This document shows, in pieces, positions 1 to 64,000 of a DNA stretch of 64,000 nucleotides. Below the pieces are notes generated by a model. That model did no database searches. It had not been told where the DNA came from and was given only the letters and a program-made list of their open reading frames with translations. Source of the stretch: Closterium sp. NIES-65 (taxonomy: Eukaryota > Streptophyta > Zygnematophyceae > Desmidiales > Closteriaceae); the NCBI GenBank assembly GCA_948144175.1, contig CANXME010002158.1, forward strand, positions 62,001-126,000. The letters are read 5' to 3'. Positions within the stretch are counted from its first letter, which is position 1; every line of letters starts with the position of its first letter. Position numbers and translations under genes: made by a program.

Positions 1-371
1 CGCTCAGATCTCGCATAGTACACAGAATCAAGTGGTCTCACTCAAATAGAAAGTAGGAAATATATTCATCTAGTGAACGTAAGGGTTTGAAAGGTAACTA
101 ACGTACATGTGAAGAGAAAATTGTGCATCGGCCAGTCTGGCCGGCATTTCGCACTCATAGTGCAGGCGGGGCCAGGGAGAACGGAAACGCTCGTTTCTCA
201 AAAAGTAGAGGGGATCTAACGGTCTCACTCAATCACAAGGTGGGAAATATATAAATCTAGTCAGCTAAAAAGGTTTGAAATGTATTCAACGCACATGTAT
301 AGAGAAAATGGTGCATTGGCCAGGTTGGTCAGTATCGGAACTTAAAATGCAAATGCCAGGGAGAACGGAAG
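1..371. repeat. Reference satellite dimer (A 1-187, B 188-371)
   Basis: This is the first complete dimer. Half A carries two dyad symmetries: GGCCAGTCTGGCC at 130-142 and GCACTCATAGTGC at 151-163. Half B keeps only the left arm of the first dyad (GGCCAGGTTGGTC) and lacks the second. Half B has a TATATAAATC motif where A has TATATTCATC. Phase was set arbitrarily at CGCTCAGATC because the window opens on that motif. Confidence 0.93.
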
Positions 372-1484
372 CGCTCAGATCTCGCATAGTACACAGAATC
401 AAGTGGTCTCACTCAAATAGAAAGTAGGAAATATATTCATCTAGTGAACGTAAGGGTTTGAAAGGTAACTAACGTACATGTGTAGAGAAAATTGTGCATC
501 GGCCAGTCTGGCCGGCATTTCGCACTTATAGTGCAACTAGGGCCAAGGAGAACGGAAACGCTCATTTCTCAAGAAGTAGAGGGAATCTAGCGGTCTCACT
601 CGATCACAAGGTGGGAAATATATAAATCTAGTGAGCTAATAAGGTTCGAAAGGAATCTAATGCATATGTATATGGAAAATGGTGCATTGGCCAGGTCGGT
701 CAGTATGGGAACTTGGAGTGCAAATGCCAGGGAGAACGGAAGCGCTCAGATCTCGCATAGCACACGGAATCTAGTGGTCTCACTCAAATAGAAGGTAGGA
801 AATATATTCATCTAGTGAAGGTAAGGGTTTGAAAGGTAACTAACGCACATGTGTAGAGAAAATGGTGCATCGGCCAGTCTGGCTGGCATTTCGCACTTAT
901 AGTGCAAGTAGGGCCAAGGAGAACGGAAACGCTCATTTCTCAAAAAGGAAATGGAATCTAGCGGTCTCACTCGATCAGAAGGTGGGAAATATATAAATCT
1001 AGTGAGCTAATAAGGTTTGGAAGGAATCTAATGCATATGTATATGAAAAGTGGTGCATTGGCCAGGTCGGTCAGTATGGGAACTTAGAGTGCAAATGCCT
1101 GGGAGAACGGAACCGCTGAGATCTCGCATAATACACGGAATCTAGTGGTCTCACTCAAATATAAGGTAGGAAATATATTCATCTAGTGAACGTAAGGGTT
1201 TGAAAGGTAACTAACGCACATGTGTAGAGAAAATGGTGCATCGGCCAGTCTGGCCGGCATTTCGCACTCATAGTGCAGGTGGGGCCAGGGAGAACGGAAA
1301 CGCTCGTTTCTCAAAAAGTAGAGGGGATCTAACGGTCTCACTCGATCAGAAGGTGGGAAATATATAAATCTAGTCAGCTAAAAAGGGTTGAAATGTATTC
1401 AACGCACATGTATAGAGAAAATGGTGCATTGGCCAGGTCGGTCAGTATCGGAACTTAGAGTGCAAATGCCAGGGAGAACGGAAG
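1..1484. repeat. Higher-order repeat, four-dimer version
   Basis: Four dimers (4 x 371 bp) match the five-dimer repeats to the right but lack one internal dimer, the type with AATAAATTCATC and GTGTATAGAAAA. The dimers are distinguishable by diagnostic variants: ACAGAATCAAG in the first two, GCACACGG in the third and ATAATACACGG in the fourth. One-unit loss or gain by unequal exchange explains the difference. Confidence 0.75.
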
Positions 1485-3339
1485 CGCTCAGATCTCGCAT
1501 AGTACACAGAATCAAGTGGTCTCACTCAAATAGAAAGTAGGAAATATATTCATCTAGTGAACGTAAGGGTTTGAAAGGTAACTAACGTACATGTGTGGAG
1601 AAAATTGTGCATCGGCCAGTCTGGCCGGCATTTCGCACTCATAGTGCAGGCGGGGCCAGGGAGAACGGAAACGCTCGTTTCTCAAAAAGTAGAGGGGATC
1701 TAACGGTCTCACTCAATCACAAGGTGGGAAATATATAAATCTAGTCAGCTAAAAAGGTTTGAAATGTATTCAACGCACATGTATAGAGAAAATGGTGCAT
1801 TGGCCAGGTCGATCAGTATCGGAACTTAAAATGCAAATGCCAGGGAGAACGGAAGCGCTCAGATCTCGCATAGTACACAGAATCAAGTGGTCTCACTCAA
1901 ATAGAAAGTAGGAAATATATTCATCTAGTGAACGTAAGGGTTTGAAAGGTAACTAACGTACATGTGTAGAGAAAATTGTGCATCGGCCAGTCTGGCCGGC
2001 ATTTCGCACTTATAGTGCAACTAGGGCCAAGGAGAACGGAAACGCTCATTTCTCAAGAAGTAGAGGGAATCTAGCGGTCTCACTCAATCACAAGGTGGGA
2101 AATATATAAATCTAGTGAGCTAATAAGGTTCGAAAGGAATCTAATGCATATGTATATGGAAAATGGTGCATTGGCCTGGTCGGTCAGTATGGGAACTTGG
2201 AGTGCAAATGCCAGGGAGAACGGAAGCGCTCAGATCTCGCATAGCACACGGAATCTAGTGGTCTCACTCAAATAGAAGGTAGGAAATAAATTCATCTAGT
2301 GAACGTAAGGGTTTGAAAGGTAACTAACGCACATGTGTATAGAAAATGGTGCATCGGCCAGTCTGGCCGGCATTTCGCACTTATAGTGCAAGTAGGGCCA
2401 AGGAGAACGGAAACGCTCATTTCTCAAAAAGTAAAGGGAATCTAGCGGTCTCACTCGATCAGAAGGTGGGAAATATATAAATCTAGTGAGCTAATAAGGT
2501 TTGAAAGGAATCTAATGCATATGTATATGGAAAATGGTGCATTGGCCAGGTCGGTCAGTATGGGAACTTAGAGTGCAAATGCCAGGGAGAACGGAAGCGC
2601 TCAGATCTCGCATAGTACACGGAATCTAGTGGTCTCACTCAAATAGAAGGTAGGAAATATATTCATCTAGTGAAGGTAAGGGTTTGAAAGGTAACTAACG
2701 CACATGTGTAGAGAAAATGGTGCATCGGCCAGTCTGGCCGGCATTTCGCACTTATAGTGCAAGTAGGGCCAAGGAGAACGGAAACGCTCATTTCTCAAAA
2801 AGGAAATGGAATCTAGCGGTCTCACTCGATCAGAAGGTGGGAAATATATAAATCTAGTGAGCTAATAAGGTTCGGAAGGAATCTAATGCATATGTATATG
2901 AAAAGTTGTGCATTGGCCAGGTCGGTCAGTATGGGAACTTAGAGTGCAAATGCCTGGGAGAACGGAACCGCTCAGATCTCGCATAATACACGGAATCTAG
3001 TGGTCTCACTCAAATATAAGGTAGGAAATATATTCATCTAGTGAACGTAAGGGTTTGAAAGGTAACTAACGCACATGTGTAGAGAAAATGGTGCATCGGC
3101 CAGTCTGGCCGGCATTTCGCACTCATAGTGCAGGTGGGGCCAGGGAGAACGGAAACGCTCGTTTCTCAAAAAGTAGAGGGGATCTAACGGTCTCACTCAA
3201 TCACAAGGTGGGAAATATATAAATCTAGTCAGCTAAAAAGGTTTGAAATGTATTCAACGCACATGTATAGAGAAAATGGTGCATTGGCCAGGTCGGTCAG
3301 TATCGGAACTTAAAATGCAAATGCCAGGGAGAACGGAAG
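1485..3339. repeat. Higher-order repeat, five dimers (1855 bp), copy 1
   Basis: Dimers start at 1485, 1856, 2227, 2598 and 2969. Diagnostic variants (ACAGAATCAAG; ACTTATAGTGCAACTAG; AGCACACGG with AATAAATTC; GAAGGTAAGGG with AAAAAGGAAATGG; ATAATACACGG) recur in the same order in the next 1855 bp. Confidence 0.85.
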
Positions 3340-5194
3340 CGCTCAGATCTCGCATAGTACACAGAATCAAGTGGTCTCACTCAAATAGAAAGTAGGAAAT
3401 ATATTCATCTAGTGAACGTAAGGGTTTGAAAGGTAACTAACGTACATGTGAAGAGAAAATTGTGCATCGGCCAGTCTGGCCGGCATTTCGCACTCATAGT
3501 GCAGGCGGGGCCAGGGAGAACGGAAACGCTCGTTTCTCAAAAAGTAGAGGGGATCTAACGGTCTCACTCAATCACAAGGTGGGAAATATATAAATCTAGT
3601 CAGCTAAAAAGGTTTGAAATGTATTCAACGCACATGTATAGAGAAAATGGTGCATTGGCCAGGTCGGTCAGTATCGGAACTTAAAATGCAAATGCCAGGG
3701 AGAACGGAAGCGCTCAGATCTCGCATAGTACACAGAATCAAGTGGTCTCACTCAAATAGAAAGTAGGAAATATATTCATCTAGTGAACGTAAGGGTTTGA
3801 AAGGTAACTAACGTACATGTGTAGAGAAAATTGTGCATCGGCCAGTCTGGCCGGCATTTCGCACTTATAGTGCAACTAGGGCCAAGGAGAACGGAAACGC
3901 TCATTTCTCAAGAAGTAGAGGGAATCTAGCGGTCTCACTCGATCACAAGGTGGGAAATATATAAATCTAGTGAGCTAATAAGGTTCGAAAGGAATCTAAT
4001 GCATATGTATATGGAAAATGGTGCATTGGCCAGGTCGGTCAGTATGGGAACTTGGAGTGCAAATGCCAGGGAGAACGGAAGCGCTCAGATCTCGCATAGC
4101 ACACGGAATCTAGTGGTCTCACTCAAATAGAAGGTAGGAAATAAATTCATCTAGTGAACGTAAGGGTTTGAAAGGTAACTAACGCACATGTGTATAGAAA
4201 ATGGTGCATCGGCCAGTCTGGCCGGCATTTCGCACTTATAGTGCAAGTAGGGCCAAGGAGAACGGAAATGCTCATTTCTCAAAAAGTAAAGGGAATCTAG
4301 CGGTCTCACTCGATCAGAAGGTGGGAAATATATAAATCTAGTGAGCTAATAAGGTTTGAAAGGAATCTAATGCATATGTATATGGAAAATGGTGCATTGG
4401 CCAGGTCGGTCAGTATGGGAACTTAGAGTGCAAATGCCAGGGAGAACGGAAGCGCTCAGATCTCGCATAGTACACGGAATCTAGTGGTCTCACTCAAATA
4501 GAAGGTAGGAAATATATTCATCTAGTGAAGGTAAGGGTTTGAAAGGTAACTAACGCACATGTGTAGAGAAAATGGTGCATCGGCCAGTCTGGCCGGCATT
4601 TCGCACTTATAGTGCAAGTAGGGCCAAGGAGAACGGAAACGCTCATTTCTCAAAAAGGAAATGGAATCTAGCGGTCTCACTCGATCAGAAGGTGGGAAAT
4701 ATATAAATCTAGTGAGCTAATAAGGTTCGGAAGGAATCTAATGCATATGTATATGAAAAGTGGTGCATTGGCGAGGTCGGTCAGTATGGGAACTTAGAGT
4801 GCAAATGCCTGGGAGAACGGAACCGCTCAGATCTCGCATAATACACGGAATCTTGTGGTCTCACTCAAATATAAGGTAGGAAATATATTCATCTAGTGAA
4901 CGTAAGGGTTTGAAAGGTAACTAACGCACATGTGTAGAGAAAATGGTGCATCGGCCAGTCTGGCCGGCATTTCGCACTCATAATGCAGGTGGGGCCAGGG
5001 AGAACGGAAACGCTCGTTTCTCAAAAAGTAGAGGGGATCTAACGGTCTCACTCAATCACAAGGTGTGAAATATATAAATCTAGTCAGCTAAAAAGGTTTG
5101 AAATGTATTCAACGCACATGTATAGAGAAAATGGTGCATTGGCCAGGTCAGTCAGTATCGGAACTTAAAATGCAAATGCCAGGGAGAACGGAAG
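3340..5194. repeat. Higher-order repeat, five dimers (1855 bp), copy 2
   Basis: This is a direct tandem copy of 1485-3339, with dimers at 3340, 3711, 4082, 4453 and 4824 carrying the same variants in the same order. Its first dimer has GTGAAGAGAAAA, as in the dimer at position 1 but not the one at 1485, so exchange has mixed units between copies. A third copy starts at 5195 but is interrupted by the deletion near 5659. Confidence 0.85.
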
Positions 5195-8100
5195 CGCTCA
5201 GATCTCGCATAGTACACAGAATCAAGTGGTCTCACTCAAATAGAAAGTAGGAAATATATTCATCTAGTGAACGTAAGGGTTTGAAAGGTAACTAACGTAC
5301 ATGTGTAGAGAAAATTGTGCATCGGCCAGTCTGGCCGGCATTTCGCACTCATAGTGCAGGTGGGGCCAGGGAGAACAGAAACGCTCGTTTCTCAAAAAGT
5401 AGAGGGGATCTAACGGTCTCACTCAATCACAAGGTGGGAAATATATAAATCTAGTCAGCTAAAAAGGTTTGAAATGTATTCAACGCACATGTATAGAGAA
5501 AATGGTGCATTGGCCAGGTCGGTCAGTATCGGAACTTAAAATGCAAATGCCAGGGAGAACGGAAGCGCTCAGATCTCGCATAGTACACAGAATCAAGTGG
5601 TCTCACTCAAATAGAAAGTAGGAAATATATTCATCTAGTGAACGTAAGGGTTTGAAAGGCAACTAGGGCCAAGGAGAACGGAAACGCTCATTTCTCAAAA
5701 AGTAGAGGGAATCTAGCGGTCTCACTCGATCAGAAGGTGGGAAATATATAAATCTAGTGAGTTAATAAGGTTCGAAAGGAATCTAATGCATATGTATATA
5801 GAAAATGGTGCATTGGCCAGGTCGGTCAGTATGGGAACTTAGAGTGCAAATGCCTGGGAGAACGGAAGCGCTCAGATCTCGCATAGTACACGGAATCTAG
5901 TGGTCTCACTCAAATAGAAGGTAGGAAATAAATTCATCTAGTGAACGTAAAGGTTTGAAAGGTAACTAACGCACATGTGTAGAGAAAATGGTGCATCGGC
6001 CAGTCTGGCCGGCATTTCGCACATATAGTGCAACTAGGGCCAAGGAGAACGGAAACGCTCATTTCTCAAAAAGTAGAGGGAATCTAGCGGTCTCACTCGA
6101 TAAGAAGGTGGGAAATATATAAATCTAGTGAGCTAATAAGGTTCGAAAGGAATCTAATGCATATGTATATGGAAAATGGTGCATTGGCCAGGTCGGTCAG
6201 TATCGGAACTTAGAGTGCAAATGCCAGGGAGAACGGAAGCGCTCAGATCTCGCATAGTACACGGAATCTAGTGGTCTCACTCAAATAGAAGGTAGGAAAT
6301 AAATTCATCTAGTGAACGTAAGGGTTTGAAAGGTAACTAACGCACATGTGTAGAGAAAATGGTGCATCGGCCAGTCTGGCCGGCATTTCGTACTTATAGT
6401 GCAAGTAGGGCCAAGGAGAACGGAAACGCTAATTTCTCAAAAAGTAAAGGGAATCTAGTGGTCTCACTCGATCAGAAGGTGGGAAATATATAAATCTAGT
6501 GAGCTAATAAGGTTCGAAAGGAATCTAATGCATATGTATATGGAAAATGGTGCATTGGCCAGGTCGGTCAGTATGGGAACTTAGAGTGCAAATGCAAGGG
6601 AGAACGGAAGCGCTCAGATCTCGCATAGTACACGGAATCTAGTGGTCTCACTCAAATAGAAGGTAGGAAATAAATTTTTAGTGTACGTAAGGGTTTGAAA
6701 GGTAACTAACGCACATGTGTAGAGAAAATGGTGCATCGGCCAGTCTGGCCGGCATTTCGCACTTATAGTGCAACTAGGGCCAAGGAGAACGGAAACGCTC
6801 ATTTCTCATAAAGTAGAGGGAATCTAGCGGTCTCACTCGATCAGAAGGTGGGAAATATATAAATCTAGTGAGCTAATAAGGTTCGAAAGGAATCTAATGC
6901 ATATGTATATGGAAAATGGTGCATTGGCCAGGTCGGTCAGTATGGGAACTTAGAGTGCAAATGCAAGGGAGAACGGAAGCGCTCAGATCTCGCATAGTAC
7001 ACGGAATCTAGTGGTCTCACTCAAATAGAAGGTAGGAAATAAATTCATCTAGTGAACGTAAGGGTTTGAAAGGTAACTAACGCACATGTGTAGAGAAAAT
7101 GGTGCATCGGCCAGTCTGGCCGGCATTTCGTACTTATAGTGCAAGTAGGGCCAAGGAGAACGGAAACGCTCATTTCTCAAAAAGTAAAGGGAATCTAGTG
7201 GTCTCACTCGATCCGAAGGTGGGAAATATATAAATCTAGTGAGCTAATAAGGTTCGAAAGGAATCTAATGCATATGTATATGGAAAATGGTGCATTGGCC
7301 AGGTCGGTCAGTATGGGAACTTAGAGTGCAAATGCAAGGGAGAACGTAAGCGCTCAGATCTCGCATAGTACACGGAATCTAGTGGTCTCACTCAAATAGA
7401 AGGTAGGAAATAAATTCATCTAGTGAACATAAGGGTTTGAAAGGTAACTAACGCACATGTGTAGAGAAAATGGTGCATCGGCCAGTCTGGCCGGCATTTC
7501 GCACTTATAGTGCAAGTAGGGCCAAGGAGAACGGAAACGCTCATTTCTCAAAAAGTAAAGGGAATCTAGTGGTCTCACTCGACCAAAAGGTGGGAAAAAT
7601 ATAAATCTAGTGAGCTAATAAGGTTCGAAAGGAATCTAATGCATATGTATATCGAAAATGGTGCATTGGCCAGGTCGGTCAGTATGGGAACTTAGAGTGC
7701 AAATGCCAGGGAGAACGGAAGCGCTCAGATCTCGCATAGTACACGGAATCTAGTGGTCTCACTCAAATGGAAGGTAGGAAATAAATTCATCTAGTGAACG
7801 TAAGGGTTTGAAAGGTAACTAACGCACATGTGTAGAGAAAATTGTGCATCGGCCAGTCTGGCCGGCATTTCGCACTTATAGTGCAAGTAGGGCCAAGGAG
7901 AACGGAAACGCTCATTTCTCAAAAAGTAAAGGGAATCTAGCGATCTCACTCGATCAGAAGGTGGGAAATATATAAATCTAGTGAGCTAATAAGGTTTGAA
8001 AGGAATCTAATGCATATGTATATGGAAAATGGTGCATTGGCCAGGTCGGTCAGTATGGGAACTTAGAGTGCAATGCCAGGGAGAACGGAAGCGCTCAGAT

Positions 8101-11100
8101 CTCGCATAGTACACGGAATCTAGTGGTCTCACTCAAATAGAAGGTAGAAAATAAATTCATCTAGTGAACATAAGGGTTTGAAAGGTAACTAACGCACATG
8201 TGTAGAGAAAATGGTGCATCGGCCAGTCTGGCCGGCATTTCGCACTTATAGTGCAAGTAGGGCCAAGGAGAACGGAAACGCTCATTTCTCAAAAAGTAAA
8301 GGGAATCTAGCGGTCTCACTCGATCAGAAGGTGGGAAATATATCAATCTAGTGAGCTAATAAGGTTCGAAAGGAATCTATTGCATATGTATATGGAACAT
8401 GGTGCATTGGCCAGGTCGGTCAGTATGGGAACTTAGAGTGCAAATGCCAGGGAGAACGGAAGCGCTCAGATCTCGCATAGTACACGGAATCTAGTGGTCT
8501 CACTCAAATAGAAGGTAGGAAATAAATTCATCTAGTGAACGTAAGGGTTTGAAAGGTAACTAAGGCACATGTGTAGAGAAAATGGTGCATCGGCCAGTCT
8601 GGCCGGCATTTCGCACTTATAGTGCAAGTAGGGCCAAGGAGAACGGAAACGCTCATTTCTCAAGAAGTAAAGGGAATCTAGCGGTCTCACTCAATCAGAA
8701 GGTGGGAAATATATAAATCTAGTGAGCTAATAAGGTTCAAAAGGAATCTAATGCATATGTATATGGAAAATGGTGCATTGGCCAGGTCGGTCAGTATGGG
8801 AACTTAGAGTGCAAATGCCAAGGAGAACGGAAGCGCTCGGATCTCGCATAGTACACGGAATCTAGTGGTCTCACTCAAATAGAAGGTAGGAAATAAATTC
8901 ATTTAGTGAACGTAAGGGTTTGAAAGGTAACTAACGCACATGTGTAGAGAAAATGGTGCATCGGCCAGTCTGGCCGGCATTTCGCACTTATAGTGCAAGT
9001 AGGGCCAAGGAGAAAGGAAACGCTCATTTCTCAAAAAGTAAAGGGAATCTAGCGGTCTCACTCGATCAGAAGGTGGGAAATATATAAATCTAGTGAGCTA
9101 ATAAGGTTCGGAAGGAATCTAATGCATATGTATATGGAAAGTGGTGCATTGGCCAGGTCGGTCAGTATGGGAACTTAGAGTGCAAATGCCTGGGAGAACG
9201 GAACCGCTCAGGTCTCGCATAATACACGTAATCTAGAAGTCTCACTCAAATATAAGGTAGGAAATATATTCATCTAGTGAACGTAAGGGATTGAAAGGTA
9301 ACTAACGCACATGTGTAGAGAAAATGGTGCATCGGCCAGTCTGGCCGGCATTTCGCACTCATAGTGCAGGTGGGGCCAGGGAGAACGGAAACGCTCGTTT
9401 CTCAAAAAGGAGAGGGAATCTAACGGTCTCACTCGATCAGAAGGTGGGAAATATATAGATCTAGTGAGCTAATCAGGTTCGAAAGGAATCTAATGCATAT
9501 GTATATGGAAAATGGTGCATTGGCCAGGTCGGTCAGTATGGGAACTTAGAGTGCAAATGCCAGAGAGAACGGAAGCGCTCAGATCTCGCATAGTACATGG
9601 AATCTAGTGGTCTCACTCAAATAGAAGGTAGGAAATAAATTCATCTAGTGAACGTAAGGGTTTGAAAGGTAACTAACGCACATGTGTAGAGAAAATGGTG
9701 CATTGGCCAGTCTGGCCGGCATTTCGCACTTATAGTGCAAGTAGGGCCAAGGAGAACGGAAACGCTCATTTCTCAAAAAGTAAAGGGAATCTAGCGGTCT
9801 CACTCGATCAGAAGGTGGGAAATATATAAATCTAGTGAGCTAATAAGGTTCGAAAGGAATCTAATGCATATGTATATGGAAAGTGGTGCATTGGCCAGGT
9901 CGGTGAGTATGGGAACTTAGAGTGCAAATGCCAGGGAGAACGAAAGCGCTCAGATCTCGCATAGTACACGGAATCTAGTGGTCTCACTCAAATAGAAGGT
10001 AGGAAATAAATTCATCTAGTGAACGTAAGGGTTTGAAAGGTAACTAACGCACATGTGTAGAGAAAATGGTGCATCGGCCAATCTGGCCGGCATTTCGCAC
10101 TTATAGTGCAAGTAGGGCCACGGAGAACGAAAACGCTCATTTCTCAAAAAGTAAAGGGAATCTAGCAGTCTCACTCGATCAGAAGGTGGGAAATATATAA
10201 ATCTAGTGAGCTAATAAGGTTTGAAAGGAATCTAATGCATATGTATATGGAAAATGGTGCATTGGCCAGGTCGGTCAGTATGGGAACTTAGAGTGCAAAT
10301 GCCAGGGAGAACGGAAGCGCTCAGATTACACGGAATCTAGTGGTCTCACTCAAATAGAAGGTAGGAAATAAATTCATCTAGTGAACGTAAGGGTTTGAAA
10401 GGTAACTAACGCACGTGTGTAGAGAAAATGGTGCATCGGCCAGTCTGGCCGGCATTTCGCACTTATAGTGCAACTAGGGCCAAGGAGAACGGAAACGCTC
10501 ATTTCTCAAAAAGTAGAGGGAATCTAGCGGTCTCACTCGATCAGAAGGTGGGAAATATATAAATCTAGTGAGCTTATAAGGTTTGAAAGGAATCTAATGC
10601 ATATGTATATGAAAAATGGTGCATTGGCCAGGTCGGTCAGTATCGGAACTTAGAGTGCAAATGCCAGGGAGAACGGAAGCGCTCAGATCTCGCATAGTAT
10701 ACGGAATCAAGTGGTCTCACTCAAATAGAAAGTAGGAAATATATTCATCTAGTGAACGTAAGGGTTTGAAAGGTAACTTACGCACATGTGTAGAGAAAAT
10801 GGTGCATCGGCCAGTCTGGCCGGCATTTCGCACTTATAGTGCAAGTAGGGCCAAGGAGAACGGAAACGCTCATTTCTCACAACGTAGAGGGAATCTAGCG
10901 GTCTTACTCGATCAGAAGGTGGGAAATATATAAATCTAGTGAGCTAATAAGGTTCGGAAGGAATCTAATGCATATGTATATGGAAAATGGTGCATTGGCC
11001 AGGTCGGTCAGTATGGGAACTTAGAGTGCAAATGCCAGGGAGAACGGAAGCGCTCAGATTACACTGAATCTAGTTGTCTCACTCAAATAGAAGGTAGGAA

Positions 11101-14051
11101 ATAAATTCATCTAGTGAACGTAAGGGTTTGAAAGGTAACTAACGCACATGTGTAGAGAAAATGGTGCATCGGCCAGTCAGGCCGGCATTTCGCACTTATA
11201 GTGCAAGTAGGGCCAAGGAGAACGGAAACGCTCATTTCTCACAACGTAGAGGGAATCTAGCGGTCTTACTCGATCAGAAGGTGGGAAATATATAAATCTA
11301 GTGAGCTAATAAGGTTCGGAAGGAATCTAATGCATATGTATATGGAAAGTGGTGCATTGGCCAGGTCGGTCAGTATGGGAACTTAGAGTGCAAATGCCTG
11401 GGAGAACGGAACCGCTCAGATCTCGCATAATACACGGAATCTAGTGGTCTCACTCAAAAAGAAGGTAGGAAATATATTCATCTAGTGAACGTAACGGTTT
11501 GAAAGGTAACTAACGCACATGTGTGGAGAAAATGGTGCATCGGCTAGTCTGGCCGGCATTTCGCACTCATAGTGCAGGTGGGGCCAGGGAGAACGGAAAC
11601 GTTTGTTTCTCAAAAAGTAGAGGGAATCTAACGGTCTCACTCGATCAGAAGGTGGGAAATATATAAATCTAGTCAGCTAAAAAGGTTTGAAATGTATTCA
11701 ACGCACATGTATAGAGAAAATGGTGCATTGGCCAGGTCGGTCAGTATCGGAACTTAAAATGCAAATGCCAAGGAGAACGGAAGCGCTCAGATCTCGCATA
11801 GTACACGGAATCAAGTGGTCTCACTCAAATAGAAAGTAGGAAATATATTCATCTAGTGAACGTAAGGGTTTGAAAGGTAACTTACGCACATGTGTAGAGA
11901 AAATTGTGCATCGGCCAGTCTGGCCGGCATTTCGCACTTATAGTGCAACTAGGGCCAAGGAGAACGGAAACGCTCATTTCTCAAAAAGTAGAGGGAATCT
12001 AGCGGTCTCACTCGATCAGAAGGTGGGAAATATATAAATCTAGTGAGCTAATAAGGTTCAAAAGGAATCTAATGCATATGTATATGGAAAGTGGTGCATT
12101 GGCCAGGTCGGTCAGTATGGGAACTTAGAGTGCAAATGCCAGAGAGAACGAAAGCGCTCAGATCTCGCATAGTACACGGAATCTAGTGGTCTCACTCAAA
12201 TAGAAGGTAGGAAATAAATTCATCTAGTGAACGTAAGGGTTTGAAAGGTAACTAACGCACATGTGTAGAGAAAATGGTGCATCGGCCAGTCTGGCCGGCA
12301 TTTCGCACTTATAGTGCAAGTAGGGCCACGGAGAACGAAAACGCTCATTTCTCAAAAAGTAAAGGGAATCTAGCGGTCTCACTCGATCAGAAGGTGGGAA
12401 ATATATAAATCTAGTGAGCTAATAAGGTTTGGAAGGAATCTAATGCATATGTTTATGGAAAGTGGTGCATTGGCCAGGTCGGTCAGTATGGGAACTTAGA
12501 GTGCAAATGCCAGGGAGAACGGAAGCGCTCAGATCTCGCATAGTACACGGAATCTAGTGGTCTCACTCAAATAGAAGGTAGGAAATATATTCATCTAGTG
12601 AACGTAAGGGTTTGAAAGGTAACTAACGCACATGTGTAGAGAAAATGGTGCATCGGCCAGTCTGGCCGGCATTTCGCACTTATAGTGCAAGTAGGGCCAA
12701 GGAGAATGGAAACGCTCATTTCTCAAAAAGTAAAGGGAATCTAGCGGTCTCACTCGTTCAGAAGGTGGGAAATATATAAATCTAGTGAGCTAATAAGGCT
12801 CAGAAGGAATCTAATGCATATGTATATGGAAAGTGGTGCATTGGCCAGGTCGGTCAGTATGGGAACTTAGAGTGCAAATGCCTGGGAGAACGGAACCGCT
12901 CAGATCTCGCATAATACACGGAATCTAGTGGTCTCACTCAAAAAGAAGGTAGGAAATATATTCATCTAGTGAACGTAAGGGATTGAAAGGTAACTAACGC
13001 ACATGTGTGGAGAAAATGGTGCATCGGCCAGTCTGGCCGGCATTTCGCACTCATAGTGCAGGTGGGGCCAGGGAGAACGGAAACGCTCGTTTCTCAAAAA
13101 GTAGAGGGAATCTAACGGTCTCACTCGATCAGAAGGTGGGAAATATATAAATCTAGTCAGCTAAAAAGGTTTGAAATGTATTCAACGCACATGTATAGAG
13201 AAAATGGTGCATTGGCCAGGTCGGTCAGTATCGGAACTTAAAATGCAAATGCCAGGGAGAACGGAAGCGCTCAGATCTCGCATAGTACACGGAATCAAGT
13301 GGTCTCACTCAAATAGAAAGTAGGAAATATATTCATCTAGTGAACGTAAGGGTTTGAAAGGTAACTTACGCACATGTGTAGAGAAAATTGTGCATCGGCC
13401 AGTCTGGCCGGCATTTCGCACTTATAGTGCAACTAGGGCCAAGGAGAACGGAAACGCTCATTTCTCAAAAAGTAGAGGGAATCTAGCGGTCTCACTCGAT
13501 CAGAAGGTGGGAAATATATAAATCTAGTGAGCTAATAAGGTTGGAAAGGAATCTAATGCATATGTATATGGAAAATGGTGCATTGGCCAGGTCGGTCAGA
13601 ATGGGAACTTAGAGTGCAAATGCCAGGGAGAACGGAAGCGCTCAGATCTCGCATAGTACACGGAATCTAGTGGTCTCACTCAAATAGAAGGTAGGAAATA
13701 TATTCATCTAGTGAACGTAAGGGTTTGAAAGGTAACTAACGCACATGTATAGAGAAAATGGTGCATCGGCCAGTCTGGCCGGCATTTCGCACTTATAGTG
13801 CAAGTAGGGCCACGGAGAACGGAAACGCTCATTTCTCAAAAAGTAGAGGGAATCTAGCGGTCTCACTCGATCAGAAGGTGGGAAATATATAAATCTAGTG
13901 AGCTAATAAGGTTCGGAAGGAATCTAATGCATATGTTTATGGAAAGTGGTGCATTGGCTAGGTCGGTCAGTATGGGAACTTAGAGTGCAAATGCCTGGGA
14001 GAACGGAAGCGCTCAGATCTCGCATAATACACGGAATCTAGTGGTCTCACT

Positions 14052-14181
14052 TGTCAGAATATTATCTTATTGTTCTAGCCTGTAGTGGGGTGCTCTATAG
14101 CGAGTACAACCCTTCTAGGGTTTGCTATTTGTATCCTTATTCTTGCTAGTTCAATCCTCTTTCTTCCTTCTAATTTTGACA
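14052..14181 (+). mobile_element. Solo LTR, 130 bp, copy 1
   Basis: The sequence starts TGTCAGAATATT and ends AATTTTGACA, giving TGTCA/TGACA inverted ends. A perfect 5 bp target duplication TCACT flanks it (14047-14051 and 14182-14186). It interrupts the satellite phrase GGTCTCACTCAAATA. It resembles the LTR at 31814-31943: same 130 bp length, TGTCAG start, a shared TAGTGGGGT core and a TTCTAGGGTT block. It is read as a solo LTR of a short-LTR copia-like family, a fossil without internal region. Confidence 0.85.
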
Positions 14182-14800
14182 TCACTCAAATATAAGGTAG
14201 GAAATATATTCAGCTAGTGAACGTAAGGGTTTGAAAGGTAACTAACGTACATGTGTAGAGAAAATGGTGCATCAGCCAGTCTGGCCGGCATTTCGCACTC
14301 ATAGTGCAGGTGGGGCCAGGGAGAACAGAAACGCTCGTCTCTCAAAAAGTAGAGGGAATCTAACGGTCTCACTAAATCAGAAGGTGAGAAATATATAAAT
14401 CTAGTCAGCTAAAAAGGTTTGAAATATATTCACCGCACATGTATAGAGAAAATGGTGCATTGGCCAGGTCGGTCAGTATCGGAACTTAAAATGCAAATGC
14501 CATGGAGAACGGAAGCGCTCAGATCTCGCATAGTACACGGAATCAAGTGGTCTCACTCAAATAGAAAGTAGGAAATATATTCATCTAGTGAACGTTAGGG
14601 TTTGAAAGGTAACTAACGCACATGTGTAGAGAAAATTGTGCATCGGCCAGTCTGGCCTGCATTTCGCACTTATAGTGCAAGTAGGGCCAAGGAGAACGGA
14701 AACGCTCATTTCTCAAAAAGTAAAGGGAATCTAGCGGTCTCACTCAATCAGAAGGTGGGAAATATATAAATCTAGTGAGCTAATAAGGTTTGAAAGTAAT
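14182..14800. repeat. Satellite between solo LTR and TRIM, cassette 1
   Basis: Satellite sequence, starting within half A (CAAATATAAGG) and ending within half B (AATAAGGTTTGAAAG). No gene or other element is seen. The same 619 bp interval separates the two elements in all four cassettes. Confidence 0.9.
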
Positions 14801-14939
14801 TCTCAGAATCCCAACCACTAGACCATTGGGATAAAAGGGCGTGTTTCAGTAGCGGGTCAGTGCGCCCATAACCCCCCAGGCAAATGTGCCTGTAACCCTT
14901 CCCTAGGATCGATCGGGGATCACCAGTGGACCTCTGACA

Positions 14940-14949
14940 CCCCCCCGCA
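14940..14949 (-). promoter_or_regulatory. Polypurine-like tract of TRIM copy 1
   Basis: On the minus strand this reads TGCGGGGGGG directly before the downstream LTR start TGTCAG. A purine run in this position is where plus-strand priming occurs in LTR elements. The same run precedes the downstream LTR in the other three copies. Confidence 0.65.
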
Positions 14950-14975
14950 CTGGGATGCCCGAAGTGCATACACCG

Positions 14976-15033
14976 GGATTCGAACCCGAGACCTTCGCTC
15001 TGATACCATCTCAGAATCCCAACCACTAGACCA
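14976..15033 (-). promoter_or_regulatory. tRNA-like A box and B box across the LTR/primer-site boundary
   Basis: On the minus strand TGGTCTAGTGG (15023-15033) fits the Pol III A-box consensus and GGTTCGAATCC (14976-14986) fits the B box, with 36 bp between them, a normal tRNA spacing. Between them TCTGA-GATGGTA-TCAGA forms a 5 bp stem with a 7 nt loop, and CGGG-TTCGAAT-CCCG forms a T-arm-like hairpin. The A-box side resembles tRNA-Glu. The acceptor ends do not pair, so this is not a tRNA gene. The same arrangement lies at A boxes 16874-16884, 19216-19226 and 21187-21197. Promoter activity is inferred. Confidence 0.6.
14997..15008 (-). promoter_or_regulatory. Primer-binding site of TRIM copy 1
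   Basis: TGGTATCAGAGC on the minus strand is the complement of the 3' end of plant initiator tRNA-Met, the usual primer of plant copia and TRIM elements. It begins immediately after the LTR with no gap. The identical 12-mer occupies the same position in the three other copies. Confidence 0.8.
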
Positions 15034-15147
15034 TTGGGATAAAAGGGCGTGTTTCAGTAGCGGGTCAGTGCGCCCATAACCCCCCCGGCAAATGTGCCTG
15101 TAACCCTTCCCTAGGATCGATCGGGGATCACCAGTGGACCTCTGACA

Positions 15148-15902
15148 GGAATCTAATGCATATGTATATGGAAAATGGTGCATTGGCCAGGTCCGTCAGT
15201 ATGGGAACTTAGAGTGCAAATGCCTGGGAGAACGGAAGCGCTCAGATCTCGCATAGTACACGGAATCTAGTGGTGTCACTCAAATAGAAGGTAGGAAATA
15301 AATTCATCTAGTGAACGTAAGGGTTTGAAAGGTAACTAACGCACATGTGTAGAGAAAATGGTGCATCGGCCAGTCTGACCGGCATTTCGCACTTATAGTG
15401 CAAGTAGGGCCAAGGTATATGGAAAATGGTGCATTGGCCAGGTCGGTCAGTATGGGAACATAGAGTGCAAATGCCTGGGAGAACGGAAGCGCTCAGATCT
15501 CGCATAGTACACGGAATCTAGTGGTCTCACTCAAATAGAAGGTAGGAAATAAATTCATCTAGTGAACGTAATGGTTTGAAAGGTAACTAACGCACATGTG
15601 TAGAGAAAATGGTGCATCGGCCAGTCTGGCCGGCATTTCGCACTTATAGTGCAAGTAGGGCCAAGGAGAACGGAAACGCTCATTTCTCAAAAAGTAGAGG
15701 GAATCTAGCGGTCTCACTCGATCAGAAGGTGGGAAATATATAAATCTAGTGAGCTAATAAGGTTCGGAAGGAATCTAATGCATATGTTTATGGAAAGTGG
15801 TGCATTGGCTAGGTCGGTCAGTATGGGAACTTAGAGTGCAAATGCCTGGGAGAACGGAACCGCTCAGATCTCGCATAATACACGGAATCTAGTGGTCTCA
15901 CT
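15148..15902. repeat. Satellite between cassettes 1 and 2
   Basis: About two satellite dimers. One is shortened: near 15416 GGGCCAAGG runs directly into TATATGGAAAATGG, skipping most of a B half. No gene is seen. Confidence 0.92.
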
Positions 15903-16032
15903 TGTCAGAATATTATCTTATTGTTCTAGCCTGTAGTGGGGTGCTCTATAGCGAGTACAACCCTTCTAGGGTTTGCTATTTGTATCCTCATTCTTGCTAG
16001 TTCAATCCTCTTTCTTCCTTCTAATTTTGACA
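15903..16032 (+). mobile_element. Solo LTR, 130 bp, copy 2
   Basis: Same length, ends and TCACT target duplication as the copy at 14052, with only about one base difference noticed. It is a copy made by satellite amplification. Confidence 0.85.
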
Positions 16033-16651
16033 TCACTCAAATATAAGGTAGGAAATATATTCATCCAGTGAACGTAAGGGTTTGAAAGGTAACTAACGTA
16101 CATGTGTAGAGAAAATGGTGCATCAGCCAGTTTGGCCGGCATTTCGCACTCATAGTGCAGGTGGGGCCAGGGAGAACGGAAACGCTCGTCTCTCAAAAAG
16201 TAGAGGGAATCTAACGGTCTCACTAAATCAGAAGGTGGGAAATATATAAATCTAGTCAGCTAAAAAGTTTTGAAATATATTCACCGCACATGTATAGAGA
16301 AAATGGTGCATTGGCCAGGTCGGTCAGTATCGGAACTTAAAATGCAAATGCCATGGAGAACGGAAGCGCTCAGATCTCGCATAGTACACGGAATCAAGTG
16401 GTCTCACTCAAATAGAAAGTAGGAAATATATTCATCTAGTGAACGTTAGGGTTTGAAAGGTAACTAACGCACATGTGTAGAGAAAATTGTGCATCGGCCA
16501 GTCTGGCCTGCATTTCGCACTTATAGTGCAAGTAGGGCCAAGGAGAACGGAAACGCTCATTTCTCAAAAAGTAAAGGGAATCTAGCGGTCTCACTAAATC
16601 AGAAGGTGGGAAATATATAAATCTAGTGAGCTAATAAGGTTTGAAAGGAAT

Positions 16652-16998
16652 TCTAAGAATCCCAACCACTAGACCATTGGGATAAAAGGGCGTGTTTCAG
16701 TAGCGGGTCAGTGCGCCCATAACCCCCCAGGCAAATGTGCCTGTAACCCTTCCCTAGGATCGATCGGGGATCACCAGTGGACCTCTGACACCCCCCCGCA
16801 CTGGGATGCCCGAAGTGCATACACCGGGACTCGAACCCGAGACCTTCGCTCTGATACCATCTCAGAATCCCAACCACTAGACCATTGGGATAAAAGGGCG
16901 TGTTTCAGTAGCGGGTCAGTGCGCCCATAACCCCCAAGGCAAATGTGCCTATAACCCTTCCCTAGGATCGATCGGGGATCACCAGTGGACCTCTGACA
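16652..16998 (-). mobile_element. TRIM/SMART-like element, copy 2
   Basis: LTRs at 16860-16998 and 16652-16790 are 139 bp each, with primer site at 16848-16859 and a 69 bp internal region. The target duplication GGAAT is perfect (16647-16651 and 16999-17003). The paired LTRs differ at only a few bases. Structurally whole and non-coding. Confidence 0.82.
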
Positions 16999-18244
16999 GG
17001 AATCTAATGCATATGTATATGGAAAATGGTGCATTGGCCAGGTCGGTCAGTATGGGAACTTAGAGTGCAAATGCCTGGGAGAACGGAAGCGCTCAGATCT
17101 CGCATAGTACACGGAATCTAGTGGTCTCACTCAAATAGAAGGTAGGAAATAAATTCATCTAGTGAACGTAATGGTTTGAAAGGTAACTAACGCACATGTG
17201 TAGAGAAAATGGTGCATCGGCCAGTCTGGCCCGCATTTCGCACTTATAGTGCAAGTAGGGCCAAGGAGAACGGAAACGCTCATTTCTCAAAAAGTAGAGG
17301 GAATCTAGCGGTCTCACTCGATCAGAAGGTGGGAAATATATAAATCTAGTGAGCTAATAAGGTTCGAAAGGAATCTAATGCATATGTATATGGAAAATGG
17401 TGCATTGGCCAGGTCGGTCAGTATGGGAACTTAGAGTGCAAATGCCAGGGAGAACGGAAGCGCTCAGATCTCGCATAGTACACGGAATCTAGTGGTCTCA
17501 CTCAAAAAGAAGGTAGGAAATATATTCATCTAGTGAACGTAAGGGTTTGAAAGGTAACTAACGCACATGTGTGGAGAAAATGGTGCATCGGCCAGTCTGG
17601 CCGGCATTTCGTACTCATAGTGCAGGTGGGGCCAGGGAGAACGGAAACGCTCGTTTCTCAAAAAGTAGAGGGAATCTAACGGTCTCACTCGATCAGAAGG
17701 TGGGAAATATATAAATCTAGTCAGCTAAAAAGGTTTGAAATGTATTCAACGCACATGTATAGAGAAAATGGTGCATTGGCCAGGTCGGTCAGTATCGGAA
17801 CTTAAAATGCAAATGCCAGGGAGAACGGAAGCGCTCAGATCTCGCATAGAACACGGAATCAAGTGGTCTCACTCAAATAGAAAGTAGGAAATATATTCAT
17901 CTAGTGAACGTAAGGGTTTGAAAGGTAACTTACGCACATGTGTAGAGAAAATTGTGCATCGGCCAGTCTGGCCGGCATTTCGCACTTATAGTGCAACTAG
18001 GGCCAAGGAGAACGGAAACGCTCATTTCTCAAAAAGTAGAGGGAATCTAGCGGTCTCACTCGATCAGAAGGTGGGAAATATATAAATCTAGTGAGCTAAT
18101 AAGGTTGGAATGGAATCTAATGCATATGTATATGGAAAATGGTGCATTGGCCAGGTCGGTCAGTATGGGAACTTAGAGTGCAAATGCCAGGGAGAATGGA
18201 AGCGCTCAGATCTCGCATAATACACGGAATCTAGTGGTCTCACT
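16999..18244. repeat. Satellite between cassettes 2 and 3
   Basis: Just over three satellite dimers, with no gene or other element. This interval is longer than those between the other cassettes, showing unit gain or loss between cassettes. Confidence 0.93.
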
Positions 18245-18374
18245 TGTCAGAATATTATCTTATTGTTCTAGCCTGTAGTGGGGTGCTCTATAGCGAGTAC
18301 AACCCTTCTAGGGTTTGCTATTTGTATCCTCATTCTTGCTAGTTCAATCCTCTTTCTTCCTTCTAATTTTGACA
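18245..18374 (+). mobile_element. Solo LTR, 130 bp, copy 3
   Basis: Same ends and TCACT duplication as copies 1 and 2. The satellite to its left belongs to a different dimer variant (GGTTGGAATGGAATC; CCAGGGAGAATGG), marking an exchange breakpoint just upstream. Confidence 0.85.
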
Positions 18375-18993
18375 TCACTCAAATATAAGGTAGGAAATAT
18401 ATTCATCTAGTGAACGTAACGGTTTGAAAGGTAACTAACGTACATGTGTAGAGAAAATGGTGCATCAGCCAGTCTGGCCGGCATTTCGCACTCATAGTGC
18501 AGGTGGGGCCAGGGAGAACAGAAACGCTCGTCTCTCAAAAAGTAGAGGGAATCTAACGGTCTCACTAAATCAGAAGGTGGGAAATATATAAATCTAGTCA
18601 GCTAAAAAGGTTTGAAATATATTCACCGCACATGTATAGAGAAAATGGTGCATTGGCCAGGTCGGTCAGTATCGGAACTTAGAATGCAAATGCCATGGAG
18701 AACGGAAGCGCTCAGATCTCGCATAGTACACGGAATCAAGTGGTCTCACTCAAATAGAAAGTAGGAAATATATTCATCTAGTGAACGTTAGGGTTTGAAA
18801 GGTAACTAACGCACATGTGTAGAGAAAATTGTGCATCGGCCAGTCTGGCCTGCATTTCGCACTTATAGTGCAAGTAGGGCCAAGGAGAACGGAAACGCTC
18901 ATTTCTCAAAAAGTAAAGGGAATCTAGCGGTCTCACTCAATCAGAAGGTGTGAAATATATAAATCTAGTGAGCTAATAAGGTTTGAAAGGAAT

Positions 18994-19340
18994 TCTCAGA
19001 ATCCCAACCACTAGACCATTGGGATAAAAGGGCGTGTTTCAGTAGCGGGTCAGTGCGCCCATAACCCCCCAGGCAAATGTGCCTGTAACCCTTCCCTAGG
19101 ATCGATCGGGGATCACCAGTGGACCTCTGACACCCCCCCGCACTGGGATGCCCGAAGTGCATACACCGGGATTCGAACCCGAGACCTTCGCTCTGATACC
19201 ATCTCAGAATCCCAACCACTAGACCATTGGGATAAAAGGGCGTGTTTCAGTAGCGGGTCAGTGCGCCCATAACCCCCCCGGAAAATGTGCCTGTAACCCT
19301 TCCCTAGGATCGATCGGGGATCACCAGTGGACCTCTGACA
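18994..19340 (-). mobile_element. TRIM/SMART-like element, copy 3
   Basis: LTRs at 19202-19340 and 18994-19132, internal region 19133-19201, and perfect GGAAT target duplication (18989-18993 and 19341-19345). Same architecture as copy 1, with a few LTR mismatches. Structurally whole and non-coding. Confidence 0.82.
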
Positions 19341-20215
19341 GGAATCTAATGCATATGTATATGGAAAATGGTGCATTGGCCAGGTCGGTCAGTATGGGAA
19401 CTTAGAGTGCAAATGCCTGGGAGAACGGAAGCGCTCAGATCTCGCATAGTACACGGAATCTAGTGGTCTCACTCAAATAGAAGGTAGGAAATAAATTCAT
19501 CTAGTGAACGTAAGGGTTTGAAAGGTAACTAACGCACATGTGTAGAGAAAATGGTGCATCGGCCAGTCTGGCCGGCATTTCGCACTTATAGTGCAAGTAG
19601 GGCCAAGGAGAACGGAAACGCTCATTTCTCAAAAAGTAGAGGGAATCTAGCGGTTTCACTCGATCAGAAGGTGGGAAATATATAAATCTAGTGAGCTAAT
19701 AAGGTTCGAACGGAATCTAATGCATATGTATATGGAAAATGGTGCATTGGCCAGGTCGGTCAGTATGGGAACTTAGAGTGCAAATGCCTGGGAGAACGGA
19801 AGCGCTCAGATCTCGCATAGTACACGGAATCTAGTGGTCTCACTCAAATAGAAGGTAGGAAATAAATTCATCTAGTGAACGTAATGGTTTGAAAGGTAAC
19901 TAACGCACATGTGTAGAGAAAATGGTGCATCGGCCAGTCTGGCCGGCATTTCGCACTTATAGTGCAAGTAGGGCCAAGGAGAACGGAAACGCTCATTTCT
20001 CAAAAAGTAAAGGGAATCTAGTGGTCTCACTCAATCAGAAGGTGGGAAATATATAAATCTAGTGAGCTAATAAGGTTCGGAAGGAATATAATGCATATGT
20101 TTATGGAAAGTGGTACATTGGCTAGGTCGGTCAGTAAGGGAACTTAGAGTGCAAATGCCTGGGAGAACGGAACCGCTCAGATCTCGCATAATACACGGAA
20201 TCTAGTGGTCTCACT
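19341..20215. repeat. Satellite between cassettes 3 and 4
   Basis: About two and a third satellite dimers. The right end carries the GTTTATGGAAAG/GGCTAGG variant also found left of cassettes 1 and 2. No gene is seen. Confidence 0.93.
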
Positions 20216-20345
20216 TGTCAGAATATTATCTTATTGTTCTAGCCTGTAGTGGGGTGCTCTATAGCGAGTACAACCCTTCTAGGGTTTGCTATTTGTATCC
20301 TCATTCTTGCTAGTTCAATCCTCTTTCTTCCTTCTAATTTTGACA
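20216..20345 (+). mobile_element. Solo LTR, 130 bp, copy 4
   Basis: Same ends, length and TCACT duplication as the other copies. Confidence 0.85.
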
Positions 20346-20964
20346 TCACTCAAATATAAGGTAGGAAATATATTCATCTAGTGAACGTAAGGGTTTGAAA
20401 GGTAACTAACGTACATGTGTAGAGAAAATGGTGCATCAGCCAGTCTGGCCGGCATTTCGCACTCATAGTGCAGGTGGGGCCAGGGAGAACAGAAACGCTC
20501 GTCTCTCAAAAAGTAGAGGGAATCTAACGGTCTCACTAAATCAGAAGGTGGGAAATATATAAATCTAGTCAGCTAAAAAGGTTTGAAATATATTCACCGC
20601 ACATGTATAGAGAAAATGGTGCATTGGCCAGGTCGGTCAGTATTGGAACTTTAAATGCAAATGCCATGGAGAACGGAAGCGCTCAGATCTCGCATAGTAC
20701 ACGGAATCAAGTGGTCTCACTCAAATAGAAAGTAGGAAATATATTCATCTAGTGAACGTTAGGGTTTGAAAGGTAACTAACGCACATGTGTAGAGAAAAT
20801 TGTGCATCGGCCAGTCTGGCCTGCATTTCGCACTTATAGTGCAAGTAGGGCCAAGGAGAACGGAAACGCTCATTTCTCAAAAAGTAAAGGGAATCTAGCG
20901 GTCTCACTCAATCAGAAGGTGGGAAATATATAAATCTAGTGAGCTAATAAGGTTTGAAAGGAAT

Positions 20965-21311
20965 TCTCAGAATCCCAACCACTAGACCATTGGGATAAAA
21001 GGGCGTGTTTCAGTAGCGGGTCAGTGCGCCCATAACCCCCCAGGCAAATGTGCCTGTAACCCTTCCCTAGGATCGATCGGGGATCACCAGTGGACCTCTG
21101 ACACCCCCCCGCACTGGGATACCCGAAGTGCATACACCGGGACTCGAACCCGAGACCTTCGCTCTGATACCATCTCAGAATCCCAACCACTAGACCATTG
21201 GGATAAAAGGGCGTGTTTCAGTAGCGGGTCAGTGCGCCCATAACCCCCCAGGCAAATGTGCCTGTAACCCTTCCCTAGGATCGATCCGGGATCACCAGTG
21301 GACCTCTGACA
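20965..21311 (-). mobile_element. TRIM/SMART-like element, copy 4
   Basis: LTRs at 21173-21311 and 20965-21103, internal region 21104-21172, and perfect GGAAT duplication (20960-20964 and 21312-21316). The paired LTRs are nearly identical. The B box reads GGTTCGAGTCC here and in copy 2, against GGTTCGAATCC in copies 1 and 3; both fit the consensus. Structurally whole and non-coding. Confidence 0.82.
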
Positions 21312-24300
21312 GGAATCTAATGCATATGTATATGGAAAATGGTGCATTGGCCAGGTCGGTCAGTATGGGAACTTAGAGTGCAAATGCCTGGGAGAACGGA
21401 AGCGCTCAGATCTCGCATAGTACACGGAATCTAGTGGTCTCACTCAAATAGAAAGTAGGAAATGTATTCATCTAGTGAACATAAGGGTTTGAAAGGTAAC
21501 TAACGCACATGTGTAGAGAAAATTGTGCATCGGCGAGTCTGGCCGGCATTTCGCACTTATAGTGCAACTAGGGCCAAGGAGAACGGAAACGCTCATTTCT
21601 CAAAAAGTAAAGGGAATCTAGCGGTCTCACTCGATCAGAAGGTGGGAAATATATAAATCTAGTGAGCTAATAAGGTTCGAAAGGAATCTAATGCATATGT
21701 ATATGGAAAATGGTGCATTGGCCAGGACGGTCAGTATGGGAACTTGGAGTGCAAATGCCAGGGAGAACGGAAGCGCTCAGATCTCGCATAATACACCGAA
21801 TCTAGTGGTCTCACTCAAATAGAACGTAGGAAATAAATTCATCTAGTGAACCTAAGGGTTTGAAAGGTAACTAACGCACATGTGTAGAGAAAATGGTGCA
21901 TCGGCCAGTCTGGCCGGCATTTCGCACTTATAGTGCAAGTAGGGCCAAGGAGAACGGAAACGCTCATTTCTCAAAAAGTAGAGGGAATCTAGCGGTCTCA
22001 CTCGATCAGAAGGTGGGAAATATATAAATCTAGTGAGCTAATAAGGTTTGAAAGGAATCAAATGCATATGTATATGGAAAATGGTGCATTGGCCAGGTCG
22101 GTCAGTATGGGAACTTAGAGTGCAAATGCCAGGGAGAACGGAAGCGCTCAGATCTCGCATAGTACACGGAATCTAGTGGTCTCACTCAAATAGAAGGTAG
22201 GAAAAAAATTCATCTAGTGAACGTAAGGGCTTGAAAGGTAACTAACGCACATGTGTAGAGAAAATGGTGCATCGGCCAGTCTGGCCGGCATTTCGCACTT
22301 ATAGTGCAAGTAGGGCCAAGGAGAACGGAAACGCTTATTTCTCAAAAAGTAAAGGGAATCTAGCGGTCTCACTCGATCAGAAGGTGGGAAATCTATAAAT
22401 CTAGTGAGCTAATAAGGTTTGAAAGGAATCTAATGCATATGTATATGGAAAATGGTGCATTGGCCAGGTCGGTCAGTATGGGAACTTAGAGTACAAATGC
22501 CAGGGAGAACGAAAACGCTCAGATCTCGCATAGTACACGGAATCTAGTGGTCTCACTCAAATAGAAGGTAGGAAATAAATTCATCTAGTGAACGTAAGGG
22601 TTTGAAAGGTAACTAACGTACATGTGTAGAGAAAATGGTGCATCGGCCAGTCTGGCCGGCATTTCGCAGTTATAGTGCAAGTAGGGCCAAGGAGAACAGA
22701 AACGCTCATTTCTCAGAAAGTAAAGGGAATCTAGCGGTCTCACTCGATCAGAAGGTGGGAAATATATAAATCTAGTGAGCTAATAAGGTTTGGAAGGAAT
22801 CTAATGCATATGTATATGGAAAGTCGTGCATTGGCCAGGTCGGTCAGTATGGGAACTTAGAGTGCAAATGCCAAGGAGAACGGAAGCGCTCATATCTTGC
22901 ATAGTACACGGAATCTAGTGGTCTCACTCAAATAGAAGGTAGGAAATATATTCATCTAGTGAACGTAATGGTTTGAAAGGTAACTAACGCACATGTGTAG
23001 AGAAAATGGTGCATCGGCCAGTCTGGCCAGGGAGAACGGAAACGCTCGTTTCTCAAAAAGTAGAGGGAATCTAACGGTCTCACTCGATCAGAAGGTGGGA
23101 AATATATAAATCTAGTCAGCTAAAAAGGTTTGAAATGTATTCAACGCACAAGTATAGAGAAAATGGTGCATTGGCCAGGTCGGTCAGTATCGGAACTTAA
23201 AAAGCAAATGTCAGGGAGAACGGAAGCGCTCAGATCTCGCATAGTACACGGAATCAAGGGGTCTCACTCAAATCGAAAGTAGGAAATATATTCATCTAGT
23301 GAATGTAAGGGTTTGAAAGGTAACTAACGCACATGTGTAGAGAAAATGGTGCATCGGCCAGTCTGGCCGGCATTTCGCACTTATAGTGCAACTAGGGCCA
23401 AGGAGAACGGAAACGCTCATTTCTCAAAAAGGAAAGGGAATCTAGCGGTCTCACTCGATCAGAAGGTGGAAAATATATAAATCTAGTGAGCTAATAAGGT
23501 TCGAAAGGAATCTAATGCATATGTATATGGAAAATGGTGCATTGGCCAGGTCGGTCAGTATGGGATCTGAGAGTGCAAATGCCAGGGAGAACGGAAGCGC
23601 TCAGATCTCGCATAGTACACGGAATCTAGTGGTCTCACTCAAATAGAAGGTAGGAAATAAATTCATCTAGTGAACGTAAGGGTTTGAAAGGTAACTAACG
23701 CACATGTGTAGAGAAAATGGTGCATCGGCCAGTCTGGCCGGCATTTCGCACTTATAGTGCAACTAGGGCCAAGGAGAACGGAAACGCTCATTTCTCAAAA
23801 AGGAAAGGGAATCTAGCGGTCTCACTCGATCAGAAGGTGGAAAATATATAAATCTAGTGAGCTAATAAGGTTCGAAAGGAATCTAATGCATATGTATATG
23901 GAAAATGGTGCATTGGCCAGGTCGGTCAGTATGGGAACTTAGAGTGCAAATGCGAGGGAGAATGGAAGCGCTCAGATCTCGCATAGTACACGGAATCTAG
24001 TGGTCTCACTCCAATAGAAGGTAGGAAATAAATTCATCAAGTGAACGTAAGGGTTTGAAAGGTAAGTAACGCACATGTGTAGAGAAAATGGTGCATCGGC
24101 CAGTCTGGCCGGCATTTCGCACTTATAGTGCAACTAGGGCCAAGGAGAACGGAAACGCTCATTTCTCAAAAAGGAAAGGGAATCTAGCGGTCTCACTCGA
24201 TCAGAAGGTGGGAAATATATAAATCTAGTGAGCTAATAAGGTTCGAAAGGAATCTAATGCATATGTATATGGAAAATGGTGCATTGGCCAGGTCGGTCAG

Positions 24301-27300
24301 TATGGGAACTTAGAGTGCAAATGCCAGGGAGAACGGAAGCGCTCAGATCTCGCATAGTACACGGAATCTAGTGGTCTCACTCAAATAGAAGGTAGGAAAT
24401 AAATTCATCTAGTGAACGTAAGGGTTTGAAAGGTAACTAACGCACATGTGTAGAGAAAATGGTGCATCGGCCAGTCTGGCCGGCATTTCGCACTTATAGT
24501 GCAAGTAGGGCCAAGGAGAACGGAAACGCTCATTTCTCAAAAAGTAGAGGGAATCTAGCGGTCTCACTCGATCAGAAGGTGGGAAATATATAAATCTAGT
24601 GAGCTAATAAGGTTCGGAAGGAATCTAATGCATATGTTTATGGAAAGTGGTGCATTGGCCAGGTCGGTCAGTATGGGAACTTAGAGTGCAAATGCCTGGG
24701 AGAACGGAAGCGCTCAGATCTCGCATAGTACACGGAATCTAGTGGTCTCACTCAAATAGAAGGTAGGAAATAAATTCATCTAGTGAACGTAAGGGTTTGA
24801 AAGGTAACTAACGCACATGTGTAGAGAAAATGGTGCATCGGCCAGTCTGGCCGGCATTTCGCACTTATAGTGCAAGTAGGGCCAAGGAGAACGGAAACGC
24901 TCATTTCTCAAAAAGTAGAGGGAATCTAGCGGTCTCACTCGATCAGAAGGTGGGAAATATATAAATCTAGTGAGCTAATAAGGTTCGAAAGGAATCTAAT
25001 GCATATGTATATGGAAAATGGTGCATTGGCCAGGTCGGTCAGTATAAGAACTTAGAGTGCAAATGCCAGGGAGAACGGAAGCGCTCAGATCTCGCATAGT
25101 ACACGGAATCTAGTGGTCTCACTCAAATAGAAGGTAGGAAATAAATTCATCTAGTGGACTTAAGGGCTTGAAAGGTAACTAACGCACATGTGTAGAGAAA
25201 ATGGTGCATCGGCCAGTCTAGCCGGCATTTCGCACTTATAGTGCAAGTAGGGCCAAGGAGAACGGAAACGCTCATTTCTCAGAAAGTAAAGGGAATCTAG
25301 CGGTCTCACTCGATCAGAAGGTGGGAAATATATAAATCTAGTGAGCTAATAAGGTTTGGAAGGAATCTAATGCATATGTATATCGAAAATGGTGCATTGG
25401 CCAGGTCGGTCAGTATGGGAACTTAGAGTGCAAATGCCAGGGAGAACGAAAGCGCTCAGATCTCGCATAGTACACGGAATCTAGTGGTCTCACTCAAATA
25501 GAAGGTAGGAAATAATTTCATCTAGTGAACGTAAGGGTTTGAAAGGTAACTAACGCACATGTGTAGAGAAAATGGTGCATCGGCCAGTCTGACCGGCATT
25601 TCGCACTTATAGTGCAAGTAGGGCCAAGGAGAACGGAAACGCTCATTTCTCAAAAAGTAAAGGGAATCTAGCGGTCTCACTCGATCAGAAGGTGGGAAAT
25701 ATATAAACCTAGTGAGCTAATAAGGTTCGAAAGGAATCTAATGCATATGTATATGGAAAATGGTGCATTGGCCAGGTCGGTCAGTATGGGAACTTAGAGT
25801 GCAAATGCCAGGGAGAACGGAAGCGCTCAGATCTCGCATAGTACACGGAATCTAGTGGTCTCACTCAAATAGAAGGTAGGAAATAAATTCATCTAGTGAA
25901 CGTAAGGGTTTGAAAGGTAACTAACGCACATGTGTAGAGAAAATGGTGCATCGGCCAGTCTGGCCGGCATTTCGCACTTATAGTGCAAGTAGGGCCAAGG
26001 AGAACGGAAACGCTCATTTCTCAAAAAGTAAAGGGAATCTAGCGGTTTCACTCGATCAGAAGGTGAGAAATATATAAATCTAGTGAGCTAATAAGGTTCG
26101 AAAGGAATCTAATGCATATGTATATCGAAAATGGTGCATTGGCCAGGTCGGTCAATATGGGAACTTAGAGTGCAAATGCCAGGGAGAACGAAAGCGCTCA
26201 GATCTCGCATAGTACACGGAATCTAGTGGTCTCACTCAAATAGAAGGTAGGAAATAATTTCATCTAGTGAACGTAAGGGTTTGAAAGGTAACTAACGCAC
26301 ATGTGTAGAGAAAATGGTGCATCGGCCAGTCTGACCGGCATTTCGCACTTATAGTGCAAGTAGGGCCAAGGAGAACGGAAACGCTCATTTCTCAAAAAGT
26401 AAAGGGAATCTAGCGGTCTCACTCGATCAGAAGGTGGGAAATATATAAACCTAGTGAGCTAATAAGGTTCGGAAGGAATCTAATGCATATGTATATGGAA
26501 AATGGTGCATTGGCCAGGTCGGTCAGTATGGGAACTTAGAGTGCAAATGCTAGGGAGAATGGAACCGCTCAGATCTCGCATAGTACCCGGAATCTAATGG
26601 TCTCACTCAAATAGAAGGTAGGAAATAAATTCATCTAGTGAACGTAAGGGTTTGAAAGGTAACTAACGCACATGTGTAGAGAAAATGGTGCATCGGCCAG
26701 TCTGGCCGGCATTTCGCAATTCTAGTGCAAGTAGGGCCAAGGAGAACGGAAACGCTCATTTCTCAAAAAGTAAAGGGAATCTAGCGGTCTCACTCGATCA
26801 GAAGGTGGGAAATATATAAACCTAGTGAGCTAATAAGGTTCGGAAGGAATCTAATGCATATGTATATGGAAAATGGTGCATTGGCCAGGTCGGTCAGTAT
26901 GGGAACTTAGAGTGCAAATGCTAGGGAGAATGGAACCGCTCAGATCTCGCATAGTACCCGGAATCTAATGGTCTCACTCAAATAGAAGGTAGGAAATAAA
27001 TTCATCTAGTGAACGTAAGGGTTTGAAAGGTAACTAACGCACATGTGTAGAGAAAATGGTGCATCGGCCAGTCTGGCCGGCATTTCGCAATTCTAGTGCA
27101 AGTAGGGCCAAGGAGAACGGAAACGCTCATTTCTCAAAAAGTAAAGGGAATCTAGCGGTCTCACTCGATCAGAAGGTGGGAAATATATAAATCTCGTGAG
27201 CTCATAAGGTTCGAAAGGAATCTAATGCATATGTATATGGAAAATGGTGCATTGGCCAGGTCGGTCAGTATGGGAACTTAGAGTGCAAATGCCAGAGAGA

Positions 27301-30300
27301 ATGGAAGCGCTCAGATCTCGCATAGTACACGGAATCTAGTGGTCTCACTCCAATAGAAGGTAGGAAATAAATTCATCTAGTGAACGTAAGGGTTTGAAAG
27401 GTAAGTAACGCAGATGTGTAGAGAAAATGGTGCATCGGCCAGTCTCGCCGGCATTTCGCACTTATAGTGCAACTAGGGCCAAGGAGAACGGAAACGCTCA
27501 TTTCTCAAAAAGGAAAGGGAATCTAGCGGTCTCACTCGATCAGAAGGTGGAAAATATATAAATCTAGTGAGCTAATAAGGTTCGAAAGGAATCTAATGCA
27601 TATGTATATGGAAAATGGTGCATTGGCCAGGTCGGTCAGTATGGGAACTTAGAGTGCAAATGCCAGGGAGAACGGAAGCGCTCAGATCTCGCATAGTACA
27701 CGGAATCTAGTGGTCTCACTCAAATAGAAGGTAGGAAATAAATTCATCTAGTGAACGTAAGGGTTTGAAAGGTAACCAACGCACATGTGTAGAGAAAATG
27801 GTGCATCGGCCAGTCTGGCCGGCATTTCGCACTTATAGTGCAAGTAGGGCCAAGGAGAACGGAAACGCTCATTTCTCAAAAAGTAAAGGGAATCTAGCGG
27901 TTTCACTCGATCAGAAGGTGAGAAATATATAAATCTAGTGAGCTAATAAGGTTTGAAAGGAATCTAATGCATATGTATATCGAAAATGGTGCATTGGCCA
28001 GGTCGGTCAGTATGGGAACTTAGAGTGCAAATGCCAGGGAGAACGGAAGCGCTCAGATCTCGCATAGTACACGGAATCTAGTGGTCTCACTCAAATAGAA
28101 GGTAGGAAATAAATTCATCTAGTGAACGTAAGGGTTTGAAAGGTAACCAACGCATATGTGTAGAGAAAATGGTGCATCGGCCACTTTGGCCGGCATTTCG
28201 AACTTATAGTGCAAGTAGGGCCAAGGAGAACGGAAACGCTCATTTCTCAAAACATAAAGGGAATCTAGCGGTCTCACTCGATCAAAAGGTGGGAAATATA
28301 TAAACCTAGTGAGCTAATAAGGTTTGGAAGGAATCTAATGCATATGTATATGGAAAATGGTGCATTGGCCAGGTCGGTCAGTATGGGAACTTAGAGTGCA
28401 AATGCCAGGGAGAATGGAACCGCTCAGATCTCGCATAGTACCCGGAATCTAGTGGTCTCACTCAAATAGAAGGTAGGAAATAAATTCATCTAGTGAACGT
28501 AAGGGTTTGAAAGGTAACTAACGCACATGTGTAGAGAAAATGGTGCATCGGCCAGTCTGGCCGGCATTTCGCACTTATAGTGCAACTAGGGCCAAGGAGA
28601 ACGGAAACGCTCATTTCTCAAACAGGAAAGGGAATCTAGCGGTCTCACACGATCAGAAGGTGGAAAATATATAAATCTAGTGAGCTAATAAGGTTTGAAA
28701 GGAATCTAATGCATATGTATTTGGAAAATGGTGCATTGGCCAGGTCGGTCAGTATGGGAACTTAGAGTGCAAATGCCAGGGAGAATGCAAGCGCTCAGAT
28801 CTTGCATAGTACACGGAATCTAGTGGTCTCACTCAAATAGAAGGTAGGAAATAAATTCATCTAGAGAACGTAAGGGTTTGAAAGGTAAGTAACGCACATG
28901 TGTAGAGAAAATGGTGCATCGGCCAGTCTGGCCGGCATTTCGCACTTATAGTGCAAGTAGGGCCAAGGAGAACGGAAACGCTCATTTCTCAAAAAGTAGA
29001 GGGAATCTAGCGGTCTCACTCGATCAGAAGGTGGGAAATATATAAATCTAGTGAGCTAATAAGGTTCGAAAGGAATCTAATGCATATGTATATGGAAAAT
29101 GGTGCATTGGCCAGGTCGGTCAGTATGGGAACTTAGAGTGCAAATGCCAGGGAGAACGGAAGCGCTCACATCTCGCACAGTACACGGAATCTAGTGGTCT
29201 CACTCAAATAGAAGGTAGGAAATAAATTCATCTAGTGAACGTAAGGGTTTGAAAGGTAACTAACGCACATGTGTAGAGAAAATGGTGCATCGGCCAGTCT
29301 GGCCGGCATTTCGCACTTCTAGTGCAAGTAGGGCCAAGGAGAACGGAAACGCTCATTTCTAAAAAAGTAAAGGGAATCTAGCGGTCTCACTCGATCAAAA
29401 GGTGGAAAATATATAAATTTAGTGAGCTCATAAGGTTCGAAAGGAATCTAATGCATATGTATATGGAAAATGGTGCATTGGCCAGGTCGGTCAGTATGGG
29501 AACTTAGAGTGCAAATGCCAGGGAGAACGGAAGCGCTCAGATCTCGCATAGTAAACGGAATCTAGTGGTCTCACTCAAATAGAAGGTAGGAAATAAATTC
29601 ATCTAGTGAACGTAAGGGTTTGAAAGGTAACTAACGCACATGTGTAGAGAAAATGGTGCATTGGCCAGTCTGGCCGGCATTTCGCACTTATAGTGCAAGT
29701 AGGGCCAAGGAGAATGGCTACGCTCATTTCTCAAAAAGTAAAGGGAATCTAGCGGTCTCACTCGATCAGAAGGTGGGAAATATATAAATCTAGTGAGCTA
29801 ATAAGGTTCAAAAGGAATCTAATGCATATGTATATGGAAAATGGTGCATTGGCCAGGTCGGTCAGTATGGGAACTTAGAGTGCAAATGCCAGGGAGAACG
29901 GAAGCGCTCAGATCTCGCATAGTACACGGAATCTAGTGGTCTCACTCAAATAGAAGGTAGGAAATAAATTCATCTAGTGAACTTAAGGGTTTGAAAGGTA
30001 ACTAACGCACATGTGTAGAGAAAATGGTGCATCGGCCAGTCTGGCCGGCATTTCACACTTATAGTGCAAGTAGGGCCAAGGAGAACGGAAACGCTCATTT
30101 CTCAAAAAGTAAAGGGAATCTAGCGGTCTCACTCAATCAGAAGGTGGGAAATATATAAATCTAGTGAGTTCATAAGGTTCGGAAGGAATCTAATGCATAT
30201 GTATATGGAAAGTGGTGCATTGGCCACGTCGGTCAGTATGGGAACTGAGAGTGCAAATGCCTGGGAGAACAGAACCGCTCAGATCTCGCATAATACACGG

Positions 30301-31813
30301 AATCTAGTGGTCTCACTCAAATATAAGGTAGGAAATATATTCATCTAGTGAACGTAAGGGTTTGAAAGGTAACTAACGCACATGTGTAGAGAAAATGGTG
30401 CATCCGCCAGTCTGGCCAGCATTTCGCACTCATAGTGCAGGTGGGGCCAGGGAGAACGGAAACGCTCGTTTCTCAAAAAGTAGAGGGAATCTAACGGTCT
30501 CACTCGATCAGAAGGTGGGAAATATATAAATATAGTCAGCTAAAAAGGTTTGAAATGTATTCAACGCACATGTATAGAGAAAATGGTGCATTGGCCAGGT
30601 CGGTCAGTATCGGAACTTAAAATGCAAATGCCAGGGAGAACGGAAGCGCTCAGATCTCGCATAGTACACGGAATCAAGTGGTCTCACTCAAATAGAAAGT
30701 AGGAAATATATTCATCTAGTGAACGTAAGGGTGTGAAAGGTAACTAACGCACATGTGTAGAGAAAATGGTGCATCGGCCAGTCTGGCCGGCATTTCGCAC
30801 TTATAGTGCAAGTAGGGCCAAGGAGAACGGAAACCCTCATTTCTCAAAAAGTAAAGAGAATCTAGCGGTCTCACTAGATCAGAAGGTGGAAAATATATAA
30901 ATCTAGTGAGCTAATAAGGTTCGAAAGGAATCTAATGCATATGTATATGGAAAATGGTGCATTGGCCAGGTCGGTCAGTATGGGAACTTAGAGTGCAAAT
31001 GCCAAGGGAGAACGGAAGCGCTCAGATCTCGCATAGTACACGGAATCTAGTGGTCTCACTCAAATAGAAGGTAGGAAATAAATTTTTAGTATACGTAAGG
31101 GTTTGAAAGGTAACTAACGCACATGTGTAGAGAAAATGGTGCATCGGCCAGTCTGGCCGGCATTTCGCACTTATAGTGCAACTAGGGCCAAGGAGAACGG
31201 AAACGCTCATTTCTCAAAAAGTAGAGGGAATCTAGCGGTCTCACTCGATCAGAAGGTGGGAAATATATAAATCTAGTGAGCTTATAAGGTTCGAAAGGAA
31301 TCTAATGCATATGTATATGGAAAATGGTGCATTGGCCAGGTCGGTCAGTATGGGAACTTAGAGTGCAAATGCCAGAGAGAATGGAAACGCTCGGATCTCG
31401 CATAGTACACGGAATCTTGTGGTCTCACTCAAATAGAAGGTAGGAAATAAATTCATCTAGTGAACGTAAGGGTTTGAAAGGTAACTAACGCACATGTGTA
31501 GAGAAAATGGTGCATCGGCCAGTCTGGCTGGCATTTCGCACTTATAGTGCAAGTAGGGCCAAGGAGAACGGAAACGCTCATTTCTCAAAACTAAAGGGAA
31601 TCTAGCGGTCTCACTTGATCAGAAGGTGGGAAATATATAAATCTAGTGAGCTTATAAGGTTCGAAAGGAATATAATGCATATGTATATAGAAAATGGTGC
31701 ATTGGCCAGGTCGGTCAGTATGGGAACTTAGAGTACAAATGCCAGGGAGAACGGAAACGCTCAGATCTCGCATAGTACACGGAATCTAGTGGTCTCACTC
31801 AAATAGAAGGTAG
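21312..31813. repeat. 371 bp dimeric satellite array, middle segment
   Basis: About 28 more dimers of the same satellite without a gene. One dimer near 23029 lost about 40 bp between GGCC repeats. Variants shared by neighbouring dimers, such as ATATCGAAAATGG near 25381 and 26122, show local homogenisation. A dimer with AATTTTTAGT near 31080 matches one near 6670 about 24.4 kb away. The array is cut at 31813, within half A, by the LTR element. Confidence 0.96.
26450..27191. repeat. Pair of apparently identical adjacent satellite dimers
   Basis: 26450-26820 and 26821-27191 share rare variants throughout (AAACCTAGTG, GCTAGGGAGAATGG, GTACCCGG, AATCTAATGG, GCAATTCTAGTG) and I see no difference between them. 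This indicates a very recent single-dimer duplication. Confidence 0.85.
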
Positions 31814-31943
31814 TGTCAGATTACTATAGCTGATGCATGTTTGTAGGCTATAGTGGGGTAGCACATATGGGGTACAGCTTTCTAGGGTTGTATTTGTACC
31901 CAACCTTGACTTAGTCATTCATTCCTGTTTTACAAGTTTCACA
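31814..31943 (+). mobile_element. 5' LTR of the copia-like element
   Basis: It starts TGTCAGATTACT and ends AGTTTCACA, with the primer site starting at the next base. It shares length and several blocks with the solo LTRs: TAGTGGGGT, GGGTACA/GAGTACA, TTCTAGGGTT and TATTTGTA. Overall identity is moderate, so it is a sister family or an older branch. Confidence 0.85.
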
Positions 31944-31955
31944 TGGTATAGAGCG
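31944..31955 (+). promoter_or_regulatory. Primer-binding site of the copia-like element
   Basis: TGGTATAGAGCG follows the LTR directly and closely matches the initiator-tRNA-Met primer site used by plant copia elements. This position fixes the LTR boundary. Confidence 0.75.
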
Positions 31956-31956
31956 G

Positions 31957-32022
31957 GTTCCCTGTGGGAACTTTACCTAGGGCCCACCGAAGCGCGCCTT
32001 GAGGCGCGCTAGCTTTTTTTTT
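31957..32022 (+). other. Two perfect leader hairpins, the second followed by a T run
   Basis: GTTCCC-TGT-GGGAAC (31957-31971) is a perfect 6 bp stem. GCGCGCC-TTGA-GGCGCGC (31992-32009) is a perfect 7 bp stem. The second is followed by nine Ts (32014-32022). Such leader stems can act in RNA dimerisation or packaging of retroelements. A strong stem before a T run also resembles a terminator. Neither role is shown. Confidence 0.55.
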
Positions 32023-32060
32023 CCTCTCGCTCGAGCGACCCTCCGTGTCGCCCTTCCCTC

Positions 32061-32603
32061 GCGGCCCTGCCGCCCCTTCAGACGCGGCCCCGCCGCCCAT
32101 TTTGATTGCGGCTCCGCCGCCTGCTCAGACGCGGCCCCGCCACCTACTCAGCCGCGGCCCCGCCGCCCGCTACGACGCGGCCCCGCCGCCCGCTCAGACG
32201 CGGCCCCTGCCGCCCGCTCAGACGTGGCCCAGCCGCCTGCTCAGACGCGGCCCCGCCGCCCGCTACGACGCGGCCCCGCCGCCCGCTTTGACGCGGCCCC
32301 GCCGTCTGCTCTGACTCGGCCCCGCCGCCTGCTTTGACGCGGCCCCGCCGCCTGCTTCGACGCGGCCCCGCCGCATGCTTTGACGCGGCCCCGCCGCCCG
32401 CTTTGAAGCGGCCCCGCCGCCTGCTCAGCCCCGGCCCCGCCGCCCACTACGACGCGGCCCCGCCACCTGCTTTGACGCGGCCCCGCCGCCCGCTTTGACG
32501 CGGCCCCGCCGCCTGCTCAGCCCCGGCCCCGCCGCCCACTACTACGCGGCCCCGCCGCCTGCTCAGCCGCGGCCCTGCCGCCCGCTCAGACGCGGCCCCG
32601 CCG
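32061..32603 (+). repeat. 23 bp GC-rich tandem repeat in the element leader
   Basis: About 23 copies of a unit like GCGGCCCCGCCGCCCGCTTTGAC, with variation mainly in the last eight bases (CTTTGAC, CTCAGAC, CTACGAC, CTTCGAC). Several overlapping frames stay open on both strands because the unit lacks stops; these proline/arginine/alanine-rich frames are not convincing genes. The stretch lies between the primer site and gag, where untranslated leader is expected. Confidence 0.85.
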
Positions 32604-32664
32604 TCCCCCCTGCCGGCCCTGCTTCGCCGGCCCCGCCGCCCCTGGTCTCACGGCCCCGTCACCC

Positions 32665-32832
32665 TACCTGCAGCAGCCGAGCCGCCCACCTGCAGCAGCC
32701 GAGCAGCGGTGCAGCCGAGCCGCCCTGCCGCCGAGCCGCCCGGGAGCCGAGCCGCCCTGCACCCGAGCCGCCCGACACCGAGCCGCCCGGAAGCCGAGCC
32801 GCCCAGCAGCCGAGTCGCTGAGTTGCCGAGCC
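32665..32832 (+). repeat. 15-16 bp GAGCCGCCC tandem repeat in the element leader
   Basis: About ten units built on GAGCCGCCC followed by 6-7 variable bases ending in CC. This is a second low-complexity GC-rich block just before gag. Confidence 0.75.
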
Positions 32833-32925
32833 GCCCTTCTGCAGCGCTGCCCTGCCTGGTGAGCACAGTCCCACTGTCACTGCGTGCTCTTCCCCTACTG
32901 CTTGCACTGCTTCGCTGTCGTCGTC

Positions 32926-33110
32926 ATGGCTACCCCTAGTGTCCTAGCTTTTGACGCTGAGGGTCGCGCCATTGACTTTGAGGTCTGGGTCGACGACCTG
33001 CAGTTGTTTTTACAGTGCGATAGGGCAGACGGCCTCTCTCTCTTTGACCTCACTTCTGGCGCCTCTCCTGCCCCTGCTGCTGATGCTGATCCCACTGTGC
33101 GCTCTCACGG
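32926..33110 (+). pseudogene. gag: Start of Ty1/copia gag (fossil fragment)
   Basis: An ATG at 32926 opens a frame of about 60 residues beginning MATPSVLAFDAEGRAIDF. It contains EVWVDDLQLFLQCDRADGLS, the tryptophan-containing N-terminal motif of copia-type Gag (the UBN2/DUF4219-like region that shapes virus-like particles). It then runs through LFDLTSGASPAP to TVRS. An in-frame upstream ATG at 32884 exists, but conservation-like sequence begins at 32926 and the upstream part looks like leader. The fragment keeps only the extreme N-terminus and reads into satellite. It is not a host gene. Confidence 0.8.
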
Positions 33111-34478
33111 TTTAGGCCCTTATAAATATAGTGAGCTAATAAGGTTCGGAAGGAATCTAATGCATATGTATATGAAAAGTGGTGCATTGGCCAGGTCGGT
33201 CAGTATGGGAACTTAGAGTGCAAATGCCTCAGAGAACGGAACCGCTCATATCTCGCATAATACACGGAATCTAGTGGTCTCACTCAAATATAAGGTAGGA
33301 AGTATATTCATCTAGTGAACGTAAGGGTTTGAAAGGTAACTAACGCACATGTGTAGAGAAAATGGTGCATCCGCAAGTCTGGCCGGCATTTCGCACTCAT
33401 AGTGCAGGTGGGGTCAGGGAGAACGAAAACGCTCGTTTCTCAAAAAGTAAAGGGAATCTAACGGTCTCACTCGATCAGAAGGTGGGAAATATATAAATCT
33501 AGTCAGCTAAAAAGGTTTGAAATGTATTCAACGCACATGTATAGAGAAAATGGTGCATTGGCCAGGTCGGTCAGTATCGGAACTTAAAATGCAAATGCCA
33601 GGGAGAACGGAAGCGCTCAGATCTCGCATAGTACACGGAATCAAGTGGTCTCACTCAAATAGAAAGTAGGAAATATATTCATCTAGTGAACGTAAGGGTT
33701 TGAAAGGTAACTAACGTACATGTGTAGAGAAAATTGTGCATCGGCCAGTCTGGCCGGCATTTCGCACTTATAGTGCAACTAGGGCCAAGGAGAACGGAAA
33801 CGCTCATTTCTCAAAAAGTAGAGGGAATCTAGCGGTCTCACTCGATCACAAGGTGGGAAATATATAAATCTAGTGAGCTAATAAGGTTTGAAAGAAATCT
33901 AAAGCATATTTATATGGAAGATGGTGCATTGGCCAGGTCGGTCAGTATAGGAACTTGGAGTGCAGATGCCTGGGAGAACGGAAGCGCTCAGATCTCGCAT
34001 AGCACACGGAATCTAGTGGTCTCACTCAAAAAGAAGGTAGGAAATAAATTCATCTAGTGAACGTAAGGGTTTGAAAGGTAACTAACGCACATGTGTAGAG
34101 AAAATGGTGCATCGGCCAGTCTGGCCGGCATTTCGCACTTATAGTGCAAGTAGGGCCAAGGAGAACGGAAACGCTCATTTCTCAAAAAGTAAAGGGAATC
34201 TAGCGGTCTCACTCGATCAGAAGGTGGGAAATATATAAATCTAGTGAGCTAATAAGGTTCGAACGGAATCTAATGCGTATGTATATGGAAAATGGTGCAT
34301 TGGCCAGGTCGGTCAGTATGGGAACTTAGAGTGCAAATGCCTGGGAGAACGGAACTGCTCAGATCTCGCATAGTACACGAAATCTAGTGGTCTCACTCAA
34401 ATAGAAGGAAGGAAATAAATTCATCTAGTGAACGTAAGGGTTTGAAAGGTAACTAACGCAAATATGTAGAGAAAATGG
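33111..34478. repeat. 371 bp dimeric satellite array, right segment
   Basis: About 3.7 dimers. Recognisable satellite resumes at about 33121 inside half B (TATAAATATAGTGAGC) and ends inside half A at GTAGAGAAAATGGTG. There the expected CATCGG is replaced by GACGTGGACGTGG. The bases 33111-33120 are not assignable. No gene is seen. Confidence 0.93.
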
Positions 34479-35582
34479 TGGACGTGGACGTGGACATGGA
34501 CGTGGACGTGGACATGGACGTGGACGTAGAGGTGGACGTGGACGTGGAGAACTTGGACGTGGACATGGACGTGGACGTGGACGTGGACGTGGAGGACTTG
34601 GACGTGGACATGGACGTGGACGTGGACGTGGACGTGGACATGGACGTGGACGTGGACGTGGACGTGGACATGGACGTGGACGTGGACATGGACGTGGACG
34701 TGGACGTGGACGTGGACGTGGACCTGGTCGTGGACGTGGACGTGGACGTGGAGGTGGACGTGACGTGGACGTGGACGTGGACGTGGACGTGGACGTGGAC
34801 GTGGACGAAGACATTGTCGTGGACGTGGACGTGGACGTGGACGTGGACGTGGTCGTGGACGTGGACGTGGACTTGGACGTGGACGTGGACGTGGACGTGG
34901 ACGTGGACGTGGACGTGGACGTGGACGTGGACGTGGACGTGGACCTGGACGTGGACGTGGACGTGGACGTGGACGTGGAGATGGACGTGGACGTGGACGT
35001 GGACGTGGACGTGGAGGGGACGTAGACGTGGACGTGGACGTCGACGTGCGTGGACGTGGACGTGGACGTGGACGTGGACGGACGCGGACGTGGACGTGGA
35101 CGTGGACGCGGACGTGCGTGGACGTGGACGTGGACGTGCGTGGACGTGGACGTGGACGTGGAAGTGGACGCGGACGTTGACGGACGCGGACGTGGACGTG
35201 GACGTGGACGCGGACGTGGACGTGGACGTGGACGTGGACGTGGACGTGGACGTGGACCTGGACATCGACGTGGACCTGGACGTCGACGTGGACGTGGACG
35301 TGGACGTGGACGTGGACGTGGACGTGGACGAAGACATGGTCGTGGATGTGGACGTGGACGTGGACGTGGACGTGGACATGGACTTAGACGTGGACGTGGA
35401 TGTGGACGTAGACGTGGACGTGGTCGTGGACGTGGACGTGGACGTGGACATGGACGTAGACGTGGACATGGACGTGGACGTGGACGTGGACGTGGACATG
35501 GACGTGGACGTGGACGTGGACGTGGACATGGACGTGGACGTGGACGTAGACAAGGACGTGGACTTGGACATGGACGTGGACG
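34476..35582. repeat. Hexamer satellite (GTGGAC)n, block 1
   Basis: About 1.1 kb of tandem GTGGAC (equivalently GACGTG), with scattered variants ATGGAC, GTGGTC, GCGGAC and the marker GGAGGACTTGGAC. The consensus has no stop in any frame, so very long frames appear: VDVD, WTWT and GRGR on plus, HVHV, TSTS and RPRP on minus. These are composition artefacts. Every unit holds an ACGT core (ACGTGG). The left edge shares GTG with the satellite and the right edge passes into the 17-mer at GGACGCTCGTGGACC. Confidence 0.96.
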
Positions 35583-35644
35583 CTCGTGGACCAGGCAAGC
35601 TCCTGGACCAGGCAAGCTCCTTGACCAGGATAGCTCCTGGACTA

Positions 35645-36222
35645 GGCAAGCTCCTGGACCAGGCACACTCCTGGACCATGCAAGCTCCTAGACCAGGCAA
35701 GCTCCTGGACGAGGCAAGCTTCTGGACCAGGCAAACTCGTGGACCACGCACGCTCCTAGACCAGGCAAGCTCCTAGACCAGGCAAGCTCCTAGACCAGGC
35801 AAGCTCCTGGACAAGGCAAGCTCCTGGACCACGCAAGCTCTTGGACCAGGCAAGCTCTTGGACCAGGCAAGCTCCTGGACCTGGCAAGCTCCTTGACCAG
35901 GCAAGCTCCTCGACCACGCAAGGTCCTGGATAAGTCAAGCTCTTGGACCAGGCACGCTCCTGGACCAGGCAAGCTCTTGGACCAGGCAGGCTTTTGGACC
36001 AAGCAAGAGGTTGGACCATGCAAGCTCCTGGACCAGGCAAGCTCCTGGACCAGGCAAACTCCTGGACTAGGCACGTTCGTGGACCATGCACGCTCCTGGA
36101 CCAGGCAAGCTCTTGGACCAGGCAGGCTCGTGGACCACGCAAGCTCCTGGACCAGGCAAGCTCCTGGACCAGGCAAGCTCCTTGACTAGGCAAGCTCCTG
36201 AACCAGGATAGCTCCTGGACAA
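35645..36222 (+). repeat. 578 bp tandem duplication in the 17-mer array, copy 1
   Basis: The block is repeated at an offset of 578 bp (34 x 17) and looks identical. Open frames inside it translate identically in both copies. Confidence 0.85.
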
Positions 36223-36817
36223 GGCAAGCTCCTGGACCAGGCACACTCCTGGACCATGCAAGCTCCTAGACCAGGCAAGCTCCTGGACGAGGCAAGCTTC
36301 TGGACCAGGCAAACTCGTGGACCACGCACGCTCCTAGACCAGGCAAGCTCCTAGACCAGGCAAGCTCCTAGACCAGGCAAGCTCCTGGACAAGGCAAGCT
36401 CCTGGACCACGCAAGCTCTTGGACCAGGCAAGCTCTTGGACCAGGCAAGCTCCTGGACCTGGCAAGCTCCTTGACCAGGCAAGCTCCTCGACCACGCAAG
36501 GTCCTGGATAAGTCAAGCTCTTGGACCAGGCACGCTCCTGGACCAGGCAAGCTCTTGGACCAGGCAGGCTTTTGGACCAAGCAAGAGGTTGGACCATGCA
36601 AGCTCCTGGACCAGGCAAGCTCCTGGACCAGGCAAACTCCTGGACTAGGCACGTTCGTGGACCATGCACGCTCCTGGACCAGGCAAGCTCTTGGACCAGG
36701 CAGGCTCGTGGACCACGCAAGCTCCTGGACCAGGCAAGCTCCTGGACCAGGCAAGCTCCTTGACTAGGCAAGCTCCTGAACCAGGATAGCTCCTGGACAA
36801 GGCAAGCTCCTGGACCA
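36223..36817 (+). repeat. 578 bp tandem duplication in the 17-mer array, copy 2
   Basis: Second copy of the 578 bp block. Identity to the first ends at about 36817, where GGCACACTCC in the first is matched by GGCAAGCTCC. Confidence 0.85.
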
Positions 36818-38068
36818 GGCAAGCTCCTGGACCAGGCAAGCTCCTTGACCAGGCAAGCTCCTGGACCAGGCAAGCTTCTGGACCATGCACGCTCGTGGAC
36901 CATGCACGCTCTTGGACCAGGAAAGCTCTTGGACCAGGCACGCTCCTGGAACAAGCAAGCTCTTGGACCAGGCAAGCTCCTGGACTAGGCAAGCTCCTGG
37001 ACTAGGATAGCTCCCGGAACAGGCAAGCTCATGGACCAGGCACGCTCCTGGACCATGCAAGCTCCTAGACCAAGCAAGCTCCTGGACCACGCAAGCTTCT
37101 GGACCAGGCAAACTCGTGGACCAGGCACGCTTCTGGACCAGGCAAGCTCCTGGACCAGGCAAGCTCCTAGACCAGACAAGCTCATGAACCAGACAAGCTC
37201 TTGGACCAGGCAAGTTCCAGGACCAGGCAAGTTCCTTGACCAGGCAAGCTCCTTGACCAGGCAAGTTCCTCGACCAGGCACGCTCGTGGACCATGCTCGC
37301 TCTTGGACCAGGCAAGCTCTTGGACCAGGCACGCTCTTCGAACAGGCAAGCTCCTGGACCAGGCAAGCTCTTGAACCTGGCAAGCTCTTGGAACAGGATA
37401 GCTCCTGGACCAGGCAAGCTCCTAGACCAGGCACACTCCTGGACCATGCAAGCTCCTAGACCAGGCAAGCTCCTAAACCAGGCAAGCTTCTGGACCAGGC
37501 AAAGTCGTGGACCAGACACGCTCCTGGACCAGGCAAGCTCCTGGACCAGGCAAGCTCTTGGACCACGCAAGCTCCTGGACCAGGCAAGCTCCTGGACCAG
37601 GCAAGCTCCTAGACCAGGATAGCTCCTGGACCAGGCAAGCTCCTGGAACAGGCAAGCTCCTAGACCAGGCAAGCTCCTGGACCACGCAAGCTCTTGGACC
37701 AGGCAAGCTCTTGGACCAGGCAAGCTCCTGGACAAGGCAAGCTCCTGGACCAGGCAAGCTCACGGACCAAGAAAGCTCCTGGACAAGGCAAGCTCTTGGA
37801 CCACGCAAGCTCCTGGACCAGGCAAGCTCCTAGACCAGGATAGCTCCTGGACCAGGCAAGCTCCTTGAACAGGCAAGCTCCTGGAACAGGCAAGCTCCTT
37901 GACCAAGCAAGCTCCTGGACCAGGATAGCTCCTGGACTAGGCAAGCTCCTGGACCAGGCACGCTCCTGGACCATGCAAGATCCTAGACCAGGCAAGCTCC
38001 TGGACCAGGCAAGCTTCTGGACCAGGCCCACTCGTGGACCAGACATGCTTCTGGACCAAGGAAGCTCT

Positions 38069-41000
38069 TGGACCAGGCAAGCTCCTAGACCAGGCAAGCT
38101 CCTGGACCAGGCAAGCTCCTGGACCACGCAAGCTCTTGGACCAGGCAAGCTCTTGGACCAGGCAAAGCTCCTGGACCAGGCAAGCTCTTGGACCAGGCAA
38201 GCTCCTGGACCACGCGAGCTCCTAGACCACGCAAGCTTTTGGACCAGGCACGCTCGTGGACCAGGCAAGCTCTTGGACCAGGCAGGCTTCTGGATCAAGC
38301 AAGCTATTGGTTCACGCAAGCTCCTGGACCAGGCAAGCTCCTGGACAAGGCAAGCTCCTGGACCAGGCAAGCTAACGGACCAAGAAAACTCCTAGACAAG
38401 GCAAGCTCCTGGACGAGGAATGCTTGTGGAACAGGCAAGCTCCTGGACCTGGCAAGCTCCTGGACCAGGCAAGCTCCTGGACCAGGATAGCTCGTGGACC
38501 AGGCAAGCTCCCGGACCAGGCACGCTCCTGGACCATGCAATCTCCTAGACCAGGCAAGCTCTTGGACGAGGCAAGCTTTTGGACCAGGCAAACTCCTGGA
38601 CCAGGCAAGCTCTTTGACCAGGCAAGCTCCTGGACCAGGCAAGCTCTTGGACCAGGCAAGCTCCTAGACCAAGCAAGCTCCTGGACCAGGCAAGCTCCTG
38701 GACCACGCAAGCTCTTGGACCAGGCAAGCTCTTGGACCAGGCAAGCTCCTGGACCAGGGAAGCTCCTGGACCAGGCAAGCTCCTCGACCACGCAAGCTCC
38801 TGGATCACGCAAGCTCTTGGACCTGGCACGCTCTTGGACCAGGCAAGCTCTTGGACCAGGCAGGCTTCTGGACCAAGCAAGCTATTGTACCACGCAAGCT
38901 CCTGGACCAGGCAAACTCCTGGACCAGGCATGCTCGTGGACCGTGCACGCTCCCGGACGAGGCAAGCTCTTGGACCAGGCAGGCTCGTGGACAAGGCAAG
39001 CTCCTGGACCAGGCAAGCTCCTGGACCAGGCAAGCTCCTTGACCAGGCAAGCTCCTAGACCAAGCAAGCTCCTGGACTAGGCACGCTCGTGGACCATGCA
39101 CGCTCTTGGACTAGGCAAGCTCTTGGACCAGGCACGCTCCTGGAACAGGCAAGCTCTTGGACCAGGCAATCTCCTGGACCAGGCGAGCTCCTGGACCAGG
39201 ATAGCTCCTGGACCAAGCAAGCTCTTGGACCACGCACGCTCCTGAACCATGCAAGCTCTTAGACCAGGCAAGCTCCTGGACCAGGAAAGCTTCTGGACCA
39301 AGCAAACTCGTGGACCAGGCACGAACCTGGACAAGGCAAGCTCCTGGACCAGGCAAGCTCCTAGACCAGGCAAGCTCTTGAACCAAGCAAGCTCCTGGAC
39401 CAGGCAAGCTCCTGGACCAGGCAAGCTCTTGGACCAGGCAAGCTCTTTGACTAGGCAAGCTCCTGACCAGGCAAGTTCATGGACCAGGCACGCTCGTGGA
39501 CCATACACGCTCTTGGACCAGGCAAGCTCTTGGACCAAGCACGCTCCTCGAACAGGCAAGCTCCTGGACCAGGCAAGCTTCTGGACCAGGCAAGCTCCTG
39601 GACCAGGATAGCTCTTGGACCAGGCAAGCTCTTGGACCAGGCACGCTCCAGGACCATGCAAGCTCTTAGACCAGGCAAGCTCTTGGACCAGGCAAGCTTC
39701 TGGACCAAGCAAACTCGTGGACCAGGCACCAACCTGGACCAGGCAAGCTCCTGGACCACGCAAGCTCCTGGACCAGGATAGCTCCTGGACCACGCTAGCT
39801 CCTTGACTAGGCACGCTCTTGGACCATGCAAGCTCCTAGACCAGGCAAGCTCTTGGACCAGGCAAGCTTCTAGACCAGGCAAACTCGTGGACCAAGCACG
39901 CTCCTGGACCAAGCAAGCTCCTGGACCAGGCAAGCTGCTAGACCAGGCAAGCTCGTAGACCAGGCAAGCTTCTAGACCACGCAAGCTCTTGGACCAGGCA
40001 AGCTCTTGGACCAGGCAAGCTCCTGGACCACGCAAGCTTCTGGACCACGAAAGCTCCTAGACCACGCAAGCTCTTGGACCAGGCAGGCTCGAGGACCAGG
40101 CAAGCTCTTGGACCAGGCAAGCTTCCAGACCAGGCAAGCTCCTGGACCACGAAAGCTCCGGGACCAGGCAAGCTCCTGGACCAGGCTCGCTCGTGGACCA
40201 GGCACACTCCTGGTCCAGGCACGCTCTTGGACCAGGCAAGCTCGTGGATCAGGCACGCTCGTGGACGAGGCAAGCTAACGGACCAAGAAAGCTCCTGGAC
40301 AAGGCAAGCTCCTGGACCAGGCACGCTCATGGAATAGGCAAGCTCCTGGACCAGGCAAGCTCCTGGACCAGGATAGCTCCTGGACCAGGCAAGCTCCTGG
40401 ACCAGGCATGCTCCTGGACCATGCAAGCTCCTAGACCAGGCAAGCTCCTGGACCAGGCAAGCTTCAGGACCAGGCAAACTCGTGGATCAGGCACGCTTCT
40501 GGACCATGCAAGCTCCTGGACCAGGCAAGCTCCTAGACCAGGCAAGCTCCTGGACCAAGCAAGTTCCTGGACCACGAAAGCTCTTGGACCAGGCAAGCTC
40601 TTGGACCAGGAAAAGCTCCTGGACCACGCTAGCTCCTAGACCACGCAAGCTCTTGGACCAGGCACGCTCTTGGACCAGGCAGGCTTCTGGACCAAGCAAG
40701 CTATTGGACCACGCAAGCTCCTGGACCAGGCAAGCTCCTGGACCAGGCAAGCTCCTGGACTTGGCAAGCTCTTGGACCAGGAAATCTCATGGACTAGGCA
40801 AGCTCATGGACCAGGCAAGCTAACAGACCAAGAAAGCTCCTAGACAAGGCAAGCTCCTGGACCAGGAATGCTCGTGGAACAGGCAAGCTCCTAGACCTGG
40901 CAAGCTCCTGGACCAGGCAAGCTCCTGGACCAGGATAGCTCCCGGACCAGGGAAGCTCCTGGACCAGGCACGCTCCTGGACCATGCAATCTCCTAGACCA

Positions 41001-44000
41001 GGCAAGCTCCTGGACGAGGCAAGCTTCTGGACCAGGCAAACTCGTGGACCAGGCACGCTCCTGGACCAGGCAAGCTCTTGGACCAGGCAAGCTCCTGGAC
41101 CAGGCAAGCTCTTGGACCAGGCAAGCTCCTAGACCAAGCAAGCTCCTAGACAAGGCAAGCTCCTGGACCACGCAAGCTCTTGGACCAGGCAAGCTCTTGG
41201 ACCAGGCAAGCTCCTGGACCAGGCAAGCTCCTGGACCAAGCAAGCTCCTCGACCACGCAAGCTCCGGGATCACGCAAGCTCTTGGACCAGGCACGCTCCT
41301 GACCAGGCAAGCTCTTGGACCAGGCAAGCTATTGGACCACGCAAGCTCCTGGACCAGGCAAACTCCTGGACCAGGCACGCTCGTGAACCGTGCACGCTCC
41401 TGGACGAGGCAAGCTCTTGGACCAGACAGGCTCGTGGTCCAGGCAAGCTCCTGGACCACGCAAGCTCCTAAACCAGGCAAGCTCCTTGACCAGGCAAGCT
41501 CCTGGACCAGGCAAGCGCCTGGACCAGGCACGCTCGTGGACCATGCACGCTCTTGGACCAGGCAAGCTCTTCGACCAGGCACGCTCCTGGAACAGGCAAG
41601 CTCTTGGACCAGGCAATCTCCTGGACCAGGCAAGCTCTTGGACCAGGATAGCTCTTGGACCAGGCAAGCTCTTGGACCAGGCACGCTCCTGGACCATGCA
41701 AGCTCTTAGACCAGGCAAGCTCCTGGACCAGGCAAGCTTCTGGACCAGGCAAACTCGTGGACTAGGCACGAACCTGGACCAGGCAAGCTCCTGGACCAGG
41801 CAAGCTCCTAGACCAGGCAAGCTCCTGAACCAGGCAAGCTCCTGGACCTGGCAAGCTCCTGGACCACGCAAGCTCCTTGACTAGGCAAGCTCCTGACCAG
41901 GCAAGTTCATGGACCAGGCACGCTCGTGAACCATGCACGCTCTTGGACCAGGCAAGCTCTTGGACCAGGCACGCTCCTCGAACAGGCAAGCTCCTGGACC
42001 AGGCAAGCTCCTGGACCAGGCAAGCTCCTGGACTAGGATAGCTCCTGGACAAAGGAAAGCTCCTGGACCAGGCAAGCTCCTGGACCAGGCACGCTCCTGG
42101 AACATGCAAGCTCCAGGACCAGGATAGGTCCTGGACCAGGCAAGCTCTTGGACCACGCACGCTCCTGGACCATGCAAGCTCTTAGACCAGGCAAGCTCTT
42201 GGACCAGGCAAGCTTCTGGACCAAGCAAACTCGTGGACAAGGCACAAACCTGGACCAGGCAAGCTCCTGGACCAGGCAAGCTCCTAGACCACGCAAGCTC
42301 CTGAACGAGGCAAGCTACTGGACTAGGCAAGCTCCTCGACCAGGCAAGCTCCTTGACTAGGCAAGCTCCTAAACCAGGCAAATTCATGGACCAGGCAAGC
42401 ACGCTCTTCGAATAGGCAAGCTCCTGGACCAGGCAAGCTCCTGGACCAGGCAAGCTCGTGGACCAGGATTGCTCCTGGACCAGGCAAGCTCCTGGACCAG
42501 GCACGCTCCTGGACCATGCAAGCTCCTAGACCAGGCAAGCTTCTGGACTACCCAAGCTCCTGGACTACCCAAGCTCTTGGACGAGGCAAGCTCCTAGACA
42601 AGGCAAGCTCCTGGACCAGGCAAGCTCCTAGACCAGGCAAGCTCTTGGACCAGGCAAGATCCTGGACCACGCAAGCTCTTCGACCAGGCAAGCTCTTGGA
42701 CCAGGCAAGCTCCTGGACCAGGCAAGCTTCTGGACCAGGCAAGCCCACGGACCAAGAAAGCTCCTGGACAAGGCAAGCTCCTGGACCAGGCACACTCGTG
42801 GAAAAGGCAAGCTCGTGGACCAGGCAAGCTCCTCGACCAGGATAGCTCCTCGACCAGGCATGCTCCTAGACCAGGCACGCTCCTGGACCATGCAAGCTCC
42901 TAGACCAGGCAAGCTCCTGAACCAGGCAAGTTTCTGGACCAGGCAAACTTGTAGACCAGGCACGCTCGTGGACCAAGGAAGCTCCTTGACCAGGCAAGCT
43001 CCTAGACCAGGCAAGCTCCTGGACCAGGCAAGCTCCTGGACCTCGCAAGCTCTTGGACCAGGCAAGCTCTTGGACGAGGCAAGCTCCTGGACCAGGCAAG
43101 CTCCTGGACCAGGCAAGCTCTTGGACCATGCAAGCTCCTGGACTACGCAAGCTCTCGGACCAGGCACGCTCTTGGACCAGGCAGGCTCGTGGACCAGGCA
43201 AGCTCCTGGACCAGGCAAGCTCCTGGACCTCGCAAGCTCTTGGACCAGGCAAGCTCTTGGACGAGGCAAGCTCCTGGACCAGGCAAGCTCCTGGACCAGG
43301 CAACCTCTTGGACCATGCAAGCTCCTGGACTACGCAAGCTCTCGGACTAGGCACGCTCCTGGACCACGCAAGCTCTTGGACCAGGCAAGGTCCTAGACCA
43401 GGCAAGCTCCAAGACTAGGCACGCTCGTGGACCATGCACGCTCCTGAACGAGGCAAGCTCTTGGACCAGGCAGGCTCGTGGACCAAGCAAGCTCCTGGAC
43501 CAGGCAAGCTCCTGGACCAGGCAAGCTCCTGGACCACGCACGCTCGTGGACCAGGCAAGCTCGTGGACCAGGCAAGCTCGTGGACCACACAAGCTCCTTG
43601 ACCAGGCAAGCTCCTAGACCGGGCAAGCTCCTGGACTAGGCTCGCTCATAGACCAGGCACGCTCCTGGACAAGGCACGCTCTTGGACCAGGCAAGCTCGT
43701 GGATCGGGCACACTCCTGGACCAGGCAAGCTCGTGGACCAAGCAAGCTCCTCGACCAGGCAAGCTCTTGGACCAGGCAAGATCCTGGACCAGGCAAGCTC
43801 CTGGACCAGGCAAGCTCCTAGACCAGGCAAGCTCTTGGACAAGGCAAGCTCCTGGACCAGGCAAGCTCCTGGACCAGGCAAGCTCCTGGACCAGGATAGC
43901 TCCTGGACCAGGCAAGCTCCTGGACCAGGCACACTCCTGGACCATGCAAGCTCCTAGACCAGGCAAGCTCCAGGACCAAGCAAGTTTCTGGACCAGGCAA

Positions 44001-47000
44001 ACTCGTGGACCAGGCACGCTCCTGGACCAGGCAAGCTCCTGGACCAGGAGAGCTCCTAGACCAGGCAAGCTCCTAGACCAGGCAAGCTCCTAGACCACGC
44101 AAGCTCTTGGACCAGGCAAGCTCTTGGACCAGGCAAGCTCTTGGACCAGGCAAGCTCGTGGACCAGGCAAGCTCCTGGACCACGCAAGCTCCTAGACCAC
44201 GCAAGCTCTTGGACCAAGCACGCTTCTGGACCGGGCAAGCTCTTGGACCGGGCAGGCTTCTGGACCAAGCAAGCTTTTGGACCAGGCAAGCTCCTGGACC
44301 AGGCACGCTCGTGGACCATGCACGCTCTTGGACCAGGCAAGCTCTTGGACCAGGCAGGCTCGTGGACCAGGCAAGCTCCTGGACCAGGCAAGCTCCCGGA
44401 CCAGGCAAGCTCCTTGACCAGGCAAGCTCCTGGACCAGGCAAGCTCCTGGACCAGGCTCGCTGGTAGACCAGGCACACTCCTGGACCAGGCACGCTCTTG
44501 GACCAGGCAAGCTAGTGGATCGACACGCTCCTGGACCAGGCAAGCTCGTGGAACGGGCAAGCTCCTCGACCAGGCAAGCTCTTGGACCAGGCAAGCTCTT
44601 GGACCAGGCAAGCTCCTGGACCAAGAAAGCTCCTGGACAAGGCAAGCTCTTAGACCAGGCACGCTCGTGGAACAGGCAAGCTCCTGGACCAAGCAAGCTC
44701 CTGGACCAGGCAAGCTCCTGGACCAGGATAGCTCCTCGACCAGGCAAGCTCCTGGACCAGGCACGCTCCTGGACCATGCAAGCTCCTAGACCAGGCAAGC
44801 TCCTGGACCAGGCAAGTTTCTGGACCAGGCAAACTCGTGGACCAGGCACGCTCCTGGACCAAGGAAGCTCCTTGACCAGGCAAGCCCCTAGACCAGGCAA
44901 GCTCCTGGACCAGGCAAGCTCCTGGACCTCACAAGCTCTTGGACCAGGCAAGCTCTTGGACGAGGCAAGCTCCTGGACCAGGCAAGCTCCTGGACCAGGA
45001 AAGCTCTTGGACCATGCAAGATCCTGGACTACGCAAGCTCTCGGACCAGGCACGCTCCTGGACCACGCAAGCTCTTGGACCAGGCAAGGTCCTAGACCAG
45101 GCAAGTTCCAAGACCAGGCACGCTCGTGGACCATGCACGCTCCTGAACCAGGCAAGCTCTTGGACCAGGCAAGCTCGTGGACTAGGCAAGCTCCTGGACC
45201 AGGCAAGCTCCTGGACCAGGCACGCTCGTGGACTATGCACGCTCCTGGACCAGGCAAGCTCTTGGATCAGGCAGGCTCGTGGACCAGGCAAGCTCCTGGA
45301 CCACAAAAGCTCCTTGACCAGGCAAGCTCCAGGACCAGGCAAGCTCCTGGACTAGGCTCGCTCGTAGACCAGGCACGCTCCTGGACAAGGCACGCTCTTT
45401 GACCAGGCAAGCTCGTAGATCAGGCAAGCTCGTGGACCAAGCAAGCTCCTCGACGAGGCAAGCTCTTGGACCACGCAAGCTCCTGGACCAGGCAAGTTCC
45501 TGGACCAGGCAAGCTCCTAGACCAGGCAAGCTCTTGGACCAGGCAAGCTCCTGGACCAGGCAAGCTCCTGGACCAGGCAAGCTCTTGGACCAAGAAAGCT
45601 CCTCGACAAGGCAAGCTCCTGGACCAGGCACGCTCGTGGAACAGGAAAGCTCCTGGACCAGGCAAGCTCCTGGACCAAGCAAGCTCCTGGACCAGGATAG
45701 CTCCTGGACCAGGCAAGCTCCTGGACCAGGCAAGCTCCTGGACCATGCAAGCTCCTAGACCAGGGAAGCACCTGGACCAAGCAAGTTTTTGGACCAGGCA
45801 AACTCGTGGACCAGGCACGCTCCTGGACCAGGCAAGCTCCTGGACCAAGAGAGCTCCTAGACCAGGCAAGCTCGTGGACCAGGCAAGCTCCTAGACCACG
45901 CAAGCTCTTGGACCAGGCAAGCTCTTGGACAAGGCAAGCTCTTGGACCAGGCAAGCTCGTGGACCACGCAAGCTCCTGGACCACACAAGCTCCTAGACCA
46001 CGCAAGCTCTTGGACCAGGCACGCTCCTGGACCAGGCAAGCTCTTGGACCGGGCAGGCTTCTGGACCAAGCAAGCTTTTGGACTAGGCAAGCTCCTGGAC
46101 CAGGCACGCTCGTGGACTATGCACGCTCTTGGACCAGGCAAGCTCTTGGACCAGGCAGGCTCGTGGACCAAGCAAGCACCTGGACCAGGCAAGCTCCCGG
46201 ACCAGGCAAGCTCCTTGACCAGGCAAGCTCCTAGACCAGGCACGCTCCTGGACCAGGCTCGCTCGTAGACCAGGCACACTCCTGGACCAGGCACGCTCTT
46301 GGACCACGCAAGCTAGTGGATCGACACGCTCCTGGACCAGGCAAGCTCGTGGACCGGGCAAGCTCCTCGACCAGGCAAGCTCTTGGACCAGGCAAGCTCC
46401 TGGACCAGGCAAGCTCCTGGACCAGGCAAGCTCCTGGACCAGGCAAGCTCTTGGACCAGGCAAGCTCCTGGACCAGGCAAGCTCTTGGACCAAGAAAGCT
46501 CCTGGACAAGGCAAGCTCCTAAACCAGGCACGCTCGTGGAACAGGCAAGCTCATGGACCAGGCAAGCTCCTGGACCAGGCAAGCTCCTGGACCAGGCAAG
46601 CTCGTGGACCAGGCAAGCTCGTGGATCAGGCAAGCTCGTGGACCAGGCAAGCTCCTAGACCACGCAAGCTCTTGGACCAGGCACGCTCCTTGACCAGGCA
46701 AGCTCTTGGACCAGGCAGGCTTCTGGACCAAGCAAGCTTTTGGACCAGGCAAGCTCCTGGACCAGGCAAGCTCCTGGACCAGGCACACTCGTGGACCATG
46801 CACGCTCTTAAACCAGGCAAGCTCTTGGACCAGGCAGGCTTGTGGACCATGCAAGCTCCAGGACCAGGCAAGCTCCCGAACCAGGCAAGCTCCTTGACCG
46901 GGCAAGCTCCTGGACTAGGCAAGCTCCTGGACCAAGCACGCTCGTAGACCATGCTCGCTCCTGGACCAGGCAAGCTCCTGGACGAGGCAAGCTAACGGAC

Positions 47001-47797
47001 CAAGAAAGCTCTTGGACAAGGCAAGCTCCAGGACCAGGCACGCTCGTGGAACAGGCAACTCCTGGACCAGGCAAGCTCCTGGACCAGGATAGCTCCTAGA
47101 CCAGGCAAGCTCCTGGACCACGCAAGCTCCTGGACCATGCAAGCTGCTAGACTAGGCAAGCTCCTAGACCAGGCAAGCTTCTGGACCAGGCAAACTCGTG
47201 GATCAGGCACGCTCCTGGACCAGGCAAGCTCCTGGACCAGGCAAGCTCCTAGACCAGGCAAGCTCCTTGACCAGGCAAGCTCCTGGACCACGTAAGCTCC
47301 TGGACCAGGCAAGCTCTTGGACCATGCAAAGCTCCTGGACCAGGCAAGCTCTTGGACCAGGCAAGCTCTTGGACCACGCAAGCTCCTGGACCACGCAAGC
47401 TCTTGGACCAGGCACGCTCGTGGACCTGGCAAGCTCTTGGACCTCTGGACCAAGCAAGCTATTGGACCACGTAAGCTCCTGGACCAGGCAAGCTGTTGGA
47501 CCAGGCAAGCTACTGGACCAGGCAAGCTCTTGGACCAGGAAATCTCCTGGACTAAGCAAGCTCCTGTACCAGGCAAGCTAACGGACCAAGAAAGCTCCTA
47601 GACAAGGCAAGCTCCTGGACCAGGAATGCTCGTGGAAGAGGCAAGCTCCTGGACCAGGCAAGCTCTTGGACCAGGCAAGCTCCTGGACCAGGCAAGCTCC
47701 TGGACCAGGATAGCTCCTGGACCAGGCAAGCTCCTGGACCAGGCACGCTCCTGGAGCATGCAAGCTCCTGGACCAGGCAAGCTTCTGGACCAGGCAA
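38069..47797 (+). repeat. 9.7 kb direct duplication in the 17-mer array, copy 1
   Basis: This block of about 572 units recurs at an offset of 10006 bp. Matching variants line up through the whole length. From about 46650 onward the offset is 10023, because copy 2 has exactly one extra 17 bp unit. A 277 bp interval (47798-48074) separates the copies. Confidence 0.9.
44056..46294 (+). repeat. Older 1.8 kb higher-order repeat in the 17-mer array
   Basis: 44056-44493 and 45857-46294 correspond at an offset of 1801 bp, including the rare string AGCTAGTGGATCGACACGC (44511-44529 and 46312-46330). The copies differ at many positions, so this duplication predates the 9.7 kb one, which carries both. 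Confidence 0.7.
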
Positions 47798-48074
47798 ACT
47801 CCTGGACCTGGCACGCTCCTGGACGAGGCAAGCTCGTGGACCAGGCAAGCTCCTAGACCAGGCAAGCTCCTGGACCAGGCAAGCTCCTGGACCAGGCAAG
47901 CTCTTGGACCAGGCAAGCTCCTGGACCAGGCAAGCTCCTGGACCAGGATAGCTCCTGGACCAGGCAAGCTCCTGGACCAGGCACGCTCCTGGAGCATGCA
48001 AGCTCCTGGACCAGGCAAGCTTCTGGACCAGGCAAACTCCTGGACCTGGCACGCTCCTGGACGAGGCAAGCTCG
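47707..48074 (+). repeat. 238 bp local duplication next to the 9.7 kb junction
   Basis: A module with GGATAGCTCC, CTGGAGCATGCAAGC and GGCAAACTCCTGGACCTGG occurs at 47707 and again 238 bp (14 x 17) later. The second copy runs into the junction with duplication copy 2. It is present only at the first junction. Confidence 0.75.
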
Positions 48075-51000
48075 TGGACCAGGCAAGCTCCTAGACCAGG
48101 CAAGCTCCTGGACCAGGCAAGCTCCTGGACCACGCAAGCTCTTGGACCAGGCAAGCTCTTGGACCAGGCAAAGCTCCTGGACCAGGCAAGCTCTTGGACC
48201 AGGCAAGCTCCTGGACCACGCGAGCTCCTAGACCACGCAAGCTTTTGGACCAGGCACGCTCGTGGACCAGGCAAGCTCTTGGACCAGGCAGGCTTCTGGA
48301 TCAAGCAAGCTATTGGTTCACGCAAGCTCCTGGACCAGGCAAGCTCCTGGACAAGGCAAGCTCCTGGACCAGGCAAGCTAACGGACCAAGAAAACTCCTA
48401 GACAAGGCAAGCTCCTGGACGAGGAATGCTTGTGGAACAGGCAAGCTCCTGGACCTGGCAAGCTCCTGGACCAGGCAAGCTCCTGGACCAGGATAGCTCG
48501 TGGACCAGGCAAGCTCCCGGACCAGGCACGCTCCTGGACCATGCAATCTCCTAGACCAGGCAAGCTCTTGGACGAGGCAAGCTTCTGGACCAGGCAAACT
48601 CCTGGACCAGGCAAGCTCTTTGACCAGGCAAGCTCCTGGACCAGGCAAGCTCTTGGACCAGGCAAGCTCCTAGACCAAGCAAGCTCCTGGACCAGGCAAG
48701 CTCCTGGACCACGCAAGCTCTTGGACCAGGCAAGCTCTTGGACCAGGCAAGCTCCTGGACCAGGGAAGCTCCTGGACCAGGCAAGCTCCTCGACCACGCA
48801 AGCTCCTGGATCACGCAAGCTCTTGGACCTGGCACGCTCTTGGACCAGGCAAGCTCTTGGACCAGGCAGGCTTCTGGACCAAGCAAGCTATTGTACCACG
48901 CAAGCTCCTGGACCAGGCAAACTCCTGGACCAGGCATGCTCGTGGACCGTGCACGCTCCCGGACGAGGCAAGCTCTTGGACCAGGCAGGCTCGTGGACAA
49001 GGCAAGCTCCTGGACCAGGCAAGCTCCTGGACCAGGCAAGCTCCTTGACCAGGCAAGCTCCTAGACCAAGCAAGCTCCTGGACTAGGCACGCTCGTGGAC
49101 CATGCACGCTCTTGGACTAGGCAAGCTCTTGGACCAGGCACGCTCCTGGAACAGGCAAGCTCTTGGACCAGGCAATCTCCTGGACCAGGCGAGCTCCTGG
49201 ACCAGGATAGCTCCTGGACCAAGCAAGCTCTTGGACCACGCACGCTCCTGAACCATGCAAGCTCTTAGACCAGGCAAGCTCCTGGACCAGGAAAGCTTCT
49301 GGACCAAGCAAACTCGTGGACCAGGCACGAACCTGGACAAGGCAAGCTCCTGGACCAGGCAAGCTCCTAGACCAGGCAAGCTCTTGAACCAAGCAAGCTC
49401 CTGGACCAGGCAAGCTCCTGGACCAGGCAAGCTCTTGGACCAGGCAAGCTCTTTGACTAGGCAAGCTCCTGACCAGGCAAGTTCATGGACCAGGCACGCT
49501 CGTGGACCATACACGCTCTTGGACCAGGCAAGCTCTTGGACCAAGCACGCTCCTCGAACAGGCAAGCTCCTGGACCAGGCAAGCTTCTGGACCAGGCAAG
49601 CTCCTGGACCAGGATAGCTCTTGGACCAGGCAAGCTCTTGGACCAGGCACGCTCCAGGACCATGCAAGCTCTTAGACCAGGCAAGCTCTTGGACCAGGCA
49701 AGCTTCTGGACCAAGCAAACTCGTGGACCAGGCACCAACCTGGACCAGGCAAGCTCCTGGACCACGCAAGCTCCTGGACCAGGATAGCTCCTGGACCACG
49801 CTAGCTCCTTGACTAGGCACGCTCTTGGACCATGCAAGCTCCTAGACCAGGCAAGCTCTTGGACCAGGCAAGCTTCTAGACCAGGCAAACTCGTGGACCA
49901 AGCACGCTCCTGGACCAAGCAAGCTCCTGGACCAGGCAAGCTGCTAGACCAGGCAAGCTCGTAGACCAGGCAAGCTTCTAGACCACGCAAGCTCTTGGAC
50001 CAGGCAAGCTCTTGGACCAGGCAAGCTCCTGGACCACGCAAGCTTCTGGACCACGAAAGCTCCTAGACCACGCAAGCTCTTGGACCAGGCAGGCTCGAGG
50101 ACCAGGCAAGCTCTTGGACCAGGCAAGCTTCCAGACCAGGCAAGCTCCTGGACCACGAAAGCTCCGGGACCAGGCAAGCTCCTGGACCAGGCTCGCTCGT
50201 GGACCAGGCACACTCCTGGTCCAGGCACGCTCTTGGACCAGGCAAGCTCGTGGATCAGGCACGCTCGTGGACGAGGCAAGCTAACGGACCAAGAAAGCTC
50301 CTGGACAAGGCAAGCTCCTGGACCAGGCACGCTCATGGAATAGGCAAGCTCCTGGACCAGGCAAGCTCCTGGACCAGGATAGCTCCTGGACCAGGCAAGC
50401 TCCTGGACCAGGCATGCTCCTGGACCATGCAAGCTCCTAGACCAGGCAAGCTCCTGGACCAGGCAAGCTTCAGGACCAGGCAAACTCGTGGATCAGGCAC
50501 GCTTCTGGACCATGCAAGCTCCTGGACCAGGCAAGCTCCTAGACCAGGCAAGCTCCTGGACCAAGCAAGTTCCTGGACCACGAAAGCTCTTGGACCAGGC
50601 AAGCTCTTGGACCAGGAAAAGCTCCTGGACCACGCTAGCTCCTAGACCACGCAAGCTCTTGGACCAGGCACGCTCTTGGACCAGGCAGGCTTCTGGACCA
50701 AGCAAGCTATTGGACCACGCAAGCTCCTGGACCAGGCAAGCTCCTGGACCAGGCAAGCTCCTGGACTTGGCAAGCTCTTGGACCAGGAAATCTCATGGAC
50801 TAGGCAAGCTCATGGACCAGGCAAGCTAACAGACCAAGAAAGCTCCTAGACAAGGCAAGCTCCTGGACCAGGAATGCTCGTGGAACAGGCAAGCTCCTAG
50901 ACCTGGCAAGCTCCTGGACCAGGCAAGCTCCTGGACCAGGATAGCTCCCGGACCAGGGAAGCTCCTGGACCAGGCACGCTCCTGGACCATGCAATCTCCT

Positions 51001-54000
51001 AGACCAGGCAAGCTCCTGGACGAGGCAAGCTTCTGGACCAGGCAAACTCGTGGACCAGGCACGCTCCTGGACCAGGCAAGCTCTTGGACCAGGCAAGCTC
51101 CTGGACCAGGCAAGCTCTTGGACCAGGCAAGCTCCTAGACCAAGCAAGCTCCTAGACAAGGCAAGCTCCTGGACCACGCAAGCTCTTGGACCAGGCAAGC
51201 TCTTGGACCAGGCAAGCTCCTGGACCAGGCAAGCTCCTGGACCAAGCAAGCTCCTCGACCACGCAAGCTCCGGGATCACGCAAGCTCTTGGACCAGGCAC
51301 GCTCCTGACCAGGCAAGCTCTTGGACCAGGCAAGCTATTGGACCACGCAAGCTCCTGGACCAGGCAAACTCCTGGACCAGGCACGCTCGTGAACCGTGCA
51401 CGCTCCTGGACGAGGCAAGCTCTTGGACCAGACAGGCTCGTGGTCCAGGCAAGCTCCTGGACCACGCAAGCTCCTAAACCAGGCAAGCTCCTTGACCAGG
51501 CAAGCTCCTGGACCAGGCAAGCGCCTGGACCAGGCACGCTCGTGGACCATGCACGCTCTTGGACCAGGCAAGCTCTTCGACCAGGCACGCTCCTGGAACA
51601 GGCAAGCTCTTGGACCAGGCAATCTCCTGGACCAGGCAAGCTCTTGGACCAGGATAGCTCTTGGACCAGGCAAGCTCTTGGACCAGGCACGCTCCTGGAC
51701 CATGCAAGCTCTTAGACCAGGCAAGCTCCTGGACCAGGCAAGCTTCTGGACCAGGCAAACTCGTGGACTAGGCACGAACCTGGACCAGGCAAGCTCCTGG
51801 ACCAGGCAAGCTCCTAGACCAGGCAAGCTCCTGAACCAGGCAAGCTCCTGGACCTGGCAAGCTCCTGGACCACGCAAGCTCCTTGACTAGGCAAGCTCCT
51901 GACCAGGCAAGTTCATGGACCAGGCACGCTCGTGAACCATGCACGCTCTTGGACCAGGCAAGCTCTTGGACCAGGCACGCTCCTCGAACAGGCAAGCTCC
52001 TGGACCAGGCAAGCTCCTGGACCAGGCAAGCTCCTGGACTAGGATAGCTCCTGGACAAAGGAAAGCTCCTGGACCAGGCAAGCTCCTGGACCAGGCACGC
52101 TCCTGGAACATGCAAGCTCCAGGACCAGGATAGGTCCTGGACCAGGCAAGCTCTTGGACCACGCACGCTCCTGGACCATGCAAGCTCTTAGACCAGGCAA
52201 GCTCTTGGACCAGGCAAGCTTCTGGACCAAGCAAACTCGTGGACAAGGCACAAACCTGGACCAGGCAAGCTCCTGGACCAGGCAAGCTCCTAGACCACGC
52301 AAGCTCCTGAACGAGGCAAGCTACTGGACTAGGCAAGCTCCTCGACCAGGCAAGCTCCTTGACTAGGCAAGCTCCTAAACCAGGCAAATTCATGGACCAG
52401 GCAAGCACGCTCTTCGAATAGGCAAGCTCCTGGACCAGGCAAGCTCCTGGACCAGGCAAGCTCGTGGACCAGGATTGCTCCTGGACCAGGCAAGCTCCTG
52501 GACCAGGCACGCTCCTGGACCATGCAAGCTCCTAGACCAGGCAAGCTTCTGGACTACCCAAGCTCCTGGACTACCCAAGCTCTTGGACGAGGCAAGCTCC
52601 TAGACAAGGCAAGCTCCTGGACCAGGCAAGCTCCTAGACCAGGCAAGCTCTTGGACCAGGCAAGATCCTGGACCACGCAAGCTCTTCGACCAGGCAAGCT
52701 CTTGGACCAGGCAAGCTCCTGGACCAGGCAAGCTTCTGGACCAGGCAAGCCCACGGACCAAGAAAGCTCCTGGACAAGGCAAGCTCCTGGACCAGGCACA
52801 CTCGTGGAAAAGGCAAGCTCCTGGACCAGGCAAGCTCCTCGACCAGGATAGCTCCTCGACCAGGCATGCTCCTAGACCAGGCACGCTCCTGGACCATGCA
52901 AGCTCCTAGACCAGGCAAGCTCCTGAACCAGGCAAGTTTCTGGACCAGGCAAACTTGTAGACCAGGCACGCTCGTGGACCAAGGAAGCTCCTTGACCAGG
53001 CAAGCTCCTAGACCAGGCAAGCTCCTGGACCAGGCAAGCTCCTGGACCTCGCAAGCTCTTGGACCAGGCAAGCTCTTGGACGAGGCAAGCTCCTGGACCA
53101 GGCAAGCTCCTGGACCAGGCAAGCTCTTGGACCATGCAAGCTCCTGGACTACGCAAGCTCTCGGACCAGGCACGCTCTTGGACCAGGCAGGCTCGTGGAC
53201 CAGGCAAGCTCCTGGACCAGGCAAGCTCCTGGACCTCGCAAGCTCTTGGACCAGGCAAGCTCTTGGACGAGGCAAGCTCCTGGACCAGGCAAGCTCCTGG
53301 ACCAGGCAACCTCTTGGACCATGCAAGCTCCTGGACTACGCAAGCTCTCGGACTAGGCACGCTCCTGGACCACGCAAGCTCTTGGACCAGGCAAGGTCCT
53401 AGACCAGGCAAGCTCCAAGACTAGGCACGCTCGTGGACCATGCACGCTCCTGAACGAGGCAAGCTCTTGGACCAGGCAGGCTCGTGGACCAAGCAAGCTC
53501 CTGGACCAGGCAAGCTCCTGGACCAGGCAAGCTCCTGGACCACGCACGCTCGTGGACCAGGCAAGCTCGTGGACCAGGCAAGCTCGTGGACCACACAAGC
53601 TCCTTGACCAGGCAAGCTCCTAGACCGGGCAAGCTCCTGGACTAGGCTCGCTCATAGACCAGGCACGCTCCTGGACAAGGCACGCTCTTGGACCAGGCAA
53701 GCTCGTGGATCGGGCACACTCCTGGACCAGGCAAGCTCGTGGACCAAGCAAGCTCCTCGACCAGGCAAGCTCTTGGACCAGGCAAGATCCTGGACCAGGC
53801 AAGCTCCTGGACCAGGCAAGCTCCTAGACCAGGCAAGCTCTTGGACAAGGCAAGCTCCTGGACCAGGCAAGCTCCTGGACCAGGCAAGCTCCTGGACCAG
53901 GATAGCTCCTGGACCAGGCAAGCTCCTGGACCAGGCACACTCCTGGACCATGCAAGCTCCTAGACCAGGCAAGCTCCAGGACCAAGCAAGTTTCTGGACC

Positions 54001-57000
54001 AGGCAAACTCGTGGACCAGGCACGCTCCTGGACCAGGCAAGCTCCTGGACCAGGAGAGCTCCTAGACCAGGCAAGCTCCTAGACCAGGCAAGCTCCTAGA
54101 CCACGCAAGCTCTTGGACCAGGCAAGCTCTTGGACCAGGCAAGCTCTTGGACCAGGCAAGCTCGTGGACCAGGCAAGCTCCTGGACCACGCAAGCTCCTA
54201 GACCACGCAAGCTCTTGGACCAAGCACGCTTCTGGACCGGGCAAGCTCTTGGACCGGGCAGGCTTCTGGACCAAGCAAGCTTTTGGACCAGGCAAGCTCC
54301 TGGACCAGGCACGCTCGTGGACCATGCACGCTCTTGGACCAGGCAAGCTCTTGGACCAGGCAGGCTCGTGGACCAGGCAAGCTCCTGGACCAGGCAAGCT
54401 CCCGGACCAGGCAAGCTCCTTGACCAGGCAAGCTCCTGGACCAGGCAAGCTCCTGGACCAGGCTCGCTGGTAGACCAGGCACACTCCTGGACCAGGCACG
54501 CTCTTGGACCAGGCAAGCTAGTGGATCGACACGCTCCTGGACCAGGCAAGCTCGTGGAACGGGCAAGCTCCTCGACCAGGCAAGCTCTTGGACCAGGCAA
54601 GCTCTTGGACCAGGCAAGCTCCTGGACCAAGAAAGCTCCTGGACAAGGCAAGCTCTTGGACCAGGCACGCTCGTGGAACAGGCAAGCTCCTGGACCAAGC
54701 AAGCTCCTGGACCAGGCAAGCTCCTGGACCAGGATAGCTCCTCGACCAGGCAAGCTCCTGGACCAGGCACGCTCCTGGACCATGCAAGCTCCTAGACCAG
54801 GCAAGCTCCTGGACCAGGCAAGTTTCTGGACCAGGCAAACTCGTGGACCAGGCACGCTCCTGGACCAAGGAAGCTCCTTGACCAGGCAAGCCCCTAGACC
54901 AGGCAAGCTCCTGGACCAGGCAAGCTCCTGGACCTCACAAGCTCTTGGACCAGGCAAGCTCTTGGACGAGGCAAGCTCCTGGACCAGGCAAGCTCCTGGA
55001 CCAGGAAAGCTCTTGGACCATGCAAGATCCTGGACTACGCAAGCTCTCGGACCAGGCACGCTCCTGGACCACGCAAGCTCTTGGACCAGGCAAGGTCCTA
55101 GACCAGGCAAGTTCCAAGACCAGGCACGCTCGTGGACCATGCACGCTCCTGAACCAGGCAAGCTCTTGGACCAGGCAAGCTCGTGGACTAGGCAAGCTCC
55201 TGGACCAGGCAAGCTCCTGGACCAGGCACGCTCGTGGACTATGCACGCTCCTGGACCAGGCAAGCTCTTGGATCAGGCAGGCTCGTGGACCAGGCAAGCT
55301 CCTGGACCACAAAAGCTCCTTGACCAGGCAAGCTCCAGGACCAGGCAAGCTCCTGGACTAGGCTCGCTCGTAGACCAGGCACGCTCCTGGACAAGGCACG
55401 CTCTTTGACCAGGCAAGCTCGTAGATCAGGCAAGCTCGTGGACCAAGCAAGCTCCTCGACGAGGCAAGCTCTTGGACCACGCAAGCTCCTGGACCAGGCA
55501 AGTTCCTGGACCAGGCAAGCTCCTAGACCAGGCAAGCTCTTGGACCAGGCAAGCTCCTGGACCAGGCAAGCTCCTGGACCAGGCAAGCTCTTGGACCAAG
55601 AAAGCTCCTCGACAAGGCAAGCTCCTGGACCAGGCACGCTCGTGGAACAGGAAAGCTCCTGGACCAGGCAAGCTCCTGGACCAAGCAAGCTCCTGGACCA
55701 GGATAGCTCCTGGACCAGGCAAGCTCCTGGACCAGGCAAGCTCCTGGACCATGCAAGCTCCTAGACCAGGGAAGCACCTGGACCAAGCAAGTTTTTGGAC
55801 CAGGCAAACTCGTGGACCAGGCACGCTCCTGGACCAGGCAAGCTCCTGGACCAAGAGAGCTCCTAGACCAGGCAAGCTCGTGGACCAGGCAAGCTCCTAG
55901 ACCACGCAAGCTCTTGGACCAGGCAAGCTCTTGGACAAGGCAAGCTCTTGGACCAGGCAAGCTCGTGGACCACGCAAGCTCCTGGACCACACAAGCTCCT
56001 AGACCACGCAAGCTCTTGGACCAGGCACGCTCCTGGACCAGGCAAGCTCTTGGACCGGGCAGGCTTCTGGACCAAGCAAGCTTTTGGACTAGGCAAGCTC
56101 CTGGACCAGGCACGCTCGTGGACTATGCACGCTCTTGGACCAGGCAAGCTCTTGGACCAGGCAGGCTCGTGGACCAAGCAAGCACCTGGACCAGGCAAGC
56201 TCCCGGACCAGGCAAGCTCCTTGACCAGGCAAGCTCCTAGACCAGGCACGCTCCTGGACCAGGCTCGCTCGTAGACCAGGCACACTCCTGGACCAGGCAC
56301 GCTCTTGGACCACGCAAGCTAGTGGATCGACACGCTCCTGGACCAGGCAAGCTCGTGGACCGGGCAAGCTCCTCGACCAGGCAAGCTCTTGGACCAGGCA
56401 AGCTCCTGGACCAGGCAAGCTCCTGGACCAGGCAAGCTCCTGGACCAGGCAAGCTCTTGGACCAGGCAAGCTCCTGGACCAGGCAAGCTCTTGGACCAAG
56501 AAAGCTCCTGGACAAGGCAAGCTCCTAAACCAGGCACGCTCGTGGAACAGGCAAGCTCATGGACCAGGCAAGCTCCTGGACCAGGCAAGCTCCTGGACCA
56601 GGCAAGCTCGTGGACCAGGCAAGCTCGTGGATCAGGCAAGCTCGTGGACCAGGCAAGCTCCTGGACCGCGCAAGCTCCTAGACCACGCAAGCTCTTGGAC
56701 CAGGCACGCTCCTTGACCAGGCAAGCTCTTGGACCAGGCAGGCTTCTGGACCAAGCAAGCTTTTGGACCAGGCAAGCTCCTGGACCAGGCAAGCTCCTGG
56801 ACCAGGCACACTCGTGGACCATGCACGCTCTTAAACCAGGCAAGCTCTTGGACCAGGCAGGCTTGTGGACCATGCAAGCTCCAGGACCAGGCAAGCTCCC
56901 GAACCAGGCAAGCTCCTTGACCGGGCAAGCTCCTGGACTAGGCAAGCTCCTGGACCAAGCACGCTCGTAGACCATGCTCGCTCCTGGACCAGGCAAGCTC

Positions 57001-57820
57001 CTGGACGAGGCAAGCTAACGGACCAAGAAAGCTCTTGGACAAGGCAAGCTCCAGGACCAGGCACGCTCGTGGAACAGGCAACTCCTGGACCAGGCAAGCT
57101 CCTGGACCAGGATAGCTCCTAGACCAGGCAAGCTCCTGGACCACGCAAGCTCCTGGACCATGCAAGCTGCTAGACTAGGCAAGCTCCTAGACCAGGCAAG
57201 CTTCTGGACCAGGCAAACTCGTGGATCAGGCACGCTCCTGGACCAGGCAAGCTCCTGGACCAGGCAAGCTCCTAGACCAGGCAAGCTCCTTGACCAGGCA
57301 AGCTCCTGGACCACGTAAGCTCCTGGACCAGGCAAGCTCTTGGACCATGCAAAGCTCCTGGACCAGGCAAGCTCTTGGACCAGGCAAGCTCTTGGACCAC
57401 GCAAGCTCCTGGACCACGCAAGCTCTTGGACCAGGCACGCTCGTGGACCTGGCAAGCTCTTGGACCTCTGGACCAAGCAAGCTATTGGACCACGTAAGCT
57501 CCTGGACCAGGCAAGCTGTTGGACCAGGCAAGCTACTGGACCAGGCAAGCTCTTGGACCAGGAAATCTCCTGGACTAAGCAAGCTCCTGTACCAGGCAAG
57601 CTAACGGACCAAGAAAGCTCCTAGACAAGGCAAGCTCCTGGACCAGGAATGCTCGTGGAAGAGGCAAGCTCCTGGACCAGGCAAGCTCTTGGACCAGGCA
57701 AGCTCCTGGACCAGGCAAGCTCCTGGACCAGGATAGCTCCTGGACCAGGCAAGCTCCTGGACCAGGCACGCTCCTGGAGCATGCAAGCTCCTGGACCAGG
57801 CAAGCTTCTGGACCAGGCAA
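48075..57820 (+). repeat. 9.7 kb direct duplication in the 17-mer array, copy 2
   Basis: Copy of 38069-47797, 17 bp longer. The differences I noticed are single substitutions near 48584, 52819 and 54658 and one added 17 bp unit near 56661. That is about 99.9% identity, but I did not make a full alignment. Confidence 0.9.
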
Positions 57821-58389
57821 GCTCCTGGACCAGGCAAGCTCCTGGACCAGGATAGCTCCTGGACCAAGCAAGCACCTGGACCAGGCACGCTCCTGGACCA
57901 TGCAAGCTCCTAGACCAGGCAAGCTTCTGGACCAGGCAAACTCGTAGACTAGGCACGCTCCAGGACCAGGCAAGCTCCTGGACCAGGCAAGCTCCTAGAC
58001 CAGGCAAGCTCGTGGACCACCCAAGCTCTTGGACCAGGCAAGATCCTAGACCAAGCAAGCTCCTGGACTAGGCAAGCTCCTAGACCAGGCAAGCTCTTGG
58101 ACCAGGCAAGCTCCTGGACCACGCAAGCTCCTAGACCAGGCAAGCTCTTGGACCAGGCAAGCTCCTGGACCTCGCAAGCTCCTTGACCAGGCAAGCTCAC
58201 GGACCAAGAAAGCTCCTGGACAAGGCAAGCTCCTGGACCAGGCACGCTCGTGGAAAAGGCAAGCTCCTGAACCAGGCACGCTCCTCGACCAGGCAAGCTC
58301 TTGGACCAGGCGAGCTCCTAGACCAGGCAAGCTCCTGGACCTCGCAAGCTCTTGGACAAGGCAAGCTCTTGGACGAGGCAAGCTCCTGG

Positions 58390-61300
58390 ACATGGACGTA
58401 GACGTGGACGTGGACCTGGACGTGGACGTGGACATGGACATGGACGTGGACGTGGACGTGGAGGACTTGGACGTGGAGGATTTGGATGTGGATTGATGTG
58501 AACGTGGACGTGGACATGGACGTGGATGTGGACATGGACGTGGACGTGGACGTGGACGTGGAGGACTTGGACGTGGACATGGACGTGGACATGGACGTGG
58601 ACTTGGACGTGGACATGGACTTGGACATGGACGTGGACATGGACGTGGACATGGACTTGGACATGGACGTGGACATGGACGTGGACGTGGACGTGGACGT
58701 GGACATGGACGTGGACGTGGACATGGACGTGGACATGGACGTGGACGTGGACATGGACGTGGACATGGACGTGGACAAGGACGTGGACGTGGACGTGGAC
58801 GTGGACATGGACGTGGACATGGACTTGGACGTTGACGTGGACGTAGACGTGGACATGGACGTGGACGTGGACGTGGACGTGGACGTGGACATGGACATGG
58901 ACGTGGACGTGGACGTGGTCGTGGACATGGACATGGACGTGGACGTGGACATGGACGTGGACGTGGACATGGACGTGGACATGGATGTGGACATGAACGT
59001 GGACATGGACGTGGACGTGGACGTGGACGTGGACATGGACGTGGACATGGACGTGGACGTGGACGTGGACGTGGACGTCGACATGGACATGGACGTGGAC
59101 GTGGACGTGGACGTGGACGTGGACATGGACGTGGAGGACTTGGACGTGGACTTGGACGTGGACGTGGACGTGGACGTGGACATGGACGTGGACATGGACG
59201 TGGACGTGGACGTGGACGTGGACATGGACATGGACGTGGACGTGGACATGGACGTGGACGTGGACATGGACGTGGACACATGGACGTGGACGTGGACGTG
59301 GACGTGGACATGGACGTGGACGTGGACGTGGACGTGGACGTGGACATTGTCGTGGACGTGGACGTGGATGTGGACGTGGACATTGTCGTGGTCGTGGACG
59401 TGGACGTGGACGTGAACGTGGTCGTGGACGTGGACGTGGACGTGGACGTGGACGTGGACGTTGACGTGGACATGGACATGGACATGGACGTGGACGTGGA
59501 CGTGGACGTGGACGTGGGCGTTGACGTGGACATGGACGTGGACGTGGACGTGGACGTGAACGTGGTCGTGGACATGGACGTAGACGTGGACGTTGACGTG
59601 GTCGTTGACTTGGACGTCGAGGTGGACGTGGATGTGGACGTGGTCGTGGACATGGACGTGGACGTGGGCGTGGACGTGGACATGGACGTGGATATGGACG
59701 TGGACGTGGACCTGGACGTGGTCGTGGACGTGGTCGTGGACGTGGACGTGGTCGTGGACGTGGACGTGGACGTGGTCGTGGACGTGGACGTGGACGTGGA
59801 CGTGGACGTGGTCGTGGACGTGGTCATGGACGTGGAGGACTTGGACGTGGAGGACTTGGACGTGGACGTGGACGTGGACGTGGACGTGGACGTGGTCATG
59901 GACTTGGTCGTGGACGTGGAGGACTTGGACGTGGAGGACTTGGACGTGGACGTGGACATGGACGTGGACGTGGACGTGGACGTGGTCGTGGACGTGGTCG
60001 TGGACGTGGACGTGGTCGTGGACGTGGTCGTGGACGTGGACGTGGTCGTGGACGTGGTCGTGGACGTGGACGTGGACGTGGTCGTGGACGTGGAGGACTT
60101 GGACGTGGAGGACTTGGACGTGGACTGACGTGGACGCGGACGTGGACGGGGACGTGGACGCGGACGTGGACGCGGACGCGGACGTGGACGCGGACGTGGA
60201 CGCGGACGTGGACGTGGACGTGGACGTGGACGTGGACGTGAACGTGGACGGGGACGTGGACGTGGACGTGGACGTGAACATTGATACGTGGACGCGGACG
60301 TGGACGTGGTCGTGGACGTGGACGTGGACGTGGACGTGGTCGTGGACGTGGACATGCACGTGGACGTGAACGTGAACGTGAACGTGGACGTGGACGTGAA
60401 CGTGGACGTGGACGTGAACGTGGACGTGAACGTGAACGTGGACGTGAACGTGAACGTGAACGTGGACGTGGACGTGAACGTGGACGTGAACGTGAACGTG
60501 GACGTGGACGTGCACGTGGACGTGAACGTGGACGTGGACGTGAACGTGGACGTGGACGTGAACGTGGACGTGAACGTGGACGTGGACGTGGACGTGGACG
60601 TGAACATTGATACGTGGACGTGGACGTGGACGTGGACGTGGACGTGGACATGGTCGTGGACGTGGACGTAGACATGGTCGTGGACCTTGACGTGGACGTG
60701 GTCGTGGTCGTGGACGTGGTCGTGGACGTGGACATGGACGTGGACGTGGACGTTGACGTGGACGTGGACGTGGACATGGACGTGGACGTGGACGTGGACG
60801 TGGACGTGGTCGTGGACATGGACGTGGACGTGGACGTGGACGTGGACGTGGACGTGGGCGTTGGCGTGGGCGTGGACGTGGACGTGGACGTGGACGTGGA
60901 CGTGGACGTGGGCGTTGACGTGGTCGTGGACGTGGTTGTGGACGTGGACGTGGACGTGAACATTGATACGTGGACGTGGACGTGGTCGTGGACGTGGACG
61001 TGGACGTGGACGTGGACGTGGACGTGGTCGTGGACGTGGACGTGGACGTGGACATGGACGTGGACGTGGACGTGGACGTGGACGTGCACGTGGACGTGGA
61101 CGTGAACGTGCACGTGGACGTGGACGTGGACGTGAACGTGAACAAGAACGTGAACGTGAACGTGAACGTGAACGTGGACGTGGACGTGAACGTGGACGTG
61201 GACGTGGACGTGAACGTGGACGTGAACGTGGACGTGGACGTGGACGTGGACGTGGACGTGAACGTGGACGTGGACGTGCACGTGAACGTGGACGTGGACG

Positions 61301-62111
61301 TGGACGTGGACGTGGACGTGGACGCGAACATTGATACGTGGACGTGGACGTGAACGTTGATACGTGGACGTGGACGTGAACGTGGACGTGGACGTGGACG
61401 TGGACATGAACGTGGACGTGGACGTGGACATGGACATGGTCGTGGACGTGGACGTGGACGTAGACATGGTCGTGGACGTGGACGTGGACGTGGTCGTGGA
61501 CCTTGACGTGGACGTGGACGTGGACATGGACGTGGACGTGGACGTGGACGTGGACGTTGACGTGGACATGGACGTGGACGTGGACGTGGACGTGGACGTG
61601 GACGTGGACGTGGACGTGGATGTGGACATGGACGTGGATGTGGTCGTGGTCGTAGACGTGGACGTGGACGTGGACGTGGACGTGGACGTGGAGGACGTGG
61701 ATGTGGAGGACGTGGACGTGGACGTGGAGGACGTGGACGTGGACGTGGACGTGGACGTGGTCGTGGACGTGGAGGACTTGGACGTGGACATGGAGGTGGA
61801 CGTGGACGTGGACGTGGACTTGGACGTGGACCTGGTCGTGGACGTGGACGTGGACGTGGACGTGGACGTGGACGTGGACGTGGACATGGACGTGGACGTG
61901 GACGTGGACGTGGACGTGAACGTGGACGTGGACATGGTCGTGGACGTGGACGTGAACGTGGCAAAGACGTGGACATGGACGTGGACGTGAACGTGGACGT
62001 GGACGTGGACATGGACGTGGACGTACACGTGCACGTGGAAGTGGACATGGTTGTGGACGTGGACGTGAACGTGGACGTGGACGTGGACATGGTCGTGGAC
62101 GTGGACCTGGA
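58390..62111. repeat. Hexamer satellite (GTGGAC)n, block 2
   Basis: About 3.7 kb of the same hexamer in the same orientation as block 1. Sub-domains differ: ATGGAC-rich at 58390-59280, GTGGTC-rich at about 59340-60090, GCGGAC-rich at about 60130-60200, GTGAAC-rich at about 60360-60610 and 61100-61290. GGAGGACTTGGAC markers recur at about 58463, 59133, 59836, 59919 and 60095. Open frames up to 1350 codons are stop-free repeat artefacts. Confidence 0.96.
60276..61362. repeat. Higher-order periodicity in hexamer block 2
   Basis: The rare string ACATTGATACGTGG marks positions near 60281, 60607, 60963 and 61331, with a variant ACGTTGATACG near 61357. The first four are spaced 326, 356 and 368 bp apart, indicating a higher-order unit of about 330-370 bp superimposed on the 6 bp repeat. 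Confidence 0.7.
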
Positions 62112-64000
62112 CAGGAGCGTGCCTGGTCTACGACCGTGCCTGGTCCAGGAGCTTGCCTGGTCTAGGAGCTTGCCCGATATGGAGCTTGCCTGGTCCAGGA
62201 ACTTGCCTTGTCCAGGAACGTGCCTGGTCCAGGAGCTTGCCTGGTCCATGAACGTGCCTGGTCCAGGAGCTTGCCTGGTCTAGGAACTTGCCTGGTCCAG
62301 GAACGTGCCTGGTCCAGGAGCTTGCCTGGTCCAGGAACGTGCCTGGTCCAGGAGCTTGCCTGGTCTAGGAGCTTGCCTGATCTGGAGCTTGCCTGGTCCA
62401 AGAGCTTGCCTGGTCCACGAGCCTGCCTGGTCCAAGAGCTTGCCTGGTCCAGGAACGTGCCTCGTCCACGAGCGTGCCTGGTCCAGGAGCTTGCCTGGTC
62501 CAGGAGCTTGCCTGGTCCAAGAGCTTGCCAGGTCCAAGAGCTTGCCTGGTCCAGGAGCTTGCGTGGTCCATGAGCTTGCCTGGTTTAGGAGCTTGCTTGG
62601 TCCACAAGCTTGCCTGGTCCAAGAGCTTGCCTCGTCCAGGAGCATGCCTGGTCCAAGAGCTTGCGTGGTCCTGGAGCTTGCCTTGTTCGGGAGCGTGCCT
62701 GGTCCACGAGCGTGCCTGGTCCAGGAGCTTCTTGGTCCAGGAGCTTGCCTTGTCCAGGAGCTTGCCTGGTCCCTGAGCGTGCCTGGTCCACGAGCCTGCC
62801 TGGTCCAAGAGCTTGCGTGGTCTAAGAGCGTGCCTAGTCCACGAGCGTGCCTTGTCCAGGAGCTTGCCTGGTCCATGAGCTTGCCTGGCCCAGAAGCTTG
62901 CCTGGTCCAGGAGCTTGCTTGATCCAGGAGCATGCCTGGTTCAGGAGCTTGCCTGGTCCAGGAGCTTGCCTGGTCCTAGAGCGTGCCTGGTCCAGGAGCT
63001 TGCCTAGTCCAGGAGCTTGCTTGGTCCAGAAGCGTGCATGGTGCAAGAGCTTGCCTGGTCTAGGAGCGTGCCTGGTACAAGAGCATGCGTGGTCCCGGAG
63101 CTTGCCTTGTCCAGGAGCTTGCCTGGTCCAGGAGCGTGCTTGGTCTAGGAGCTTGCTTGGTTCAGGAGCATGCCTCGTCCACGAGCGTGCCTAGTCTAGG
63201 AGCTTGCTTGGTTCAGGAGCTTGCCTGGTCTAGGAGCTTGCCTGGTCCAGGAGCGTGCCCGGTCCAGGAGTGTGCCTAGTCCACGAGCTTGCTTTGTCTA
63301 GAAGCCTGCCTGATCACAGAGCTTGCCTAGTCTAGGAGCTTGCCTGGTGCAGGAGCTTGCCTGGTCCAGGAGCTTGCCTAGTCTAGGAGCGTGCCTGGTT
63401 CATGAGCTTGACTGGTCCAGGAGCTTGCCTGGTCCAAGAGCTTGCGTGGTCCAAGCTTGCGTGGTCCTGGAGCTTGCCTGGTCCAGGTGCTTGCCTGGTC
63501 TAGGAGCTTGCCTAGTCCAGGAACTTGCGTGGTTCACGAGCGTGCCTGGTCCACGAGTTTGCCTGGTCCAGAAGCTTGCCTGGTCCAGGAGCTTGCTTGG
63601 TCCAAGAGTTTGCCTGGTCCAGGAGCTTGCTTGGTCCATGAGCTTGTCTGGTCCAGGAGCGTGCCTGGTCCACGAGTTTGCCTGGTCTAGAAGCTTGCCT
63701 GGTCCAGGAGCTTGCCTAGTCCAAGAGCTTGCCTAGTCCAGGAGCTTGCCTGGTCCAGAAGCTTGCCTAGTCCACTAGCTTGCCTGGTCCAAGAGCTTGC
63801 TTGGTCCAAGAGCTTGCGTGGTCCAAGAGCTTGCCTGGTCCAGGAGCTTGCCTGGTCTAGGGGCTTGCCTATTCCAGGAGCTTGCCTGGTCCAGGAGCGT
63901 GCATGGTCCACGAGTTTGCCTGGTCAAGAAGCTTGGGTGGTCCAGGAGCTTGCCTGGTCCAAGAGTTTGCCTGGTCGAGGAGCTTGCCTGGTCCAGGAGC
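62112..64000 (-). repeat. 17 bp minisatellite array, inverted orientation, runs off window
   Basis: About 110 units of the same 17-mer read as its reverse complement on the plus strand (AGGAGCTTGCCTGGTCC). The same variant positions are seen: AAGAGC, ACGAGC, GCGTGG, CTAGGAGC. Orientation is opposite to 35583-58389, with hexamer block 2 between the two arms. The array continues beyond the window. No gene is seen. Confidence 0.96.

Follow-up and report, generated by a model that had tools for sequence, protein, structure and literature searches.

The TRIM reading of the 347-bp element at positions 14801..15147 (minus strand) of the window, i.e., the whole 64,000-nt stretch of Closterium sp. NIES-65 DNA that was analysed, is strongly supported, and it was borne out by dispersed copies that carry LTR pairs and 5-bp target duplications. 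We regard it as likely, judging from the sequence, that this non-autonomous LTR retrotransposon (TRIM) is transcribed by RNA polymerase III (Pol III) from a type-2 promoter complete only at the junction of the 5' LTR and the interior, and that it is helped by Copia elements.

Anatomy, dispersal and class of the element

The element consists of two direct repeats of 139 nt, which are 99% identical (one mismatch) and start 208 nt apart, and of an interior of 69 nt, primer site counted in, giving 139 + 69 + 139 = 347 nt; it thus has two LTRs within a total of less than 1 kb. In the sense orientation, which is the minus strand, the LTR reads TGTCAGAGG...TTCTGAGA, with the 5' LTR at 15009..15147 and the 3' LTR at 14801..14939. 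Directly after the 5' LTR comes the primer site TGGTATCAGAGC (14997..15008; sense coordinates 140-151), complementary to the 3' end of initiator tRNA-Met, and the interior ends with a G7 polypurine tract (14940..14946) that adjoins the second LTR. In the window subfamily the tRNA complement extends the primer site by two further matching bases, and genes for the initiator tRNA were found at 32 places with at most two mismatches (letters displayed for two). Pairing is possible between TCTGA at the LTR end and TCAGA in the primer site. The A box TGGTCTAGTGG lies near the end of both LTRs, at 15023..15033 in the 5' LTR (sense 115-125) and at 14815..14825 in the 3' LTR (sense 323-333), while the sole B box, GGTTCGAATCC, lies in the interior at 14976..14986 (sense 162-172), 36 nt beyond the first A box. 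A TTTT run (T4) occurs at 15041..15044 (sense 104-107), 7 nt ahead of the A box in the presumed start region, and again at 14833..14836 of the 3' LTR (sense 312-315), where it may serve as a Pol III terminator. The preliminary description, made from the letters of the window alone, had named the terminal repeats, the abutting primer site and G tract, and the two boxes with their spacing, and all of these were confirmed.

Three further copies lie in the window on the minus strand (16652..16998, 18994..19340 and 20965..21311). Every one of the four contains two A boxes and one B box, and T4 occurs once per LTR in all of them, with one additional T4 at position 56 of the copy at 18994. The element is embedded in a 184/371-bp satellite, and since the four copies share one target, GGAAT, inside the satellite, they derive from a single insertion that the array has multiplied, three being later duplicates. 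The 5-bp target duplications that had been claimed are exact in the three other copies (GGAAT/GGAAT), but differ by one mismatch at the copy at 14801, which has GTAAT at 14796..14800 and GGAAT at 15148..15152. The window also holds a nearly 30-kb minisatellite at 34478-64000, built from 6-mers of the GTGGAC type and 17-mers of the GCTCCTGGACCAGGCAA type, with the orientation reversed between its two sides. In the same assembly, at least 20 full-length rbcL-family matches were seen in G000 contigs C75, C97, C162, C824, C1848, C2174 and others, apparently several redundant plastid contigs. The open frame of rbcL matched Rubisco large chains of the green lineage best among PDB entries.

The genome (874 Mb, 2400 contigs) was searched with the element, and among the best 40 of 1050 candidates scored there were at least 44 matches, 40 of these covering positions 1-347. 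The 40 loci retrieved with their flanks contained 41 full-length copies, and an exact 5-bp target duplication was found in 38 of them; no exact duplication of any other length from 3 to 14 occurred among the 41. The copies without an exact duplication were the window copy and L012, with one mismatch each, and L013, with no duplication. By their flanks the copies represent 31 distinct insertion sites, and 30 of these have exact 5-bp duplications of 30 different target sequences, as would be sought in dispersed copies of a TRIM. The two LTRs of a copy are identical in 27 of the 41 and differ at one position in 10 and at two in 2, the remaining two being gapped and uncountable; because similarity to the window copy set the ranking, young copies are over-represented in this sample. 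For a second sample, 30 of the 3352 places combining primer site and B box were taken in contig order. In 23 of these 30 loci the computation gave a repeat pair, and at least four of the 23 are not simple elements (L045, L047, L056 and L062); 15 of the 23 have a 5-bp duplication no more than 4 nt away from the calculated ends, nine at zero offset, the offsets permitting some chance matches. Frequent among the contig-order loci was a second subfamily with an LTR of about 142 and an interior of about 93 nt (e.g., L068, 142 + 93 + 142 = 377 nt), and the LTR end was mostly ACA, compared with AGA in the window copy.

The element shares its tRNA-type A and B boxes with tRNA-derived SINEs and is likewise small, and tandem units exist at some places. 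The preliminary description had allowed for a blurred boundary between TRIM and SINE. A tRNA-derived SINE whose units stand in tandem by happenstance has a negligible probability. SINEs of this class have a tail, target-primed insertion and variable duplications, whereas the present element has LTRs, a primer site and 5-bp duplications of fixed length. The copies have a fixed length of 347 nt with direct repeats that differ little or not at all, the primer site and the G tract adjoin these repeats, and the 30 different exact duplications at dispersed sites refute the SINE reading, which was therefore ruled out. As a separate observation, tandem arrays of the TRIM, with G-tract/LTR junctions 208-209 nt apart, were seen at G000:C43:701829-702575 and C21:888570-888794; tandem arrays of SMART are reported in maize in the part of PMC4717578 that we draw on.

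A candidate promoter across the LTR/primer-site boundary

Chance formation of the boxes was estimated with 5000 dinucleotide shuffles of the 208-nt LTR and interior unit, both strands of which were scanned (10000 strands). A canonical A box followed 20-70 nt downstream by a strict B box occurred in 0/10000 shuffled strands, the same A box with a loose B box in 15/10000, and a strict B box alone in 4/10000. Across the genome, the A box, primer site and B box stand together at 2580 places, against none in the reversed controls. The A box with the primer site is present at 3209 places, 80% of which also have the B box (about 20% are without it as patterned), and 77% of the places with primer site and B box, a pair absent from the reversed controls, also have the A box. 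The G-tract/LTR junction recurs at 4486 places versus 16 controls. Conservation of LTR, primer site and G tract as a unit, and presence of the boxes in dispersed copies, had both been put up for checking in the preliminary description. The looser pattern of CA plus primer site matched 8518 places. The core of T4, leader and A box is found at 7357 places, about 2.3 per place with A box and primer site, which is roughly what two LTRs per element would give and suggests that solo LTRs are not abundant, with the caveat that the patterns differ in strictness.

Variation was assessed in 54 full-length LTRs from 30 loci whose selection relied on the primer site and the B box, with the A box playing no part. 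On average, 7.1% of the letters over the whole LTR differed from the commonest one, compared with 2.0% for the T4 leader and 2.2% for the A box; T4 was present in 52 of the 54 LTRs and the exact A box in 43. The A-box window ranked as the 15th least variable of 129 (3rd when seven loci chosen by their A box were included), and the ten least variable windows shown include six that overlap the A box, three that adjoin it and one elsewhere. The low variation thus reaches beyond the A box, and much of it could be due simply to the recent common descent of the copies. The recurrence of the boxes as a unit across the genome and the low variation of leader and A box together support an A/B-box promoter as a sequence-based assignment.

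The likeness to a tRNA is limited. Under the Rfam tRNA model the element scored 15.7 and 16.4 bits, where the cut-off is 29, and ARAGORN called no tRNA in the window or in the 30 loci; a functional tRNA gene thus finds no support, and the interpretation given in the preliminary description is upheld in part. Folding does predict the hairpins that had been likened to an anticodon arm and a T arm, but shuffled sequences fold just as stably (z -0.69 and +0.13), and hairpin structure was dropped as evidence. A donor tRNA gene was also sought; the pattern matched seven places, in every one of which letters resembling the primer site separate the boxes, so that they are TRIM copies and not tRNA genes.

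These weak overall scores and the unremarkable fold would fit an element transcribed by RNA polymerase II or by read-through from a neighbour, in which the A- and B-like motifs are inert relics or coincidence. Other tiny TRIMs point the same way, as SMART is reported with a TATA motif in the part of PMC3281118 used here, and so does the reach of the low-variation stretch beyond the A box. Coincidence is nevertheless hard to reconcile with two boxes at tRNA-like spacing, given how rarely shuffling reproduces them, and with their joint recurrence at so many places, and no match to TATAWA, AATAAA or TATAAT was found within the element. We therefore hold transcription by RNA polymerase II or read-through to be rather unlikely, though it has the largest share among the alternatives. 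A narrower proposal concerns origin only, namely that the B box is the copied complement of the T arm of the primer tRNA, acquired beside the primer site and not derived from a sense tRNA. T arms are near-palindromic, and some other LTR elements of this genome bear longer complements of the initiator tRNA after the primer site, both of which would permit such an origin. The TRIM interiors have no excess of this complementarity, as 305/2000 and 133/2000 shuffles score as well, in contrast to L044 and L057, where none of 2000 shuffles does so in either case, and the sense region matches the tRNA model of Rfam together with the A box. A copied complement is accordingly not supported for the TRIM and appears quite improbable.

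Proposed transcription cycle and a putative Copia partner

In type-2 Pol III promoters the A and B boxes follow the transcription start, and T runs bring the polymerase to a stop. In the TRIM, only the junction of the 5' LTR and the interior has both boxes. TFIIIC would bind the A box at the LTR end together with the B box in the interior, and Pol III would start at or just 5' of T4, roughly 12-20 nt before the A box, read through the primer site, the interior and the 3' LTR, and stop at the same T4 run there. With a start near T4 and a stop at T4 of the 3' LTR, the two RNA ends would share only a short stretch, a few to about a dozen nucleotides. By analogy with other LTR retroelements, initiator tRNA-Met would prime at the primer site, the strand would be transferred through the short end repeat, and the G tract would prime the second strand; the very small size of the shared end, as a substrate, counts against the proposal. 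Reverse transcriptase and integrase would be supplied in trans by a Copia element, yielding the 5-bp duplications observed. The 3' LTR and solo LTRs, having an A box without a B box downstream, should be silent. In its fullest form, in which the promoter exists only across the LTR/primer-site junction with the primer site in the position of the anticodon arm, each complete insertion is one polar Pol III gene, the 3' and solo LTRs are born silent, and T4 is both start region and terminator, the proposal is one towards which we lean only slightly.

The helper is suggested by chimeras. In 5 of the 30 contig-order loci (L042, L046, L047, L057 and L066) the TRIM interior stands behind another LTR end that has no A box. 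One foreign LTR type, designated P1 (GTAGGCTATAGTGGGGTA...), starts with TGTCAGA in L044 and L046 and lies ahead of the same primer site as that of the TRIM at 1022 places; a P1 LTR is linked through the primer site to the TRIM interior at no fewer than three places (C10:434027, which is L046, C31:61383 and C73:1152079). In L044, the P1 LTR follows about 210 nt downstream of the end of a Copia coding region, of which the open frame at 1-606 matches RVT_2 (E 8.1e-11) and the next frame, at 730-1056, has no Pfam match and looks RNase H-like by eye. The TRIM and P1 share the primer site and the TGTCAG start, and together with the chimeric junctions to a Copia LTR type these traits suggest a candidate Copia helper. 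Template switching between co-packaged RNAs would produce junctions of this kind at the primer site that both have. P1 is not the sole chimera partner, since a second foreign LTR type, with CCTAGGCTACTAAGCCTAGG, also precedes the TRIM interior in L042 and L056/L057.

Two further observations were made on LTRs and primer sites of this genome. A solo LTR (TGTCAGAA...TTTTGACA) at 14052-14181 of the window, with the target duplication TCACT read in this first copy, has 99% copies at 15903, 18245 and 20216, was multiplied fourfold with the satellite, and resembles by eye the P1-like LTR of L044. In other LTR elements the complementarity to initiator tRNA-Met seems to continue well past the primer site, into the anticodon and D arms of the tRNA, as downstream of the primer site in L044 (about 2155), L057, L059 (at 882), L046 and L042; the score was equalled by 0/2000 shuffles in L044 and L057, 15/2000 in L059, 22/2000 in L046 and 43/2000 in L042. 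Yeast Ty1 has extended primer-tRNA contacts, of which these complements are reminiscent.

Known relatives and significance

The kind of element described here is already in print. Helenus (TRIMp3), as presented in the parts of Kojima 2024 (PMC10886601) that we draw on, comprises TRIMs whose LTRs bear a tRNA-like sequence, and the likeness extends to the A and B boxes, the primer site, the polypurine tract, the 5-bp duplications of its fungal and plant families, and the size of a Selaginella family (LTR 120, interior 85). According to the same parts, boxes A and B of Helenus both lie within the LTRs, whereas in the Closterium element the primer site separates an A box in the LTR from the sole B box, which is interior. 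Because the B box is outside the LTR, we do not file the element as Helenus proper, and the split across the LTR/primer-site boundary is what is new relative to those parts of the Helenus account; no published description of it was recognised among the open-access papers listed, as judged by title and start of abstract.

Cassandra is likewise a TRIM with a Pol III promoter, according to the portions of PMC10886601 and PMC10853983 used here, and its transcript starts and ends in the small-RNA sequence of the LTR, leaving an 18-bp repeat (PMC10886601), the same logic as that proposed for the Closterium element. The promoter of Cassandra is derived from 5S rRNA and lies inside the LTR, whereas the present one would be tRNA-type and split, and Rfam scans gave no match to a 5S rRNA-derived sequence or to a hammerhead ribozyme, the trait of Retrozymes. 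SMART (FRetro129) is also very small (292 bp), with TGT...ACA ends, a 5-bp duplication and a putative Copia partner, but TATAAAA is reported in its LTR (PMC3281118, in part), unlike in our element; a word search of the SMART text at hand (PMC3281118) returned 0 occurrences of 'tRNA' and 'RNA polymerase'.

LTR elements usually hold their promoter in the LTR, so that both LTRs carry it. If the proposed reading is true, a promoter that needs the interior for its completion would by its very design set complete elements apart from relic LTRs, and the element would test how small a terminal repeat can be for strand transfer. The plant record of TRIMs with a tRNA-type promoter would also be widened beyond Selaginella moellendorffii, the sole plant host given in the consulted parts of the 2024 Helenus survey (PMC10886601).
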